Assembly: GCA_937928735.1 (NCBI GenBank)
Contig: CALFVF010000023.1
Location: 1 to 64,000 of the forward strand
Reading direction: 5' to 3'
DNA: 64,000 bases
Source of the DNA: an uncultured Verrucomicrobiales bacterium
GTDB lineage: Bacteria > Verrucomicrobiota > Verrucomicrobiia > Verrucomicrobiales > Akkermansiaceae
Shown here: positions 1 through 64,000 of the stretch, piece after piece
How the letters are laid out: every line of letters begins with the position of its first letter
Numbering within the stretch: the first letter of the stretch is position 1
Made by a program: the position numbers and the translations under genes
The notes under the pieces: model-generated
What the model was told of the DNA's origin: nothing
What the model saw: the letters and a program-made list of their open reading frames with translations, nothing else
The model's database searches: none

Positions 1-148
1 AAAACCTCATTTTTGAAAATACCACCAGATTGCTCCATCTCTGCGTTGTCCACAATCCTTATGAATACATTCAAAAGTGATTGTGTTTGCCTTGATCTGA
101 AACAATCTGACGGCATTTTTTACCAAAAGCAGGTTTCCAGAAGTGCCC
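1..148. repeat. Family B inverted-repeat element, copy 1 (left end cut by window edge)
   Basis: This stretch matches 7764-7923 base for base over nearly its whole length with scattered substitutions. It ends in GGTTTCCAGAAGTGCCC, the equivalent of the right terminal repeat of the second copy. Its left terminal repeat lies outside the window. It contains no reading frame of useful length, so it is a non-autonomous repeat and not a gene. A TTGTCCACA word inside resembles a DnaA box but is part of the repeat. Confidence 0.75.
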
Positions 149-196
149 ATTAGTATAAGTCTTTACAGGATAGGTGTAGGGCGCTAAGCCCTGTTT

Positions 197-529
197 ATGA
201 GCGAGAACGAATTAGGAACTCAGCCACTAGACGCTATGATGGCATCTTGGCAAATGACCAACAATCAATTGGTAGAAGTTTCTACAGAGCAGCTGACGCA
301 TAAACAGGTGCAGCGCGCACGCCAAGGGCGCCGATTAACCCTGAAGATGATGCAGAAGGTGACTCGTGCCTATAATGTCTGCATCTGGTATCAGCTCAGT
401 GCGGAGCAAAAAGAAGAGTACTTCGAGTATTTCCATAAGCACCTCTTTAACTATGCCAAGGGCTATGATGCGGCATTCGTGGATCCGAACGAATCGATTC
501 GCAAGCAAGTGCTTGAGATAGAGGAGTAG
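197..529 (+). CDS. Small helix-turn-helix-like protein
   Basis: A 110-residue soluble protein that I cannot assign to a named family. Residues 10-60 are helical and end in the basic stretch QVQRARQGRRLT, a layout like an XRE-type helix-turn-helix in which a recognition helix follows a short turn. The C-terminal half is rich in Tyr, Phe and acidic residues and looks like a compact helical tail. The ATG at 197 is 8 nt upstream of nothing else and the stop is 8 nt before the FAD oxidoreductase start, so the two are probably co-transcribed. A DNA-binding regulatory role is inference from the helix pattern only. Confidence 0.7.
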   Translation: MSENELGTQPLDAMMASWQMTNNQLVEVSTEQLTHKQVQRARQGRRLTLKMMQKVTRAYNVCIWYQLSAEQKEEYFEYFHKHLFNYAKGYDAAFVDPNESIRKQVLEIEE

Positions 530-537
530 AGGCTAGA

Positions 538-1635
538 ATGAGGGTGGATTACCTCATAGTGGGGCAGGGGCTCGCAGGGAGTGCTCTGGCGCTAGCCCTG
601 AGAGCGAAGGGAGCGAGAGTCTTAGTACTTGATCGCGAGGACTCGTGGTCAGCGAGTCGAGTGGCTGCGGGACTAGTGACCACTCTCGCAGGCAGGTCGA
701 TGAATCCAGGAGTCGTGCAGAAAGAAGCACTCGCACGCGCCCATGGCTGGTACCGAGCTCTTGAGAAGCGCTGGGGCGCGAAGATCTTTCACCAGCTGCC
801 GATTCTTCGACTCTACGAGAGCCCAGCTCAGCGAGAGAAGTTAGCGAAAAAACAAGACAGTGTTGTAGAATGGCTAGCCGATCTTGATGCTTCCCTAGAC
901 CCTGAGATGTGGCATGCGCCGCATGGTGGATTCACGATGCAGCAGACAGGGCGACTCGACACACCTCTCTATCTAGAGCTTGTGCGAGCAGAGCTTAAGA
1001 AAGAACAGGCCTACCGAGTTACTGAATTTCGAGAAGACGAACTTGTTCTGGCTGAGACGAATGTTCAATGGCGAGATGTGGAAGCTAGTGATGTGATATT
1101 GTGCCAAGGAGCGTTTCAGCTAGGTGAAGGCTTAGATAGAGGTCTAGACGGAGACTTGGAGAGGCAGGGCTTGGTGTCGAGTTTATTTGCTGACATACCA
1201 CATCGCAGTGCAAAGGGGGATATTCTCACTATTCACGCTCCTAGTCTTGATGAAAGCCAGATTCTTAATCGAAACGGCTGGATGATTCCACTCGGTGAGG
1301 GGCTCTGGCGCTGCGGGGCGACCTATCTCTGGGACGATCTAGACGGGAAGCTACGAGCCTCAGGACGCCGAGCCGTGGAGGAGAAGATCCAGGCACTGAC
1401 GCCCGCGAGTTATACTGTCGTGGATCATCAGGTGGGAGTGCGGCCGATTATTCGCCAGAGTCAGCCCGTGGTCACGGCTCACCAGCAGCATCAGCATGTG
1501 CATTTCTTTAATGGCTTAGGCTCCAAGGGAGTGATTTATGCACCATTGGTGGCGGAGCATTTCGCGGAAGTCCTTGTGGAGGGGGTGCCGATTGATTCTC
1601 TGTGGCAATTACCTCAAGCTGGGCGTGCTCAATGA
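538..1635 (+). CDS. FAD-dependent oxidoreductase (DAO / glycine oxidase-like family)
   Basis: A 365-residue flavoprotein of the D-amino-acid oxidase fold, cytosolic with no signal peptide. The N-terminal VDYLIVGQGLAGSALAL (residues 3-19) is the Rossmann GxGxxG dinucleotide motif, followed by the acidic residue at the end of beta-2 (LVLDRED, about residue 30) that binds the ribose. The C-terminal GLGSKGVIYAP (from residue 326) is the typical second FAD-contacting segment. Family members oxidise amines or amino acids, or act in tRNA modification (the MnmC C-terminal domain), and the substrate cannot be read from sequence. It follows the HTH-like gene by 8 nt. Its last 7 bases overlap the convergent DUF2064 gene. 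Confidence 0.85.
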   Translation: MRVDYLIVGQGLAGSALALALRAKGARVLVLDREDSWSASRVAAGLVTTLAGRSMNPGVVQKEALARAHGWYRALEKRWGAKIFHQLPILRLYESPAQREKLAKKQDSVVEWLADLDASLDPEMWHAPHGGFTMQQTGRLDTPLYLELVRAELKKEQAYRVTEFREDELVLAETNVQWRDVEASDVILCQGAFQLGEGLDRGLDGDLERQGLVSSLFADIPHRSAKGDILTIHAPSLDESQILNRNGWMIPLGEGLWRCGATYLWDDLDGKLRASGRRAVEEKIQALTPASYTVVDHQVGVRPIIRQSQPVVTAHQQHQHVHFFNGLGSKGVIYAPLVAEHFAEVLVEGVPIDSLWQLPQAGRAQ

Positions 1636-2408
1636 GCATGGTCATTTTGAAGGCGTTTGAGAGCGGCTTTGAGTTTGCCACCGATTGGTGAGCTGAGTGC
1701 TCTCTCCCAGTCCTCTAGATGGTCGATGTCTTTGAGTTCAGGTAGAAGGGTTGCTGAGAGCTGAGACTTCTCAGTAGCTTGGATGGTTTGTTCCAGCACC
1801 TGCTCACTACTCCACTCAATGGAGTGGAAGAGTTCGGTGTGCAGTGCCTGCATCGCAAGTAGGTAGTAGCCACCATCTGGGCTAGGGCCAATGACGCAGT
1901 CATTCTCTGCTTTGAGCATTGTGAGGGCAGTCTGTACCCAGCGAGAGCCACAATCAGGACAGTCAGAGCCAATGATGGCGACTTTCTGGTAATTATTCTC
2001 AAAGCCCTCTGCAAAAGCCCTCTGCATACGCTCGCCGAGATCTCCTGATCCCTGTGGTCGAAATGTGATGTTGAGTGGTGGAGCTGACTTCTTAGGCCTA
2101 AAAGTGTAGTGGCTCTCCGACTGGCTGACATTTCCCCGAAGCTGAGGAAGGAGCCAGAATGCGACAGCATCTCCTGCATCATCAGGGGTGTAACAAAAGC
2201 GCACGTCTGTGTCTTTAAGCCCCTCAAGCTGCTGGAGCAAGACTTGCACCATTACTCTGTAGTAGAGACAGGCGGTTTCCTCGCTGCAGTCCTTCGCGAG
2301 GCGCGTTTTCACGGTACCTGGTATTGGTTCTTTGAGAAAGATAAGGAGGAGGTTAGGAGATGGATTCGGAGATGGATTCGGAGATGGATTCGGTGTAGCA
2401 GCGGACAT
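1629..2408 (-). CDS. DUF2064 / TIGR04282-type glycosyltransferase-like protein
   Basis: A 259-residue GT-A-fold nucleotidyltransferase or glycosyltransferase-like protein. Family signatures are visible: LLIFLKEPIPGTVKTRLAKD (residues 21-40, nucleotide-binding loop with KTRL), IIGSDCPD (145-152) and GPSPDGGYYLL (174-184). The family includes proteins near arsenosugar genes and cofactor guanylyltransferase-like proteins, and the substrate here is unknown. The start is 3 nt after the tadA stop, so the pair forms an operon. The first 19 residues are a low-complexity PNPS repeat encoded by three copies of a 12-bp unit and precede the fold. The true start could be internal, but no ATG lies between the repeat and the core. 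Confidence 0.85.
   Translation of the reverse strand: MSAATPNPSPNPSPNPSPNLLLIFLKEPIPGTVKTRLAKDCSEETACLYYRVMVQVLLQQLEGLKDTDVRFCYTPDDAGDAVAFWLLPQLRGNVSQSESHYTFRPKKSAPPLNITFRPQGSGDLGERMQRAFAEGFENNYQKVAIIGSDCPDCGSRWVQTALTMLKAENDCVIGPSPDGGYYLLAMQALHTELFHSIEWSSEQVLEQTIQATEKSQLSATLLPELKDIDHLEDWERALSSPIGGKLKAALKRLQNDHAH
2346..2395. repeat. Three tandem 12-bp units in the 5' end of the DUF2064 gene
   Basis: The + strand shows GGAGATGGATTC repeated three times head to tail inside the coding region. On the coding (minus) strand it encodes repeated Pro-Asn-Pro-Ser. A unit of 12 keeps the frame whatever the copy number. Confidence 0.85.
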
Positions 2409-2411
2409 AGT

Positions 2412-2993
2412 TTAGAGAGGGTCGTTCTTGTGCTCTAGGCCATTGAATTTTGTGGTGTCTTCTAGATCAGAGAGAGCTTCTTGGGCGCGGCGTGCCTGCT
2501 TGAGAGCTTTATTCTTCGCGCGTGCTTCTCGAAAGAAGAGCTGGATTAGGCCCAGGCAGTCATCGTGGAGTATCCCTTGGGTGATATCACAGCGGTGATT
2601 GAGAGGGGGATTAGACTCTAAGAGATTAATCCAGCCACCTGCCGCACCACCCTTCGGGTCAGGACAGCCAAAGACCACGCGCTCTGGGCGGCAGTGGACA
2701 ATAGCTCCTGCGCACATGGGACAGGGCTCTTTGGTGACATAGAGCGTACAGCCCTCGAGCCTCCAGTCCTCGAGCACATTCTGAGCAGAGGTGAGGGCGA
2801 GCATTTCTGCGTGCGCTGTGGCGTCTTTGAGCGTTTCCACCTGATTCCACGCACGAGCGATCACCTTATTGTCTTTTACAATGACCGCACCAATAGGCAC
2901 TTCTTGGGCTCGATAGGCCTTATGAGCCTCACGCAAGGCCTGCTGCATGAAGAATGCATCACTGCTCATATCAAACTCAAAGTCGCCATCCAT
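2412..2993 (-). CDS. tadA: tRNA-specific adenosine deaminase TadA
   Basis: A 193-residue cytidine/deoxycytidylate deaminase-fold enzyme that converts wobble A34 to inosine in tRNA-Arg(ACG). The zinc site is complete: H61-A-E63 (ATAHAEML) supplies the histidine ligand and catalytic glutamate, and PCPMC (90-94) supplies the two cysteines. VPIGAVIV (32-39) is the usual core strand before the active site. A second Met at residue 9 would give a length closer to the E. coli enzyme. The C-terminal tail (from about residue 165) is Lys/Arg-rich and longer than usual. It is first in an operon with the DUF2064 gene, 3 nt downstream. Confidence 0.95.
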   Translation of the reverse strand: MDGDFEFDMSSDAFFMQQALREAHKAYRAQEVPIGAVIVKDNKVIARAWNQVETLKDATAHAEMLALTSAQNVLEDWRLEGCTLYVTKEPCPMCAGAIVHCRPERVVFGCPDPKGGAAGGWINLLESNPPLNHRCDITQGILHDDCLGLIQLFFREARAKNKALKQARRAQEALSDLEDTTKFNGLEHKNDPL

Positions 2994-3030
2994 CGCCGCT
3001 GAAGGTAGAAAAAATCCAGAAGAGGGAAAT

Positions 3031-3061
3031 AAAAAACCACTTCCCTGTGTGAGGAAAGTGG
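3031..3061 (-). terminator. Rho-independent terminator of the PEP-CTERM gene
   Basis: Read on the minus strand, CCACTTTCC pairs with GGAAGTGG around a short loop, with one bulged T. It is followed by six T residues. It lies 42 bp downstream of the PEP-CTERM stop codon and upstream of tadA. Confidence 0.8.
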
Positions 3062-3103
3062 TACAGTGAGCAGAAGGTAGGCGCTAAGTGCGCACGCACG
3101 GCA

Positions 3104-3946
3104 TTAGTAGCGTTGTCTGCGTAATAGACCAAGTGCTCCGAGTGAGCACAATAGTAGAGAAGAAGGCTCTGGAACTGCTGTTAAATCCGATATATCTTCG
3201 AGAGCGGTGATGAGTGCGGCTTCACCAGTGGTGGTTAGTGAGGCGAATGTAGAATCTGGCGTAGCCCCAGGGACGTCTGGATCTAGGTTGAAGAGAAGAC
3301 GATCACCTCCAAGGACATCACCAGTGCCAGAGAGATCACCCGCATTCCATCTGGCGGCGAGAATCGCTGTGCCGCCAGCTGTATTCTCAATGGTAGCGAG
3401 GATTTCCCCCTCACCAACAGACCCTGTACCTGCTGCATTAAATGTGCTGCCCTCACTCTCATGGAGGTCGAGCGTGCCCCCTGCCACACCACCAAACAGT
3501 AAGGCGCCTGCAGCTGTCAGAGTCGCTTCAGCGCCAGCTGTGCCAGTGGAGTTTTGGTTAAGAATATTACCACTAGTCCAACCAAGACGATTCCCTGTGC
3601 TGCGGGTGACAAATGAGGTTAGGGAAACAACCGGGATAGTGAGTCCATTGTATCCAGCCGCGACGTTTTGGTATGCGCTACTAGTGGTCTGTCTTCCGAA
3701 AATAACGAGATCGGCAGCCGCAGAGGTGACGGTGCCATTGAGGGCGTCTTGAGTGGCTGTAGACGTGAAGTTGGCAAAATCCCCTGAGCGGACTTCTGTC
3801 ACATTGGAGAAGTTTGCATTAAGAAAACTCGTAATTTCTGCATTGCCCGCAGCATTGCCCCCAGATATGACAACTGTGATGGCGGAGGCAGAGCTCGTAG
3901 CCCAGAGTGCGAGTGAGGCTATAGCGGATTTTTGGAATGGTTTCAT
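3104..3946 (-). CDS. PEP-CTERM sorting-signal exported protein
   Basis: A 280-residue secreted protein. The N-terminal MKPFQKSAIASLALWATSSASA is a Sec signal peptide cut after ASA. The C-terminal VPEPSSLLLCSLGALGLLRRQRY carries the PEP motif (residues 259-261), a hydrophobic helix and an Arg-rich end, which together are the PEP-CTERM signal recognised by an exosortase. The middle is Gly/Ala/Thr-rich and low in Cys, typical of beta-rich extracellular or surface proteins; no enzymatic motif is visible. The exosortase itself is not in this window. The gene is transcribed alone and has its own terminator. Confidence 0.85.
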   Translation of the reverse strand: MKPFQKSAIASLALWATSSASAITVVISGGNAAGNAEITSFLNANFSNVTEVRSGDFANFTSTATQDALNGTVTSAAADLVIFGRQTTSSAYQNVAAGYNGLTIPVVSLTSFVTRSTGNRLGWTSGNILNQNSTGTAGAEATLTAAGALLFGGVAGGTLDLHESEGSTFNAAGTGSVGEGEILATIENTAGGTAILAARWNAGDLSGTGDVLGGDRLLFNLDPDVPGATPDSTFASLTTTGEAALITALEDISDLTAVPEPSSLLLCSLGALGLLRRQRY

Positions 3947-4291
3947 GATGTGGATGGAATAAAAGTTAACGCTAAGCGTACTATGGTATTTTAAAACTAA
4001 GCAAGTATTGGCGTTTTAATTGAAATAGATTGACGCAGAACGTATAATGCTATTTTGAGAGCTCCTCGCAGCGGTGAAGACTAAAGAATTATTTTATAAA
4101 TTGATATATCAATGCCTCCTTGTTGGCTTTCAGCGCTGACGGAGTTCTTGCGATTTTTATTCAAAATGAGTTGCCAAATGCTCGATTTAGGTTAGCTCTA
4201 TTTTATCAATACAAACATAACAGATTCTTTACGGACTGTTTTTAGAAAAAATTCTCTCCCCCACATCTTCTATCTGTCTGTCATAGCGCTC
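3947..4291. other. AT-rich intergenic region between divergent genes
   Basis: A 345-bp AT-rich gap between the PEP-CTERM gene (minus) and the helical exported protein (plus). It holds one good sigma70-like promoter pointing right (4020-4048). From 4196 on it also has an open frame continuous with the downstream gene. No other gene or RNA was recognised. Confidence 0.6.
4020..4048 (+). promoter_or_regulatory. Sigma70-like promoter upstream of the 4292 gene
   Basis: TTGAAA (4020-4025) and a perfect TATAAT (4043-4048) are separated by 17 bp. Transcription would start near 4055, leaving a leader of more than 200 nt before the first canonical start codon of the next gene. Confidence 0.6.
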
Positions 4292-5110
4292 TTGGGCGCT
4301 CAAATTTTGTTCCAGTCTGGGGGCCAGAAGCAATTAGACGCCAACCAAGACGCAAATAGGAACAAACAGGTGATTCGTCGTGCGGCGAGTAATGGAGATA
4401 GAGCATCAAGCCAAGAAGCCCAACGCCAGGGGCGCTCTACAAATAATACTCGTGGGCACACACAGGTAGAGCCTTTCAGTGCAGCGGCTCGCTACAGTCC
4501 CTCGACAATGCGTAGTTTGGATTTTGCAAATCGTCAGTTTAGTAAACAAGAGGCAGAGATTCGGGCGGATTATCAAAAGGCTTTTGAGGGCTTGGGTCTA
4601 CCAAAAGACCTAAGTGAGGTAGCGATTATCCATATTTCAGAGATCGAGCAAAAACGCCTCCAAGCGCAAGCTCTGCTGGATGAGGTGGAATATTATAAGG
4701 CGGACTATGATCAAATCATGCGCACTTCATTGGGGGAGCAAGACTACCAGAACTACCGAGACTTAGAAGCCAAGAAATTACAGCAAGCGTATATCGAAGA
4801 TTTCAATAAGCACCTAGAACAGGAGCAAATTCAGAATCTAAGACAAGATGAAGTAGAAGAGCTTGCAGGCCTCCTGAATTCGATCAATGGAGGAGTGACA
4901 GTGGATAAGAGCAAGGGCCCCTATGGGACACCAGCGTCTATTAATCTAGCGATTTTTGAGGAAGGCACTGAGCAGCATTACAGCGAAGATAAGATCTCGT
5001 TGTTGTCTGGAGAACGTGACTTTTTGCTCAGATCTGTTAGTTCAGATTCTTTAAGAGAGGCTGTTCAAGAGTATTACTCAGCACAGATTAAAGAATACAG
5101 TGATTTTTAA
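4292..5110 (+). CDS. Unrecognised exported or membrane-anchored helical protein
   Basis: No family recognised. The only canonical start in frame is TTG at 4292. The same frame is open upstream to 4196 and encodes RKNS followed by a hydrophobic run (IFYLSVIALLGAQILF) that straddles 4292. This is a good signal peptide or membrane anchor that a TTG start would cut in half. The real start may therefore be a rare codon upstream, or there is an error or frameshift. The rest is Gln- and Asn-rich at first (residues 10-60), then long charged helices with coiled-coil character (about 80-200), then a short non-helical C-terminus. The gene is followed after 39 bp by another exported helical protein, so the two may be an operon. 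Confidence 0.65.
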   Translation: MGAQILFQSGGQKQLDANQDANRNKQVIRRAASNGDRASSQEAQRQGRSTNNTRGHTQVEPFSAAARYSPSTMRSLDFANRQFSKQEAEIRADYQKAFEGLGLPKDLSEVAIIHISEIEQKRLQAQALLDEVEYYKADYDQIMRTSLGEQDYQNYRDLEAKKLQQAYIEDFNKHLEQEQIQNLRQDEVEELAGLLNSINGGVTVDKSKGPYGTPASINLAIFEEGTEQHYSEDKISLLSGERDFLLRSVSSDSLREAVQEYYSAQIKEYSDF

Positions 5111-5149
5111 ATTTTTTCCAAATGTATAGATTAAATAAATAATAACTAA

Positions 5150-5791
5150 ATGAAAATGAAATTAATAATTAGCCCTTTAGTGGCTCTTATGGCTTTAGGT
5201 TCTAGTGTGCAAGCCTCAGACCTATTTGAAGAGAGACTGAGTTCTCTTGTGGATAGAGGACGTGTTTCTGTTCTCGAACTCTCAGAGGAGCAACAAGATG
5301 CCTACGGAATTGAAATTTTAGAAGTACGCATCAGTGCCTTGCTCGAAGAAGCTGGTGATGCACCAACGAACTCACAGACTAGACGAATTGACTTTTTAGC
5401 GTCTCAGTTGGCAACGATTGTTGTGGCTAACACAGCGGCAGATAGTGATCTCACACGCACGGTTTTCCGTGAGATTCGCAGTGAGCGCACTAGAGCGAGA
5501 GTGTTACCACTCATCAGTGCTGCCGAAGAGAGTGATCCAGCTGCCTTTGCAGACGCACTAGCGGCTACTATTGAGCGTTTGACTCCAGAGGTTGTCGTTG
5601 TTGCAGATGATGAGCAACTAGTGGAGCTACAAAATGATTTGGATCTCTTAGTAAGAAGCCGTGATAGTATTGCTGCTCGTATTGAGGCCTCTCAAGCAAG
5701 TGGTATTACAGTTCTAGAGCGAACCTTTGAAGCTCTCGCTCGTATTGAAGCCCTGATTGTTGAGACAGAGGCAGCGATTGCAGCACTCTAG
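5150..5791 (+). CDS. Unrecognised secreted alpha-helical protein
   Basis: A 213-residue protein starting with a clear signal peptide (MKMKLIISPLVALMALGSSVQA, cut after QA). The mature part is almost entirely helical and rich in Ala, Glu, Leu and Arg, with no Cys. It ends in a heptad-like stretch (about 150-213) in which IEA and ALARIEAL phrases recur, suggesting a coiled coil or helical bundle. It lies 39 bp after another unrecognised exported helical protein and is followed by a strong terminator, so it is probably last in a two-gene unit. No function can be assigned. Confidence 0.75.
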   Translation: MKMKLIISPLVALMALGSSVQASDLFEERLSSLVDRGRVSVLELSEEQQDAYGIEILEVRISALLEEAGDAPTNSQTRRIDFLASQLATIVVANTAADSDLTRTVFREIRSERTRARVLPLISAAEESDPAAFADALAATIERLTPEVVVVADDEQLVELQNDLDLLVRSRDSIAARIEASQASGITVLERTFEALARIEALIVETEAAIAAL

Positions 5792-5896
5792 TCATTCAAC
5801 TCATACTACTTTTTAAAAACGCTCTGGTAGAATTTATTAGATATTCAATCAGATCGTTTTCACTAGTGGTATAAGCTTCTCTAGCCTATCTATAGA

Positions 5897-5929
5897 CCTC
5901 TCGTGTTATCTGCACGAGAGGTTTTTTTT
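5897..5929 (+). terminator. Rho-independent terminator
   Basis: CCTCTCGTG (5897-5905) pairs perfectly with CACGAGAGG (5913-5921), followed by eight T. It ends the 4292-5791 unit. Confidence 0.9.
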
Positions 5930-5938
5930 GGGACCACG

Positions 5939-7066
5939 CTATTGGGATTCTAACCAAAATGGAGCGCGCTTTGTCTCATAACTCTCAATGAGTGTGAGTG
6001 CCCCACTTTCTGGATCAATGCGAAATGCCAGTAAGGTGTCACTGGCAGTTCCCGCAGCATAGAGGTACTGTCCTGTGCTCTCGATGTGGAGCGCGCGGCT
6101 GCCATTGGCAATCGCTGTGTGTGTTAGAGGGGTGATGGTGCCGTCTTGTGGAGAAAGCTGGAAACTAGCGATTGTAGAAGTGTCCTTTTGCCGAGAGCGA
6201 TTCGCTACATAGGCGAAACGGCTGTCTGGTGTGAGAACAATATCAGAGGCAGCAGAGTCACCTTCTTGATTTTCAGGGAGAGTGCTGTGTGTTTCTTGGA
6301 GCGATAGTTGTCCGGTGTTAGGCTGGAATTTCCAAGAGCTAATACCACCACCGCGTTCGTTGGAACTATAGGCCAGGGGGAGTTGATGGTGGAAGGCTAG
6401 GTGTCTGGGCTCATGCCATTTGTGGTCTTTGTCTGGGCCTTGAGCGCGCAGCGGCTCTAGAGCTTGTAGTGCTCCTGAATCCGCTGACCACGCAAACTGG
6501 AAAATAGAGTTGGGTCTTGTGTGGGGAATATAAATGTAATCGTTTTTAGGAGATGCTGACACGAAGTGAGCTCTCTCATCTGTGTCAATATCACTGAGGA
6601 GAGTGCCTGAGAGCTCTTTGTTCGGTTGAATCTCCCAAGATGTGACTTTACCAGCTTTGTAGTGGGAGCAGATAAGAGCTTTATTGGATGGGTGGACTTG
6701 CATACCAGAGATACTGTGCTCACAAGGCTGGGAAGAGAGAGGGGTGAGCTTCCCACTGGCATAACTCAGAGTGGTGATATACTCGGTCGTGCTCTTATCC
6801 TTTCCTTTCTGGCTACGATTCACATAGGCATGTGTGCCAGATGGTGCGAAGCGCAAAAAACCGCCGTTACTCTCGAGCTGGCAACTATGAAAGTGAGAGA
6901 GCTTTCCCGTACTAGGGTCAATCTTGTAGCTAGTGATTTCAGGACTAGATTTATGAGAGACAAAGAGATACTCAGAAGCCTCAGCGATTGAGCAAAATGA
7001 GGCGAGAGGAGTGAGTAGAGTGCAGAGGGTGAGCTGGAATTTGGGATGAAGTGGTGGAAATTTCAT
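5939..7066 (-). CDS. Exported lactonase-family seven-bladed propeller protein
   Basis: A 375-residue protein of the lactonase / 6-phosphogluconolactonase-like beta-propeller family. The chosen ATG at 7066 gives a signal peptide (MKFPPLHPKFQLTLCTLLTPL, ending near ASFCSIAEA) directly before EYLFVSHKSS. The blades repeat the pattern of aromatic/Val strand, PDSRFAYVANR and SGKLTPL; examples are KIDPSTGKLSHF, SPQDGTITPLT and RIDPESGALTLIE. The frame is open a further 132 codons upstream, but that part is low in hydrophobics and overlaps the divergent methyltransferase gene. Characterised members hydrolyse 6-phosphogluconolactone in the cytosol. An exported copy more likely acts on another lactone or only binds ligands. 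Confidence 0.85.
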   Translation of the reverse strand: MKFPPLHPKFQLTLCTLLTPLASFCSIAEASEYLFVSHKSSPEITSYKIDPSTGKLSHFHSCQLESNGGFLRFAPSGTHAYVNRSQKGKDKSTTEYITTLSYASGKLTPLSSQPCEHSISGMQVHPSNKALICSHYKAGKVTSWEIQPNKELSGTLLSDIDTDERAHFVSASPKNDYIYIPHTRPNSIFQFAWSADSGALQALEPLRAQGPDKDHKWHEPRHLAFHHQLPLAYSSNERGGGISSWKFQPNTGQLSLQETHSTLPENQEGDSAASDIVLTPDSRFAYVANRSRQKDTSTIASFQLSPQDGTITPLTHTAIANGSRALHIESTGQYLYAAGTASDTLLAFRIDPESGALTLIESYETKRAPFWLESQ

Positions 7067-7203
7067 AGTGGTGAGTATAGGTGAGTCAGTGAAATTTTTG
7101 AGTGAGCTTTTTGAGTGAGGATGTCTTTCAGAATCCAGTGTAATAGGGTCTGTATGGAATGTGTGTTGTCTGCTGAAATCTTTTTGGTATGTGTGTTTAG
7201 CAC

Positions 7204-7758
7204 ATGATACCAAAACCACTCCAACTTGCCCATGACTTAGTTCGCCAAACCCTGAGAGAAGGAGAGCGAGCTCTTGATGCGACTCTTGGCAATGGCCACG
7301 ATGCTTTATTTCTGGCGAAACTAGTGGGTTCTGCTGGTCTGGTGATTGGGATTGATATTCAGCAAAGTGCGATTGATAGCTCTGTGAGTAAGATGGAGGA
7401 GAATGCGATCTCATGGTATGAATTCCACTGCTGTAGTCATGAGCTATTAGGAGAAAAAACAAGCCCAGGGCTGGGAGCTGTGATGTTTAACCTAGGCTAT
7501 CTCCCTGGGGCAGATAAATCCATAGTGACCTCTGGAAGGACGACGATCTTAGCCCTGGGTGCAGCGCTCAAACAGTTACGCCCAGAGGGAATTATGACTG
7601 TAATGTGCTACCCTGGGCATGAAGAAGGAGCTGTGGAGGCAGGTGCAGTGGAAGAGTGGCTCTCGAGACTTGAGAGAAAGCACTGGCGAGTCTTTAGCTA
7701 TAAGATGCTCAATGGTGTGAATGCACCGCCATTTCTCGTGGTCGTGCAGAAAGTGTGA
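7204..7758 (+). CDS. Class I SAM methyltransferase, YtqB/MnmM family
   Basis: A 184-residue Rossmann methyltransferase of the family annotated as rRNA methylase YtqB; the Bacillus member is the tRNA wobble-uridine methyltransferase MnmM. The SAM loop is DATLGNGHD (residues 25-33), where GNGHD replaces the usual GxGxG, and IGIDIQ (48-53) ends beta-2. NLGYLPG (96-102) is the family-specific motif IV region. The order of motifs and the short length (about 190 residues) fit the family well. It stands alone, divergent from the lactonase gene, and its stop is 2 nt before the target duplication of a family B repeat. Confidence 0.85.
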   Translation: MIPKPLQLAHDLVRQTLREGERALDATLGNGHDALFLAKLVGSAGLVIGIDIQQSAIDSSVSKMEENAISWYEFHCCSHELLGEKTSPGLGAVMFNLGYLPGADKSIVTSGRTTILALGAALKQLRPEGIMTVMCYPGHEEGAVEAGAVEEWLSRLERKHWRVFSYKMLNGVNAPPFLVVVQKV

Positions 7759-7763
7759 GTTTA

Positions 7764-7923
7764 GGACACCTCCGGAAACCTCATTTCTGAAAACGCCATC
7801 AGATTTCTCCATCTCTGTGTTGTCCACGATCCTTATGAATTCATTCAAAAGAGATCGCGTTTGCCTTGATCTGAAAAAACCTGAAGGCCTTTTTTAATAG
7901 AAAGCAGGTTACCGGAGGTGCCC
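7764..7923. repeat. Family B inverted-repeat element, copy 2 (complete)
   Basis: A 160-bp element bounded by GGACACCTCCGGAAACCT (7764-7781) and, reading inward from the right end, GGGCACCTCCGGTAACCT (complement of 7906-7923); 16 of 18 positions match. It is flanked on both sides by TTTA (7760-7763 and 7924-7927), a likely 4-bp target duplication. The interior matches positions 1-148. No coding capacity, so this resembles a MITE. Confidence 0.85.
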
Positions 7924-7926
7924 TTT

Positions 7927-8087
7927 ATACCAACTCAAAAAACTAACTGGTCGAATTCGCTAGATCTTTGACGAGATACCATCGTTGTCACCCCCCCCCG
8001 CAGATACTCGCATCACCGGTGGGTTCCGCCTTGATCTCCCACCAAATCTCTTCGCCTTTTTTACCAGTTCGTTTTCCTCATTGGTAT
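7927..8087. repeat. Family A inverted-repeat element, copy 1 (complete)
   Basis: A 161-bp element. The left end starts ATACCAACTCAAAAAACTAA and finishes CTGGT; the right end, read inward, starts ATACCAATGAGGAAAACGAA and finishes CTGGTA. The ends are imperfect inverted repeats of about 26 bp, and each end itself carries TACCA and TGGTA arms. TTA flanks both sides if the element is counted from TACC to GGTA. The interior contains a run of nine C (7991-7999) not present in the other copies. It abuts family B copy 2 and lies between the 3' ends of the MnmM-type and RND genes. Confidence 0.9.
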
Positions 8088-8123
8088 TATCAGTGGCAGT
8101 GAATCATAGAGCCGCAGCTCTGT

Positions 8124-11100
8124 CTATTGACTCGCCGTGGGTTCTTCGGGAGGACGCTGTTTACTGGTGGTTTTTTGGAAGGGTCTTAGGTACCAGACTT
8201 TTATTTTTGCGAGACCTTGGGATAGGTCTTCGCCAATCAGCATGGCACATGGAATGAGAATGAGAGTGATGAAGGTGGCAAAGAGAATACCAAAGCCCAG
8301 TGAGGTGGCCATGGGGATGAGGAACTGGGCTTGTATACTCTTCTCAAAAATAATGGGAAGTAAGCCCGCAAAGGTGGTGATCGAGGTGAGAATGATGGGG
8401 CGGAATCTCCGAACCCCTGCTTGGTGCACAGCGTCTTGGAATGTCTCTCCGGCGCGTCTTTTTTGGTTCACATAATCGACTAGAACCAGAGAGTCATTCA
8501 CCACCACACCAGCCATGGCGAGAATCCCAAAGACACTGAGCCAAGAGGGCGTGAGATCAATGATGATGTGTCCTACAATGGCGCCTAAAATGCCGAAGGG
8601 GACAGCAAGCATCACATAGAATGGCTGAGTGAAGGACTTGAAGGGAATGGCCAGTAGGGCATAGAGGGTGAACATGAGAATGGCTCCGGCCTCTAACATA
8701 CGCTTTAGTTTGACATCATAGTCTGCGAGATAGCCGTCGTAGCGCCATGTGGTGTCCGAATACTGCTGAGCGATGGCATCGAGCTCAGGAGTGAGGGCTT
8801 CTTCAATGGTAAATAGATTCGTATCGGTAGTCAGAGGTGTGGCATAGACCTGAGTACCGCGCTGGCCATCTATGCGCTCAATGGCTGGAGGGGTGAGCGC
8901 TTCATTGAGAAGGGCTACATTTTGTAATTCTGTGGAGCCTTCATTGGGGAGATTAATTCGCAGTGTTTCTAGTGTGTGGAGAGATTTCCGCTCTTCTTCT
9001 GGCAGGCGAATCATGACCCGTAGATTGTCTTCTCCGCGCTGGAGTCGCTGGGCTTGGTCACCAAAGAAAGCAGAGCGCACCTGAGCAGCAACTCCAGCTT
9101 CAGAAAGTCGTAGTTCCTTACCCTCTGGACGCAGAGCGACATTGATTTCGCGCTGTAGCTTGCCGTGGTCAGACCAGGCAGTCTGGATGTCATCACGCTC
9201 CTTGAGCCAGTCGACAATGTGATTGGCGATAGCCTCTCGACTAGCGTCATTGGGGCCTAAGATCTCGATTTCGATGGACTCAGTTTCCTCACCACTGCGG
9301 CCGGCATCCTGAGTTCGGATAGAGAATCGCTTGATCCCTTGTATCTCACCGACTTCAGCTCTCCACGCTTCTGCGACATCATCGTTGACCGCCACAATCT
9401 CAGTACGCTGACTAGGTGGGGTGAGTTCGACGAGAACAAAGCCAACTTGAGGATTACTCCTGCCAAATGTGGGGAATCCCCCCGCTGAGGAGAGAACACT
9501 ACGGATAATGGATTCGCCACTACCTGAGTCAATGAAATCTCCTTTGATTGTATTGACAGCCTCTACGACTCGGTTGACAGCATGGTTGGTGTCTTCAAAT
9601 TCGAGCTCAGAGTCCATCTCAAGACGCGCAAAAATAAAGTAGCGATCCACTGTGGGGTGATCGGTGAACTCTGGATGCATCTTGTGCAGATAATAGCTGC
9701 CAATAATCGCTGCTAGAGCGAGGAAGCACGCGACTGTAGCGTAGCGAAATGAGGTCGCAAATCTCAGGAGTGGTGTGTAAACGATACGCACGAGAGCTTC
9801 GAGACCGTCGGCGATTTTTTTCTGAATACGGCTAAAGAAACCAGGGTTTTTGCGAGGTTGGAGGTGCTTGAGGTGAGCGGGGAGAATGAGTTTGGACTCC
9901 ACGAGGGAGAAGATTAGAACAGGAATGACAACCAGTGGAATCTGGCGTGCGAGCTCGCCCTCGCGAGATTCTAAAAACAACAGTGGAGTGAAGGCAGCAA
10001 TCGTTGTGATCACTCCAAAGGTCACGGGAACAGAGACTTCCTTCGTGCCAATGATGGCGGCATCGAGGCCATTCATGCCACCACGCAGTCTGGAGTAGAC
10101 ACTCTCACCGGTGACAATGGCGTCATCCACAACGATACCAAGAACAACAATGAAGCCAAAGAGGCTCATGATATTGGCGGTGACTCCGAAGTAATTCATC
10201 GAAATCAGAGCTCCCGCAAAGCTGATGGGGATACCAATGACGACCCAGAGAGCGACCTTTGGCCTCAGGAAGAGAGTGAGGGCAATAAAGACCAGCAAAA
10301 TACCCTGGAGCAAGTTACTCACGAGGGTGGAAATACGGCCACGTAGACTGATGGAGTCATCATCCCAGGTCGAGAGATTGACCCCTTCGGGGAATTTTTC
10401 TTGAGAGTTAGCGACGTAGTCTTTGACTGCCTGAGAGATGGCGAGGGCGTCTTCTCCGTCTGCGCGCAGTACCTCACAAATCATCGCTGGCTCACCATTG
10501 AAGCGCACGATCTTATCCTCATCTTCAAAGGAATCCTTTGTAATCGCTATGTCTCCGAGCTTGAGCTCTGCGCCATTTGCTCGTCGGATGGTGATGTTAT
10601 CGAAGTCCTCTTTCGTATAAGCTTGGGCTTTTGTGCGTAGAAGGACTCCGCCATTGGAGCCCTTGATGACTCCAGCTGAGAGGTCAATGGAGGATGTTCT
10701 GACAGCTTGAGAAATATCCGCTAAGGTGAGATTGTAAGCTCGAAGGGTGTCTTTGGGGACTTCGATGGTGACTTGCTGGTCGCGGTCGCCTTTTATTTCT
10801 ACAAATGAGATTTCTGGTAAACTGGTGAGATCATTACGCACAGAGCGGATCCCCTCGAGGAGTTCTTCCTCGGAGAGTTTTCCAGAGAGCACGACAGAAA
10901 TCACCTCATACCAGCTTGCTGTACTGGGGATCTGGATTCTCGGTCGCTCAGATTCTTCTGGAAATGTGTTAATGGCATCGACTCGAGCCGTGACATCTTG
11001 GAGGATTTCTTTTTGTTCGCTCTCACTGAGATGTTTTTCGAGAAAAAGCCGCACTCGACCATTGTCTCTGCGAGCCGAAGAGCTCATACCGCGCACCCCT

Positions 11101-11318
11101 GCGACATTCTCGAGAGCTCGCTCAATGGGAATGACGATCTGAGTTTCGACATCACTGGGTGTCCCGCCTCGCAGTGTCATGTTAATATCCACCACCGGAA
11201 AACTAACCACAGGAGTCACCTCGAAGGGGATCTTTAGGGCGGAGATAGCCCCAAGCCCCAAGATGGCGATCATCAAGATATTGGCGGCGACGCTATTTTT
11301 CGTGAACCAGCTAATCAT
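8124..11318 (-). CDS. RND-superfamily efflux permease (AcrB/HAE-type)
   Basis: A 1064-residue inner-membrane proton-driven pump of the full AcrB length. The N-terminal MISWFTKNSVAANILMIAIL is TM1. Two large periplasmic loops follow TM1 and TM7, and each half carries the typical TM cluster. The proton-relay segment is visible as LGIVVDDAIVTGESV (near residue 400), with the duplicated counterpart MAGVVVNDSLVLVDYVN in the second half. The family exports drugs, metals or lipids with a periplasmic adaptor and an outer-membrane channel. Neither partner is adjacent; the upstream neighbour is rarA (13 nt away). The substrate cannot be inferred. Confidence 0.95.
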   Translation of the reverse strand: MISWFTKNSVAANILMIAILGLGAISALKIPFEVTPVVSFPVVDINMTLRGGTPSDVETQIVIPIERALENVAGVRGMSSSARRDNGRVRLFLEKHLSESEQKEILQDVTARVDAINTFPEESERPRIQIPSTASWYEVISVVLSGKLSEEELLEGIRSVRNDLTSLPEISFVEIKGDRDQQVTIEVPKDTLRAYNLTLADISQAVRTSSIDLSAGVIKGSNGGVLLRTKAQAYTKEDFDNITIRRANGAELKLGDIAITKDSFEDEDKIVRFNGEPAMICEVLRADGEDALAISQAVKDYVANSQEKFPEGVNLSTWDDDSISLRGRISTLVSNLLQGILLVFIALTLFLRPKVALWVVIGIPISFAGALISMNYFGVTANIMSLFGFIVVLGIVVDDAIVTGESVYSRLRGGMNGLDAAIIGTKEVSVPVTFGVITTIAAFTPLLFLESREGELARQIPLVVIPVLIFSLVESKLILPAHLKHLQPRKNPGFFSRIQKKIADGLEALVRIVYTPLLRFATSFRYATVACFLALAAIIGSYYLHKMHPEFTDHPTVDRYFIFARLEMDSELEFEDTNHAVNRVVEAVNTIKGDFIDSGSGESIIRSVLSSAGGFPTFGRSNPQVGFVLVELTPPSQRTEIVAVNDDVAEAWRAEVGEIQGIKRFSIRTQDAGRSGEETESIEIEILGPNDASREAIANHIVDWLKERDDIQTAWSDHGKLQREINVALRPEGKELRLSEAGVAAQVRSAFFGDQAQRLQRGEDNLRVMIRLPEEERKSLHTLETLRINLPNEGSTELQNVALLNEALTPPAIERIDGQRGTQVYATPLTTDTNLFTIEEALTPELDAIAQQYSDTTWRYDGYLADYDVKLKRMLEAGAILMFTLYALLAIPFKSFTQPFYVMLAVPFGILGAIVGHIIIDLTPSWLSVFGILAMAGVVVNDSLVLVDYVNQKRRAGETFQDAVHQAGVRRFRPIILTSITTFAGLLPIIFEKSIQAQFLIPMATSLGFGILFATFITLILIPCAMLIGEDLSQGLAKIKVWYLRPFQKTTSKQRPPEEPTASQ

Positions 11319-11331
11319 GGGAAGGTGTCTC

Positions 11332-12744
11332 TTACTTAGGGTGGGTAGACTCCTCGGATTGAGCCCTCCAGTATGCCATACGTTCTTTGATACGTTTTTC
11401 TAAGCCATTTTCTGTCGGCTGATAATAACTGCGACCTTCTGGAAGATAAGATTGGGGGATATAATTCCCTACGAAGTCATGTGAGTAGAAATACTCCAGT
11501 GCTTGCTCACTCGCTCCACTGGATGCGGCGAGAGACTTGCGTGTCTTTGTTCTGAGATGAGGAGGGACAGCGAGTGTCTTGCCGTGTTTGATGTCTTCCA
11601 TAGCTGCCCCCAGGGCAGCGTAGGCGCTATTGGACTTCGGGGCTGTGGCGAGATAGACTGTAGCGTGAGCCAGTGGGATGCGTCCCTCAGGCATGCCTAA
11701 GAACTCAAAGGCTTGTTGGGCGTCCACGGCAACACGCAGAGCACTTGAATCTGCCAGGCCGATATCCTCACTGGCAGCAATGACCATGCGGCGTGCGATA
11801 TAGCGTGGGTCTTCGCCAGCAGTGAGCATTTTCGCCAGCCAGTAGAGTGCGGCATCTGGGTCTGAGCCACGGATGCTCTTAATATAGGCAGAAATAGTGT
11901 CATAGTGCTGGTCGCCTTGATTATCGTAGAGGAGCGCTTTTTGCTGGATCGATTCTTCCGCGATTTCTAGCGAAATAGAGATGACACCTTCCTCTGAGGG
12001 CTCTGTGGTGATGACGGCGAGCTCCAGAGCGGTGAGAGCTTTGCGAGCATCTCCAGAGGCTTTTTGGGCGATGTGCTCAAGGGCGGAACTCTCGATATCA
12101 ATAGAGAGCTTTCCGAAGCCTTTTTGTTCATCTCCCAGAGCGCGCTTGAGCAGAGAGATGAGATCCGCTGTCTCTATGGGCTCAAGCTGGAAGATCTGGG
12201 AGCGAGACACTAAGGGGGAATTCACATAGTAGTAGGGATTATGCGTGGTGGCTCCAATAAAGCGCACAGTACCACGCTCGACATGGGGGAGAAGGACATC
12301 TTGCTGCGCTTTATTGAAGCGGTGGATTTCATCAATAAAGAGAATCGTGCTTTGCTGGCGCAGTTGTAGCCAAGTGCGTGCCTGAGCGATCTTATCGCGA
12401 ATTTCTGAGACATTGGACTCGACGCCATTGAGCATCTCGAAGCGGCAGTTTGTATTGTGAGCAATCACAGTCGCGAGCGTGGTCTTCCCAGTTCCTGGAG
12501 GGCCATAGAAGAGTAAGGAGGTGAAACGATCCGCCTGAATCGCGCGTCTCAGTAGTTTCCCTTCTCCCAGAATATGCTGCTGGCCAACAACTTCCTCAAG
12601 AGTCTCCGCCCGCATTCTAGAAGCCAAGGGAGCATGAGAACTCAGAGCTTCCTTGAGTGTCTCTGAGCTCGGTGAAGGTTCTGGTTGTTGGGGAAATAGT
12701 GGATCCACACCAGAGGCTATAGATGGATATGAGGGAGGAGGCAA
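11332..12744 (-). CDS. rarA: Replication-associated recombination protein A (RarA/MgsA)
   Basis: An AAA+ ATPase related to clamp-loader and RuvB proteins that acts at stalled replication forks. Walker A is GPPGTGKTT (about residues 81-89 from this start), Walker B is [10 protein letters not shown], and sensor 1 lies in FIGATTHNP. The C-terminal MgsA domain with [15 protein letters not shown] and a final RMAYWRAQ is present. The longest frame begins at 12834, but that ATG lies inside the divergent carbonic anhydrase gene. I chose the TTG at 12744, with a GTG at 12708 also possible; both leave the conserved core [19 protein letters not shown] intact. The RND gene starts 13 nt downstream. Confidence 0.93.
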
Positions 12745-12785
12745 TTCTTGCCTTTTTTTAGCGACAAGCGTAAGAGTCTCAGAAG

Positions 12786-13364
12786 ATGAACAAATTAGCA
12801 GAGATATTTGAAAATAATGCTGCTTGGGCGGCAAAGTTTAAAGCAGACGAGCCAGAGTACTTCGCGGAGCTGATGGAAGGACAGAAGCCGAAGTACCTGT
12901 GGATTGGCTGTGCCGATAGTCGTGTGGCGGCAGAGCTCATCATGGGGCTTAAGCCAGGAGAAGTCTTTGTGCATCGAAATATTGCCAATCTGGTGAATTT
13001 CTCTGATTTATCCGCGCTCTCAGTCATCCAGTACGCAGTTGAACATCTTAAGGTTGAGCATGTTATTGTCTGTGGGCACTATAGCTGCGGGGGGGTGGCA
13101 GCCTCGGTCTCTGGAGATGGCCACGGTGTGGTGGATAACTGGATTAAGCCCATAGAGGCACTCGCACAAACCCATGAGCAGGAGCTCAGTGCTCTGGAGG
13201 GATCGGCCAAGCTAGACCGTCTAGCAGAGCTCAATGTGCTTGCTCAGGTGGCGAATGTCAAAATGACGACCCCAGTTCTTGCTGCGCGTGCTGCGAATCA
13301 GCCGCTCGAAGTGCATGGCCTCGTGCATGACTTCCGCACTGGCCTGCTGAAGCAACTTGTCTAG
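12786..13364 (+). CDS. can: Beta-class carbonic anhydrase
   Basis: A 192-residue zinc enzyme interconverting CO2 and bicarbonate. The zinc ligands and catalytic dyad are present: C42 and the D44/R46 pair in IGCADSRV, then H98 and C101 in VCGHYSCGG. FVHRNIANLV (61-70) is the conserved dimer-interface segment. It is shorter than the E. coli Can protein (about 220) and ends soon after the HGLVHDFRTG motif, so the C-terminal helix is minimal. It is divergent from rarA with about 40 bp between the chosen starts. Confidence 0.95.
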   Translation: MNKLAEIFENNAAWAAKFKADEPEYFAELMEGQKPKYLWIGCADSRVAAELIMGLKPGEVFVHRNIANLVNFSDLSALSVIQYAVEHLKVEHVIVCGHYSCGGVAASVSGDGHGVVDNWIKPIEALAQTHEQELSALEGSAKLDRLAELNVLAQVANVKMTTPVLAARAANQPLEVHGLVHDFRTGLLKQLV

Positions 13365-13502
13365 AGACTGAAGGAGAGAAACAGAGAGTATTTCCGTAAT
13401 AAAGGAAACGATCTAGACTCGGTGAATAGAGCTTGAGCTCACTGCGTCCAATGGACACACTCTGAACACACACCGTCTCAGAAAAATTATTTTTATACAA
13501 TT

Positions 13503-14318
13503 ATGATGAAATTAAAACACGCTGTTCTTCTATGTTCGCTCCTGACACTAGGAGCTATAGTTTATGCTCAGAATTCTGCCAATCCTGCCAAGAAATCCGA
13601 GATGACCAAAGAAGCCCTCAAAGTTCTCCTCGTCACAGGTGAAGGCTACCACGACTACGAGGCACAGAAAACGATTCTTAAAGAAGGCATTGAGAGCCGA
13701 CTAAAGGGCTCAGAGGTGACAGTCTGGCACCACAAGACCCCCGAAGCCTGTAAAGAAGCCCTCAGTAAAGAAGGCTGGGCAGATCCCTATGATGTCGTAT
13801 TTTACAACATCTGCCACGCAAAGGAAACAGACGGCTCATTCATCAAGAGTATTGTGGACGTGCACCGTGCCGGTAAGCCTGGTCTTGCGATGCACTGCTC
13901 ACTCCACTCCTTCCACTGGAAAACGGCAGAGAATGAGAAAGACTGGCTCGACTTCTTAGGAGTGACTTCACCAAACCACGGTGCCAAAGGTGCCATTACA
14001 GTGACTCAACAAGAGAACTCAACAGGTATCCTAGATGGTCACCCAGAGTCTTGGAAAACACCAGATGGTGAACTCTACAATATCGATGCGGTCAAAGACT
14101 CAGTGACAGTACTTGCTATGGGAGACAACCATGGCGCGACCTATGCGAAAGGGAAGAAAAAAGGCGTTGTCCAAGACCCTCAACCAGTCATCTGGGTGAA
14201 CCAGTGCGGAGATGGCAAAGTCTTTGGCACATCACTAGGTCACCACAATGAAACAGTAGGCTCTGATGAGTTTCTCAATATGATTGTTGAGGGAATCAAG
14301 TGGGCTGTGAAGGAGTAG
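13503..14318 (+). CDS. Exported ThuA-like domain protein
   Basis: A 271-residue protein with a signal peptide (MMKLKHAVLLCSLLTLGAIVYAQ, cleavage after YA). The mature part is a ThuA/trehalose-utilisation-like domain of the glutamine amidotransferase-like fold: KVLLVTGEGYHDYEAQK at the first strand, YDVVFYNICHAKE in the middle, GLAMHCSLHSFHW at the usual nucleophile-elbow position (a Cys is present) and VFGTSLGHHNET near the end, which is a family hallmark. Related domains are abundant in Planctomycetes and Verrucomicrobia, often with sugar dehydrogenases. The gene is transcribed alone and followed by a terminator. Confidence 0.88.
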   Translation: MMKLKHAVLLCSLLTLGAIVYAQNSANPAKKSEMTKEALKVLLVTGEGYHDYEAQKTILKEGIESRLKGSEVTVWHHKTPEACKEALSKEGWADPYDVVFYNICHAKETDGSFIKSIVDVHRAGKPGLAMHCSLHSFHWKTAENEKDWLDFLGVTSPNHGAKGAITVTQQENSTGILDGHPESWKTPDGELYNIDAVKDSVTVLAMGDNHGATYAKGKKKGVVQDPQPVIWVNQCGDGKVFGTSLGHHNETVGSDEFLNMIVEGIKWAVKE

Positions 14319-14400
14319 CCTGAAAACTCCTGAGTCAGACTAGATATTTTAAATCCAGTGCATAGCCTGGGTTAAAAGTGATCTCAGACCAGTGAAACAA

Positions 14401-14434
14401 AAAGCGCACCCTGGACACAGGCTGCGCTTTTTTT
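14401..14434 (+). terminator. Rho-independent terminator of the ThuA-like gene
   Basis: AAAGCGCA (14401-14408) pairs with TGCGCTTT (14423-14430), with an inner CCTG/CAGG extension, followed by further T residues. Confidence 0.88.
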
Positions 14435-14482
14435 ATGCCCCTGAGGGGTGAAGAGGATGCTATGGAGATGAGAGGGAGACGA

Positions 14483-14508
14483 ATACCAACTCAAAAAACT
14501 AACTGGTA
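14483..14508. repeat. Solitary family A terminal repeat
   Basis: ATACCAACTCAAAAAACTAA followed by CTGGTA, identical to the left end of the full family A elements. No right end or interior follows. It supplies the stop codon of the convergent membrane-protein gene. Confidence 0.85.
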
Positions 14509-14939
14509 GGAAAGGACGGGAGGCTGTGGGTAGATGCTTTTATGAAGCGATGGTATTGGAATGTTCCTATGATGCCTCGAAAATAGAGCACAAAGAAGAC
14601 AACAGATAGAAAGATTCCTTGTAGAGATCCTGAATCAATCCACATGATGACTTTATTGGCACTAAAGAGCAGAAACATCAGAATGGCGCATGTTCGGCTC
14701 TTTTTATAAATCCCAAACGTAAAGATGATCATCAAAATGATATCAATAAAGGCGTAAAAATCGAGACCCAAGATATCAGTAACAGTGAGAGAAAGAACCG
14801 TGAGTAAGGCAGTGAGAGATATGGAGATAGTGCCTGCGATCCACGCACTTTTTATTTTTTTATGAATGTCCTCAGGAATAATGATTTCTGGGGGTGGTTC
14901 CTGTTGGGCCTGAGGCGGAGAATAGTGATCTTGAATCAT
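14499..14939 (-). CDS. Small integral membrane protein, unknown function
   Basis: A 146-residue protein with a proline-rich cytosolic N-terminus (about 1-30) and four hydrophobic segments (roughly 32-55, 60-78, 84-100 and 105-125). The second pair is joined by GIYKKSRTCAI, and GIIGTFQYHRF follows the last helix. This arrangement resembles small membrane proteins often fused to zinc ribbons, but I cannot name the family. The last two codons and the stop (TAG) come from the solitary family A repeat end, so the original C-terminus may have been longer or different. Confidence 0.7.
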   Translation of the reverse strand: MIQDHYSPPQAQQEPPPEIIIPEDIHKKIKSAWIAGTISISLTALLTVLSLTVTDILGLDFYAFIDIILMIIFTFGIYKKSRTCAILMFLLFSANKVIMWIDSGSLQGIFLSVVFFVLYFRGIIGTFQYHRFIKASTHSLPSFPTS

Positions 14940-15012
14940 TTTAAAATTGGGCGGATTTGTTAGTTTGTAAAAAAATTCGTTAGTTGGGTGCTATTTGCTC
15001 GAAAAATCGCGA

Positions 15013-15978
15013 TTACTTAGGCTCGATCTTCCAGAGCATGGTGTGGTCGACAGTAGCGTCCTTAGAGGGGGCGAAGGCGAGCTGGCGCTTTGTTTCGTGA
15101 GCAAAGCCGCTGGAAGTGTAAGAGCCCACTTCCTTGCCATCGATATAGACGGTGAGGGTCTCGCCTTGGTGGTGGGTGACGAGCTCAAACCACTTGTCAC
15201 CTTTGACGTTGACGGGGAATTGTTTGGAAAATTTAGCAGTGAGTTCAGCTCGTTCTTTTTTCTTTGAATCATCATTACGCATGGCTTTGGCCTCAGCGCT
15301 GAAGCGGCCGTTTTTCTCGTCATCGATATTGACACTTCTATTTCTAACAGTCACGCCGTTAATGTGGCCAGCGTGCACGGGTTTATATTGTTTGTCATTG
15401 AAGGCGATTTTAAAGCTCTGACCAGATGGAAATTTAACCCTCGTCCAACTAACAGCCTCTTGATAAGGCTCAGAAGTATTATGTACCAGTGAAATCGCAT
15501 GGTTGGCTTTGGGTGAAAGGGTAAACTGCATGGTACCATCCACGAGATCGCACTGTTTGTCCCCTTGGGCGCGTGATTTACTGTTAGAAATCCAGTTTTC
15601 ACCAAGATCTTCCTCACCATCTGGGTCTTCTCGGTTAAAATCATCCTCAAGGAGGAGCTTGCCTCTTTCATCAATGATGGCCTGGATCTTGCTGGGTATG
15701 CCAGATGGCGACTGAGTAGAATAAGAGCTATCGGGTGAATCTGTCTTTGAGCGTTGTTCTGTTAGCCATGCTTGGTCTTTTGCTGAGAGTTTGCTGATTT
15801 CGAAGGTGAAGCGGCGTAGATCAGAAGTTCTCTGCACTGTTACAGAAGTGTCTGTGGAGCTAATATAGTTAGCCTCTATAGTCACACCCTCGGCGGATGT
15901 CCATGTTCTTGCGTGGAGTGAGGTGGGGGTGATTGCTGCAATCAGAGTGCTTGTGAGTAAAGTGGATCGAGTCATCAT
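15013..15978 (-). CDS. Exported protein with SHD1-like and DUF1080/LamG-like domains
   Basis: A 321-residue secreted protein. The signal peptide is MMTRSTLLTSTLIAAITPTS, ending near LHA. Residues 24-75 (RTWTSAEGVTIEANYISSTD onward, with FEISKLSAKDQAWL) match the SLA1-homology-1-like repeat found in PVC secreted proteins. Residues 105-321 (LLEDDFNREDPDGEEDLGENW onward) are a jelly-roll domain of the DUF1080 / 3-keto-disaccharide hydrolase type, with the typical strands WFELVTHHQGE and VYIDGKEVGSY. This domain binds or cleaves glycosides in related proteins; activity here is not proven. It appears to be a single-gene unit. Confidence 0.82.
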   Translation of the reverse strand: MMTRSTLLTSTLIAAITPTSLHARTWTSAEGVTIEANYISSTDTSVTVQRTSDLRRFTFEISKLSAKDQAWLTEQRSKTDSPDSSYSTQSPSGIPSKIQAIIDERGKLLLEDDFNREDPDGEEDLGENWISNSKSRAQGDKQCDLVDGTMQFTLSPKANHAISLVHNTSEPYQEAVSWTRVKFPSGQSFKIAFNDKQYKPVHAGHINGVTVRNRSVNIDDEKNGRFSAEAKAMRNDDSKKKERAELTAKFSKQFPVNVKGDKWFELVTHHQGETLTVYIDGKEVGSYTSSGFAHETKRQLAFAPSKDATVDHTMLWKIEPK

Positions 15979-16088
15979 AGGAGTAGTCTATGCGTTTTAG
16001 ATATGAGTGCACGTAAGAAAAAGAAATGGTCATAGATATGAGAGCTTATGCTTGGAAAAAGCTCCACAAAGTACTATCTCTCTGAGGT

Positions 16089-16814
16089 ATGCTGAGCACT
16101 TCACTATGGACTTATTACACAAAGACCGCACAAGAGCTCTCAGAGATGCTGCGCCACGCGAGTCTCAATCATGACGCACTAGAGACTGGGATTAAACCTT
16201 GTCAACTAGAGAGGTGTAAGGGAACTTGCTGTTATGATGGGGTGTATCTCTCAGAGGAAGAGTTCCAAAAACTAGAGCAACTTGTGGCGCAGAAACATTC
16301 TAAACTTCACGCCTATGGCCTTCATCTTGAGGAAGGTGCTTTTGAAGCTGTTAGAAATAGAACTCGTCAAAAAACCAAAGCACGCCAAGTGTCCGTAGAT
16401 GAGTTAGCGGATGATTTTCCAGAGCATTTTTCGCGGACACGCTGTGTGTTTTTAGACGCAGAGAGCCGCTGTGGCCTCCAGCGACTTGCCGTGGATGAGG
16501 GGAAGCATCCCTGGTTTTATAAGCCACTGACCTGCTGGATCCATCCACTTGTGATTCAGTCTGAGCGGGGTGGTCGGCATGTGATCACTCTTGTGAATCA
16601 GGACAATGACCCCCAGAAGAAAGAAGGGTATCCAGGCTACGCCTCATGCACACATTGTGGCCGAGCAGAGAAAGATGGGCAGAGAGCGTGCAAGGTGCTA
16701 GCTCAGGAGATAGAGCACTTAGGAGCTCTCGCAGGTAGGGATTTTCTGGCAGAGCTACAAGCGCCCAAGGTGGGTTTTGGCAACCTTGCAGATGCGTATT
16801 ACAGGGAGAGCTAG
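16089..16814 (+). CDS. Cysteine-cluster protein, YkgJ/DUF3109-like
   Basis: A 241-residue cytosolic protein with a metal-binding set of cysteines: CQLERCKGTCC (from about residue 38), TRCVFLDAESRCGL (about 117-130), LTCWIHPL (about 147) and CTHCGRAEKDGQRAC (about 186-200). The first and third groups and the tryptophan context fit the YkgJ/UPF0153-like proteins that may hold an Fe-S cluster or zinc. The substrate and role are unknown. Its last 4 bases overlap the convergent small gene at 16811. Confidence 0.75.
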   Translation: MLSTSLWTYYTKTAQELSEMLRHASLNHDALETGIKPCQLERCKGTCCYDGVYLSEEEFQKLEQLVAQKHSKLHAYGLHLEEGAFEAVRNRTRQKTKARQVSVDELADDFPEHFSRTRCVFLDAESRCGLQRLAVDEGKHPWFYKPLTCWIHPLVIQSERGGRHVITLVNQDNDPQKKEGYPGYASCTHCGRAEKDGQRACKVLAQEIEHLGALAGRDFLAELQAPKVGFGNLADAYYRES

Positions 16815-17056
16815 GTGAGCTGTTGTTCGCGGAGGTAATCGAGGGCTTTGGAGAGGCTAGATTGCTGAAGGAAGTGGTTGAGGCGGTTAGGGATATCCGC
16901 TTGGTGGGTGCTGTGCCATTGCTGGATCGCTACACTGACTTCTTGGAGTTGCTGAAGCTGCTTTTCGGGCTGTGTTTCACGAAGTTCTGTATCACTGATA
17001 ACACGGAGACGCTCTTCGAGTAGTGAGGTGAGGAGGACGTAATTTGGCATAGTCAA
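16811..17056 (-). CDS. Small helical protein, unknown function
   Basis: An 81-residue soluble, mostly helical protein (MTMPNYVLLTSLLEERLRVI onward). It has no membrane segment, no Cys and no recognised motif; the composition is rich in Gln and Leu. The second Met at residue 3 may be the start. It converges on and overlaps the Cys-cluster gene by 4 bp. It looks real because its codon use is ordinary and no better frame covers the region, but no function can be given. Confidence 0.6.
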   Translation of the reverse strand: MTMPNYVLLTSLLEERLRVISDTELRETQPEKQLQQLQEVSVAIQQWHSTHQADIPNRLNHFLQQSSLSKALDYLREQQLT

Positions 17057-17095
17057 AATAGTGAGAGGGAAAGGTCAGTAGGAACGATAAGTAGG

Positions 17096-17132
17096 AAAAG
17101 AAATGGCTCTGAAAGCGTATGCCCAGAGCCAT
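17096..17132 (-). terminator. Probable terminator of the FKBP gene
   Basis: ATGGCTCTG and CAGAGCCAT form a perfect 9-bp stem (17103-17111 with 17124-17132), followed on the minus strand by TTCTTTTCC. The T run is weak. Confidence 0.65.
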
Positions 17133-17153
17133 CGTAGTGAGAATAGGGAAAAC

Positions 17154-17981
17154 CTATTGACCAGGTGCAGCCCCTGGCTGTGGGACGAGGCCTTGGAGTC
17201 CCTGAGGTAGTGCAGGTCTTGGCTGTGGTGGTAGGATTTCGTGCAGTTTGAGCTCAAAGATAAGCGTGCTATTGGGCGAAATATCTGCTCCTTGGCGCTG
17301 CTCACCATAGGCGAGGTTAGGCGGAAGGTAGATCTTCCAGGAAGAGCCGACTTTCATGCTTTTGAGCGCTTCTTGGAAACCTGGGACTACACCGAGGGTA
17401 AAGGGCACTGGCTGCTCAGAAGCATCAAATTCTGTGCCATCAATGAGTGTGCCTTTGTAGCTGACCATGAAGCGAGTGCCTTGGTCTTGAGCTCCTTCTG
17501 CGGGTTCTTCGTATTGCTTGTCACCACCTTTTTCGAGTACTTCGTACTGGAGGCCTGAGTCTGTGACAGTGACTCCTTCTTTCTTCGCATTTTCTGCGAG
17601 AAATGCTTTGCCGGCTTCTAGGTTTGCGTCGCCAATTTCTTTCTCACGCTTCTGAATATTCTGCGCGAGAGCTTGCATGGCACCCCCGATTTTTTCCTGA
17701 GTCATAGCGGGCTCTGAGCCTTTGTAGGCATCCCAGAATGCGGCGACGAATTTCTCATTGTCAATGTCTTGGGCGTTTATGCCGTACTGTGACATTTCCT
17801 GCTGAAAGCGAAGTCCTGTCTGATAACCAAAGCCATAGGAGCTAAGAGTTTTGATTTCGGCAGGGTCTGTGGGAAGTTCTGGCTGAGGTGGGGCAGCTGG
17901 TGCTGCTGGAGGGGTTTGTGCCAGCGCTGTACTCGCTAAGCTAATGATGCTTGCGGATAGTATAAGGTTTGGTTTTGTCAT
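17154..17981 (-). CDS. Exported FKBP-type peptidyl-prolyl isomerase
   Basis: A periplasmic folding helper of about 275 residues. From the ATG at 17981 the signal peptide is MTKPNLILSASIISLASTALA; an ATG six codons upstream (17999) is also possible. A Pro/Ala-rich linker follows, then the FKBP-N dimerisation domain (SYGFGYQTGLRF to LAENAKKEGV), then the FKBP core with VSYKGTLIDGTEFDAS, VVPGFQEALKSMKVGSSW and PPNLAYGEQ. These are the standard active-site segments of FkpA/Mip proteins. The C-terminus is an unusual Pro/Gln-rich tail. A terminator lies downstream. Confidence 0.93.
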   Translation of the reverse strand: MTKPNLILSASIISLASTALAQTPPAAPAAPPQPELPTDPAEIKTLSSYGFGYQTGLRFQQEMSQYGINAQDIDNEKFVAAFWDAYKGSEPAMTQEKIGGAMQALAQNIQKREKEIGDANLEAGKAFLAENAKKEGVTVTDSGLQYEVLEKGGDKQYEEPAEGAQDQGTRFMVSYKGTLIDGTEFDASEQPVPFTLGVVPGFQEALKSMKVGSSWKIYLPPNLAYGEQRQGADISPNSTLIFELKLHEILPPQPRPALPQGLQGLVPQPGAAPGQ

Positions 17982-18079
17982 AAAATTTGAATAGGTCATT
18001 GGAGAGGTTGGTTAAGAGGCTTACTGAGAACTTAATGAGGGAACTATTCTTACAGGGAGTGGGGTTATAGGGAATAAGG

Positions 18080-19435
18080 CTATAAGGAATAGGGCTGGCG
18101 CGGTGTCGGGGTAATGACCTCCATGGAGGGGCAGGCCGTGTGGAGCTGCTCGCGAAACCACTCACTGGCCGTCTCATCTCCGTGGACAAGTATGGCACGC
18201 TTGGGTTTAACATCCAGTATGTATTCTAAAATAGCATCACGGGTGGCGTGACCTGAGAAATCAAAAATATCCACAGAGCTATTGAGTACGAGTGGTTCCT
18301 TGAGTGGATCGAGCTGAATGACATCTCCTTGATTGGAGGAGCGGATATGACCTGCGGGAGAGGCTGGGTCTGCATAGCCGACAAAGACGAGGCCGTTCTT
18401 GGGGTTCTGTAGAAAACTCTGAGCGAAGACATTAGAAACTGTTTTTTCTGTCATCATGCCACTGGAGAGTGCAAATATAGCTCCGGGTCTGTAGGTGATG
18501 GGTGCGCGTTTTCTTTTCTTTGAGCTGCTGAGAATTTTCATTTCCTCACAGATCTCAAAGCCTGGGTCGATTCTGTTTTCGTAGTCGGCGTATTCGTCAA
18601 AAATACCTGTCATCTTAGTGGATAGGCCGCCAATGTAGACTGGTGTCTGCTCAGGAATGCGACCATCTTTCTTAAAGTCGTGGATCATCTTGAGCACTTC
18701 TTGTGTCTTGCCCATCGCAAAGACAGGTACCAGAGCCGAGCCCCCACGCTCGATGGGAGCCATGAGTGCCTCGCAGAATGCGGCTTCTTCTTGCTCGCGA
18801 GTGTAGTCAGGTTTTCTGGGAGTCGCTCCGCGAGTGGTCTCAATCACTAGTGTGTCTATTCCCTCTGTGGGAAAGCGGGCTCCTTGGATGAGGCGCTGGT
18901 CCTCAAACTGAATGTCTCCTGTGTAGAAGAGTGTGTGATCGGGAGATTGAATCTTCACGCCCATAGAGCCCAGGATGTGTCCCGCGTCATAGAATGTGGC
19001 GCTGGTGTTTTCTGTGAGGGTGAAAGTCTTTTCATAGCTCTGGAACTGCCAGCGCTTTTCGAGGCGGTCGAGTTCTCTATGGCCGTAAAGTGGGTATTCT
19101 GTGATGCCTAGCTCTGTGCGCTTACTCTCCATGACATTGATGGAATTGTGAAGTAAGGCACTAGTCAGGGCTCCGGCAGGTCTCGTCATGTAGACACTGG
19201 CGCTGGGCTGCTCGCGCATCAGAACGGGGAGGGCACCAGCATGGTCGAGGTGGGAGTGTGTCAGCATGATGGCGTCTACACTGTCACTGGGAATGGTCTG
19301 AAAGTGAGGAAGAGAGTCGAGACCTTCTTCTTTTGGGTGAACGCCTGCATCGAGCACAATGCGACAATCAGGTGTTTCTAATAAGTAGCTATTGGCACCG
19401 ATTTCTTTGGCTCTGGCTAGGCTGGTGAAAGTCAT
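18080..19435 (-). CDS. Metallo-beta-lactamase/beta-CASP nuclease (first of two)
   Basis: A 451-residue protein of the CPSF73/Int9-like RNase family. Motif 2 is HSHLDH (in MLTHSHLDHAGALPVL), motif 3 lies in DAGHILGSMG and motif 4 in FYTGDIQ. The beta-CASP domain shows the A-type acidic segment replaced by ETTRGATPR, followed by PVFAMGKTQE, SSGMM and IFDFSGHATRD, with a final VHGDE. The zinc ligands are present, so it should be an active hydrolase on RNA or DNA. The ESTYG motif common to bacterial RNases is altered to ETTRG. A second family member is encoded at 38616-40016. Confidence 0.85.
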   Translation of the reverse strand: MTFTSLARAKEIGANSYLLETPDCRIVLDAGVHPKEEGLDSLPHFQTIPSDSVDAIMLTHSHLDHAGALPVLMREQPSASVYMTRPAGALTSALLHNSINVMESKRTELGITEYPLYGHRELDRLEKRWQFQSYEKTFTLTENTSATFYDAGHILGSMGVKIQSPDHTLFYTGDIQFEDQRLIQGARFPTEGIDTLVIETTRGATPRKPDYTREQEEAAFCEALMAPIERGGSALVPVFAMGKTQEVLKMIHDFKKDGRIPEQTPVYIGGLSTKMTGIFDEYADYENRIDPGFEICEEMKILSSSKKRKRAPITYRPGAIFALSSGMMTEKTVSNVFAQSFLQNPKNGLVFVGYADPASPAGHIRSSNQGDVIQLDPLKEPLVLNSSVDIFDFSGHATRDAILEYILDVKPKRAILVHGDETASEWFREQLHTACPSMEVITPTPRQPYSL

Positions 19436-19561
19436 GAATTATTGTGTTGATTGGGGGTGTATGGATAGCGGGGTGATGCGGTTGGATAGGGGAATTGGGG
19501 GCGGGGAGAATCTTCTGGTTTGTTTCTGACTTTGGCGAGGGGAATCCCGCATGAATTGTCA

Positions 19562-19600
19562 AAAATAAAAACAACCCTACAAGCGCATCTGTAGGGTTGT
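19562..19600 (-). terminator. Rho-independent terminator of the PpiC gene
   Basis: ACAACCCTAC (19571-19580) and GTAGGGTTGT (19591-19600) form a perfect 10-bp stem. On the minus strand it is followed by TTTTATTTTT. Confidence 0.85.
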
Positions 19601-19637
19601 ATAAAAAACGGGCAGTGGGGGGCAGTGGAGAGCGTGT

Positions 19638-20618
19638 TTAGATCTTGCGCTTGATCATGGCTTTTGAGCGTTGTCCCTCGATCCAGCGCTCAAATCTAGC
19701 GGAGGACTTCTGGCTCTTGACTCGTGCCTCAATACGCTCGCGCACCTCAGAGATCGGAGGAGATGGGCCAAAGCGCTTGGTAATGGTCTGAATGATCGTG
19801 TAGCCGCGCCCGTCCTCTAGCGGGCCGACAACACTTTTGGTCTTAGCGTCAAAGATGATTGCGCCGAACTCAGGAGAGAGGTCAATGCGCTGGACATCTT
19901 CCCAGAGACCTCCTTCTGAGGCGAATGCTCCAGTGGAGTGTTCTTTGGCGAGTTCAGCGAAGTTGGCACCATTTTTGAGTTTTTTGGTAATCTCTTCAGC
20001 GAGTTCTAGCTGACTTTCAGGAGTCGCTGTGATGTCCTCAGGGTCGAGCTTAGGAATGTAGATTTTTCGGTAGTCACAGCTATCCTTTGTGATGTCTCTG
20101 AGTTTGAGTTTGTGCTTCGCGTATTCCGCATTCACTTCATCAGGAGTCGGAGGTGCTGAGCTGGAGAACTGCTGGGCACGCATAGCACCTACGACGAGCT
20201 TACGCTTAGTGAGTTCTCTATACTTGTGCTGGGAGAGGCCTGATTTGGCGAGTTCTGTACGGAATTTATTTTCATCTCCATTATAGAGATCTCTGATCTG
20301 GCGCCGAATCTCTGAGTCAATAGCAGAGCGTGGGATATCGCCATTCCCGCTCTCAAAGAGGTGCAGCATGATTTCGCGATTAATGAGCTCTTCGAGGATT
20401 TTCTCACGAGCTTTAGTGAGCTCATTGTAGTAGGCAGAAGATTTTCTGGGGAAGCGAGCTTGGAGCTGGGCTTTGATAGGGGCGGCAAGGAAGTTGACTT
20501 CATTCTTTGTGACAACTTTACCATTCACCGTGGCCGCTATACCATTGATCTCAATGGCGCCATGAACCAGACTATTTAGGAGGAAAAGGGAGAATAAAAA
20601 CGGGGCAAAACATTTCAT
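19638..20618 (-). CDS. Exported PpiC/SurA-like peptidyl-prolyl isomerase
   Basis: A 326-residue periplasmic parvulin-type chaperone. The signal peptide is MKCFAPFLFSLFLLNSLVHG. The N-terminal SurA-like domain begins IEINGIAATVNGKVVTKNEV and contains LEELINREIMLHLFE. The parvulin core (about 180-285) shows the typical FAELAKEHSTGAFASEGG, FGAIIFDAKTKSVVGPLEDG and YTIIQ segments. Only one parvulin domain is present, where E. coli SurA has two. The likely role is folding of outer-membrane proteins; the gene lies in a stretch rich in envelope genes but is a single transcription unit. Confidence 0.93.
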   Translation of the reverse strand: MKCFAPFLFSLFLLNSLVHGAIEINGIAATVNGKVVTKNEVNFLAAPIKAQLQARFPRKSSAYYNELTKAREKILEELINREIMLHLFESGNGDIPRSAIDSEIRRQIRDLYNGDENKFRTELAKSGLSQHKYRELTKRKLVVGAMRAQQFSSSAPPTPDEVNAEYAKHKLKLRDITKDSCDYRKIYIPKLDPEDITATPESQLELAEEITKKLKNGANFAELAKEHSTGAFASEGGLWEDVQRIDLSPEFGAIIFDAKTKSVVGPLEDGRGYTIIQTITKRFGPSPPISEVRERIEARVKSQKSSARFERWIEGQRSKAMIKRKI

Positions 20619-20818
20619 GAGAATTGGAGTGGGCGTTTGATATGTAAGGATATGCAGAGGTAGTAGACTATCTTTTTGGACTTGTAAATGTTTCCCTCTG
20701 TCAGTCTTTTAGGAGAATTGAGTACTCTCTTTGGCAAGTTGCTGTAGGGGAGCTGATTTTCAAGTGGGAAATGTCAAAGAGTCCTCTGTGTGAATGTTTT
20801 GTCACATGAGTTTGTATT

Positions 20819-20976
20819 ATACCAATGAGGAAAACTACCTGGTAGAAAGGGCGAAGAGATTTGGTGGGAGATCAAGGCGGAACCCATCGGTGATGCGAGC
20901 ATCTCCGATGAGTGACAACGATGGCATCACCTCAAAGATCTAGCGAATTCGACCAGTTCGTTTTTTGAGTTGGTAT
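20819..20976. repeat. Family A inverted-repeat element, copy 2 (complete, opposite orientation)
   Basis: A 158-bp copy in reverse orientation relative to the one at 7927. It starts ATACCAATGAGGAAAACTAC and ends, read inward, ATACCAACTCAAAAAACGAA. The interior is the same sequence as the other copies, including CACCGGTGGGTT-like and GATCTCCCACC segments. The flanks TTA and TGA match only in part. It sits between the hpf terminator and the ppiC promoter region. Confidence 0.9.
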
Positions 20977-21000
20977 GAGATCACTTTAAGCACAGAATAA

Positions 21001-21029
21001 AAAAGAGAGCCTCTGTAGGCTCTCTTTTT
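21001..21029 (-). terminator. Bidirectional-looking terminator after hpf
   Basis: AAAAGAGAGCC (21001-21011) pairs with GGCTCTCTTTT (21018-21028) around a 6-nt loop. T runs exist on both strands. Only hpf, 37 bp away on the minus strand, reads into it. Confidence 0.85.
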
Positions 21030-21065
21030 GTAAGGGTTGAAGTTGAAAGAGTCGTTGGGGAGTTC

Positions 21066-21653
21066 TTATGGCTCTATAATGGCATAATCGCCATCTTTTC
21101 GGCGGTAGACGATCTGGAGGACATTTCTGCGAGCATTTTGATACACGAGAAATGGTTTTTCGCTGAGTTCGAGCTCCATGATGGCTTCTTCCTTGAAGAG
21201 GTGTTTGAGCTTGAGCTCTTCACGGTGAATGATCATTGGCTCGGGATCAGTCTCGGCGTCTTCTGGGTGCTTATCCAGAATGTCAGCGGCAAAGACTTTC
21301 TCGTCGAGAAAGCGAATGGATTCCTCGGGCTTTGTGGAGCGGTAGCGCTTCATGAGGCGCGTTTTGTGTTTGCGCATCCTGCGAGCTATTTTGGAAATAG
21401 TCTCATCGAGGGAAACGTACATATCCTTTGTCTCTGAGGAGGCCTCTATGGTGATGTGGTTCGCACAGAATAAGATGATTTCAGCGATATGGCGGTTCTT
21501 TTGGACGTCGAGAACGATTTTGGCCTCGATAATTTTTGGATAATCAATGTGAAGCCCCTCTATCTTCTTTGTCGCGTAGTCGCGGAGTGAGTCTGTCACA
21601 GTTTCATGGCGGACAGTGATATTGATAGGGATATTCACGTTTCTTGTTTGCAT
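21066..21653 (-). CDS. hpf: Ribosome hibernation promoting factor (long form HPF)
   Basis: A 195-residue ribosome-binding protein of the long HPF type, which dimerises 70S ribosomes into inactive 100S particles. The N-terminal S30AE domain covers about residues 5-105 (INITVRHETVTDSLRDYATK, DVQKNRHIAEI and DMYVSLDETISKIARRMRKHK). The C-terminal dimerisation domain covers about 140-195, ending PFLVYQNARRNVLQIVYRRKDGD-like sequence close to the conserved FxN motif. It is last of the kdsA-lptA-lptB-hpf series, 125 bp after lptB, the order seen around rpoN in proteobacteria but with rpoN absent. Confidence 0.93.
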   Translation of the reverse strand: MQTRNVNIPINITVRHETVTDSLRDYATKKIEGLHIDYPKIIEAKIVLDVQKNRHIAEIILFCANHITIEASSETKDMYVSLDETISKIARRMRKHKTRLMKRYRSTKPEESIRFLDEKVFAADILDKHPEDAETDPEPMIIHREELKLKHLFKEEAIMELELSEKPFLVYQNARRNVLQIVYRRKDGDYAIIEP

Positions 21654-21778
21654 GTGTTAGTTTGTCCTTTCTTTCATTGGGTTTCAGTGACTGCTCGTTA
21701 TTTTAACCGTAGTAAAAAATAATGCAGCAATACACTATAGGACGAGAAAGCACTGTTTGGAAACAAGAAAAGAGAACT

Positions 21779-22600
21779 TTAAAGTATGAATTCTTCTCCG
21801 AGATAATGCTTTTTGGCGAGGGGGTCATTGGCAATTTCTTGGGCAGAGCCCTCCAAGATGACTTTGCCCTCTGTCATCACGTAGGCGTGATCGACAATTT
21901 TTAAGGTGTCACGCACAGAGTGATCTGTGATCAGGATCGATAGTCCATCTTCGTCCCTGAGTTGGCGAACGATACTGTGAATGGTCTCCACGGCCTTTGG
22001 GTCTACGGCGGCAAAGGGTTCATCAAGCATCAAAAACTTAGGGTTCGAGCAGAGGCAGCGCGCGATGGAGAGGCGGCGCTTCTCACCACCAGAGAGAGTG
22101 AGTGCGATAGACTTGCGGATTTTTGTGATACTAAAGCGCTCCAGCAAGTATTCGACACGCTCCAGGCGGGCGGCCTTAGAAAGGTCTTTTTGAGTCTCGA
22201 GTACTGCAAGTAGGTTATCTTCGACGGAGAGTTTTCTAAAAATAGAGTGTTCTTGGGGGAGGTAGCCCATACCGAGGCGAGCTCGTTTGTGCATCGGGAG
22301 GCTGGTGATGTCCTGCCCCTGGAAGGTGACACTTCCACTGGTCGGGGGCACTAAGCCTGCGATCATGTAGAAGGAGGTGGTCTTTCCTGCGCCATTTGGA
22401 CCTAGGAGGCCGACAATCTCGCCAGCACCCACTGTCATGCTGACATCATTCACGACAGGCTTGCCGCTGTATTCCTTACGTAGACCCGTGGCTATGAGGG
22501 TGGTTTTAAGTGTCTTGCGTGAGGCATTGCCCTTGTCCTTGTCCTTGTCCTTGGTCTTGATCTTGGTCTTAGTCTTGGTGGTGTGAACTGATTTGGGCAT
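21779..22600 (-). CDS. lptB: Lipopolysaccharide export ABC ATPase LptB
   Basis: A 273-residue ATPase that powers extraction of lipopolysaccharide from the inner membrane with LptFG. Walker A is GPNGAGKTT (residues 67-75), the Q-loop lies in YLPQEHSIFRKL, the signature is LSGGEKRR (169-176) and Walker B is FLMLDEP (189-195), followed by the LptB hallmark FAAVDPKAV and H-loop ITDHSVRDTL. The first 35 residues are an extra Lys/Thr/Asp repeat tail encoded by a hexanucleotide repeat. LptFG genes are not in this window. The start is 48 nt downstream of the lptA-like stop. Confidence 0.95.
   Translation of the reverse strand: MPKSVHTTKTKTKIKTKDKDKDKGNASRKTLKTTLIATGLRKEYSGKPVVNDVSMTVGAGEIVGLLGPNGAGKTTSFYMIAGLVPPTSGSVTFQGQDITSLPMHKRARLGMGYLPQEHSIFRKLSVEDNLLAVLETQKDLSKAARLERVEYLLERFSITKIRKSIALTLSGGEKRRLSIARCLCSNPKFLMLDEPFAAVDPKAVETIHSIVRQLRDEDGLSILITDHSVRDTLKIVDHAYVMTEGKVILEGSAQEIANDPLAKKHYLGEEFIL
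22531..22580. repeat. Hexanucleotide tandem repeat in the 5' end of lptB
   Basis: Imperfect CTTGTC/CTTGGT-type 6-bp units repeat about eight times. On the coding strand they encode alternating Lys-Thr, Lys-Ile and Lys-Asp pairs. The unit keeps the reading frame. Confidence 0.85.
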
Positions 22601-22648
22601 GGGGACTACAATGAAGGTAAGTGAACGTTCAATGAGGAGACTGAGAAG

Positions 22649-24094
22649 TTATTCACTGGTCTGGTAGATGCCGATGAAGGCGTGCTTAGAGGTGCTGAGA
22701 TTCCCTTCTTTATCGATGCGGATCCAGGCACCTGGTGTGGGTTTCTTGATGCGCTGAATGTTATTGCCTTGCTGGATGGAAAGGGCGCCACCTTCTAGGA
22801 GGACTTCTTCTTTCGCCGCACTGTAGTGGGCTTTTGCGGCTTTGATTTCGATGTCTTGACCTTTTTTGTCTTTACCACGGAGAATGACGTCTCCTAGGGC
22901 GACGATGTCATTGAGGCTCTCTTTGATTTTATTTTGATTCGAGGGTTTCTTCTCTTTTTTTTCTTTATCCTCAGAGTCTTTGTTTTTCTTCTTTTTGGCC
23001 TCTTCGAGCTTTTGTGGGTCAAGATAGACTTTAAGCTCCTTGCTGCAGGTGAGGGTGTAGTTGTCTTTGGTGAGGCCTGTGGCACGAACATCGACGAGGT
23101 AGCACAAGACCCCAGTTTCTACATCAAAGTACATACCGCCTTCGCACTGAATCTCGGATAAATGGGGCTGAGTATTCTCTTTGGTTGACGCTTTTGGAGC
23201 GCCTTCATTTGCAGGGCTATTGGGCCTGTTGGTGGGTTCTTGGGAGCTAGGAACACCAGCACTAATTTGTGCGAGAAAGGCAGTCGCGCCGACTCGGGTC
23301 AAAAACGTGGAAATGTCGTTTCGGCTCTTTTGGTCTCTGAGGTCTTGTTGCTTCAGCAGGTCAGAAGTCTCGGTGTGGAGGCTCTCGAACTGAGGCTGGG
23401 AGGATGCTGTGAGCTGGCGAAATCTTTGTGTTTGCTCCTCGCTGAGTTGATTGGGGTCGTAGGTGAGTTGAGAGGTGAGCCATGTCCTCGTGAGAGTGGA
23501 GAGGACACTGGGATGAAATATGCCAGAGATCAGGGGGGCAGAAGATACTGCGAATGTGGCGTGAGGCGCGGAACTTGGAGTGGAGCTCGGGGTAGAGAAA
23601 AGCTGAGTCGTCTTCTCTGTATTTTGTTCTTCGTGTGGTTTCTGGAACTGTGAGAGAACAGGGCCTTTGAGGAAGCCTTGCTGAGTCTGCCAGTCTGTGA
23701 CGAGACCTTGACCCACTGTCTGGAACCGATCTCCTCTGATAGTGGTTTCTTGCTGAGAGGAAACAAGGCCTGCCTTGTACTGGTAATCTGCTTTGAGAAA
23801 ATCCACACCCATGGCGAGTGAACCATCAGCACCTAGTAAGCTGATGGTGACATGATCGCCCTGAATGAGATCCTCTGACATGACAGTCAGGGTCTCTGCC
23901 TCTAGGAGAGATTTGGGACGCAGGTGCTTATCGTACCTCGGTATTTCGACCTGAGTGAGAGTGCTGCCCGCGGGGAGCATGTCCAGAGAGGGCATGCTTG
24001 AGGCGCTCTCTTTGGTAGAATCGTCTGCATATATGCCTGTAGTCGCCAGAATCCATAGACTAAGCTGAAAAACGCGATTGAGAACGATGGGCAT
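22649..24094 (-). CDS. Large LptA/OstA-like exported protein
   Basis: A 481-residue protein in the place normally held by lptC/lptA. A signal peptide (MPIVLNRVFQLSLWILATTG, ending near IYA) precedes two beta-rich OstA-like regions. The first (about 55-150) contains LLEAETLTVMSEDLIQGDH. The second (about 315-465) contains IQCEGGMYFDVETGVLCYLV, ALGDVILRGKDKKGQDI and AHYSAAKEEVLLEGG, the repeated strand pattern of the LptA jelly roll. Between and inside them are a Ser/Thr/Pro-rich linker and a Lys/Glu-rich insert (KKKKNKDSEDKEKKEKK). It is likely the periplasmic bridge for lipopolysaccharide transport, judged by fold pattern and by its place between kdsA and lptB. Confidence 0.8.
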   Translation of the reverse strand: MPIVLNRVFQLSLWILATTGIYADDSTKESASSMPSLDMLPAGSTLTQVEIPRYDKHLRPKSLLEAETLTVMSEDLIQGDHVTISLLGADGSLAMGVDFLKADYQYKAGLVSSQQETTIRGDRFQTVGQGLVTDWQTQQGFLKGPVLSQFQKPHEEQNTEKTTQLFSTPSSTPSSAPHATFAVSSAPLISGIFHPSVLSTLTRTWLTSQLTYDPNQLSEEQTQRFRQLTASSQPQFESLHTETSDLLKQQDLRDQKSRNDISTFLTRVGATAFLAQISAGVPSSQEPTNRPNSPANEGAPKASTKENTQPHLSEIQCEGGMYFDVETGVLCYLVDVRATGLTKDNYTLTCSKELKVYLDPQKLEEAKKKKNKDSEDKEKKEKKPSNQNKIKESLNDIVALGDVILRGKDKKGQDIEIKAAKAHYSAAKEEVLLEGGALSIQQGNNIQRIKKPTPGAWIRIDKEGNLSTSKHAFIGIYQTSE

Positions 24095-24129
24095 AATGTG
24101 TTCTAGGTAAGACGAAGTGATGGGTGAAA

Positions 24130-24909
24130 CTAACCGTGTGCGGCAGAGTGTACAGCTATGAGAGTTTTAAGAACAGATTCTATTTCACAGAGTGGAATTT
24201 GATTTGGCCCATCAGAGAGGGCTTTCTCAGGGTTCGAGTGTGTTTCCATAAATACACCATCGACACCTGTAGCGACTGCGGCGCGCGCGAGTACGGGTGC
24301 GAGTACGCCATCTCCACCTGTCGAGCCACCGAGTCCACCTGGGCGCTGTACGGAGTGTGTGGCATCAAAGATCACGCGCATGCCTTCTTCTCGGATCCAG
24401 TAGAGGGAGCGCATGTCAGTTACTAGATTATTATAGCCGAAGCTGGTTCCTCGCTCCGTGATATAGAAATCATCACAGCCAAAGGAGCGGAGCTTATTGC
24501 CGATATTCACGGTGTCCCATGGTGCGAGGAACTGGCCTTTTTTCACATTCACTGTGCGCCCTGTCTTGGCACAAGCCTCAATCAGGTCTGTTTGGCGACA
24601 GAGGAATGCGGGGATTTGTAATAAATCTATGTGTTCGGCGGCAATTTCTGCTTCTGCTGGGGTGTGAATGTCTGTGGTGACCTTAAGGCCTAGTTCCTTA
24701 GCGATTTCCCCGAGGATACGAGTTCCTTCTTTGACTCCAGGGCCACGAAAGGCGTCTCCGGAGGTGCGGTTGGCCTTATCGTAGGAGGCCTTAAAGTAAA
24801 ATTCGATCCCTAGGCGCTCAGAGATTTCTTTGATCGCGCGTGCCATGTCCCAGGCAAAGGCTTCGCTTTCTAAACCGCAGGGGCCGAGGATGTAAAATGG
24901 TGATTTCAT
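24130..24909 (-). CDS. kdsA: 3-deoxy-8-phosphooctulonate synthase (KDO-8-P synthase)
   Basis: A 259-residue TIM-barrel enzyme condensing arabinose-5-phosphate and phosphoenolpyruvate to KDO-8-phosphate for lipopolysaccharide. Family segments: GPCGLESEAFAW near the N-terminus, FKASYDKANRTSGDAFRGPG, TTDIHTPAEA, LQIPAFLCRQTDL, NVKKGQFLAPWD, ITERGTSFGYNNLVTDMRS and FDATHSVQRPGG. The substrate-binding lysines and the arginine in FRGPG are present. It heads the envelope operon, with the DUF1844 gene 39 nt upstream and the lptA-like gene 35 nt downstream. Confidence 0.97.
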   Translation of the reverse strand: MKSPFYILGPCGLESEAFAWDMARAIKEISERLGIEFYFKASYDKANRTSGDAFRGPGVKEGTRILGEIAKELGLKVTTDIHTPAEAEIAAEHIDLLQIPAFLCRQTDLIEACAKTGRTVNVKKGQFLAPWDTVNIGNKLRSFGCDDFYITERGTSFGYNNLVTDMRSLYWIREEGMRVIFDATHSVQRPGGLGGSTGGDGVLAPVLARAAVATGVDGVFMETHSNPEKALSDGPNQIPLCEIESVLKTLIAVHSAAHG

Positions 24910-24948
24910 AAGGTGTTTGTGTCGTAGTCAGTGTGATGATTGTGTTCT

Positions 24949-25236
24949 TTAGCCCAGAGACTCTGCGGTTTTGTAGAGCTCTCGTAAGTTACTGAGAGCG
25001 AGCTCTAAGATCTTGGACTCCGCGGCATTAAGGTTGCCTTTGGTTTTGAGTTGAAGCATCTCGAGAGAATCTAGGACTGAAGAGGCCGCCTTGAGATTCA
25101 CGGAGCGCTCCCCGGTGGCGGGGTGTGGCAATTGTCCTAGAAATAAGCCTGCATTTTGCGCCTGGAGTAGGACAAAATCATGGAACCTAGTGTCGATGGG
25201 CTGGGTCGCTGAATCAGCATTGTCGTGATGGGACAT
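24949..25236 (-). CDS. DUF1844 protein
   Basis: A 95-residue helical protein. The phrases FHDFVLLQAQNAGLFLGQLP, VNLKAASSVLDSLEMLQLKT and KGNLNAAESKILELAL are the recognised layout of DUF1844, a family seen in Verrucomicrobia, Planctomycetes, Acidobacteria and Deltaproteobacteria and of unknown function. The N-terminal 15 residues are polar and vary. It lies 39 nt upstream of kdsA on the same strand. Confidence 0.85.
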   Translation of the reverse strand: MSHHDNADSATQPIDTRFHDFVLLQAQNAGLFLGQLPHPATGERSVNLKAASSVLDSLEMLQLKTKGNLNAAESKILELALSNLRELYKTAESLG

Positions 25237-25331
25237 ACGCTGGGGATGCTAGAGGCTATTGGACAATGGGCAATGCGTAAATCTATCAAGACTAGAATAA
25301 ATGATCCACAATGCGCCAATCACTAGTGGGT

Positions 25332-26201
25332 TTAGTGGCGCTCAGCGAGATCATTATTCCACTCGATGGAGCGGCGCAGAGCGGCTAAGATGGCGATGAA
25401 GTGTTTCTGGCTCTTGGCAATGGTTCGGCAGTCGCGATCGTGTTTGAATTGGCTAAAGAGAATATTGCCAAGCTCTGAGTAGTGCTGGTTCATTTGTGAC
25501 TGCAATAAGCCGATTTCTGAACGCAGATTGGACAGATCCCGGTTGGCCTTATTGAGATCTTCGGAGGGGCTTGAAATTTGATTGTTAAATTCACCACGCT
25601 CTGCACGAGCTTCGCCCTCCAGGCGGTCAATATCTGTATCGAGGGCTTTGATCTGTGACATTAGGGTCACGTTTTTTTGTTTCAGAGCTGTGAACTCTGA
25701 TTTGAGCTGCTCGGAGCGTGCGACTTGCTTTTCAATGACAGAGGTATCAGCGTTCTCTTCTCTGAGGACTTTGATTTTGAGCTTTAGACCCTCGTATTGA
25801 TCTTTGAGCTGTTTGGCTTGGCCAGCTAGTTCTTGTTTTTCATTGGTGAGTTCCTCCGCCTTACCAATGAGCTGGATGCGTTCTGTTTCTTTCTCACTGT
25901 GACGAGCTCGTGTATTCTGAGTGCTAGATTGTTTCTGGTGCTGTGCTTCTGCTAGGTCGTCGGATAAATTTGTGATTTTTTGCTGGAGCTCAGAAACTTT
26001 ATTGTTGAGCTGGCGCAAATGCCAATAAGGAGTGTCAGTGGGTTCATAGTCTTCGCAGTCTTGCCAGAGTGTCTTACCCAGTAAGTGTTCCCCTTCTCGG
26101 AGAAGCTGGAGCTCTTGTGCTGAGTCATTGAGGCGTGCCTGTTTGCGGTGAATGCCAAACATTTTTAGAAACTGAGCAAAGGCATAAGAGGTGGAGTTCA
26201 T
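25332..26201 (-). CDS. Coiled-coil protein, unknown function
   Basis: A 289-residue soluble protein. Residues 60-230 are a long, nearly unbroken coiled coil, high in Glu, Lys, Gln and Leu in heptad spacing (for example LQQKITNLSDDLAEAQHQ and LDTDIDRLEGEARAE). The N-terminal 60 residues contain Trp and Tyr and may be a small folded head; the C-terminal 50 residues (FSQFKHDRDCRTIAKSQK onward) form another short helical region. The architecture suggests a structural or scaffold role but gives no specific function. It lies between acs and the DUF1844 gene. Confidence 0.7.
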   Translation of the reverse strand: MNSTSYAFAQFLKMFGIHRKQARLNDSAQELQLLREGEHLLGKTLWQDCEDYEPTDTPYWHLRQLNNKVSELQQKITNLSDDLAEAQHQKQSSTQNTRARHSEKETERIQLIGKAEELTNEKQELAGQAKQLKDQYEGLKLKIKVLREENADTSVIEKQVARSEQLKSEFTALKQKNVTLMSQIKALDTDIDRLEGEARAERGEFNNQISSPSEDLNKANRDLSNLRSEIGLLQSQMNQHYSELGNILFSQFKHDRDCRTIAKSQKHFIAILAALRRSIEWNNDLAERH

Positions 26202-26246
26202 GGAATTCGTCTTGTCGTGCGGGTGGCGCGTTGTTTCATTAGAAAA

Positions 26247-28214
26247 CTAAGAGGAGACTCCAAGGACTGTCGCTTTGAGCTCTTCAAGTACATGAGGATC
26301 TTCAATTGTGCTGAGATTGCCAGTAATTTCACCCGTATTGACGAGTTCCTTTAGCAGGCGGCGCATGATTTTTCCACTGCGTGTTTTCGGCAGACCAGAT
26401 GTGAAGTAGATCTGATCAGGCTTCGCAATCGCTCCTATAGACTGGCCAACATGCTCTCTGAGCTCGCTACTTAAGCTGGGTGATTGAGATTCCGCCGCCT
26501 TTAGGGTGACAAAGCAGACAATGGCCTCGCCCTTTAGCTCATGGGGAGCCCCAATGACAGCTGCTTCCGCAACAAGTGGGTGCGCGACAAGGGCTGATTC
26601 GATCTCAGCGGTGCCTAGGCGATGCCCCGAGACATTGAGGACATCATCGAGGCGGCCCACAATGGAAATATTCCCATGCTCATCCATGATAGCGCCATCA
26701 CCTGTCGTGTATTTGCCAGGATAGTCAGACCAGTAGGTGTCTCTGTAGCGATCATCATCGCCATAGATGGTTCTTAGCATAGATGGCCAAGGCTTCTGGA
26801 TGACTAATTTTCCAGCGACCCCTGGAGGGCAGGGATTCCCATTTTCATCAAGCACAGCAGCATCAATGCCAAAGAAAGGCTGAGTGGCAGTGCCTGGTCG
26901 AATCGGAGTGGCACCAGGAAGAGGGGCGATCATAATGGCGCCTGTTTCTGTCTGCCACCAAGTGTCGACAATGGGGCAGCGGCTATTGCCAATTGTTTCA
27001 TAATACCAGTGCCAGGCCGCTGGATTAATTGGCTCTCCCACAGTGCCAAGAAGGCGTAGAGAGGAGAGATCATGGTCTTTAATAAACTCATCGCCAGCCT
27101 TGATAAAAGCGCGAATAGCCGTAGGGGCCGTGTAGAAAATACTGACCTTGTAGGTCTCGACAATGCTCCAGAAGCGAGAAAAATCAGGGTAATTAGGAGC
27201 TCCCTCGTACATGACTTGAGTCACGCCATTGAGCAGAGGGCCATAGGTGATATAGGAATGTCCAGTGATCCAGCCCACATCCGCCGTGCACCAGTAAACG
27301 TCATCCTTACGCAAATCAAAAACATACTTACAGGTCGTGTAGGTGCCGACCATGTAACCAGCTGTTGTGTGGAGAATGCCCTTTGGTTTCCCCGTAGAGC
27401 CAGAGGTGTAGAGAATAAAGAGAGGGTGTTCGGCATCGAGCTTGGCGGCTTCGTGCTGCCCAGGGGCTGACGCCATTTCATCATGCCACCAGGTATCACG
27501 GCCAGCCTGCATGCTGACAGGAGTGTTTGTTCTCTGGTAGACGATGACTTTTTTAATCTGTGAATTGGAGGAGATCGCCTTGTCGACATTTTCTTTTAAA
27601 GGAACAGTTTTTCCTCTTCGCCAGCCAGTATCAGCAGTAATCACCAATTCAGCCCCAGAATCCTCAATGCGATCTCGAATCGAATCGGCAGAAAACCCAC
27701 CAAACACCACTGAGTGAACAGCACCTATCCTTGCACAGGCTAGCATAGCCACTGTGGCCTCAGGAATCATAGGCATGTAAATGATCACACGGGATTCGGC
27801 ACCAATGCCGCTGGACTGGAGAACATTAGCGAGTTTACAGACCTCTTGGTGGAGTTCTTTATACGAGATAGCGCGGGTATCTCCTGGTTCACCCTCCCAG
27901 AGAATAGCCGCTTTCTCCCCCAATCCAGCCTCAAGGTGCCGATCAAGGCAGTTGAAGGCTAAATTCGTCTTAGCTTCCGTAAACCACTGAGCATGAGGAG
28001 ACTCCCAGTTAAGTAACTGATTCCAAGGGGTAAACCAATGGAGCTCGCGAGCTTCTGCACCCCAGAATAACTCAGGTTTCTGGAGAGACATCTCATGCAT
28101 TTGGCGGTACTGCGTCATACTAGATACACGCGCTTGCTGAGCAAAATCATCACTAGGAGAATAGAAAGAGTCGTTGTCAGACAGAGAAAGTGAGTTATTT
28201 GGCCGTTGATTCAT
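26247..28214 (-). CDS. acs: Acetyl-CoA synthetase
   Basis: A 655-residue AMP-forming ligase making acetyl-CoA from acetate, ATP and CoA. The ATP loop is [11 protein letters not shown], the adenine-binding segment is DTWWQTETG and the C-terminal hinge and catalytic lysine lie in [13 protein letters not shown], the lysine that is reversibly acetylated in known enzymes. The acetate-pocket segment [15 protein letters not shown] is present. I chose the ATG at 28214, giving the usual length (E. coli Acs is 652); an in-frame ATG 26 codons upstream would add a hydrophobic stretch foreign to the family. Confidence 0.97.
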
Positions 28215-28555
28215 GAAAATAGGAAAAGAGAGACAAAGATAAACTATTGAAAAAGCTAGAGAACAATAGTAATTCACACAAAAAGAAGGCAATCATTAAA
28301 TCAAATCTCTAGTTTTAACAGGCGCGAAGCATCGAGAACGTGAAGTCACTCTGTCGCTGGTACAATAGATGAGAGCACACTATTTAAGTATTCTTAATGA
28401 TAAGGGAAATTTGCTTGTAATAGAGCTTGTCAGTTCAGAGTGAATCAGTTATATCAATAAGAAGTGATTGCAAAAGTTATTAAATTAAGTCTTGCGTTAG
28501 TCACTACAACTGATTATAAAACCCATATCTCTTTATAACTATACATTAACCTAAG
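28215..28555. other. Intergenic region between acs and the secreted three-gene operon
   Basis: A 341-bp AT-rich divergent region. A promoter for the rightward operon is at 28492-28520. No repeat element, RNA gene or additional frame was recognised. Confidence 0.55.
28492..28520 (+). promoter_or_regulatory. Sigma70-like promoter of the secreted three-gene operon
   Basis: TTGCGT (28492-28497) and TATAAA (28515-28520) with a 17-bp spacer, 35 bp before the start codon at 28556. Confidence 0.5.
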
Positions 28556-29290
28556 ATGAAAAACGTAATACTCGCTGCAGCAATAGCAGCAACAACCTCC
28601 GTATGTTTTGGTAGTGATCCTGTTCAAGGTGGGCCTACTGGATCATTAGAAGTCGATAGAACAGTAGTTCGCGCAGGTGGTACGCCTACAGTATCATGGA
28701 ATATAAATTTCCCTCCATTGCTTACCGAGACAGTGGATATCAATGGTGAGCCTGGTGGAACTACGCCAGTGAACACAGGTGCTGAGATAGAGACAAAAAC
28801 TCGTGTTCAAGTAGAAGTTTACATGATTGGTACAGCTGTGAGTAATCACCATCAAGCTACCAATACAGAGATTAATTTGGGCGGTTCATGGTTGCCTGTT
28901 TACAGAGGTTTTGGACGTGATATCGACTCCACTACTCCAGTGATTACTCAAACAGTGCCAGCAGGTACTAAAATTGAGGTGCGTTCTCAGGTTACAGCGG
29001 GAAATACAATCTTCGGCTATTTAGGTGCTGGTGTGCGTTACTCTAGTACGTCTAAAAACATGCTGGTGATGACAGATGGCGCTACTCCTGATTCTCGTCA
29101 GGGTTGGGGTGGAGATCAGTCTCTTGAGGACTACGTTCGTCCTTACTTAGCTGCAGACGGGTCATTTGATCTTGGTGAGTCAGATATTATGATTGCTGCA
29201 GAACTCACTCACTCACGGGCTCGTATTAATGAAGCTGGCTACGATTCAAACGACAGTATTGTACTTGTTCGTTTCGTTAATGTAGACTAA
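28556..29290 (+). CDS. Unrecognised secreted protein, first of a three-gene operon
   Basis: A 244-residue protein with a signal peptide (MKNVILAAAIAATTSVCFGS, cut near CFG). The mature part is rich in Gly, Thr, Val and Asn with alternating beta-strand pattern, for example GSLEVDRTVVRAGGTPTVSW, which is reminiscent of an Ig-like or carbohydrate-binding sandwich, and AGTKIEVRSQVTAGNTIFGY. There is no catalytic motif and no membrane segment after the signal. It is 9 nt upstream of the second gene, and a promoter precedes it. I recognise no family, and the region is more AT-rich than its neighbours. Confidence 0.75.
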   Translation: MKNVILAAAIAATTSVCFGSDPVQGGPTGSLEVDRTVVRAGGTPTVSWNINFPPLLTETVDINGEPGGTTPVNTGAEIETKTRVQVEVYMIGTAVSNHHQATNTEINLGGSWLPVYRGFGRDIDSTTPVITQTVPAGTKIEVRSQVTAGNTIFGYLGAGVRYSSTSKNMLVMTDGATPDSRQGWGGDQSLEDYVRPYLAADGSFDLGESDIMIAAELTHSRARINEAGYDSNDSIVLVRFVNVD

Positions 29291-29299
29291 ATTGTCTTT

Positions 29300-29782
29300 A
29301 TGATTAAGCGCTACACAAGCGTCAGCGTGACGCTTATTAGTGTGTTAGCCTGTTTGACATCTAACCAAACGGCCTTCTCAGAAGAAAAAAATGAGGAGGT
29401 TCCGTTTGGTGATTATAAACCGGTTGGCAAAGAGGAAGTTGTTAAGACAGACAAGCCCCTAGCTGCTCTGATAAACATTGCGGGGGCAAAGAGTTGGACT
29501 AAGGTGCCAGAAGGTTCTTTAATTCATGTGCCCAAGCGCTTCCAGTCAGCAGTCGGGCAGCGTAAAGGAAAACAAGTGAAATGGAGTGAGTTTTACAAAA
29601 AAAATAGAGGCATGATTCAGCTCCATAAAGTAACAATAGAACAGGCTCGCGGCTTTGAAGTGTTTGACGAAGATACACTAAAAGCATTCCAGACAAGTGG
29701 AAGAATTGTAGTAGCGACCTTCGGAAATAGCATTATATCAGTGAATAAGGCTGCTTTTGAAATTGAAAAAAAAGATCAATAA
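29300..29782 (+). CDS. Unrecognised secreted protein, second of a three-gene operon
   Basis: A 160-residue protein with an N-terminal hydrophobic signal (MIKRYTSVSVTLISVLACLT, cleavage near FSEE). The C in VLACL might be a lipobox, but the context is weak. The mature part is Lys- and Glu-rich with a short mixed alpha/beta pattern (LAALINIAGAKSWTKVPEGS, EQARGFEVFDEDTLKAFQ, IVVATFGNSIISVNKAAFE). It is 9 nt after the first gene and 15 nt before the third, so it is co-transcribed with both. No family recognised. Confidence 0.72.
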   Translation: MIKRYTSVSVTLISVLACLTSNQTAFSEEKNEEVPFGDYKPVGKEEVVKTDKPLAALINIAGAKSWTKVPEGSLIHVPKRFQSAVGQRKGKQVKWSEFYKKNRGMIQLHKVTIEQARGFEVFDEDTLKAFQTSGRIVVATFGNSIISVNKAAFEIEKKDQ

Positions 29783-29797
29783 AACCCATATAATTAC

Positions 29798-30910
29798 ATG
29801 AAATACGCAATTATTTTACTGGCCGCTTCAGCATTTAGCGTGAATGCCAGAGAGTATGTCACATACATTACCCAAACAAATGTGTTTCCTAATCCCAATG
29901 GAAACGGTACGTTGACAAACACGTCAATCATTGCTGATATTGAGCCAGTAGGTAGTCAAACAGCAAGTTCAGCAGTAATGGGGAGGGCAACATTCCAACT
30001 TATTGCCGATGAGGTTCCAACAGAGGAAGAAATCGCTAATAAGGTTCCAGTGAGACAACACATTATGGACACAAATGGTGTTGTTGAGTATGACATTTCC
30101 GTAAACCTTTCGGTTATTGGGCCTGCTGCTGACCCTCATAATGCTAGTAAACCTGAAGGTGTGCCAGCACGCACAAAAGTTGGACAAGGCTTCAGTGTCG
30201 AGTATGATGTCAGTGGATTGCAGCAACCTGGAACTATTGACCCGGAAAGAGGTGATGTTTGGCCATTAGCTGCAACTGAGCTGAAACTACAACACGTCGT
30301 TGATGACTTCAGAAATTCTGCAGCTAGCACTGCTTTCCAAGGAAGAATTGCTTCTAATGGTATAACAACGGTATCTCATAACGCTGGGCTGGCTCCTGTA
30401 GCAGGTAATGTTGGAGATGCTGGTGTCTTGGGTGAAGAGACGTTTAGTGTATTTATATTACCTGATGCCGATCATCCTGAAAATGTATTTCAAGATGAAG
30501 GTTCTATATTGATTCACCCTAAAGAGAACGGGGATCTAGACTTAGAGCCTCGACTTGAACCTGGTGTAACTGCTTATAGAATAGCACCATCAATTCCAAC
30601 TATAGCGAATAATGTCTATCCTGATGGTAAAATATTTGTACGTGTCACAGGCGGCGCTTTAACACAACCGCTGTTCATTGGTCGCAGAAGAAATACTGGT
30701 TCGGAATCGGCTAATTATGAGTTTACTCTCAAAGATTTAGACTCTCAACTACCTGGATCAGGAACCTACACTGTCCAACTTCGATATGTTGATTATTTCT
30801 ACAGTCCAAACAACGCGCTTCTACAAAGACAGAGTATTGTATTAGATACAGAACAGTTTACGCTTAATCGTAGTATCAATGTTCGTGGTAGCGTCTTCTC
30901 AGCTGAATAA
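29798..30910 (+). CDS. Unrecognised secreted beta-rich protein, third of a three-gene operon
   Basis: A 370-residue protein with a signal peptide (MKYAIILLAASAFSVNA). The mature protein is beta-rich, Pro/Gly/Asn-rich and free of Cys. Two parts are suggested: an N-terminal region with GVVEYDISVNLSVIGPAADP and VGQGFSVEYDVSGL, and a C-terminal region (about 265-345) with YPDGKIFVRVTGGALTQPLF and GSGTYTVQLRYVDYFYSPNN, which looks like an Ig-like fold. It is the last gene before a strong terminator. It could be a surface, matrix or appendage component; no family is recognised. Confidence 0.75.
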   Translation: MKYAIILLAASAFSVNAREYVTYITQTNVFPNPNGNGTLTNTSIIADIEPVGSQTASSAVMGRATFQLIADEVPTEEEIANKVPVRQHIMDTNGVVEYDISVNLSVIGPAADPHNASKPEGVPARTKVGQGFSVEYDVSGLQQPGTIDPERGDVWPLAATELKLQHVVDDFRNSAASTAFQGRIASNGITTVSHNAGLAPVAGNVGDAGVLGEETFSVFILPDADHPENVFQDEGSILIHPKENGDLDLEPRLEPGVTAYRIAPSIPTIANNVYPDGKIFVRVTGGALTQPLFIGRRRNTGSESANYEFTLKDLDSQLPGSGTYTVQLRYVDYFYSPNNALLQRQSIVLDTEQFTLNRSINVRGSVFSAE

Positions 30911-30938
30911 ACTTTGTAAAAAATAATTTTAATTTATC

Positions 30939-30972
30939 AAACGGGTATGTGCTGATGCACATACCCGTTTTT
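30939..30972 (+). terminator. Strong Rho-independent terminator of the secreted operon
   Basis: AAACGGGTATGTGC (30939-30952) and GCACATACCCGTTT (30957-30970) form a perfect 14-bp stem with a TGAT loop, followed by T residues. Confidence 0.93.
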
Positions 30973-31664
30973 ATGTCTAATTCTTGAACTCGACGATTAA
31001 AAAAAATCGAGTTTAGGTGACTCAACAGTTGTGCGAGGAAGAATGCTTTTCTAATTAGGCTTCTCTCTAGATTTTGAGTCTAAGCTGGAGAACTAATATA
31101 AAAATAACTCGTACACAGAACTACAATGATTTTATCTCGTGTGTTTTGTAGAGGGTAGCTGTGACCTATGTGAACAACTGCTTTTATTTGAACTATTGCT
31201 AATTGTACTGCTGATCATCATTTAAACTTTTTAGTGCGAGCATGGTTTAGCTAATTATTTAGCCAAGGCATCTACCAAACAGGGCGCCTCGTCACTCCTA
31301 TTTTCCTGATGACGGGTTTATAACTCATTAGACACACCAACACTCTTCCTATTGGAAAAATGTGTTGGCAATGAAAGTCCCCCCAAGCTATATCTCTTTA
31401 GGAAGTAACTAGAATGGCGTATTTCCAGGTTGAGTCTATGCGTCAAAAAAAGTAGCACCCATGATCAGTAGGTGGAAAATCTGCCAATGTGTTCACACTG
31501 AGTTCAAGAAGCTATCTAAGAGACACGATATGAAACTCTGTAACCTTATCTAAAGAATTTAAGAGCTGATTAGTTTGTCGAGTGTTGAGTTATCAGCGCA
31601 AAACACCAGAGGGATTGAAGTGCAGAGCTTTCTAAGAGTTATACTGAGAGGCTGGATGAGGAGC
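30973..31664. other. About 690 bp without a recognisable gene
   Basis: This AT-rich stretch between the terminator and the ribBA stop has no frame of 60 codons on either strand. A short hairpin is visible near 30987-31013 (AACTCGA and TCGAGTT arms around an A-rich loop). It matches neither repeat family, and no tRNA, riboswitch or known small RNA was recognised. It may hold an unannotated RNA or the remains of a lost gene. Confidence 0.6.
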
Positions 31665-32864
31665 CTACAGAGTATGACCCATTCGGTTCTTTTTGGTCTC
31701 TAGGTATTTTTCGTTGTGGGGGTTTGAGTTGGCGAGGATGGGGATTTGTTCGACTATCTCTAGGTCGTAGCCTTCGAGGCTGATGACTTTTTTGGGATTA
31801 TTGGTGAGGAGTCTGATTTTACGGATTCCTAAGTCGCTGAGCATTTGGGCTCCCGTACCGTAGTCTCTGAGGTCAGATTTGAATCCAAGTTTCTCATTAG
31901 CTTCGATTGTGTCATAGCCTTGTTCCTGGAGCTTATAGGCATGGATTTTTGCGGGGAGGCCTATGCCTCGTCCTTCTTGGCGTAGATAGAGCAGCACGCC
32001 TCCTTCTTTAGCAATTTGCTCCATGGCTCCGTGGAGTTGACCACCGCAGTCACAGCGCTGTGACATGAAGACATCTCCTGTGAGGCACTCAGAGTGGACG
32101 CGTACAAGAACTGGTTCTTCGGGGTTAATGTCGCCTTTACGTAGCGCTAGGTGATGGGAATCATCTGTATCCACTTCGTAGAGGTGACAGTCAAAGTCCC
32201 CCCAGTCTGTGGGTAATTGGATCACTTCTGTGCAGTGTACGTGCTTTTCGGAGCGGCGTCTGTACTCGATGAGTTGGCTAATAGTGCAGGCTTTGAGCTG
32301 GTGTTCTTTCTGGTAGTCTCCGAGGTCTCCAATGCGTGCCATCGTGCCATCGGGATTCATGATTTCACAGATGACTCCCGCTGGTGCTAGTCCGGCTAGG
32401 CTGGCGAGGTCGACGGCGGCTTCTGTGTGTCCAGCGCGTTGGAGCACTCCTCCAGCAACGGCTTGGAGGGGGAAGACGTGCCCTGGTTGGACTAGGTCTT
32501 TGGGGCTGGAGTGGCGCTCAGCAAGTAGGCGTATTGTTTTGGCGCGGTCTGCGGCAGATATTCCTGTGCTGATGCCTTCGGCAGCGTCGATGGATATGGT
32601 GAATGCTGTTTTGAGAGCTTCTCGGTTGTGTCTGCTCATTTGTGGGAGGTTTAAGCGAGTGGTGCATTCTTCTGTAATTGGAGCGCAGATGAGACCCCGG
32701 CCATGATTGGCCATGAATGCGACTGATTGAGCTGTGATGGTCTCGGCTGCACAGATGAGATCGGCTTCATTTTCACGATCTGGATCATCCGCGACAATGA
32801 CGATACGACCTTCCTTTATCTCTTCGATGACTTCTTCGATAGGGTGAAATGTGAGCTCGTTCAT
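31665..32864 (-). CDS. ribBA: Bifunctional DHBP synthase / GTP cyclohydrolase II (RibBA)
   Basis: A 399-residue riboflavin-pathway enzyme. The N-terminal half (about 1-205) is 3,4-dihydroxy-2-butanone-4-phosphate synthase: DDPDRENEADL carries the catalytic acidic cluster and GHVFPLQA and RAGHTEAAVDLA the substrate-binding loops. The C-terminal half (about 206-399) is GTP cyclohydrolase II with the zinc site SECLTGDVFMSQRCDCGGQL, the catalytic LRQEGRGIGL and YGTGAQML. Both sites look complete. The gap to the upstream membrane-protein gene is only 40 nt, too short for an FMN riboswitch. Confidence 0.96.
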   Translation of the reverse strand: MNELTFHPIEEVIEEIKEGRIVIVADDPDRENEADLICAAETITAQSVAFMANHGRGLICAPITEECTTRLNLPQMSRHNREALKTAFTISIDAAEGISTGISAADRAKTIRLLAERHSSPKDLVQPGHVFPLQAVAGGVLQRAGHTEAAVDLASLAGLAPAGVICEIMNPDGTMARIGDLGDYQKEHQLKACTISQLIEYRRRSEKHVHCTEVIQLPTDWGDFDCHLYEVDTDDSHHLALRKGDINPEEPVLVRVHSECLTGDVFMSQRCDCGGQLHGAMEQIAKEGGVLLYLRQEGRGIGLPAKIHAYKLQEQGYDTIEANEKLGFKSDLRDYGTGAQMLSDLGIRKIRLLTNNPKKVISLEGYDLEIVEQIPILANSNPHNEKYLETKKNRMGHTL

Positions 32865-32904
32865 GGTGTATCAACGGTGTGGATTAGTTCTGTGTGCCTC
32901 TGGT

Positions 32905-33492
32905 CTACCAAAAAAGAATAGCTGAGGCGAGTACGGCGACACCGTAGGCGAGGCCACTGAGAGAGAGTGCTTTCCAGCGAGCTGAGGTGCGTGTTGACCA
33001 CTGCACGGCGTCCCGAAAGACATAGGGCACGCCGACAAAGAACATGCCTGCTGTGAGAATTCCATAGGAGTAGATGGGAATGAGCAGAGAGCTGAGCTGT
33101 GGCTGCTGAAATGCTGCCATGAGTAGGGGCAGGGCCGCTAGCAAGCAGAGAAACCCGAGGGCTCGTACTGCTAAAAATTCTTTGACCTCTGTTGTGACGA
33201 GGTAGGCAACCACTGGTACGACGTAAAAGAGAATTGGTTTGAGGCGGTTAAAATCCTCGCCAAGATCCATGGCAAGTGGGCTTTTAAACATTGTTGGCGG
33301 TATGATATAGAGCCAGAACCACAAAAAGGCGATCCACATGAGTATTGTGCCAACGAGTGTATTGCGGTGAAATTTCTGTAAAAACGCTTTGGTTGATGAT
33401 TCCTGTGTGAGTAAGCAGAGATGGGTGCCAATCAAGAAAGCTCCCAGAGCATAGCCTGCAAGATGCAGTGGAATATCATCATAGATGTGCAT
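32905..33492 (-). CDS. Polytopic membrane protein, unknown function
   Basis: A protein of 195 residues from the ATG at 33492 (MHIYDDIPLHLAGYALGA); an ATG 12 codons upstream at 33528 is also open. About six hydrophobic segments are visible, with short polar loops; the third segment contains WIAFLWFWLYIIPPTMF. No catalytic motif is recognised. It lies 40 nt upstream of ribBA on the same strand and may be co-transcribed with it, but there is no resemblance to a known riboflavin transporter that I can point to. Confidence 0.75.
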   Translation of the reverse strand: MHIYDDIPLHLAGYALGAFLIGTHLCLLTQESSTKAFLQKFHRNTLVGTILMWIAFLWFWLYIIPPTMFKSPLAMDLGEDFNRLKPILFYVVPVVAYLVTTEVKEFLAVRALGFLCLLAALPLLMAAFQQPQLSSLLIPIYSYGILTAGMFFVGVPYVFRDAVQWSTRTSARWKALSLSGLAYGVAVLASAILFW

Positions 33493-33691
33493 AATTTTGT
33501 ACTGAGATGGGTATGTCAGGATCTGCATCTGGTAAAGCAGAATCCCTGAAATCTCATGGTGGTTTCGGTGCTGAAAGTGACTGACTCTGGGAGGAAGATT
33601 AGAATCCTTGAAATCTCTGCTGGACGCACCAGAAGAATAGCTTCATAGGTATGTTGCTCCTGAGATGTGGAGTAGAAAGATTAAGATTATT

Positions 33692-34117
33692 ATGGATATT
33701 CAAATTGCAACTCTCTGTGACCACGCGGCTGACTACAATGGTAAGATGGTCATTACTGGTACGTTCGATACTCTCGCTGCGCCTCAAATGCCGGTGGTTC
33801 AGCCTCACTGCTGCCTTGCGATGCGTCTCTGCATCACTCCTGAAGATAGCGGTCAGCGTAAATTCTCAGTGAATATTATTGATGAGGATGGTACCTCAAT
33901 TAATGAGCAGATGCCAATTGAGGCTGATATGCCCATTGAACTTCCTGATTCTGTTCCTTTTATGACTCGTAATTTGATTTTGAATCTTCAAGGATTGAAG
34001 TTTGAAGATGAGGGGATTTATAGTATTGATATCACTGTGGACGAGGAGCTTGTTCAGCGTATTCCGTTGCGCATTGTGAAGGTGGATGCTCCACAAGGTC
34101 AGCCAGTGAATGAATAG
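33692..34117 (+). CDS. DUF6941-like small beta protein
   Basis: A 141-residue soluble protein from the ATG at 33692 (MDIQIATLCDHAADYNGKMV). An upstream in-frame start would add nine basic residues not typical of the family. The phrases VITGTFDTLAAP, LAMRLCI, KFSVNIIDEDG and GIYSIDITVDEELVQRIPLRI give a compact all-beta pattern like the DUF6941 proteins, whose role is unknown. The family assignment is from memory and moderate. It is 45 nt upstream of the SDR gene. Confidence 0.75.
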   Translation: MDIQIATLCDHAADYNGKMVITGTFDTLAAPQMPVVQPHCCLAMRLCITPEDSGQRKFSVNIIDEDGTSINEQMPIEADMPIELPDSVPFMTRNLILNLQGLKFEDEGIYSIDITVDEELVQRIPLRIVKVDAPQGQPVNE

Positions 34118-34162
34118 TGTTTTCTGGTTCTAAGGTGCTATTACTGTGATGAAATAAAGGCT

Positions 34163-34966
34163 ATGACGACACAAAGCTTCTATCAATCAGTCATTATTAC
34201 TGGAGCCTCTTCGGGCTTGGGAGAGGAGTTTGCCCGTCAGTTAGCGCCGCGCTGCGCCCGTATGACGCTGGTGGCTCGGCGGATTGATCGCCTTGAGCAG
34301 GTGGCGATAGACCTTATGACGGATTTTCCTGAACTGAAAATTCAGTGCATGCAGGCTGATCTTGTCGTTGCTGAGCAGAGGGAGTGGTTTATTTCCTGCG
34401 TGAAGGAGGAGGAAATCACACCAGATTTAGTCATTAATAATGCGGGGATGGGAGATTATGGCGAATTTGTTAGTGCAGATTGGTCTAAGCTGGAGCAAAT
34501 GCTTCAGCTCAATATGGTGGCATTGACTCACACTGTTCATGGTCTTCTACCAAAAATGGTGGCAAATGGTGGCGGTGAGATTCTCAATGTCAGTTCACTG
34601 GCAAGTGTGTTACCGATTCCTGAATTTGCTGTTTATGCCGCGACTAAGGCTTATGTTACAAGTTTCTCAGAGGCATTGCGTCTTGAGCTAGAGGCTTTCA
34701 ATGTTCATGTTATGGCGCTTTGTCCAGGGCCTGTGCACACGGAGTTTGGTTCTGTAGCGATGCGAGATCAGGAGAGTTCTGCTCTGCCTGGGAGGGAGTT
34801 TTTCTACGTGGAGAAAGAGACGGTGGTGACTGACGCGCTTAGGGGCTTGGAGAATCGTCGTGTTCGAGTCTACCCAGGCTGGAAGGTGGCATTACTAGCT
34901 ACAGCGATTTCAGCCCTGCCTATTGTGTTGCTGCGCCCACTGCTGCGTGCTCGAGTAAATAGCTAG
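34163..34966 (+). CDS. Short-chain dehydrogenase/reductase
   Basis: A 267-residue classical SDR. The cofactor loop is ITGASSGLGEEFA (about residues 12-24), NNAG (about 93-96) stabilises the fold, and the catalytic triad Ser-Tyr-Lys is visible in NVSSLAS and VYAATKAYV. VARRIDRL after beta-2 suggests NADP(H) preference. The C-terminal 25 residues are hydrophobic (VALLATAISALPIVLLRPLL), suggesting membrane association, as in the DltE/YqjQ-like subgroup. The substrate is unknown. Confidence 0.9.
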   Translation: MTTQSFYQSVIITGASSGLGEEFARQLAPRCARMTLVARRIDRLEQVAIDLMTDFPELKIQCMQADLVVAEQREWFISCVKEEEITPDLVINNAGMGDYGEFVSADWSKLEQMLQLNMVALTHTVHGLLPKMVANGGGEILNVSSLASVLPIPEFAVYAATKAYVTSFSEALRLELEAFNVHVMALCPGPVHTEFGSVAMRDQESSALPGREFFYVEKETVVTDALRGLENRRVRVYPGWKVALLATAISALPIVLLRPLLRARVNS

Positions 34967-35121
34967 GACTGTGTAAAAGCCCTCTAAGGAGAGGTTTGTT
35001 AAGGCCTCACTATCTCTATTTTTTTGAGTTGATAGACACTGAGTTGTTTATTGGATTCTCCCCATGTGCTCATGCGCTATAAGTTAAGAGAAGGGGAGCT
35101 TATTTACTCAGGAGTATTTGT

Positions 35122-35155
35122 AAAAAAGAGCCTCAGATGAATCTGAGGCTCTTTT
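35122..35155. terminator. Bidirectional terminator between the SDR gene and katG
   Basis: AAAAGAGCCTCAGA (from 35124) pairs with TCTGAGGCTCTTTT (to 35155) around a 4-nt loop. T runs occur on both strands, so it can serve katG (minus) and the SDR gene (plus). Confidence 0.88.
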
Positions 35156-35180
35156 GGTGTGACACTACTTCGTGTCGGGA

Positions 35181-37556
<2,376 letters not shown>

Positions 37557-37672
37557 CTAGGATGTTCGTAATTTAGAATTATTCCATATTAGCGTATTTG
37601 ACGGAGGAATTTCTCATGTACACCTCCGCGAAAAGAAGTCGCTTAGTAGAGTGAAAAAAGCTAGAAGAAATC

Positions 37673-38515
37673 ATGTGGCTTTGGTCAAAATTATCTTCAA
37701 AGAAATGGATGGATGCCTGGGAGGAGCGTTTTTATGGAAATCCGAATGCTGTGATCTCAGAATTAAGTACTGGGAAGTCTGTGCGTGTGGAGGTCTACTG
37801 TGAGACCAAGAAGCAGGGGCTAGAGATTCAGAAGCAATTTGGAGGTTCTCTGCGAGAGCTCAAAATGAAGAACTGGGCAGCCATCAATGCGCAGCCAAGA
37901 CCTCCGCTAAAGATTCGTGACGCGGTCGTCATTACAGGAAGTAGAGACTCTAAGGAGAAAGAAAAACTAAAGAATGAGTTTCCCAAGCGCCATGTGGTGC
38001 AAATCCCCGCTGAGATGGCCTTCGGCACTGGTGACCATGCTACGACCTCCACTTGTCTACGACTGTTAGTGGATCAAGCGCGCTTACAGGAAGATGACTG
38101 GGATATGTTAGACTTGGGCTGTGGAACTGCTGTGCTTGCGATAGTGGCTAAGCTGCTGGGAGCGAAATGCTGTGAAGCGCATGACTTTGATCCTCAGGCT
38201 GTGAAGGTGTCTAGGGATAATGTGCAGCTCAATGAGCTAGAGGGAATTGTCGTGAAAGAGCAAGATGTCCTCAAGTGGTCACCCAAGAAGCAATGGGACA
38301 TTGTGGTGGCCAATATGTTTTCAACGATACTGCAGCAGGCATTCCCAACGATCGTGGCCTGCATGAAGCCTGAGGGCTCTCTGATTGTCTCTGGTATCTT
38401 GGTGGATCAGTGGCCAGAGACGCGGGGAGTGGCTGAGAGTGCGGGATTAGAGTTCGAGAAGACGGTGAAGAAGGGGAAGTGGATGACGGCCCTCGGACGC
38501 CTTCGCGAAGACTAA
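37673..38515 (+). CDS. prmA: Ribosomal protein L11 methyltransferase-like (PrmA)
   Basis: A 280-residue class I SAM methyltransferase. The PrmA hallmark AFGTGDHATTSTCL precedes the SAM loop DLGCGTAVLAIVA, and VVANMFSTIL replaces the family NxxANIL motif IV. The N-terminal 100 residues correspond to the substrate-recognition domain of PrmA but are more divergent, so the exact substrate (L11 lysines and N-terminus in E. coli) is less certain than the family. It is a single gene divergent from katG and ends at a terminator. Confidence 0.82.
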   Translation: MWLWSKLSSKKWMDAWEERFYGNPNAVISELSTGKSVRVEVYCETKKQGLEIQKQFGGSLRELKMKNWAAINAQPRPPLKIRDAVVITGSRDSKEKEKLKNEFPKRHVVQIPAEMAFGTGDHATTSTCLRLLVDQARLQEDDWDMLDLGCGTAVLAIVAKLLGAKCCEAHDFDPQAVKVSRDNVQLNELEGIVVKEQDVLKWSPKKQWDIVVANMFSTILQQAFPTIVACMKPEGSLIVSGILVDQWPETRGVAESAGLEFEKTVKKGKWMTALGRLRED

Positions 38516-38532
38516 GGAGAATGGATGAAGAC

Positions 38533-38574
38533 AAAAAAGCTCAGTTCATTGTTGTGACAAGGGACTGAGCTTTT
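38533..38574. terminator. Bidirectional terminator between prmA and the second beta-CASP gene
   Basis: AAAAGCTCAGT (38535-38545) pairs with ACTGAGCTTTT (38564-38574), 11 bp, with T runs on both strands. Confidence 0.85.
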
Positions 38575-38615
38575 GATGTGTGGAGCTTTTTGATGAGGAA
38601 TTTGGGCAGAAGGCC

Positions 38616-40016
38616 TTAGAAACTGGCTTCTTCGCCAAGCTGGGCGACACTGACTTCTCCTTGGTGAATGTCTTTTAGGGCATCACAGAGTATGTTGGAT
38701 CGTTTTTCTTCACCGTGGACAAGCCAGACTTTCTTCTTTGTCCCGCTCATGGCATTGAAGTAGTCAACAAGTTCGGAGTGGTCTGCGTGACCAGAGAAGG
38801 AGTCCACAATTTCTACATTCGCTCGCAGTGGATACTCAGCGCCGAAGATGCGGACTTTTTCCCAGCCTTCGCGGATTTTCCAACCAAGGGTGTTTTGGGC
38901 GCAGTAGCCAACAAAGAGAATGGTGTTACGTTCATCGGCAATGGAGTTTTTGAGGTGGTGGAGGATTCTGCCTGCCTCACACATTCCACTGGCAGAGATG
39001 ATGATGCTCTGGTCTTTTTTGGCATTGAGTTCTTTTGAGCTCTTTACAGAGCGCACGAGTGTTAGGCCTTCAAAACCAAAGGGATTGCGCTTCTCAAAGA
39101 GGAATTCATAGACCTCTTTATTAAAACACTCGGGATGGAGGCGGAAAATCTCTGTGGCATTCACTGCGAGTGGGCTATCCACATAGACAGGTACCTCGGG
39201 GATTTTCTTTTCCTCAAAGAGTTGGTGCAAGACGTAGAGGAGTTGCTGGGTGCGTTCCACAGCGAAAGCAGGGATGACGACTTTCCCGCCTTTTTCGAGA
39301 GCTCGATTGAGAATGGTGGCGATGCGATCGTCCGCTTTTGTGCCTAGTTCATGCTCTCTGCCACCATAGGTGGACTCCATGAGTAGGTAGTCGATGTCTT
39401 TTGCCGCATCAGGGTCGCGCAGGATGTCATTGTCGCCACGGCCGACGTCTCCGGAGAAGAGGAAGCGCTTTGTCTTACCGTCTTCTTTGTCGTTTATTTC
39501 GAGTAGGATCTGGGCACTGCCAAGAATATGCCCAGCATCGAGGAACTCGAGAGTGACTCCCTCTGCAATCATCATAGGACGCTTGTAGCCGACATTAATA
39601 AACTGTCTCATGCAGCGCTCAGCATCGATCTCTGAGTAGAGAGGCTCGACTTCTGGGAGGCCTTTTTTGGCGCGCTTTTTATTGAGGTATTCAACATCAC
39701 TTTTCTGAATCCGTGCAGAGTCTGAGAGCATGATCTGGCAGAGATCTCGTGTTGCGAAGGTGGCATAGATATTACCATCGAAGCCATTTTTTGTGAGGTT
39801 GGGGAGGTTACCACTATGGTCGATGTGGGCGTGGCTGAGGATGACGGCATCGAGTTCTTTCGGGTCAAAGTGTGGGAAATTACAGTTAATTTCATAAGCG
39901 TCATCGCGCCTTCCTTGATAAAGTCCACAATCGAGCAAAATCTTTTTGCCATTGATTTCTAGAAGGTGCTGAGACCCTGTTGTCGTACCGGCTGCGCCAC
40001 AAAATTTTAATTTCAT
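38616..40016 (-). CDS. Metallo-beta-lactamase/beta-CASP RNase (second of two)
   Basis: A 466-residue RNase J/CPSF73-like hydrolase. All motifs are standard: SHAHIDHSGNLPNL (zinc ligands), DAGHILGSAQ, FSGDVGRGD, MESTYGGREH (beta-CASP motif A), PAFAVERTQQLL, SASGMCEAGR and VDSFSGHADHSEL, ending WLVHGEEK. The start at 40016 (MKLKFCGAAGTTTGSQH) matches the usual N-terminus of the family; the longer open frame would extend toward a family A repeat element. Activity is expected on RNA; the specific role is not known. This is the more canonical of the two copies in the window. Confidence 0.93.
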   Translation of the reverse strand: MKLKFCGAAGTTTGSQHLLEINGKKILLDCGLYQGRRDDAYEINCNFPHFDPKELDAVILSHAHIDHSGNLPNLTKNGFDGNIYATFATRDLCQIMLSDSARIQKSDVEYLNKKRAKKGLPEVEPLYSEIDAERCMRQFINVGYKRPMMIAEGVTLEFLDAGHILGSAQILLEINDKEDGKTKRFLFSGDVGRGDNDILRDPDAAKDIDYLLMESTYGGREHELGTKADDRIATILNRALEKGGKVVIPAFAVERTQQLLYVLHQLFEEKKIPEVPVYVDSPLAVNATEIFRLHPECFNKEVYEFLFEKRNPFGFEGLTLVRSVKSSKELNAKKDQSIIISASGMCEAGRILHHLKNSIADERNTILFVGYCAQNTLGWKIREGWEKVRIFGAEYPLRANVEIVDSFSGHADHSELVDYFNAMSGTKKKVWLVHGEEKRSNILCDALKDIHQGEVSVAQLGEEASF

Positions 40017-40076
40017 AAGTTTAAGTGAAACTAATACTATGTGACTGACAGAAGGCTGCCAGAGGAAAATGACATA

Positions 40077-40235
40077 ATACCAACTCAAAAAACTATCTGG
40101 TAGAATTCGCTAGATCTTTGAGGAGATACCATCGTTGTCACTCACCCGTAGATGCTCGCATCACCGGTGGGTTCCGCCTTGATCTCCCACCAAATCTCTT
40201 CGCGCTTTCTACCAATTAGTTTTCCTCATTGGTAG
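40077..40235. repeat. Family A inverted-repeat element, copy 3 (complete)
   Basis: A 159-bp copy in the same orientation as the one at 7927. It starts ATACCAACTCAAAAAACTAT and ends CTCATTGGTAG. Flanking TAA and GAA match in part. It lies between the beta-CASP start and the Minf_1886 stop. Confidence 0.9.
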
Positions 40236-40296
40236 AAACTAGCGAGAGGCTTTCTGAGCAAAATGTCTCCCGTGTGGTTGGTGGCTGGAGGTGCCT

Positions 40297-40692
40297 TTAA
40301 GAAGATTTTTGACTTCTTGGTAGATAGGGGCGTGTGAAGGCGTCCTGAAAGTCGAAGACATCATGGAAGTCCTCTATGGTGTCACTGTCTTGCTTGCCAA
40401 ACATGCCTTCTCCGATGAGCTGGAAGACCATGTCACCGATGTCTGCTGTTTTATTGAGTCCCCATTCCTCAAGTAGGGTGATCGCCATGGGGCCGTATTC
40501 TTTGAGTGCTAGATCGCGGAAGCCAAAGAGTAGCTCCTGGGCCGTGACGTGCCGGTTGGGTTGCTTGCTCTCTGTGATGGTAGAGACTGTGGTATTGAGT
40601 GCCTCACTCAGGAAGGTGTAGGCCTCTGTCTCGAAGCGTGGGTCGCGCTCTCTGATATTGTGAACAGCTTGATCAAAGTGGAGCGGTTTCAT
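40297..40692 (-). CDS. Minf_1886 family protein
   Basis: A 131-residue soluble protein. The layout FDQAVHNIRERDPRFETEAY, YTFLSEAL, HVTAQELLFGFRDLALKEYG and NKTADIGDMVFQLIGEGMF matches the Minf_1886 family, named from Methylacidiphilum and found in Verrucomicrobia and Planctomycetes. No function is established. It is last of the murU-amgK-CHASE2-argB series, 8 nt after the argB stop. This protein is one of the stronger pointers to the PVC superphylum. Confidence 0.85.
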   Translation of the reverse strand: MKPLHFDQAVHNIRERDPRFETEAYTFLSEALNTTVSTITESKQPNRHVTAQELLFGFRDLALKEYGPMAITLLEEWGLNKTADIGDMVFQLIGEGMFGKQDSDTIEDFHDVFDFQDAFTRPYLPRSQKSS

Positions 40693-40700
40693 GGTGCGTG

Positions 40701-41591
40701 CTACTGGGCTGCGAGAATAATCTCAGTACCGATGCCTGATTGGGTGAAGATTTCAAGTAAGAGTGAGTGCTCGCGGCGGCCATCAATGAAGTGTACTTTT
40801 CCGACACCGTGATGGAGGGCGTCTAGGGCGGAGTTCATTTTAGGGATCATGCCGCCCGCTATTGTGCCATCTTTGAGTAGCTCCTGGGCGAAGGCTTCGT
40901 GAATTGAGGGGATGAGGGTGGTGGTGTCTTTGGGGTCAGCCATGACTCCTGGGACATCAGAGAGGTAAATGAGTTTGGCGGCTTTGAGTTCCTTAGCGAG
41001 GGCAGCAGCTGCGAGGTCGGCGTTGACATTGAGTAGCTTTCCGCTGTCTTTTTCGGCCGCGAGAGGGGAGATGACGGGGACAGTTTCTGAGTGAATGGCT
41101 TGATGAATATACTCGAGCTTGCAGTGAACAACTTGCCCCACACGGCCGACGTCACAGGACTGGCCGTCTGCATCGAGTGCTTGGATTCTCTCTCCCACAA
41201 AGACTTCAGATCCTGGGAAACCTACGGACTTGCCACCATAGTGGAGAATCATATCCACGAGGCCTGGATTGAGTGTTTTTGAGAGGGTATTTTCAACAAT
41301 ATTGATGGCTTCAGGGCTAGTGACTCGAAAGCCACCGATGAACTTCGCCTCTAGGCCTGCTTCTTGCATGGCACTGGATATGGCCTTACCCCCACCATGG
41401 ACAATCACTGGATTAATGCCTGCGACCTCCAGAAAGACGATGTCCCGCATGACTTGGCGCACTAGCTGGGGGTCATCCATGGCAGAACCCCCCATTTTAA
41501 TCAAAAACGTCTCACCTCGGAAGGACTGTAGGTAGGGTAGAGCTTCTATGAGAACAGAAGCTTTGAGCGTGGTAGATTCTATAGGATTCAT
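40701..41591 (-). CDS. argB: Acetylglutamate kinase
   Basis: A 296-residue amino-acid kinase for the second step of arginine synthesis. Motifs: LIKMGGSAMDD at the N-terminus (phosphate loop), VIVHGGGKAIS, FIGGFRVTSPEA (substrate binding), NVNADLAAAALAKEL, LIYLSDVPGVM and GTIAGGMIPKMNSAL near the C-terminus. The length fits. An N-terminal helix (about 1-25) precedes the core, of the kind used by arginine-inhibited hexameric forms, but inhibition cannot be proved from sequence. It starts 22 nt after the CHASE2-like gene and ends 8 nt before the Minf_1886 gene. Confidence 0.97.
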   Translation of the reverse strand: MNPIESTTLKASVLIEALPYLQSFRGETFLIKMGGSAMDDPQLVRQVMRDIVFLEVAGINPVIVHGGGKAISSAMQEAGLEAKFIGGFRVTSPEAINIVENTLSKTLNPGLVDMILHYGGKSVGFPGSEVFVGERIQALDADGQSCDVGRVGQVVHCKLEYIHQAIHSETVPVISPLAAEKDSGKLLNVNADLAAAALAKELKAAKLIYLSDVPGVMADPKDTTTLIPSIHEAFAQELLKDGTIAGGMIPKMNSALDALHHGVGKVHFIDGRREHSLLLEIFTQSGIGTEIILAAQ

Positions 41592-41613
41592 CGTGGGAAA
41601 TTAGCTGGAAGAC

Positions 41614-42888
41614 TTAGTCCTCTGTGGCTGGTTCTAGGGAAGTGTCAGAGGAGGACTTAGCCATGGAGACGAGAGGAGCGAAGAAGAAACTCACAAGCCA
41701 GCCGACAATCGCTGTCGTGAAGGCGGCAGATGCTGGCATCCACATATTACGGAATGAAGAGAGAGTGACAAGTACTGGCCATAGGGTGACTAGGGTAAGA
41801 ATGAAGTAGACGTGGCGCTTTAGGGGGCGAAACTCCAGAAACCACGCGAAGAGAATAGCGATATCTGCGAGTACGATGAGCTCTGCCCAGCGCGGTAGGC
41901 GATAATAGGTGGTGAGGAAGTCTGTGCGTGGGGCGGCGTGTATGGCTCCTAGATTCTCGATGCTAGAGAGTGTTGTTTCTGAGTTGGCTGAGAGTGAGAC
42001 GATAGGCTTGAACTGTGCTTCCTTCGCCCAGGGGTAGTCTGCGGAGCGGGGGGTGAGTGCGTGAGCTGGGAGGATTTCTTTGGGGCCTGCATAGGCACCA
42101 AATTCATTGAGTTTGAGAATAGGGCCTGAGTCTCCGAGGAGGATGAATTCTCCCAGTGCAATGGTGATTTCTTCTAGAGCGATATCTTCTAGCAAAATGA
42201 GTTGGAGTAGTGAGAAGGAGGGCACAAGGGAGTCTCCCCATTGCAGAAGGAGTTGGTGGGAGTTCGCGGCCGTGGATTGGCTATTGAAACCCACCAGTGT
42301 ATTGGTCGGGGGAAGAAAGGAAGGAGGAAGTGCCTGGGCATTGACTTTGGGAATAAGAGGGCTAGTGCCTGTGATGTTTTCAGAAGGAATAGTGGCGATA
42401 TAGTAGGGGATTTCCTCGGCCTCAGCTCGGTAGCTGAGCTCGAGCGCGGCGTAGACAGTTTGGTAGTTCTCGAGACTTAGGGTGAGTGCGTCTAGGGTGT
42501 TTTGATCGGCATTGTGCCAGCTTAGTGGAACATTTAAGGTGAGAGAGGAGCACTCATGAGTATCGTGGAGTTTAGCTATGATGGTGGCTAGAGTGAGTGG
42601 GTTTTCGACAGTTTGGAGATGGTCGGAGGTAGGCTGGAATTCTAATAAACTGATGGAAGGTGGCTGACTGGTTCCTTCCTTTAGGTAGTGAACACGCCGA
42701 GTGGTGTCGCCTAGTTGATGTGGCTCGACCACGGTGGAACCAGCAGAGAAGGTGTGGGCGCTCTGCGGGAAAATGGTCGCATCAATCATGCGAGCCATAG
42801 GGAAGGTGAAAATACCTTCTAACATGAGCCACCCTACCAGTAGTGTGAGAAAGGCGGCGCAGACTTTGATATAAAAACTTTGTTTCAA
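41614..42888 (-). CDS. Membrane protein with CHASE2-like topology
   Basis: A 424-residue protein from the TTG at 42888, 7 nt after the kinase stop; a longer frame from 42957 would overlap the kinase by 62 bp. One N-terminal TM (KVCAAFLTLLVGWLMLEGIF) precedes an extracytoplasmic domain of about 300 residues. That domain contains LTLNVPLSWHN and ALEEITIALGEFILLGDSGP. Three TMs follow (about residues 345-415) and then a short acidic tail. One TM, a long loop and three TMs is the topology of CHASE2 sensor domains, and the repeated strand pattern fits weakly. There is no signalling domain. Its role is unknown. Confidence 0.65.
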   Translation of the reverse strand: MKQSFYIKVCAAFLTLLVGWLMLEGIFTFPMARMIDATIFPQSAHTFSAGSTVVEPHQLGDTTRRVHYLKEGTSQPPSISLLEFQPTSDHLQTVENPLTLATIIAKLHDTHECSSLTLNVPLSWHNADQNTLDALTLSLENYQTVYAALELSYRAEAEEIPYYIATIPSENITGTSPLIPKVNAQALPPSFLPPTNTLVGFNSQSTAANSHQLLLQWGDSLVPSFSLLQLILLEDIALEEITIALGEFILLGDSGPILKLNEFGAYAGPKEILPAHALTPRSADYPWAKEAQFKPIVSLSANSETTLSSIENLGAIHAAPRTDFLTTYYRLPRWAELIVLADIAILFAWFLEFRPLKRHVYFILTLVTLWPVLVTLSSFRNMWMPASAAFTTAIVGWLVSFFFAPLVSMAKSSSDTSLEPATED

Positions 42889-42895
42889 AGGAAAT

Positions 42896-43861
42896 TTACT
42901 TGGCAGAATATTGATCCAAAACAGGTAAAATAGCCTCTGCGAATTCTGTGCCCTCAACTAAGTTCCTGAGTAGGGCACTTGCTGTGGGGATGTGCTGGGC
43001 GTACCAAGATTCGTGTTTATTGGTCACTAGGTTACCGTAGGCGCCTAGTGCTTGCATGAGGCGCTGGATGGCGCATTTAGTAAGAATGTCCTCAATGGGA
43101 CGCTCCTCTGTAATCTCCTCCCATAGTGTGAGGAGCTTTTCTACCTCCTCAGCAGAGTGGTTCATGTAGGGATCATAGATGAAGGAGGCGAGGTCGTATT
43201 CTTGGCGACCACGGCGCATTCCTTGGAAGTCGATGAGGTAGGCGGTGTTGTCTTTAATGAGTACGTTCTGTGACTGTAAGTCGCGGTGCACGAGGTTTCT
43301 CGCAGAGGCTCCGAGCTGCTGGGAGAGATCTTTGAGAGCGGGGTGTTCTCTGAGGGGTGTTGTCTCTCCACTGCTCATGCCAACATAATATTCGGCAAAA
43401 AAATCATAGAAATACTCCTGTTCCCACTCGTAGAGAGACGCATCAAATGGGGGCTGAAATTCTAGCTCCTTGGGTGCTCTGGTGTAGAAGAGCTTGTCGA
43501 GTTGCTCAAAGACGGAGCGATAAATCGGCTCTCGGGTCTCCCAGGGTTCATCCTTGAGACTGAGTAGGTCCTCATCACCCAAATCTTCGACAATGGCACA
43601 GCAGCGCCCCGTGTTATTGTAGAGAACTTGTGGCACGTGGAAGCGATTCTGACGTAAGAATTCAGCCACTGGCAGGTAGTTGGCACTATCGGCTCTCTCA
43701 AGTGTGTAGTGAATGCCGATATAGGTGGGATGCCCTTGTGGCTTCAGACGAATAATGGTTCTGCCTGAGGCTCCCTTCGTAATAGGCTCAATGATGACCT
43801 TGTCGGTGGGACTAAGCTCAAGATGATTTTTGATCGCAGTGAGTAGAGTATTGGTAGGCAT
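42896..43861 (-). CDS. Aminoglycoside-phosphotransferase-fold kinase, AmgK-like
   Basis: A 321-residue soluble kinase. The catalytic loop is LVHRDLQSQNVLI (about 207-219) and the metal-binding loop is LIDFQGMRRGRQEYDLASFI; the nucleotide loop near the N-terminus is TKGASGRTIIRL. These are the features of AmgK, which phosphorylates N-acetylmuramate or N-acetylglucosamine at C1 in peptidoglycan recycling. Here the gene is 90 nt downstream of a MurU-type nucleotidyltransferase, the same pairing as in Pseudomonas, supporting this role. A shorter choice of related kinases cannot be excluded. Confidence 0.85.
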   Translation of the reverse strand: MPTNTLLTAIKNHLELSPTDKVIIEPITKGASGRTIIRLKPQGHPTYIGIHYTLERADSANYLPVAEFLRQNRFHVPQVLYNNTGRCCAIVEDLGDEDLLSLKDEPWETREPIYRSVFEQLDKLFYTRAPKELEFQPPFDASLYEWEQEYFYDFFAEYYVGMSSGETTPLREHPALKDLSQQLGASARNLVHRDLQSQNVLIKDNTAYLIDFQGMRRGRQEYDLASFIYDPYMNHSAEEVEKLLTLWEEITEERPIEDILTKCAIQRLMQALGAYGNLVTNKHESWYAQHIPTASALLRNLVEGTEFAEAILPVLDQYSAK

Positions 43862-43951
43862 GGGAATGGGTCAAGGTGGAGGATTCTGTGTGGGAGAGTG
43901 AAAAAGAAAAAATAGTCTCTAGGGTTAGATCTCGAAGATTTGGTCGTGGGC

Positions 43952-44878
43952 TTAGAGGTCTTTTTGACTGTGATTACCTGAGGCATGCTGACGCACAATA
44001 CAATGATCAAGTTTTGTGTTTTTGGAAAGAACCGCTTTTGGCCAAATGACAGAATGTTTCACCTCACAGCCCTCAGCAATGATCACACCCGCGCCGATCG
44101 TACTTGTAGCATCGACCTTTGCTGAGGGGTGAATCACAGCCTCTGGGTGGATGCCTGCGGGATGCTCGGCAGTGAGTGCGAGCTGTTGATTCACCTTAAG
44201 ATAGACTTCTCTTGTCCCTAAATCATTCCAAGAAATAGGGGGAGAAAGAAAGGCCTCGAGCTTACCAGCCTCAGCCAGTTTTAGAAAAGTTGGGATAATG
44301 GAAACGGGCCTGCTCTTGGGTGTACTCTTGGGGATTTGCTCAAGAATAGCAGGGCGCGTGCAGTAAATCCCACTAAATTGGTGGGTGCCCGCGTGAATTC
44401 CACGTTCATATCGCAGATCTGAAATGAGATTGCCATTTAGTGCGATATTGCAGTTCGGCCCTTCCGCTAAGAGGGCGAGTGTGGTGGTAGCCTCAGATTG
44501 GCTGTGCTGCTGCATGAGGTCTTTTAGCGAGAGGTTACTCATAATGTCTCCATTGACCACAAGAATGGATTCTCCCTGGAAGAAAGATTCGATTTGCTTC
44601 AGCCCGCCACCTGTATCTAGTAGAATAGGCTCGTGGGAAAATGTGATTGGATAGCCACGGTAGGTCTGCTTGGGAAATGCCTTTGACCACTCCTCGGCCA
44701 AATGATGGGTATTGATGATAAAGGAGGTGATACCTGCCTCGATGCAGGCATCAAGGGTGTGTTCTACCAGAGGGCGATTGGCAATGGGGACGAGGGGCTT
44801 TGGCAGGGAGTGAGTGAGGGGCTGGAGGCGGGTGCCGAGGCCAGCGCCTAGGATAAATGCTTTTGAGATAGAGCTCAC
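43952..44878 (-). CDS. Nucleotidyltransferase, MurU-like
   Basis: A 308-residue sugar-1-phosphate nucleotidyltransferase. The N-terminal FILGAGLGTRLQPLTHSLPK is the nucleotide and Mg-binding signature, with PLVPIANRPLV following. VNGDIMSNL and LDTGGGLKQ are the sugar-phosphate loops. A C-terminal left-handed beta-helix (about 240-300, PEAVIHPSAKVDATSTIGAG onward) extends it beyond the shorter Pseudomonas MurU. Next to an AmgK-like kinase it probably makes UDP-MurNAc from recycled MurNAc-1-phosphate. Other nucleotide sugars are possible. It heads the operon that continues to the Minf_1886 gene. Confidence 0.85.
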   Translation of the reverse strand: MSSISKAFILGAGLGTRLQPLTHSLPKPLVPIANRPLVEHTLDACIEAGITSFIINTHHLAEEWSKAFPKQTYRGYPITFSHEPILLDTGGGLKQIESFFQGESILVVNGDIMSNLSLKDLMQQHSQSEATTTLALLAEGPNCNIALNGNLISDLRYERGIHAGTHQFSGIYCTRPAILEQIPKSTPKSRPVSIIPTFLKLAEAGKLEAFLSPPISWNDLGTREVYLKVNQQLALTAEHPAGIHPEAVIHPSAKVDATSTIGAGVIIAEGCEVKHSVIWPKAVLSKNTKLDHCIVRQHASGNHSQKDL

Positions 44879-45080
44879 GTTGATTGTTTAAAGCAGAAGT
44901 GAGGTGGGGATGAAGGAGAAATTTGAGCTTTTCGACGTTTCTGACCACGAGATAGCCGGTTTTTAGGATGCTGAAATATCTCTTTTGAAGTGGTAGCTTG
45001 GCTACACGGCTGACTCGATAGAGGGAGAATTGGCACTTGCCGCACCTTTACTGGCGTAGGAGGATGCTGCTCTAGTTCTT

Positions 45081-46160
45081 ATGGAGAGAGACCGGATTCA
45101 CTTTATCGATGCTCTGAGAGGTTATGCGATTCTGATGATGCTACAAGGCCACACTGTGGGTGTGGTGTTAGCAGAGCAGTGGCGCTCGAATGAATACACA
45201 GCGTACTTTCTCTGGAACTATCTAAGAGGTCTGACAGCCCCTGCTTTTCTATTCGCATCGGGCTTAGTGCTCACATATTTGTTTTATAGCCGCCCTGTGG
45301 AGCAGAGGAGCGCGCGGATTGTTAAAACCGTGAAGCGTGGTGTGTGGTTAATGTGCCTCGGTTCACTCACGCTTGTGTATCCTCGCACGATTCAGAATGT
45401 CCTGCAGGGAGAATGGGAGAAGATTCACTTTCACACGATCACCTCAGTGCTTCATATCATAGGTCTGGCCTTAGTGCTGAGCGCAGCTATTTTTACCGTT
45501 TCCAAGCGTTCAGAGAAGCGCTTCGTATGTATTGTGTCACTTTGTACCCTGGGCTTATTTTTTGGAGCTCCGTGGTTGAGGGATGTGCAGACAGGTATTG
45601 GCATTCTTGATTTCTGGAACCAGCAGAGAAGTGGCTCCATCTTTGTCCTGTCTCCATGGTTAGGGCATTACTTTAGTGGCTGTTTATTCGGCTACTGGGC
45701 GACTCGGAAAGCTTGGTATCGGAATATGAAGTGGTTAGTGGCTATGCTGTCGATGGGGTATCTGATATCTCGTCAGTTCTTTTGGTACCTAGAGCACTTG
45801 CTGGTGCAACTACGTGTCCTTGATTATGGGAATGAAACCTTTCGAGAGGGCTTTGATCAAATCTACCGACAAGGAGAAGTGTGGATGCTTGTCGGTCTGA
45901 TTGCGATAGTGGCTCATTTTGGTAAGGCTCCTAAGTGGCTATGCCATTGTGGGAAAGAAACCCTCAGTATCTATATGATTCATAGCGCTATCGTGTATTC
46001 GGCATGGTTTGGTATAGGGTACTCCACGCTCTGTCGTCGCGCACTAGGACCGTGGGAGACTCTCACTTTGGCTCTGGGGACAGTCTTGCTCTTTATCTAT
46101 TTAGCGAAAGCTCTGCCCAAATGGCGTGAGCGGTTACCATTCTTAGACTGGATTCGATAA
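45081..46160 (+). CDS. DUF1624-type membrane acyltransferase
   Basis: A 359-residue polytopic inner-membrane protein. The N-terminal RIHFIDALRGYAILMMLQGH is the signature of DUF1624 / heparan-alpha-glucosaminide N-acetyltransferase-like catalytic domains, with the conserved His at GHT. About ten hydrophobic segments follow. APAFLFASGLVL and LSPWLGHYFSGCLFGYW are further family phrases, and KETLSIYMIHSAIVY lies near the end. It is expected to acylate a cell-surface sugar or lipid; the substrate is unknown. Its last 18 bp overlap the convergent SpoU gene. Confidence 0.85.
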   Translation: MERDRIHFIDALRGYAILMMLQGHTVGVVLAEQWRSNEYTAYFLWNYLRGLTAPAFLFASGLVLTYLFYSRPVEQRSARIVKTVKRGVWLMCLGSLTLVYPRTIQNVLQGEWEKIHFHTITSVLHIIGLALVLSAAIFTVSKRSEKRFVCIVSLCTLGLFFGAPWLRDVQTGIGILDFWNQQRSGSIFVLSPWLGHYFSGCLFGYWATRKAWYRNMKWLVAMLSMGYLISRQFFWYLEHLLVQLRVLDYGNETFREGFDQIYRQGEVWMLVGLIAIVAHFGKAPKWLCHCGKETLSIYMIHSAIVYSAWFGIGYSTLCRRALGPWETLTLALGTVLLFIYLAKALPKWRERLPFLDWIR

Positions 46161-46943
46161 AGGTATATTGGATAAAGCTTTATGCATCTCATACAGTAGA
46201 ATCGCAGAACTACTAGCGACATTGAGTGAGTCAAAGCTATGCTGCATAGGGATTTTGGTGAGTGCATCGGCGTAATCTAGCCAGCAAGAGTCGAGTCCCG
46301 TGTCTTCACGACCTAGCATCAAACTCACAGGTGGGGTGAGCGAGATCTCCTCAGGGGCACACGCATCAGGACTGAGGGCAGCTGCGATGATTTGGCTGCG
46401 CTGGGCGAGCCACTCTATGTCCTGCTGTAGCTCAGTGGAAACAAAGATGGGAATCTGAAAAGTCGCCCCCGCGGCCGCTCTGATTGCTTTGGCATTGTAG
46501 GGGGAAGTGCCAGAAGTGCCGCAGAGAATCGCCTCAGCACCCAGAGCTCGGCTATTGCGAATAATCGTACCCAGATTACCGGGGTCTGCGAGCTCAGGAA
46601 TGATCACGATGAGCTGTGGATCTCTCACACCTCCTGAGCAAATACCTGCTGAATTTTGCCACCATTCTTGGAAGCTGAGAGTAGGTTTTTGAGCTACGGC
46701 GATGTGGCCACGGTGAAACTGGAACCCGAGAAGAGTGCTAGCCTGCTGCTTGGTGATGGTCTGGTAGGGGACTGTATCATGAGGGGGGGCGCCGAGATTG
46801 AGCTGAGCCAGATTTGTCGTGAAAACAGCCTCGCAATACTCAGAAGAGTCCAAGAGAGCCTGCACGGGGATTCTCCCCTCAACTATGCAGTGTGTCTGGC
46901 TCTCTCTTTGCTCAAAGAGCTCAACCCATGAATCAAGAAGCAT
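46143..46943 (-). CDS. TrmH/SpoU-family RNA 2'-O-methyltransferase
   Basis: A 266-residue SPOUT methyltransferase. The N-terminal 95 residues form a short substrate-binding domain with HCIVEGRIPVQALL. The SPOUT core carries the three family motifs: PGNLGTIIRNSRALGAEAIL (motif 1, with the catalytic Asn and Arg), LMLGREDTGLDS (motif 2) and IPMQHSFDSLNVASSSAIL (motif 3). Substitutions relative to E. coli TrmH (GREDTGL in place of GxExxGL) are within family range. It acts on rRNA or tRNA ribose; the target cannot be fixed. It overlaps the upstream ABC gene by 11 bp. Confidence 0.9.
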   Translation of the reverse strand: MLLDSWVELFEQRESQTHCIVEGRIPVQALLDSSEYCEAVFTTNLAQLNLGAPPHDTVPYQTITKQQASTLLGFQFHRGHIAVAQKPTLSFQEWWQNSAGICSGGVRDPQLIVIIPELADPGNLGTIIRNSRALGAEAILCGTSGTSPYNAKAIRAAAGATFQIPIFVSTELQQDIEWLAQRSQIIAAALSPDACAPEEISLTPPVSLMLGREDTGLDSCWLDYADALTKIPMQHSFDSLNVASSSAILLYEMHKALSNIPLSNPV

Positions 46944-47739
46944 GGTGCTGGTGAGAAGGAATGGCGGCTAAGAGCTGTTTGGTGTAGTCAGCTTTGGGAG
47001 ACTCAAAGACTTGCTGGGATGTCCCATACTCGACGATCTTTCCTGCTCGCATGACCGCGATATGATCGGCGATGTATTGAACCACAGAAAGATCATGGGA
47101 GATGAAGATCATTGTGAGATCCAGATCCTTACGAAGATCAAGGAGGAGATTAAGAATCTGGGATTGGATCGAAACATCTAAGGCAGAGACAGGCTCATCT
47201 GCAATAATGAGCTTGGGCTCAGGGGCGAGAGCTCTGGCAATGGCGATACGCTGGCGCTGCCCACCAGAGAACTCGTGAGGGTATTTTTTCATAAACCGTG
47301 GTGAGAGTCCGACTTTATCCATGAGTTCTGAGACGGCTGCTGTGAGTTCACTACGGCTCTTGAGCTGTGAGTGTCTCTGAGAAATGGCCTCCGCGAGCGT
47401 GGAAAATACTGTCATGCGAGGATTCAGCGAGGCATAAGGATCTTGGAAAATCATCTGGAAATCCAGCCGCCGAAGTTTGACCTCTGCCGCGCTCAGAGAG
47501 GTCAGAGACTCCCCCTGGAGCTCGATAGAGCCACTTGTGGCTGGGATCAACTGCATGACCGTGCGCGATAGCGTGGATTTGCCACACCCAGACTCGCCGA
47601 CGAGTCCGAGGATTTCACCCTTCTCGATACTTAGAGAAACCCCATCAACGGCCTTGACCCACTGCTTGGTTCTTGAAAACAAATGACCTTTGCGAGCAGG
47701 GAAATGGGTGTGCAGGGAAGTGATGGTGAGAAAGGCCAT
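46933..47739 (-). CDS. Orphan oligopeptide/dipeptide-type ABC ATPase (DppF/OppF-like)
   Basis: A 268-residue ATPase. Walker A is GESGCGKSTL, the Q-loop lies in QMIFQDPYASLNPRMTV (the NPRM context is typical of Opp/Dpp ATPases), the signature is FSGGQRQR, Walker B is LIIADEPVSALD and the H-loop is FISHDLSVV. The C-terminal VEYGTSQQVFESPKADYTKQ matches the peptide-transport subfamily, though the usual Cys-rich C-terminal oligo_HPY tail is absent. No permease, partner ATPase or binding protein is next to it in this window. It overlaps the SpoU gene by 11 bp. Confidence 0.93.
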   Translation of the reverse strand: MAFLTITSLHTHFPARKGHLFSRTKQWVKAVDGVSLSIEKGEILGLVGESGCGKSTLSRTVMQLIPATSGSIELQGESLTSLSAAEVKLRRLDFQMIFQDPYASLNPRMTVFSTLAEAISQRHSQLKSRSELTAAVSELMDKVGLSPRFMKKYPHEFSGGQRQRIAIARALAPEPKLIIADEPVSALDVSIQSQILNLLLDLRKDLDLTMIFISHDLSVVQYIADHIAVMRAGKIVEYGTSQQVFESPKADYTKQLLAAIPSHQHHAS

Positions 47740-48236
47740 GCAGAGAGAATCAGGTGGAGAGAGAACCGTGTCTAGTCTATTTCCTATGAGACTGAAGGTT
47801 AGGTAAAAAGCCCGTATTGAGGAGGGGTCAATAGGCTAGTGAAGCTCTCATGCTCTGGAGGTTTGAGGGCGTATAGGGAAGAGAGCATAGGGGAGTTTTT
47901 TAAAAAATGAAATCAACAAAAGAGGAGTGTTAGAAATGCTTAAATAGAGCGAAGCTCACGTGTAGAGTGAGTTGTGAAAACAGGGGGCTTAAATACTTTA
48001 AGAAACTTAACTACCTCAGGGGGCAAGTATGAAAAAAAATCGTCTGTGGAACTCCCTGTGGAATCGACTTTTTTAAAATACGAGCCAAGGACTTTCAAAA
48101 AAAAGCATGCTTGTCCTCAAGGCCAGAACTACAGTGTTCATCCCGCCGCCTTGAGAGGGGTAAACAAGCGTTTAGAACAAACGTGAGAAGCACCTCAAAG
48201 AGCGATCCAGCTCAAGACCCATTTGTCCACATCTAC
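47740..48236. other. dnaA upstream region, possible origin area
   Basis: A 497-bp gap between the divergent ABC gene and the dnaA start. It is AT-rich at 47890-47950 (GTTTTTTAAAAAATG). It contains one DnaA-box-like word TTGTCCACA (48223-48231, one mismatch to TTATCCACA) and two weaker TGTGGAA words near 48045-48065. These are too few to define oriC. The frame is open from a TTG at 48111 into dnaA but lacks similarity to DnaA domain I. Confidence 0.35.
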
Positions 48237-49676
48237 ATGCATTCGAAACTCGCGACCGACCTATCCGCCAAGCAGACTTCTCAAGGGACTTCAGAGGCAT
48301 CCTCTGACTCCCCAGAGCTCAAAGCTATATGGTTAAAAATCAGTGAATCATTGGCCCGCCTAGTAGGTGCTGATGCCTATGAGCGCTGGTTTAAAACAGC
48401 GTCACTAGTGAGATACAATGAAACAAGTGCCGTGGTGGAAGCCACGAGTGATATTCATCAAGTCTGGATTGAGACGAATTACTTGCCAGAACTACAGAGC
48501 GCGGTCTCAGAAGTGTTAGACGCCAGTGTCGTAAAGGTGACAGTGCCTGGTGAGAATCAAGACTTACTGGCACAACCTCGCCAACAGGGTCAGCGTTTAA
48601 AGAAATCCAGCGCCACAGGGAATGATGAATCTCTCCAGAAGAAGCTGAAGCATGTGGGCTTAAACCCTCAATTTAATTTTTCACGCTTTGTTGTTGGGCA
48701 GAATAATGAATTTGCACACGCAGCTTGCAGTGCTGTTGCCACGCAAAAAGGAATCACCTACAATCCGCTCTTCATCCATGGAGGCCCAGGACTTGGAAAA
48801 ACCCACTTAATGCAGTCGATCGGATATAGTGTGTTGCGCACCAATCCCGGCGCCAAGGTGGTGTATCTCACATGTGAAAAATTCACCAATGAGTACATCG
48901 ATGCACTCAGGAAAGGAGATATTGAAAAGTTCCGCAATAAGTACCGAAAAGTCGATATTCTACTGATTGATGATATTCAGTTTCTAGCTGCCAAAGATAA
49001 GTCTCAGGAAGAATTTTTCCACACTTTTAACACCTTGTTAGACATGCAGAGTCAGGTTGTTCTGACCAGTGACCGGCCGGCCTGCGAGATCAAAAAGCTC
49101 GAGGCGAGACTTGTCTCACGCTTTGAATGTGGACTGACAGTGGAGCTAGAGGCCCCGAGGCTCGAAACTAGAGTGGCGATTCTTAATCGCAAGATGGAGG
49201 ACTGGGATGTGAAGCTCTCTGAGGACGTCGTGTATTTCCTTGCCGAGAGAATTCGCTCCAATGTGCGCCGTCTAGAAGGGGGGCTTGTCCGTCTCGCAAC
49301 CTTCGCCTCCCTCGGAGGAGGCGGGGTGAATATCGAGCGCGCAGAGTCACTGCTCAAAGACATTCTTCGAGAAGAAGGCTCTCGCCAAATCACCATAGAT
49401 TCGATTCAGAAACAAGTCTCAGAGCACTACGATGTGCGACTGGCTGATATGAGTAGTCGCCGTCGTCCAGCCAATATCGCACACGCCCGCCAAGTGGCGA
49501 TGTTTCTAAGTAGACGCCTGACCAATAGCTCTTTGATTGAAATTGGAGACGCCTTTGGAGGCCGTGATCATGGAACAGTGATTCATGCAGTGAAAAAGGT
49601 AGAGCAGAAAATGGGACAAGACAATGGCCTCAAAGACACAGTGGATTTACTCGACGCCATGTTGCAGCGCCGCTAG
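48237..49676 (+). CDS. dnaA: Chromosomal replication initiator DnaA
   Basis: A 479-residue initiator that binds DnaA boxes and opens the origin. Domain I begins LKAIWLKISESLARLVGADAY, about 20 residues after the chosen ATG at 48237; an in-frame TTG at 48111 would add 42 residues foreign to the family. Domain III carries Walker A HGGPGLGKTHLMQ, Walker B ILLIDDIQFL and the initiator-specific LEARLVSRFECGL. Domain IV has the DnaA signature DMSSRRRPANIAHARQVAMF and the DNA-binding FGGRDHGTVIHAVKK. It is followed after 144 bp by dnaN on the same strand. Confidence 0.98.
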   Translation: MHSKLATDLSAKQTSQGTSEASSDSPELKAIWLKISESLARLVGADAYERWFKTASLVRYNETSAVVEATSDIHQVWIETNYLPELQSAVSEVLDASVVKVTVPGENQDLLAQPRQQGQRLKKSSATGNDESLQKKLKHVGLNPQFNFSRFVVGQNNEFAHAACSAVATQKGITYNPLFIHGGPGLGKTHLMQSIGYSVLRTNPGAKVVYLTCEKFTNEYIDALRKGDIEKFRNKYRKVDILLIDDIQFLAAKDKSQEEFFHTFNTLLDMQSQVVLTSDRPACEIKKLEARLVSRFECGLTVELEAPRLETRVAILNRKMEDWDVKLSEDVVYFLAERIRSNVRRLEGGLVRLATFASLGGGGVNIERAESLLKDILREEGSRQITIDSIQKQVSEHYDVRLADMSSRRRPANIAHARQVAMFLSRRLTNSSLIEIGDAFGGRDHGTVIHAVKKVEQKMGQDNGLKDTVDLLDAMLQRR

Positions 49677-49688
49677 AAGACACTACCC

Positions 49689-49720
49689 AGCCTAGGATGG
49701 ATTGTACGCTATCCTAGGCT
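49689..49720 (+). other. Perfect hairpin between dnaA and dnaN
   Basis: AGCCTAGGAT (49689-49698) and ATCCTAGGCT (49711-49720) form a 10-bp stem with a 12-nt loop. No T run follows, so it is not a standard terminator. A second small hairpin (CAAGCATT/AATGCTTG, 49750-49769) lies just beyond, in the leader of dnaN. Confidence 0.75.
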
Positions 49721-49820
49721 CTATGGAGCACCAAAGAGGAATTAGTCAACAAGCATTAAAGAATGCTTGCCTTTGTTCTGTGAAGGTTCAAGTTGTTGGC
49801 AGTTTAGAAGATTTGTCTCC

Positions 49821-50915
49821 ATGAAGTTTAACATAGCAAAACAAGCGTTTTTAGAAGCCCTTCAGCAGATGCAGCATGTTGTCAGTAATCGTGCTACATT
49901 ACCTATACTGTCTAATGTTTTGATTGAAGCCATAGATGGTAAGTTAAATATGGTGACAACAGATCTAGACGTAGGTGTGCGCGGATCTGTCGAAGCTGAA
50001 ATTCTCAAAGAAGGTGCGACTACATTGCCAGTTAGGCGCCTCGTGAGTATCATTCGCGAGCTGCCAGCAGAAGACGTTGAAGTCTCCGTGGACAGCAAGA
50101 ACTACGCGAGTATCAAATCAGGGCCATCATTCTTTAAAATTATAGGAATCGGAAAAGAAGAGTTCCCGCCACTACCCAAGTTTGATGAAGCGAGGGAATA
50201 CAGGCTCCAGCAGGGTACCCTCAAAGACGCTCTCAAAAAAACCTCCTACGCCATTTCTACTGACGAGACGCGCTACGTGCTGAATGGAATCTTCGCATCA
50301 TTTAAGGAAGGAAAAGTGACATTAGTGGCCACAGATGGGCGCCGTCTAGCGATGGTAGAGAACGAAGTAGAGTTCCCATCGAGTCACGAGTGCGATGTGA
50401 TCATCCCGACCAAAGCCGTCCAGGAACTGGGTCGCTTGCTCAGTGATGATGGCGAACTAGTGCTGCGACTCACAGACAGCCAAGTAGCCTTTGAGGTGAA
50501 TGGCACCCTGTTAGTGAGTAAGCTCATTGAGGGAAACTATCCCAACTACAAGCAGGTGATCCCCAGTAACACCACAGAGCGCATACAAATTGGCCGTGAA
50601 GCCTTCTTTGAAACAGTGCGCCGAGTGTCTCTACTCGCCTCTGACAAATCAAATTCTGTAAAACTCGTATTTGGTGAAAACAGCATTGAAATCACAGCAA
50701 ATGCGCAAGACGTAGGAGAATCCCAAGAGACAATGGATGTCCAGTACAGCGGAAAGCAGTTTGCCATCGCCTTTAATCCCGAGTTTCTCATGGCGCCATT
50801 GAAGGCGCTTACCACCGAAAACGTCTACCTCGACCTCATTGACGAAATGAGTCCAGGAGTGATTCGTATCGATGGATCATTCCTCTATGTAATCATGCCA
50901 ATGCGCGTGAGCTAA
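49821..50915 (+). CDS. dnaN: DNA polymerase III beta sliding clamp
   Basis: A 364-residue ring clamp that tethers DNA polymerase III. The ATG at 49821 gives the usual N-terminus MKFNIAKQAFLEALQQMQHV; the longer open frame adds 18 non-family residues. The three clamp domains are recognisable: RATLPILSNVLIEA and TTLPVRRLVSIIRELP in domain 1, RYVLNGIFASF and VATDGRRLAMVE in domain 2, and NPEFLMAPLKAL and YVIMPMRVS in domain 3, the latter being the conserved C-terminal MPMR. It is the second gene of the dnaA-dnaN pair, and recF is not adjacent. Confidence 0.98.
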   Translation: MKFNIAKQAFLEALQQMQHVVSNRATLPILSNVLIEAIDGKLNMVTTDLDVGVRGSVEAEILKEGATTLPVRRLVSIIRELPAEDVEVSVDSKNYASIKSGPSFFKIIGIGKEEFPPLPKFDEAREYRLQQGTLKDALKKTSYAISTDETRYVLNGIFASFKEGKVTLVATDGRRLAMVENEVEFPSSHECDVIIPTKAVQELGRLLSDDGELVLRLTDSQVAFEVNGTLLVSKLIEGNYPNYKQVIPSNTTERIQIGREAFFETVRRVSLLASDKSNSVKLVFGENSIEITANAQDVGESQETMDVQYSGKQFAIAFNPEFLMAPLKALTTENVYLDLIDEMSPGVIRIDGSFLYVIMPMRVS

Positions 50916-50924
50916 GTGCTCATA

Positions 50925-50950
50925 ATGCCAACTCAAAAAACGAACTGGAA
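50925..50950. repeat. Solitary, slightly diverged family A terminal repeat
   Basis: ATGCCAACTCAAAAAACGAA and then CTGGA, a left family A end with two or three changes. It starts 9 nt after the dnaN stop and precedes the dnaN terminator. Confidence 0.75.
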
Positions 50951-50970
50951 AAATTACTTTCAAAGAAAGA

Positions 50971-51000
50971 AAAAAGGCACCATTTGTGGGTGCCTTTTTT
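50971..51000 (+). terminator. Rho-independent terminator of dnaN
   Basis: AAAAAGGCACC (50971-50981) pairs with GGTGCCTTTTT (50989-50999), 11 bp, followed by further T. Confidence 0.92.
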
Positions 51001-51015
51001 TACGCCTTGGGACTA

Positions 51016-51058
51016 ATACCAACTCGAAAAACCAACTGGTAGAATTCCTCATTGGTAT
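51016..51058. repeat. Family A mini-element with internal deletion
   Basis: A 43-bp sequence joining a nearly complete left end (ATACCAACTCGAAAAACCAA then CTGGTAGAATT) directly to the outer 12-13 bases of the right end (CCTCATTGGTAT). About 115 bp of interior is missing. It is flanked by TAA on both sides when counted from TACC to GGTA. It lies between the converging dnaN and plsX genes. Confidence 0.85.
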
Positions 51059-51109
51059 AATCTTGAGCCGGGGCTGTGTGAGAGTATAAAGTAGCTAGTA
51101 GCCAGAACT

Positions 51110-52135
51110 CTAGGAGATTTCGCCTAGTAGAGTGAGAGCTTCCTCGATGTGTGGATTCACTTCTTGGCTGACACTCTCCACGGCAACTCGTATTGCATTT
51201 TGCATGGCGAGGGCTGAGGAACCACCATGGGAGATGATGCAGACGCCATTCACACCAAGTAGCGGGCTACCGCCATAGCTCTCATAGCTAGAGCGTTTTT
51301 TAACAGCTTTAAAGGCACCCATCGACATAGCAGCACCTAGGGCGCGCAGTGGAGAGCGCTTGAATTCGACTTTAAGCCACTTTGACATCGCTTTGGCCGT
51401 GGCTTCGGCGGTTTTGAGGATAATATTACCTGTAAAGCCGTCACATAGAATGACATCTAGCTTCGTGCCAAAGAGATCATGCCCTTCCACATTGCCAACA
51501 AACTCGAAGGGAGCTTTGCCGGTAGCCTCAAGTGCTTTGAGGAGTTGGAAGGTTTCTTTGGTGAACGCAGTTCCCTTTTCATCCTCTTCCCCATTAGACA
51601 TCAGTCCGACACGGGGTTTGGCAGATCCAAGGACGTGCTTTGCGTAAACAGCACCCATGATACCGTAAGCCAGTAGGTGCTCGGGTTTAGCCTCAGGGTT
51701 GGCCCCTGCGTCAAGTAAGCTACACACGCCGTGTTCATTTGGAAATGGAGAGGAAATTCCCGCTCGCTCAACACCCTTTAGGGTGCGCAATTTCAGCGTA
51801 GCATTGGCGACAGCTGCACCCGTATTGCCAGCGCTAATCACAGCGTCTGCATCACCTGTTTTGACTAGGCCTGTGGCAATGGCGATCGAGGACTTGCGCT
51901 TGGTACGGAGAGTTTTTGTGGCAGACTCATGCATCTCGACCACATCTTGGGCATGCACGATCTCTATGCGAGTGTCTTTAAGTTGAGCCTTAGAGCACTC
52001 TTTAGTGAGAGTGGTCTCATCTCCTACTAGAAAGAGTTTCGTAATATTCGAATTACGTTTGAGCGCTTCACGTGCTCCGTGAATATTAACGAGGGGTGCG
52101 TGATCGCCTCCCATAGCGTCTAGGGCTATGTTCAT
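51110..52135 (-). CDS. plsX: Phosphate acyltransferase PlsX
   Basis: A 341-residue enzyme making acyl-phosphate from acyl-ACP for phospholipid synthesis. Family segments: IALDAMGGDHAPLVNI at the N-terminus, DADAVISAGNTGAAVA, CSLLDAGANPEAKPEHLL, VGLMSNGEEDEKGT, EGHDLFGTKLDVILCDGFTG and a C-terminal YGGSPLLGVNGVCIISHGGS. The motif set is complete. It is the third gene of the yceD-rpmF-plsX group common in bacteria, 114 nt after rpmF. The expected fabH does not follow. Confidence 0.97.
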   Translation of the reverse strand: MNIALDAMGGDHAPLVNIHGAREALKRNSNITKLFLVGDETTLTKECSKAQLKDTRIEIVHAQDVVEMHESATKTLRTKRKSSIAIATGLVKTGDADAVISAGNTGAAVANATLKLRTLKGVERAGISSPFPNEHGVCSLLDAGANPEAKPEHLLAYGIMGAVYAKHVLGSAKPRVGLMSNGEEDEKGTAFTKETFQLLKALEATGKAPFEFVGNVEGHDLFGTKLDVILCDGFTGNIILKTAEATAKAMSKWLKVEFKRSPLRALGAAMSMGAFKAVKKRSSYESYGGSPLLGVNGVCIISHGGSSALAMQNAIRVAVESVSQEVNPHIEEALTLLGEIS

Positions 52136-52188
52136 AGGATTCTGCTTCAGTCTACTTAGTGGGGGAGCTCAACGGAGATTTTGAGCAT

Positions 52189-52224
52189 AAAAAAGCGAGC
52201 GACGGAATAGCCATCGCTTCGCTC
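52189..52224 (-). terminator. Hairpin with T run between rpmF and plsX
   Basis: On the minus strand the arms around CTATTCC (plus-strand AGCGAGCGACGG against CCATCGCTTCGCT) form an imperfect stem with one bulge, followed by six T. It is inside the rpmF-plsX group, so it may be partial or an attenuator. Confidence 0.65.
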
Positions 52225-52249
52225 AGAATGAGAATGTCCGTGTAAGGAT

Positions 52250-52432
52250 CTAGAGGGAGTCAACATTGACAACCTGGCGACCACGGTAAAATCCGCATGA
52301 TGGGCATGCGATATGCCCAGGAACTCGAGTCTCGCACTCAGGGCATGACTTAAGAAGAGGTGCACGCCAGCGGTTCGCGCCACGGCGCATCTTTTGCTTC
52401 ATCTTTGATGTTCTTCTTTTTGGAACTGCCAT
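52250..52432 (-). CDS. rpmF: 50S ribosomal protein L32
   Basis: A 60-residue protein (MAVPKRRTSKMKQKMRRGAN onward) with the zinc-ribbon cysteines CPEC and CPSC intact (C+ form) and the usual GHIACPSCGFYRGRQVV end. The length and start match the family. It is 113 nt after the YceD-like gene and before plsX. Confidence 0.98.
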   Translation of the reverse strand: MAVPKRRTSKMKQKMRRGANRWRAPLLKSCPECETRVPGHIACPSCGFYRGRQVVNVDSL

Positions 52433-52545
52433 AATATGTAGTGGTTATAGTTGTAAGAAAGTGTGTCGATGTGTCTGTTTCAATGCTTCAGAGAGTTGTT
52501 TGAATCATCTGAGTCTTGAGTATTCTGCATTACAAGAAGTGCGTC

Positions 52546-53058
52546 TTACTGAGCAGATTCTGGGTGATCAGGTAAGTCACCTAGTTGGTCTAGCGTATTC
52601 CAGTCTGAGTTGCTTCGTGTTTGGGAGGCGGGGTTTACACCATCATCAGTGGGTTTGTCTACTGCTAAATAGCGTGGATTTACCTCACAGGGCATTGGCT
52701 CGTCTGCTTGGTCACACCTTGGGTGTGCAGGGAACTCGATGAGAACCTCTTCTCGTAGAGCCTCTGTGACATCCATAACACTTCCACTGAGTTCGAGGGC
52801 GATAGCGCTCTGCTCAATAAAGATGGTTTTCAAAAAGGTCTGATTCGTGACCACGCACTGGAATTGGAAGGCGGCTTCTAGTGAGCCTTGGAGTAAAATT
52901 TCGTTCTCAAAGCATTGAATAAACAAATCGTAGTGAAGGGGGGATATAGACTTAGCATCATTCTTGGTGAGCTCAAAGAGAATGCCATCGAGCTCGCCGC
53001 AGAGAGCGAGGCCTTCTTCTGGGATTAAGGTGGTGTCTATTTCGAGTTTGGACTTCAT
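52546..53058 (-). CDS. YceD/DUF177 family protein
   Basis: A 170-residue protein from the ATG at 53058. The core contains LQGSLEAAFQFQCVVTNQTF with a single Cys and a later FPAHPRCDQ, where the family (E. coli YceD, plant DUF177) has conserved Cys and an acidic C-terminus linked to 23S rRNA accumulation. The C-terminal 30 residues are Asp/Pro-rich and less conserved. The match is moderate in sequence but the position directly before rpmF and plsX is the classical one. The longer frame adds 11 residues and is less likely. Confidence 0.85.
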   Translation of the reverse strand: MKSKLEIDTTLIPEEGLALCGELDGILFELTKNDAKSISPLHYDLFIQCFENEILLQGSLEAAFQFQCVVTNQTFLKTIFIEQSAIALELSGSVMDVTEALREEVLIEFPAHPRCDQADEPMPCEVNPRYLAVDKPTDDGVNPASQTRSNSDWNTLDQLGDLPDHPESAQ

Positions 53059-53143
53059 TATGACGTGATTGGGTAGCGAGTGGTTCCTCAACAGGGTAGT
53101 TTCACAACTGTTTTCCTATTGCACTGGGAAACATATTTGCACT

Positions 53144-54910
53144 CTATGGGAGAGGATCAGAATCTGCCGCCTGTTTGTACATCCAGTGGTGGATGACTGA
53201 TGGGTCTAGTTTACCCTCGAATAGATAGAGATCATCAATGTGGCAAGGAATGGTCTGGACGTGACTGCGGTGGATGCCGCCTCCAAGACTGAGTGTCTGG
53301 CTGTTCTCTGAGTCTATAATGGTCTCAATAGGGATGCGTTTTGAGGAAGGGGTGGCTGACTGGATTGGTTGTTGGTTGCCGTTTAAATAGAGGGAAAAAG
53401 GCTGTTTAGCTGAACTATCTTGGATGATAGTTAGGTGCACCCATTCTCCAGTGGGAAGATTCACTAAACCATGAAATTGGTCCGCTCCCAGTGAGATGCT
53501 AGGGCTGTAGCGGCCATCACTACGAGGATGAAGTCTTAGTTGCCATTCTGAATTTTTGGTGCTGGAGGGAGCTCCCCAGGAGAGTATGGGGGGCACGGGA
53601 AGTACTCTTGATTGAAATTGTTTTGGGAGTTTGAGCCAGAGCATGACCGTGCGGTCAGTTGCTCCTTGAATACCAGGCCAAGACGTACGCATATGTTCTC
53701 CCTGGTTTTGGAAGGCGATGGCTTTTTGGTGAAACCCAGACACGAGTTTTGTATTGCGAGTGCGCGTGGCGGAGCGCCACTGGGCACGTGTGGATTTGGC
53801 ATAGCTGGCGGTGCCTTCTGAAGGTAGGTAATTTGCGCCATTGAGTTTATCAAAGCTCCAGTGAATGTAGGGTGGTGTTTCTGGTAGACTGGTTAGGTAC
53901 TGTGAGGGTTTATTGACATTGTAGAGCTTGCCCTCAGTGTTACAGCCGAGGGTGGCGCCCGTGTAGACGGTGTGCTCTGTTTTGGGTTTGGCAAGGCTGC
54001 TGACTTGCACGCTGCCCTCAAAGACAGTGAGTTGATCATCAAGTGTCTTGCGGGCGAGAACGCCGAACTTAGTTCCTAGATCAACATTTTTTGTTTGGCT
54101 CGTAGTGACTGTGAATCCTTGCCCGCGCTCGTTCACGTGAAACCAGCCTTTGCCAACGGGTAATTGAATGTGTTTCTCATCCTGGATTGTGAATTCCGCA
54201 GGAGCCTCAATAACCCCGCGCACTCCATTGGCGTAGTTAATTTGGACAAACCCCGCTTTGAGCTGAATGCGGTCTCCAGAGAAGATTTGGTGATAACTGG
54301 CGATGGACTTTTTTAAGAAATTTTTCTCACTCTGATAGAGAGTAACCTTTGAGCCAGATGCAGGCTGAATGGAGGCGATGAACTTAGGAGAATCTTCCGA
54401 TGGCGATAGTGTGAAGAGATTCTCGCTTGAAGATCCTAAGTTCTTAATGGATTGGCCAAAAAAGAGTAGTGTGGAAATCGCAATGACTGCGGCACTACTC
54501 CATGTGAGAATGCTCAGAATGCTAGATGTTGCCCCTTGGATGAGGGGTGTATTCTCCGAATAAACGGGCTCAATGGGTTCAATGTTTCTAACTGGTGTAG
54601 CCGTGATGACTGGAACGAGAGTGGTTTTTAATGAGAGGAATCCTGAGTTTTTGATCGGCTTTTCAGGCTCTTGCGAGATCGTGGGCTCTGGCTGCTTAGG
54701 CATCACGAGAGGAATCTCACTGGAGAGCACCATCTGATCTTCGCCTTGTGAGTGAATGTCTAGAGTGTTTTGAAATTCGACGTGATCTAAATAAGTTTCT
54801 CGGGCATCTGGATTGATGCGCAGCTCCATCTGGAGAGCGTCGAAGTCATCGTCTGTGATGAGTCCTTCCAAGAGATCATGGATGGACTGGTCGAGGGATT
54901 CGGGGGTCAT
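53144..54910 (-). CDS. FecR-domain and LamG-domain membrane protein (anti-sigma partner)
   Basis: A 588-residue protein. The N-terminal part (about 1-80) resembles the cytosolic end of PVC sigma-regulating FecR proteins (LLEGLITDDDFDALQMELRI). A single TM lies near residues 130-155 (TWSSAAVIAISTLLFFGQSI). A FecR-type domain follows (about 215-310, with FVQINYANGVRGVIEAPAEF and VDLGTKFGVLARK), then a LamG/concanavalin-like domain (about 350-580, with WSFDKLNGANYLPSEGTASY and WVHLTIIQDSSAKQPFSLYL). The start overlaps the sigma-factor stop by 4 bp. It likely holds the sigma factor at the membrane; targets are unknown. Confidence 0.9.
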   Translation of the reverse strand: MTPESLDQSIHDLLEGLITDDDFDALQMELRINPDARETYLDHVEFQNTLDIHSQGEDQMVLSSEIPLVMPKQPEPTISQEPEKPIKNSGFLSLKTTLVPVITATPVRNIEPIEPVYSENTPLIQGATSSILSILTWSSAAVIAISTLLFFGQSIKNLGSSSENLFTLSPSEDSPKFIASIQPASGSKVTLYQSEKNFLKKSIASYHQIFSGDRIQLKAGFVQINYANGVRGVIEAPAEFTIQDEKHIQLPVGKGWFHVNERGQGFTVTTSQTKNVDLGTKFGVLARKTLDDQLTVFEGSVQVSSLAKPKTEHTVYTGATLGCNTEGKLYNVNKPSQYLTSLPETPPYIHWSFDKLNGANYLPSEGTASYAKSTRAQWRSATRTRNTKLVSGFHQKAIAFQNQGEHMRTSWPGIQGATDRTVMLWLKLPKQFQSRVLPVPPILSWGAPSSTKNSEWQLRLHPRSDGRYSPSISLGADQFHGLVNLPTGEWVHLTIIQDSSAKQPFSLYLNGNQQPIQSATPSSKRIPIETIIDSENSQTLSLGGGIHRSHVQTIPCHIDDLYLFEGKLDPSVIHHWMYKQAADSDPLP

Positions 54911-55446
54911 GATTGTGCGGTGCCGAGCTTGGTGTGAACGCAGTTGCGTAAGGCTGTGCGAACACGAAATAATGTGGCTCTTAGGGAGTCTGCATTTTGG
55001 TTTGTCTTGCGGGCGAATTTTGCAAGGGAAGTTCCTTTGCTGTAGCGCGCCATGACAAGTTTTCTTTGTTCGGGAGAGAGGATGTTTAAGCAGTTCTGGA
55101 GGGCGAAAAGGCGGCGATCTGTCTGATCTTCGGTGATTTCAGCCTCACTTGCAATGAGGTCGAGAAGGGTGTCGTCGAGTTGGTGTTGCTTTTTGTTTAC
55201 AGCTTTTTGTCTGTAGTTTTGCACCTCGTAGCGGGCAATTGTGAAGGCCCATGCTTTGAAGTTTGTACCTGGCTCAAATGTATTCATTTTCTTCCAGATG
55301 GTCACATTAGCCTCCTGAAGGAGATCGTTGACGTCTGGGCTGCCAGGCATAAGAGAAACAATAAATGAGCGCAGAGCCATCTGATGTTTTGTCAGCAAGC
55401 TGATAAACTCTGTGTAAGCTTCTGGTGTTATTTCTGGCACATTCAT
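54907..55446 (-). CDS. ECF-type RNA polymerase sigma factor (PVC group)
   Basis: A 179-residue sigma-70 factor of the ECF type. Region 2 is seen in SFIVSLMPGSPDVNDLLQEA and WKKMNTFEPGTNFKAWAFTI, and region 4 in LSPEQRKLVMARYSKGTSLA and LRATLFRVRTALRNCVH, with a helix-turn-helix between. The LLQEANVTIWKK phrase fits the Rhodopirellula/Verrucomicrobium sigma family. The 4-bp overlap with the FecR-LamG gene marks a sigma/anti-sigma pair. Its target promoters cannot be read from sequence. Confidence 0.93.
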   Translation of the reverse strand: MNVPEITPEAYTEFISLLTKHQMALRSFIVSLMPGSPDVNDLLQEANVTIWKKMNTFEPGTNFKAWAFTIARYEVQNYRQKAVNKKQHQLDDTLLDLIASEAEITEDQTDRRLFALQNCLNILSPEQRKLVMARYSKGTSLAKFARKTNQNADSLRATLFRVRTALRNCVHTKLGTAQS

Positions 55447-55630
55447 GGAATACGTTCCCCTAATCTGTAGGACTGCAAGTATAGTTTGATTTATGATGAC
55501 TTCAACTCTTAAAATAGGTCAGTTTTGTCAGTTTTTAGTCAGAACGGTACCCTTCAGTTGCTGAGTCTAGGAATTGTGTTACAGCTGTGGCGAGCTGAGA
55601 GGTCATCTTGAATGAAATGAGGCAGAGACT

Positions 55631-56869
55631 ATGAATATAGAAGTGATTAATACGGGGACAGAGTTGTTATTGGGAACCACGCTCAATACGCATGGAGCCT
55701 GGATTGGGCAGGAGCTTATGGCGACAGGCCTCAGAGTCTCTAGGCAGAGTACTGTGCCAGATGGTGTTGCGATTAGAGAGGCTCTAGCAGGAGCGCTAGA
55801 GCGCAGTGATGCTGTCATTGTGACGGGGGGATTAGGGCCCACGAGTGATGATCTGACCAGAGAGATGACAGCAGAGGTGATGGGGCTGGAGTTGATTGAA
55901 GACGAGGCTGCTCTGCGCTCACTTGAGGCGTTTTTTGCGAAGCGTTCTCGAAGCATGCCGCCGAGTAACCGCAAGCAGGCGCTGCATCCCTGTGGGGCAG
56001 ATGTCTTGCCGAATCCTCATGGCACGGCTCCCGGTGTGTATGTGCCACCTAGACTTGGTGCATCTAGTCCCTGTGCGGTTTTTTTACTCCCAGGGCCGCC
56101 AAATGAGCTGCGGCCTATGTTTCAGAATGAAGTTTTGCCGCGCCTATTGGCGCTGAGTGGGCTGGAAGGAGAGAAAGAGCCGCGAACTATGCGAGTGTGC
56201 CGATTCGTCGGTGTGGGAGAGAGTGAACTCCAGGATGCCCTAGATGCTCGTTTGGAGCAAATAGATGGTCTTGAAATTGGCTATTGTGCGCATCTTGGGC
56301 AGGTGGACTTGCGCCTAATGGGGATGACTAGTGTGGTGGAGTCAGCTCTCGAGCTCGTGAAGCAGGGCTATCCAGAGCAATGTTTCACGTATTCTGGGGA
56401 AAGCCTAGAGAGTGTGGTGGTGAGAAGTCTCAGAGAGCGTGGTGAGAGCGTTTGTTTTGCAGAAAGTTGCACAGGAGGTGGGGTGGCGGCTCGGCTGACA
56501 GATATTGCGGGGGCGTCCTCAGTTTTTGGAGAAAGCTATGTGACCTACTCGAATGAAGCGAAGATGAAGCTATTGGGAGTACCAGAGGAGTTACTTGCAG
56601 AATATGGCGCTGTGAGTCAGGAGGTGGCCATTGCCATGGCTCTGGGAGCGCAGGAGCGCTCGGGGGCTGACTATGCACTTTCGGTGACTGGTATCGCTGG
56701 GCCCAGTGGAGGGACAGATCAAAAGCCCGTGGGAACGGTATGGATCGCTCTGGCGGTACGTGGGAAAGAACCTATTGCACTAAAAAAATTCCACCCTAGG
56801 GGGCGCGCTGTCTTTCGAGAAGTAGTGACTCTAGGAGTGTTAGACCTGCTGAGAAGGCAGTGGCTCTAG
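55631..56869 (+). CDS. cinA: CinA family protein (nicotinamide-nucleotide amidohydrolase type)
   Basis: A 412-residue two-domain protein. The N-terminal MoaB-like domain (about 1-170) has NTGTELLLGTTLNTHGAWIG, GGLGPTSDDLTREM and FLLPGPPNELRPMF. The C-terminal CinA domain (about 255-412) has VCFAESCTGGGVAARLTDI with the catalytic Ser of PncC-type NMN deamidases, SYVTYSNEAKMKLLGV and VTGIAGPSGGTDQKPVGTVW. Both domains look complete, as in Thermus CinA, which recycles damaged NAD derivatives. It is transcribed alone. Confidence 0.96.
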   Translation: MNIEVINTGTELLLGTTLNTHGAWIGQELMATGLRVSRQSTVPDGVAIREALAGALERSDAVIVTGGLGPTSDDLTREMTAEVMGLELIEDEAALRSLEAFFAKRSRSMPPSNRKQALHPCGADVLPNPHGTAPGVYVPPRLGASSPCAVFLLPGPPNELRPMFQNEVLPRLLALSGLEGEKEPRTMRVCRFVGVGESELQDALDARLEQIDGLEIGYCAHLGQVDLRLMGMTSVVESALELVKQGYPEQCFTYSGESLESVVVRSLRERGESVCFAESCTGGGVAARLTDIAGASSVFGESYVTYSNEAKMKLLGVPEELLAEYGAVSQEVAIAMALGAQERSGADYALSVTGIAGPSGGTDQKPVGTVWIALAVRGKEPIALKKFHPRGRAVFREVVTLGVLDLLRRQWL

Positions 56870-56963
56870 AATGCCTAAAGAGGGCTTTATTTATGTTCAC
56901 AGAGTTGTCACCAGTTGAGAACAGCTGGGGTGTCTCTTGATATGGGAGGTAATAAAAGGGCGT

Positions 56964-56993
56964 AAAAAAAGCGATATCGGCGTGATATCGCTT
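56964..56993 (-). terminator. Rho-independent terminator of rpmB
   Basis: AAGCGATATC (56969-56978) and GATATCGCTT (56984-56993) form a perfect 10-bp stem, with a T run of at least seven on the minus strand. A separate perfect palindrome, AAGACCTTAAGGTCTT (57036-57051), lies nearer the gene. Confidence 0.88.
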
Positions 56994-57060
56994 CTAGACG
57001 ATCTAGAGCGTTTTGCCTTAGATCTGATTATAAGTGAAGACCTTAAGGTCTTACTGCGGA

Positions 57061-57324
57061 CTAGAGAAGTCCTGCTTTTGAAAGTGTGGCGTAAGCACCA
57101 TTCTTATTGATGGTCTTAATCGCACGTGCTGTGAGCTTCACTTTGACAAAGCGGTCTAACTCAGGGACGAAGATTCTCTTTGTCTGTAAATTAGGAGTGA
57201 CCTTACGCTTTACTGTTTTTGTAACGTGACGTCCGATGCCGCCCTTTTTCTTGGCAAGACCTGAACGGTGAATTTTGCGACCAACGCGAACGCGTGAACC
57301 TCTGATGCTGCATACTCTAGCCAT
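57061..57324 (-). CDS. rpmB: 50S ribosomal protein L28
   Basis: An 87-residue basic protein. RVCSIRGSRVRVGRKIHRSG replaces the usual MSRVCxVTGK start, with the later KVTPNLQTKRIFVPE and LTARAIKTINKNG segments that define the family. The zinc-type cysteine pairs are not complete (a single Cys), so this is a C- form. It is followed by a terminator and divergent from no close neighbour. Confidence 0.95.
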   Translation of the reverse strand: MARVCSIRGSRVRVGRKIHRSGLAKKKGGIGRHVTKTVKRKVTPNLQTKRIFVPELDRFVKVKLTARAIKTINKNGAYATLSKAGLL

Positions 57325-57456
57325 AACTTATCGAAAAAAAATTGTTTGTTTGCGGGGGCGGGAGAAATACACTCTCCCAAAATAAGGTCAAGGGGTTTCT
57401 GAGAAAAGATTTGTTTTTTAGGCAGTCAGTGGCCGACATTCTTTGTGTGAGTTTTC

Positions 57457-58842
57457 TTAAAGTCCCGTTTCAATGGGTTGGTTTGTGTCTGAGAGAAGGG
57501 GTCTTTTCTGGCGGTAATGGTCAGCGAGGCCTTGGCTGAGCGCTCGCGCGTACTCCTCAATAATGGATAACCTCGAAATACCATTGATCTGGCGCAGGCC
57601 TTCGTAGTGGCCAGCTTGTACGCGCATGTAGGTATCGACACTATTCATGACGTAGGGCTCAAGGAAAATAACCGGGCACTCATAGAGGCGGTTCGCGAGT
57701 AGATTTCTCGCCCAGAGGTAGGGGTTTCCATCCACTTGAATGGCGCGAGAGGAGTCTGGCCGATAGAGGTAGGGAGGGAGTCCTGTCATGGCGGAGAGGT
57801 TAGCTGCGACATAGGTGCTGATGGCGAGTTCTTGAGCGTGGGTGTCTTGGAGGATTTTTTTTAGCATCATGAAGCGCTCGTCATGATGGGCGACTTCCCC
57901 TGAGGTGTAGGCTCCATTGAGCAGGAGATGGAGGTGATTGCGCGGGGAGAGCTCGGGGTTATCGGGGTCTCCCCAGCTCTCCGCATTAAAGTGTAGGCAA
58001 AGCACCATGTCAGGCTGGATACTCTGGTTAATCAGGTTCGCACGAGCACGGATCTCTCCTGTTCGGTAAAACAATCGCTCACACTCTCTGCGAATCGAAT
58101 CGACAGAAATGAGCTTTTTGAAGTGTTTGAGCTTCGAGTTCGCATACCACTCGAAGTCTTCGACCTGCCGCTTGATTACAGGTTCTGGAGTGTTTCGTAC
58201 CAGTGTCACCTTAGCTCCCAGAGCTTGTAGTTTGGGTCTTAGAGTGTGGGCGACATCCAGTGTGAGATTACCCTCACGTACTGGTATTCCATCATCAATA
58301 GAGAACCAGCGCTCTTCTAATTTCGCAAAATCTCCGCCGATATGCCCAGCGTCGATGGCGATGTGGAGGCCCTTGAGGGGGAGCTCAGGAGTTGTGGCTG
58401 GGAGTTCTGCGGTCGTTTTCCAGTAGGTATTGGGCGCTTTTTGTGCTTCTGTGCTCTCCGCGAAGTCGATGCGTAGAGTCGCAGATTCTTCGAGTAGGCC
58501 AGTTTGTAGAATCGCATGTGTGTCTTCTAGGTGAATAAAGGGCTTCCAGCTATCACCTACGGTGAAAACCTCATCAAGGAGGAACTCGAAGCGCTCTTTT
58601 GTGATTGTGCCTGAGAATCCTTCCAGAGCCTTCCAGTCAGGGGCTGTGCCGAGATCGGAGTAATCGGGGTGATAGTCTTCTGGAATATAGATTTCTAGAG
58701 GGTTTACTGGGACTTCTATCTCAGGTGGAATGGGTGACTCTGCCAGTTCGGTCGGGCGGTCGCGCAGCATTTGGAACAGAAAGGCACAGCCAACGATGGC
58801 GCAGGTGAAGGTGATTTCGAGGGCGAAAGATTTGGGCTGCAT
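57457..58842 (-). CDS. N-acetylmuramoyl-L-alanine amidase (Amidase_3 type)
   Basis: A 461-residue cell-wall hydrolase anchored or exported by an N-terminal TM (ITFTCAIVGCAFLFQM, about 9-25). The zinc-amidase core (about 168-455) has the ligands IAIDAGHIGGDF (His), REGNLTLDVA (Glu) and MVLCLHFNAES (His), and the catalytic Glu is in CPVIFLEPYV. An extra insertion of about 60 residues lies between the Glu and second His segments compared with AmiC. The preceding domain (about 60-160) is unrecognised. It removes stem peptides from peptidoglycan. Confidence 0.88.
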   Translation of the reverse strand: MQPKSFALEITFTCAIVGCAFLFQMLRDRPTELAESPIPPEIEVPVNPLEIYIPEDYHPDYSDLGTAPDWKALEGFSGTITKERFEFLLDEVFTVGDSWKPFIHLEDTHAILQTGLLEESATLRIDFAESTEAQKAPNTYWKTTAELPATTPELPLKGLHIAIDAGHIGGDFAKLEERWFSIDDGIPVREGNLTLDVAHTLRPKLQALGAKVTLVRNTPEPVIKRQVEDFEWYANSKLKHFKKLISVDSIRRECERLFYRTGEIRARANLINQSIQPDMVLCLHFNAESWGDPDNPELSPRNHLHLLLNGAYTSGEVAHHDERFMMLKKILQDTHAQELAISTYVAANLSAMTGLPPYLYRPDSSRAIQVDGNPYLWARNLLANRLYECPVIFLEPYVMNSVDTYMRVQAGHYEGLRQINGISRLSIIEEYARALSQGLADHYRQKRPLLSDTNQPIETGL

Positions 58843-58949
58843 ATTAGATCTGGTCTAGAATGTTGGCGTGTGTTTGCATGCGTTAGCTTCGCGGTGAATT
58901 AGTATTCATTCATTTGGTCTACGGGGTGAAAGTACAGGGAAACAATAGC

Positions 58950-59753
58950 ATGCGCATTCTTTTTTTAGGAGACATTGTCGGGGAGCCGGGTCGTAAGGCT
59001 GTGATACGGCATCTGGGGTCAATTCAGCAGGAGCACCGAATTGACGTGACTATTGTCAATGGAGAAAACTCCGCAGGTGGCCGAGGAATCACCCCAAAGA
59101 TCGCCAGAGAGTTGTTCTCTGCTGGAGCTCAGGTGATCACCACAGGAGATCACGTCTGGGATCAGAAAGACCTGATTGATTATCTAAAAACCGAAAAAAG
59201 AGTCCTCAGACCGCTCAACTACCCCGCATCTGCTCCTGGGAGTGGATGCGTCATCATCGAGGCAGAGGCCGGGCGAGTGGCTGTGATCAATGCGCAGGGG
59301 AGAACATTTATGAATCCTCCTTTGGAGAATCCTTTTCTCGCTCTAGAGGCCGAGGTGCATCGTCTGCGTAGTGAGTGCGGAGTGAAGACTATTTTTGTGG
59401 ATTTCCATGCAGAGACGACCTCTGAGAAGATCGCTATGGGTTATCACCTAGATGGTCAGGTATCAGCTGTCGTGGGCACCCACACCCATGTACAGACCGC
59501 TGATGAGAGAATCTTACCCAAGGGGACAGCTCATCTGACCGATGCCGGTATGTGCGGGCCTGAGACCTCGGTGCTTGGGCGCTCTGTCGAGTCCGTTGTC
59601 TGGCGCTTTAAATCCTCCCTGCCGACACGCTTTCCCGTGGCTAAGGGAGAAGTCAGGCTCTGCGGGGCCATTGTAGAAGTGAATAAAGAAACGGGATTAG
59701 CGATAGGAATTGAGCGCTACAATCGTTTATATAGTCTCTCAGAGCTCTCCTAG
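58950..59753 (+). CDS. YmdB-type metallophosphoesterase
   Basis: A 267-residue calcineurin-like phosphodiesterase of the YmdB/TIGR00282 family; the Bacillus member cleaves 2',3'-cAMP-type nucleotides. From the ATG at 58950: ILFLGDIVGEPGRKAV (metal ligands Asp), VNGENSAGGRGITPK (Asn, Glu), TTGDHVWDQKDLI, FVDFHAETTSEKIAMGYHLD and VVGTHTHVQTADERI with the catalytic histidines. The set is complete. The longer frame adds 12 residues not seen in the family. Confidence 0.95.
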   Translation: MRILFLGDIVGEPGRKAVIRHLGSIQQEHRIDVTIVNGENSAGGRGITPKIARELFSAGAQVITTGDHVWDQKDLIDYLKTEKRVLRPLNYPASAPGSGCVIIEAEAGRVAVINAQGRTFMNPPLENPFLALEAEVHRLRSECGVKTIFVDFHAETTSEKIAMGYHLDGQVSAVVGTHTHVQTADERILPKGTAHLTDAGMCGPETSVLGRSVESVVWRFKSSLPTRFPVAKGEVRLCGAIVEVNKETGLAIGIERYNRLYSLSELS

Positions 59754-59835
59754 AGTATGAGAATGCTTCACGTGGAGGTGAGAACGTTGATTTCCTCTTG
59801 CGTGTAGTGCTTTCCAGTAGTATCGCAAAGAAACG

Positions 59836-60372
59836 ATGAAACATCACTATCTCATCCTGATATTCAGCCTCTGCTTGCCCCTTGTTAGCTGTCAGGATGA
59901 ATCCCAAACGGTTGAAATCACCGGCAAACGCCGCTTAACAGACTACGACCAGCAATCAGATTCGTTTGATTTTATCTCGCCCAAAGACTGGCGCCGAGTC
60001 CCTGCGACTCGTTTTCGTGAGCTGAATTTTAAATTCGGGAAAGACGGCGAGGCCTATTTCTCAAGAGCCAATGGCAGCCTGTTGGAGAACACAAACCGCT
60101 GGCTCAAGCAATATGGTCAGGAACCAGTAGCTACCCTAGAGAGTTTCCCACTTGTGGACTTTGCGGGAGGACAGGGCTATCTTATTGAGGCGGATGGAGA
60201 CTTCCGTGGTGGCATGGGAGCGGCAAGTCGCAGTGACTGGGGGTTGATCGGAGTCATCGCCTCTGTGGGAGAATCCACCATTGTGACGGTGAAAATGGTC
60301 GGCCCCAAAGAAGAGGTGAAAGCTCAAAAAGACAATTTCCTGAGTTTTAGTGAAAGCATCAAAGGAAGATAA
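59836..60372 (+). CDS. Lipoprotein, unknown function
   Basis: A 178-residue protein with a lipoprotein signal (MKHHYLILIFSLCLPLVSCQ), the lipobox being LVSC, so the mature Cys20 is lipidated. The remaining domain has FDFISPKDWRRVPATRFREL and a series of strands with Gly-rich turns (GGMGAASRSDWGLIGVIASV), resembling small periplasmic domains of the kind found next to cytochrome maturation genes. It is the first gene of the cytochrome c operon, 4 nt before the ResB-like start. Its exact role is unknown. Confidence 0.82.
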   Translation: MKHHYLILIFSLCLPLVSCQDESQTVEITGKRRLTDYDQQSDSFDFISPKDWRRVPATRFRELNFKFGKDGEAYFSRANGSLLENTNRWLKQYGQEPVATLESFPLVDFAGGQGYLIEADGDFRGGMGAASRSDWGLIGVIASVGESTIVTVKMVGPKEEVKAQKDNFLSFSESIKGR

Positions 60373-60376
60373 CACT

Positions 60377-61642
60377 ATGGCGAAATCATCAAAATCGTTT
60401 TTGGCGAAAGTCTGGCGCGTACTCTCAGGCTACGAGATTGCTGTAGTCACTATGTTTCTGCTGCTCATACTCACCTGGCTCTGCACCCTCGATATGGCGG
60501 ATCGCGGTATCTACACCACCGTACACGCCTACTATGATATAGAGAATTTCTTTGTGCAGCCGCACTATAAGTTTAACCCTCTTCCTCTCTATTTACCGGG
60601 TGGTTTCTGGGTTTGTGCCCTGCTGACAGTGAATCTGATCTGTGGAGGCATTGTGCGTGTGATTCAGTATCGCAGAAAAGGCCTGCACAAGTACATCGGA
60701 GTCTTACTCGCTCACTTCAGTATGGCAGCCCTCATGATATCGGGGGCTATCACTAGTATAGAGGCCAAACACGCCCACATGACAGTGGTGAAGGGAGAAA
60801 CCTCAGATTACGCCCAGCGCTACACCGAGCACTCGATAGAAGTCGTCACCTATGATGATGCGGGCAAGCACGCAGAGCCACTCGTCATACCCTCGGAGCG
60901 AATGCAGTGGATCAAAAAGAACTGGGAGAATACGCGCTTATTTGAGTTTCCAGATCTACCCTTTGATCTCGAAGTGGGTGGTTTCCGCAGAAATGCAGTG
61001 ATCGTCCCCACCAAATCAGAGGCGCCAGTCTCAGCAGAAGGCCAGTTTGAGGTGGATGGTGTTTTTCTCAAAGCCGTGTTTGATGAATCTCAGGAAGAAG
61101 CAAACTCAGGTGGCTGCTACGTGAAAGTTATCGAGAAAGAGTCGAAGAAAGAAACTTATCTCATTCTCTCCACAGCAGTCTTCCACCCAGTGACAGTGAC
61201 AGTGAATGACACGATTTATGGACTACGGATGCTGCGTGAGATATGGCCGATGCCCTATGTCGTTCAGCTAGATGAGACAGAAGGAGAATACTACCCAGGG
61301 TCCTCAAAGCCGAAGTCCTTCATGAGTGAAATCACGCGCTTCAAGGGGGAAGAATCTCGCTCGTTTCATATCGAGATGAATGAGCCGATGCGCTCAGATG
61401 GCTACACACTCTATCAAGCAAAGTGGGCGAATCCCGAGGGAGCTGAGCCTCAGTCCACCTTCGAGATCGTGACTGATCCTGCTAGCCGCTGGCCAGAATA
61501 CTGTCTCTGGGTCGCGATGGTAGGACTATGCATCCACTTTGGCACATCATTGGCCGTATTTGTGATGCGCTCAACGAAGTCAAAATCGACTAAGCAACCA
61601 ACGACAAAACAAAGCATGACTCAGCAAGGAGGAGCAGAATGA
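60377..61642 (+). CDS. ResB/Ccs1-like cytochrome c biogenesis protein
   Basis: A 421-residue inner-membrane protein of system II cytochrome c maturation. From the ATG at 60377 it has TM1 (VVTMFLLLILTWLCTLD), TM2 (FWVCALLTVNLICGGIV), TM3 (LLAHFSMAALMISGAITSI) and a large periplasmic domain, with a last TM near the end (YCLWVAMVGLCIHFGTSLAV). The periplasmic loop carries the usual YxLxxxxW-type segments (GYTLYQAKWANPEGAEPQST). The longer frame from 60350 would overlap the lipoprotein. The stop overlaps the CcsA-like start by 4 bp. Confidence 0.88.
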   Translation: MAKSSKSFLAKVWRVLSGYEIAVVTMFLLLILTWLCTLDMADRGIYTTVHAYYDIENFFVQPHYKFNPLPLYLPGGFWVCALLTVNLICGGIVRVIQYRRKGLHKYIGVLLAHFSMAALMISGAITSIEAKHAHMTVVKGETSDYAQRYTEHSIEVVTYDDAGKHAEPLVIPSERMQWIKKNWENTRLFEFPDLPFDLEVGGFRRNAVIVPTKSEAPVSAEGQFEVDGVFLKAVFDESQEEANSGGCYVKVIEKESKKETYLILSTAVFHPVTVTVNDTIYGLRMLREIWPMPYVVQLDETEGEYYPGSSKPKSFMSEITRFKGEESRSFHIEMNEPMRSDGYTLYQAKWANPEGAEPQSTFEIVTDPASRWPEYCLWVAMVGLCIHFGTSLAVFVMRSTKSKSTKQPTTKQSMTQQGGAE

Positions 61643-63612
61643 AGGCATCTGTAGGAAGAGTGATCGCACTCGTACTCGCCGTACTCGCACTACTAGGAGT
61701 TGTCGCCATGGTGGGTAAGACCACACGTGCTCCTAAGGTCTATGGAGAAATCAAGGACTACCAACCTTGGGATCCAGAGCTCATCGAAGCTGTCAAGTCA
61801 CTACCCATCCAAGATGGTGGCCGCGTGAAGCCCTTTGCCTCCTACGCAGGCTTTGAGTTATTAAGAATTAATGGCAAGCGCAAGATCGACTTCCAGTCTG
61901 GTGGTCGAAAGATTTCCATAGGAGCGGAAGAATGGATGCTCGACTGCTTCTTTCGACCAGAAATGGCGGAGCAATTTCGCTGTATCCGCGTCGATAATGC
62001 AGATGTTCTCAATGAGCTTAACCTCGAATTAGAAGACCGTAATCGTCGAGATTACTACTCATTTGCGGAGCTGCGCGAGGGTTGGCAGCAATTTGGAGAA
62101 CTGACCCAGAAGTATGCGAAAATGCGCGAAAATCGCGAAGAGCTCGACCAATATGCAGAGCAAGTCGAGTCCCTTGGTCGGACAGTACTACTCTACGGTA
62201 GAGTCATCGGGCATTTCGCCCTAGCCAATGAGCGAATCGAGATGCAGGTAGACGGTGGCGTGCGGCACATGCCAGTGAGTACATTTCTCAAAGCATGGCC
62301 CATTCTTAGAGCAGAAATTTCCAAACAAATGGCGGGAGGTCAGGAGCTGCCAGAGCACCTGCGTCAGTCCATGGAGAAGCTCTTTCGCGCACTCGAAATC
62401 GCAAGCACGAGCCAGATTCGTATGGATCCACCAGCGGATGGGCAGAAAGACTGGCCACTAGTGAATGAATCGTTTTCAAAATACTTTGAGACCAATGAGC
62501 TCGATGAAGACCATCTCGCAGTCCTCGCAGGCTGGGAAGAACTCGTTGACTTATTTGCCAATGACAAAGGCAAATTTAAGACAGAATTCCTCGCCTACAT
62601 AGAGAAGAATAAAAAAATTGCCCTCGATCGAGGTGAGTACGCGAAGCACGAATCCGAGCTCAAGTACTATGAGAAAGAATACTTTTTTCGCGCGATGTTC
62701 CCTCTTCTCCTAGGGTTCTTGATCATAGCTATTAGTTGGCTTTCCCCAGGTGCCAAATGGTCCAAATGGTTCCAGTATGCCGCATGGATATTCGCCCTCT
62801 GGGGGGTCTATCTTGTAGTTGCTGGCATCGTGCATCGCTGCATACTCCTAGAGCGCCCACCAGTGGGGAATCTCTACGACACGATACCCTTTATTGCAGG
62901 GGTCTCTCTGATCTTACTCGTACTCACAGAGCTGCTCACACGCCGAGGACTCTGCCTTGGACTCGCTTTAATTGTCGGAGGCCTTGGTATGCTCTTAGTT
63001 TATCGATTTGAGATGGGGGATGGTTCCGATCACATGGATCCACTTGTCGCTGTCTTGCGCTCAAACTACTGGCTGACCACACACGTCATAGCCATTGTCA
63101 TGGGCTATGCAGGTGGATTACTCATGTCAGCCCTCAGTGTGACCTATGTCTTTGCGCGTATGCTTGGACTCGCAGGAGAGGGTGCCTCCACACGCAGGTT
63201 TATGACTCGTGTGACCTACGGCATGCTCTGTTTTACCCTACTCTTTAGTTTAGTTGGGACGATTCTTGGTGGAGTCTGGGCCAATGACAGCTGGGGGCGC
63301 TTCTGGGGCTGGGATCCGAAGGAAAATGGAGCTCTCATGATTGTCTTGTGGGTGTTACTTGTCATGCACGCTCGTATGGCTGGTTGGATCAGAGAATGGG
63401 GCTTCCATGCCTGCTCAGTCTTCACTACCGTGATCGTCTGCTTCTCCTGGTTCCACGTGAACTTCCTAGGAACTGGGCTCCACAGCTACGGCTTTAGTGG
63501 TGGAGATGGCATGGCGTGGCTTAATATAGTCTATAGCATATTTACCGTGATTACCATTATCGCACTCAGTTGCGAAATCGCAGAACGTGCGAAAAAACTT
63601 AAAACGAAATGA
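61639..63612 (+). CDS. ccsA: CcsA/CcmF-like haem-handling cytochrome c biogenesis protein
   Basis: A 657-residue inner-membrane protein. An N-terminal TM (ALVLAVLALLGVVAMV) is followed by a long soluble part (about 40-345), then eight hydrophobic segments. The haem-binding tryptophan-rich motif WGRFWGWDPKENGALMIVLW is intact, and flanking His residues (TTHVIAIVMGYAGG, WFHVNFLGTGLHSYGF) match the P-His positions of CcsA. Its length exceeds plain CcsA (about 300), because of the extra N-terminal domain. With the ResB-like protein it forms the system II synthase that delivers haem to apocytochrome c. Confidence 0.92.
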   Translation: MKASVGRVIALVLAVLALLGVVAMVGKTTRAPKVYGEIKDYQPWDPELIEAVKSLPIQDGGRVKPFASYAGFELLRINGKRKIDFQSGGRKISIGAEEWMLDCFFRPEMAEQFRCIRVDNADVLNELNLELEDRNRRDYYSFAELREGWQQFGELTQKYAKMRENREELDQYAEQVESLGRTVLLYGRVIGHFALANERIEMQVDGGVRHMPVSTFLKAWPILRAEISKQMAGGQELPEHLRQSMEKLFRALEIASTSQIRMDPPADGQKDWPLVNESFSKYFETNELDEDHLAVLAGWEELVDLFANDKGKFKTEFLAYIEKNKKIALDRGEYAKHESELKYYEKEYFFRAMFPLLLGFLIIAISWLSPGAKWSKWFQYAAWIFALWGVYLVVAGIVHRCILLERPPVGNLYDTIPFIAGVSLILLVLTELLTRRGLCLGLALIVGGLGMLLVYRFEMGDGSDHMDPLVAVLRSNYWLTTHVIAIVMGYAGGLLMSALSVTYVFARMLGLAGEGASTRRFMTRVTYGMLCFTLLFSLVGTILGGVWANDSWGRFWGWDPKENGALMIVLWVLLVMHARMAGWIREWGFHACSVFTTVIVCFSWFHVNFLGTGLHSYGFSGGDGMAWLNIVYSIFTVITIIALSCEIAERAKKLKTK

Positions 63613-63622
63613 TTAGAAAACG

Positions 63623-64000
63623 ATGAGTGAAATAACCATAGTAGCCTACCTAAAGACATTCTGCGGCTGGAGTGAAGGCGTCAGAGCCATCATGCGAAAG
63701 CATGGACTCGAGTTTGAAGAGAAAGACATTATCAAAAACCCTGCATTTCGCTGGGAGATGGAGCAAAAAAGCGCCCAGCCCCTCAGCCCCTGTGTCGAGA
63801 TTAACGGCCACATGCTAGCAGATGTCTCAGGAGAAGAAGTGGAAGCATGGATGCTGAAGGAAGGTCTTGTCCAAGACAGCAGTAAAGAAGCAGACGCCCC
63901 CACGAACTCAGCCTGCACAGACGCCCAGCACGAAGCTATGGCGCGTGGCGAAGACCCCACAAAACTAGGTCAAAGCGCCAAGATCAAATTCATAGGAGAA
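63623..64000 (+). CDS. Glutaredoxin-like protein with CGWS motif (cut by window end)
   Basis: At least 126 residues; the stop is outside the window. ITIVAYLKTFCGWSEGVRAI is a thioredoxin-fold first strand and active site in which CGWS stands where glutaredoxins have CPYC or CGFS. A cis-Pro-like strand follows in PLSPCVEINGHMLADVSGEE. The C-terminal extension (DAPTNSACTDAQHEAMARGE) holds another Cys. It starts 10 nt after the CcsA-like stop, so it is likely part of the same operon. It could carry an Fe-S cluster or act as a thiol donor, and the motif is close to the monothiol class. Partial, function inferred. Confidence 0.75.
   Translation, partial: MSEITIVAYLKTFCGWSEGVRAIMRKHGLEFEEKDIIKNPAFRWEMEQKSAQPLSPCVEINGHMLADVSGEEVEAWMLKEGLVQDSSKEADAPTNSACTDAQHEAMARGEDPTKLGQSAKIKFIGE

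Follow-up and report, generated by a model that had tools for sequence, protein, structure and literature searches.

Family A, a non-coding repeat of 155-159 bp, is best explained, with a probability of about three in four, as a non-autonomous DNA transposon (MITE) that forms one branch of a Verrucomicrobiota superfamily defined by a structured core and not by its ends, the core being kept, probably as a one-strand structure. MITEs are usually seen as remnants, the ends of which match a parent insertion sequence (IS) and the middle of which has decayed. The family A superfamily inverts this expectation, with a conserved and covarying middle and ends that turn over, and could help to explain how non-autonomous elements manage to outlast the transposases on which they rely.

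Copies, limits and insertion of family A

The source genome is a draft of 2.65 Mb and 94% completeness. Alignment of 30 copies from this genome fixed the limits of the element, which starts with TACCAACTC and terminates with ATTGGTA; homology stops at both of these exact ends. The three copies reported in the original prediction (7927-8087, 20819-20976 and 40077-40235) are present in the window, the whole stretch of 64,000 nucleotides that was analysed, with those coordinates taking in one flanking base per end. Their features are listed below, with core scores from the two covariance models R1 and R2 described in the next section.

7928..8086, minus strand (strand of the structured core): family A copy 1, full element, 159 bp, flanks TTA/TTA
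7925..7927, no strand: left target duplication TTA of copy 1, inside the right-hand TTTA duplication that belongs to a family B element
8087..8089, no strand: right target duplication TTA of copy 1
7928..7952, plus strand: left end unit of copy 1, CTC type, TACCAACTC...CTGGTC
8062..8086, minus strand: right end unit of copy 1, TGA type, read inward TACCAATGAGG...CTGGTA
7962..8060, minus strand: structured core of copy 1, R1 73.4 bits, R2 51.3 bits
20820..20975, plus strand: family A copy 2, complete at 156 bp and in inverted orientation; its plus-strand flanks are unlike, TTA on the left and TGA on the right
20846..20941, plus strand: structured core of copy 2, R1 94.9 bits, R2 68.4 bits
40078..40234, minus strand: family A copy 3, full element, 157 bp, flanks TAA/GAA
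40112..40208, minus strand: structured core of copy 3, R1 90.8 bits, R2 66.4 bits

The TACCA/TGGTA arms noted earlier within each end were recovered, as the end units begin with TACCA and finish with TGGTA, the final A being replaced by C in two of the six units. The terminal repeat, described before as 26 bp with six mismatches, has to be corrected to 25-bp units with 7, 8 and 7 mismatches between the ends. No ORF of at least 80 aa lies inside any copy, in line with the lack of coding capacity first noted; a mechanical 90-aa frame at 7985-8257 crosses the right end of copy 1. At 5815-5872 of the window lies a degenerate stretch similar to the ends of family A (TACCACTAGTGAAAACGATCTG...), which may be an old relative.

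The search of the genome for many copies with precise ends found the family to be multicopy and its ends exact, far above chance. By blastn, at least 40 near-complete copies were detected (40 of 132 candidates scored), and the covariance model, applied to 150 of 565 candidates, found at least 44 full-length and at least 3 shortened cores. The end motif, with up to three mismatches, occurs 151 times in the genome compared with none for the reversed control. Among the loci examined, a script recovered 39 two-ended copies; 36 measure 155-159 bp, two are shortened to 112 bp and the remaining one to 41 bp. A literature search brought up no account that we recognised as this repeat family, which does not prove it unpublished.

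Comparison of the flanking 3-mers revealed identity in 34 of the 39 two-ended copies (TAA in 17, TTA in 16 and TGA in one), against a mean of 15.3 and a maximum of 27 in 10,000 permutations of the flanks. Non-identical flanks were found in the other 5 copies and in 11 of the 30 single end units treated below; within the window, only the first copy has identical flanks. The copies lie outside ORFs in 29 of 39 cases, whereas 1782 of 2000 random 157-bp placements overlap an ORF, ORFs here being simple calls of at least 70 aa, so that some of the "inside" cases are frames running across the element. The neighbouring genes are convergent at 14 copies, tandem at 14 and divergent at one, with 10 copies inside or across an ORF. 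The MITE reading is borne out by the exact ends, by the identical TNA duplications and by the dispersed, mostly intergenic placement; family A is a MITE whose target, TNA, is duplicated over 3 bp. Such a duplication does not fit the REP/RAYT mechanism, which argues for a MITE and against the REP-like alternative offered with it.

Fold and distribution of the core

The core of family A is a hairpin of about 96 nt with tandem G-A internal loops. It was derived from a set of 13 middles (A2; five from E54, one each from genomes G016 and G226, and six of family A) gathered by their ends or by blastn and not by structure. The A2 consensus hairpin has 24 pairs, 16 of which carry double changes, and 96.5% of its cells are paired compared with 78.4% after shuffling and 39-46% when the partner was slid by 1-3 columns. 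None of 500 shuffles reached the A2 paired fraction or its double-change count. The covariance model R1 was built from A2, and R2 from a second set of 29 cores (A3), which leans towards R1 because 22 of its 29 rows were R1 matches. Double changes occur in 25 of the 27 A3 pairs, with a paired fraction of 94.2% versus 65.6% and a covariation score of 0.777 versus 0.219. Under the predicted fold, which comes from one structure program, compensatory changes exceed the controls in both sets, with 0 of 500 shuffles reaching them and much lower values for slid structures. RNA folds of single whole elements gave z-scores of -4.1 to -7.2. With DNA parameters, the fold of one copy beat most shuffles modestly (z -2.16) and the consensus core was not formed.

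GA/GA internal loops are found at three places, in 18, 24 and 13 of the 29 sequences, respectively; of the other internal loops, GC/AA is present in 25 of 29, and in 20 of the 29 AA faces GC and one further base. The internal loops have a mean entropy of 0.65, compared with 0.93 for the paired columns in that stretch (P 0.023 by permutation) and 1.14 for all pairs with the outer stem included. As the mismatched loops are kept, arm-to-arm correction of a palindrome is unlikely. Non-Watson-Crick pairs are distributed asymmetrically, G-U outnumbering A-C by 27 to 1 in A2 and by 55 to 10 in A3, an asymmetry partly built in by a folding program that allows G-U. Such an excess is what folding of the CAAGGCG strand itself would produce, and under the modelled fold it hints at a one-strand, probably RNA, role. 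In 35 of 76 distinct loci, compared with 4.7% of shuffles, the core is followed by a stem of 3 bp or more with a GNA triloop at its tip.

No match at the gathering score was found in the window with Rfam release 15, and the four sub-threshold matches from 20 loci searched at E ≤1 or 0.5 all lie outside the cores. A sub-threshold match to the Rfam Acido-Lenti-1 RNA (28.4 bits, gathering score 37) is located outside the core element, at 2262-2308 of locus L243. The core is apparently an undescribed structured nucleic acid. Membership of a conserved RNA gene had been named as an argument against a mobile element; the middle is indeed a conserved covarying structure, yet it sits inside a mobile element, so that only the former part of this alternative stands.

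A blastn search detected no relative in 57 related genomes, whereas the structure model did detect relatives. The degenerate end unit was found in five other genomes among 260 searched in the same GTDB family (reversed control 0). Relatives that could be read at both ends are about 197-236 bp long and carry one TGA-type and one CTC-type end, with the exception of G246; at some sites just one end is visible, and one element in G220 is interrupted by another repeat. In this genome (L094, L088 and L099), one core element is apparently divided by a different short repeat, about 95 bp long, which lies directly against others. Searches of named records gave 12 end-unit stretches, three of them chance matches (L130, L133 and L135) and nine of them Verrucomicrobiota elements, from Verrucomicrobiaceae bacterium E54, an uncultured Verrucomicrobiales bin and a Verrucomicrobiia bin; eight of the nine, which extend this kind of end to other genera, have identical TNA flanks. 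The interiors of relatives found by their ends have the middle in common with family A.

At E ≤0.001, R1 matched 53 of the 260 same-family genomes, in 11 of 16 genera and with the source genome included, and gave no match in the other 207; up to 16 candidates per genome were scored, making the copy numbers lower bounds. In a sample spread evenly over the phylum, R2 matched 27 of 387 genomes and 21 of 198 genera, again including the source genome, with up to 10 candidates per genome scored and matches near E 0.001 uncertain. When R2 was run on 30 loci, 20 of them without a known core, it matched only family A, E54-type and family B elements at E ≤1. A strict core string gave five chance-like matches in the 387 phylum genomes, and the covariance model was needed. 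In viral contigs, six stretches fitting a first string pattern for the core were judged to be chance on reading, a stricter pattern gave none, and two stretches resembling the end unit were also judged to be chance. By blastn, neither one core query against plasmids nor one element against phages gave a match.

A second repeat family, B, occurs at 1-148 and 7764-7923 of the window, with the ends GGACACCTCCGG / GGAGGTGCCC and a TTTA/TTTA duplication at 7760-7763 and 7924-7927. Family A copy 1 sits inside its right duplication. Among the loci examined, family B is found elsewhere in four copies (L017, L053, L054 and L058) and three partial ones (L040, L065 and L071). Its middle carries TCAAGGC...CAACGCAGAGAT and has weak scores with the core models (E 0.014-0.18 for R1 and 0.006-0.27 for R2), which is suggestive of a core in family B as well.

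Turnover of ends and short forms

Among 113 core-bearing loci, the script placed 68 in eight end classes and left 45 unassigned; many of the latter fit these classes by eye, and about a dozen are weaker phylum matches without clear ends. The classes are as follows.

TACCA with TNA: 31 loci, 27 with identical triplets; picked with TNA flanks in mind, so that mainly the N is tested
(TA)GTG...: 16 loci, one of them (L193) wrong; TA flanks by construction
GTGCATCG: 6 loci; TA on both sides in 2 of 6
GCAGCCTGTTGAAAAA: 4 loci
GACTGTTTGCCAAAAG: 4 loci
GAACCTGTTTGGATAAAA: 2 loci
GGGYCCG...AAATAACTT: 4 loci, one doubtful; TTA on both sides in 2 of 4
GGGTCTATTCCCG: 1 locus

L193, placed by the script in class T2, is a misassigned TACCA element, and its genome G004 is not a two-class genome; in class T7, the left end of L246 is doubtful. 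TA lies on both sides of all four GACTG elements, of two of the four GCAGCC elements and of the one GGGTCTATT element, and TTA on both sides of one of the two GAACC elements. Since TA is its own complement, a TA flank can be either a duplication or part of the ends. TA is the flank in most of the other end classes, so that a change of target duplication in these would be tentative, and several TA classes may be diverged relatives.

Two or more end classes occur in each of six genomes (G190, G232, G207, G246, G030 and G135). On a tree of 87 cores, 85 of which were labelled, ten end classes need 11 changes, where the minimum on any tree is 9 and shuffled labels need a mean of 40.2; the labels were partly set by eye and the count depends on the class definitions chosen here. 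The tree is built from few columns, with 33 open forks and rough bootstrap values, and its well-supported branches force just one origin for the larger classes. The difference between 11 changes and the shuffled mean indicates that core and ends for the most part descended together. Cores that often exchange their ends were not supported, as the ends follow the core tree. The comparison suggests that ends were replaced, or diverged beyond recognition, several times, and that the core for the most part persisted.

Shorter forms of family A were also found, those in the window being as follows.

51017..51057, plus strand: 41-bp derivative with an internal deletion that fuses the left unit to the final 16 bp of the right end; duplication TAA/TAA
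14484..14508, plus strand: single 25-bp end unit, flanks GAA/GGA
50926..50950, plus strand: decayed single 25-bp end unit beside a terminator-like hairpin, between dnaN and a convergent fatty-acid synthesis gene

The same 41-bp junction is present at a second locus, L047. At 50916-51109 of the window, the decayed unit, the terminator-like hairpin and the 41-bp derivative lie within about 130 bp. The 112-, 41- and 25-bp forms carry duplications though most or all of the core is missing, implying that, provided these forms themselves moved, insertion can perhaps do without the core. The 25-bp units stand alone without an interior, most of them with TNA flanks on both sides. For 30 unique singles, drawn mainly from sites with 0-1 mismatch among 100 listed of the 151 motif sites, the flanking triplets are identical in 19 (permuted mean 9.3), and 28 lie outside ORFs. 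Position 19, which was free in the search pattern, is A in all 30 singles and T in 22 of the 39 two-ended copies (Fisher 1.3e-7), so that the singles do not look like end units sampled at random from full copies. The CTC type makes up 28 of the 30, one of these being TTC. Identical 25-mers account for 20 of 30 singles and 3 of 39 two-ended copies, a difference inflated by choosing singles at 0-1 mismatch to the pattern.

By their sequences, the core-less singles look like a separate lineage, either spreading on its own or descended from an older set of full copies; 25 bp would be smaller than expected for a two-ended transposase complex to handle. Alternatively, they could be non-mobile footprints left when a longer element was lost between TGGTA direct repeats. 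Loss between the inner and the outer TGGTA would yield exactly a single with its duplication kept, as seen in the 19 identical triplets, whereas the invariant A at position 19 and the predominance of the CTC type speak against it, simple slippage predicting both end types. We give the footprint origin a little under an even chance.

Mobiliser, rival explanations and known systems

The search for a transposon with matching ends did not yield a parent for family A. None of the 7 DDE_Tnp_1 (PF01609) and 4 Y1_Tnp (PF01797) matches in the source genome belongs to a transposon bounded by TACCA ends, and no IS5-type DDE transposase with such ends was found among them as a mobiliser. A MITE can outlive its parent transposon. 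The genome encodes two RAYT-like Y1 transposases, 375 and 371 aa long, and an incomplete third that a contig end cuts off (L031, L032 and L034, on contigs 37, 18 and 22). The three genes are 78-92% alike in DNA, and two of them lie at contig ends. In length the proteins exceed the 146 positions of the NCBIfam REP_Tyr_transpos model; they reach 61.7 and 63.9 bits, below its cut-off of 80, but pass the Pfam Y1_Tnp cut-off. Within up to 1.5 kb on each side of the Y1 genes, some of these stretches being cut by contig ends, the only family A end was a 5-mismatch match inside another ORF.

We propose that a DDE-type transposase encoded elsewhere would cut at the outer ends with a 3-bp stagger, and that several DDE transposases would have mobilised the elements in trans over time. 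When the transposase supply of the host changes, a core lineage could persist by gaining ends for another transposase. The core would be kept as a one-strand structure, most likely as RNA 3' of host genes, where the hairpin might make insertions tolerable or protect transcripts; less likely, it might act as single-stranded DNA during transposition. That the core is kept through an effect after insertion is a guess, with the odds about even. A bolder version, held tentatively and against which we would rather bet, takes the phylum-wide core (a hairpin with three tandem G-A loops) as what is really inherited, an RNA or ssDNA module, whether selfish or useful, that would have swapped ends and transposase some ten times in our sample, with family A also spawning a self-spreading, end-only lineage of 25 bp.

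Family A could instead be an ordinary MITE from one IS, for example of IS5 type with a TNA target, and its middle a palindromic by-product kept by template switching or gene conversion. The TNA duplication, the exact ends and the joint inheritance of core and ends are consistent with this, and in a palindrome matching changes can arise on the two arms even when selection is absent. However, correction between arms would erase the mismatched loops, which are kept and are more conserved than the surrounding pairs, and the same core occurs with other ends; this origin is therefore quite unlikely. The layout of singles and inverted pairs of one 25-bp unit matches REP/REPIN, in which the singles would be REPs and the 158-bp element a REP pair moved by a RAYT (Y1) transposase, and RAYT-like genes are indeed present. 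Against this stand the 3-bp target duplications, the absence of any GTAG/CGTC tag seen at the units, the sub-cut-off NCBIfam scores, despite those above the Pfam cut-off, and the lack of a family A unit beside the RAYT-like genes apart from the 5-mismatch match, making such an origin very improbable and leaving the REP-like option unsupported in its RAYT sense.

The core might also be primarily a host-beneficial RNA, an mRNA 3'-end stabiliser or an RNase III-type processing site comparable to Correia/NEMIS, with mobility secondary. The covarying RNA-like hairpin and the near absence of divergent neighbours are in favour of this, as is the RNase III processing proposed for Neisseria NEMIS transcripts (PMC2229807). 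On the other hand, the patchy presence, with most genomes of the family giving no match, is unlike that of a needed host gene, and avoidance of promoters alone would yield the same placement. We regard a primarily host-serving core as possible but unlikely. The preferred reading remains a mobile element with a conserved one-strand core.

The IS1031 group, which is of IS5 type, has a TNA target, and MITEs of IS5/IS1031 type resemble family A in the 3-bp TNA duplication and short inverted ends. They differ in that no IS5-type transposase with TACCA ends was found among the matches in the source genome and that the family A core also occurs with other ends and TA flanks. REP/REPIN elements are similar in their short units, single and in inverted pairs, whereas family A has target duplications, no RAYT gene beside its units and no tetranucleotide tag seen. 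Like structured RNAs in Rfam, the core is a covarying hairpin with conserved loops, but no Rfam match overlaps a core. Nearest in layout, compared by description and not by sequence, is Correia/NEMIS, which belongs to another host group and has a target duplication of TA, in contrast to TNA in family A. In PMC2229807, Neisseria elements are described with forms of about 155 and 107 bp, hairpin transcripts, proposed RNase III cutting and an almost exclusively intergenic long form, and PMC10969869 adds their many copies; the passages on these elements describe no single core shared by elements with different ends. According to the MITE review PMC10969869, MITEs are small because their transposase and other core sequences have decayed, which is the opposite of the conserved middle of family A.
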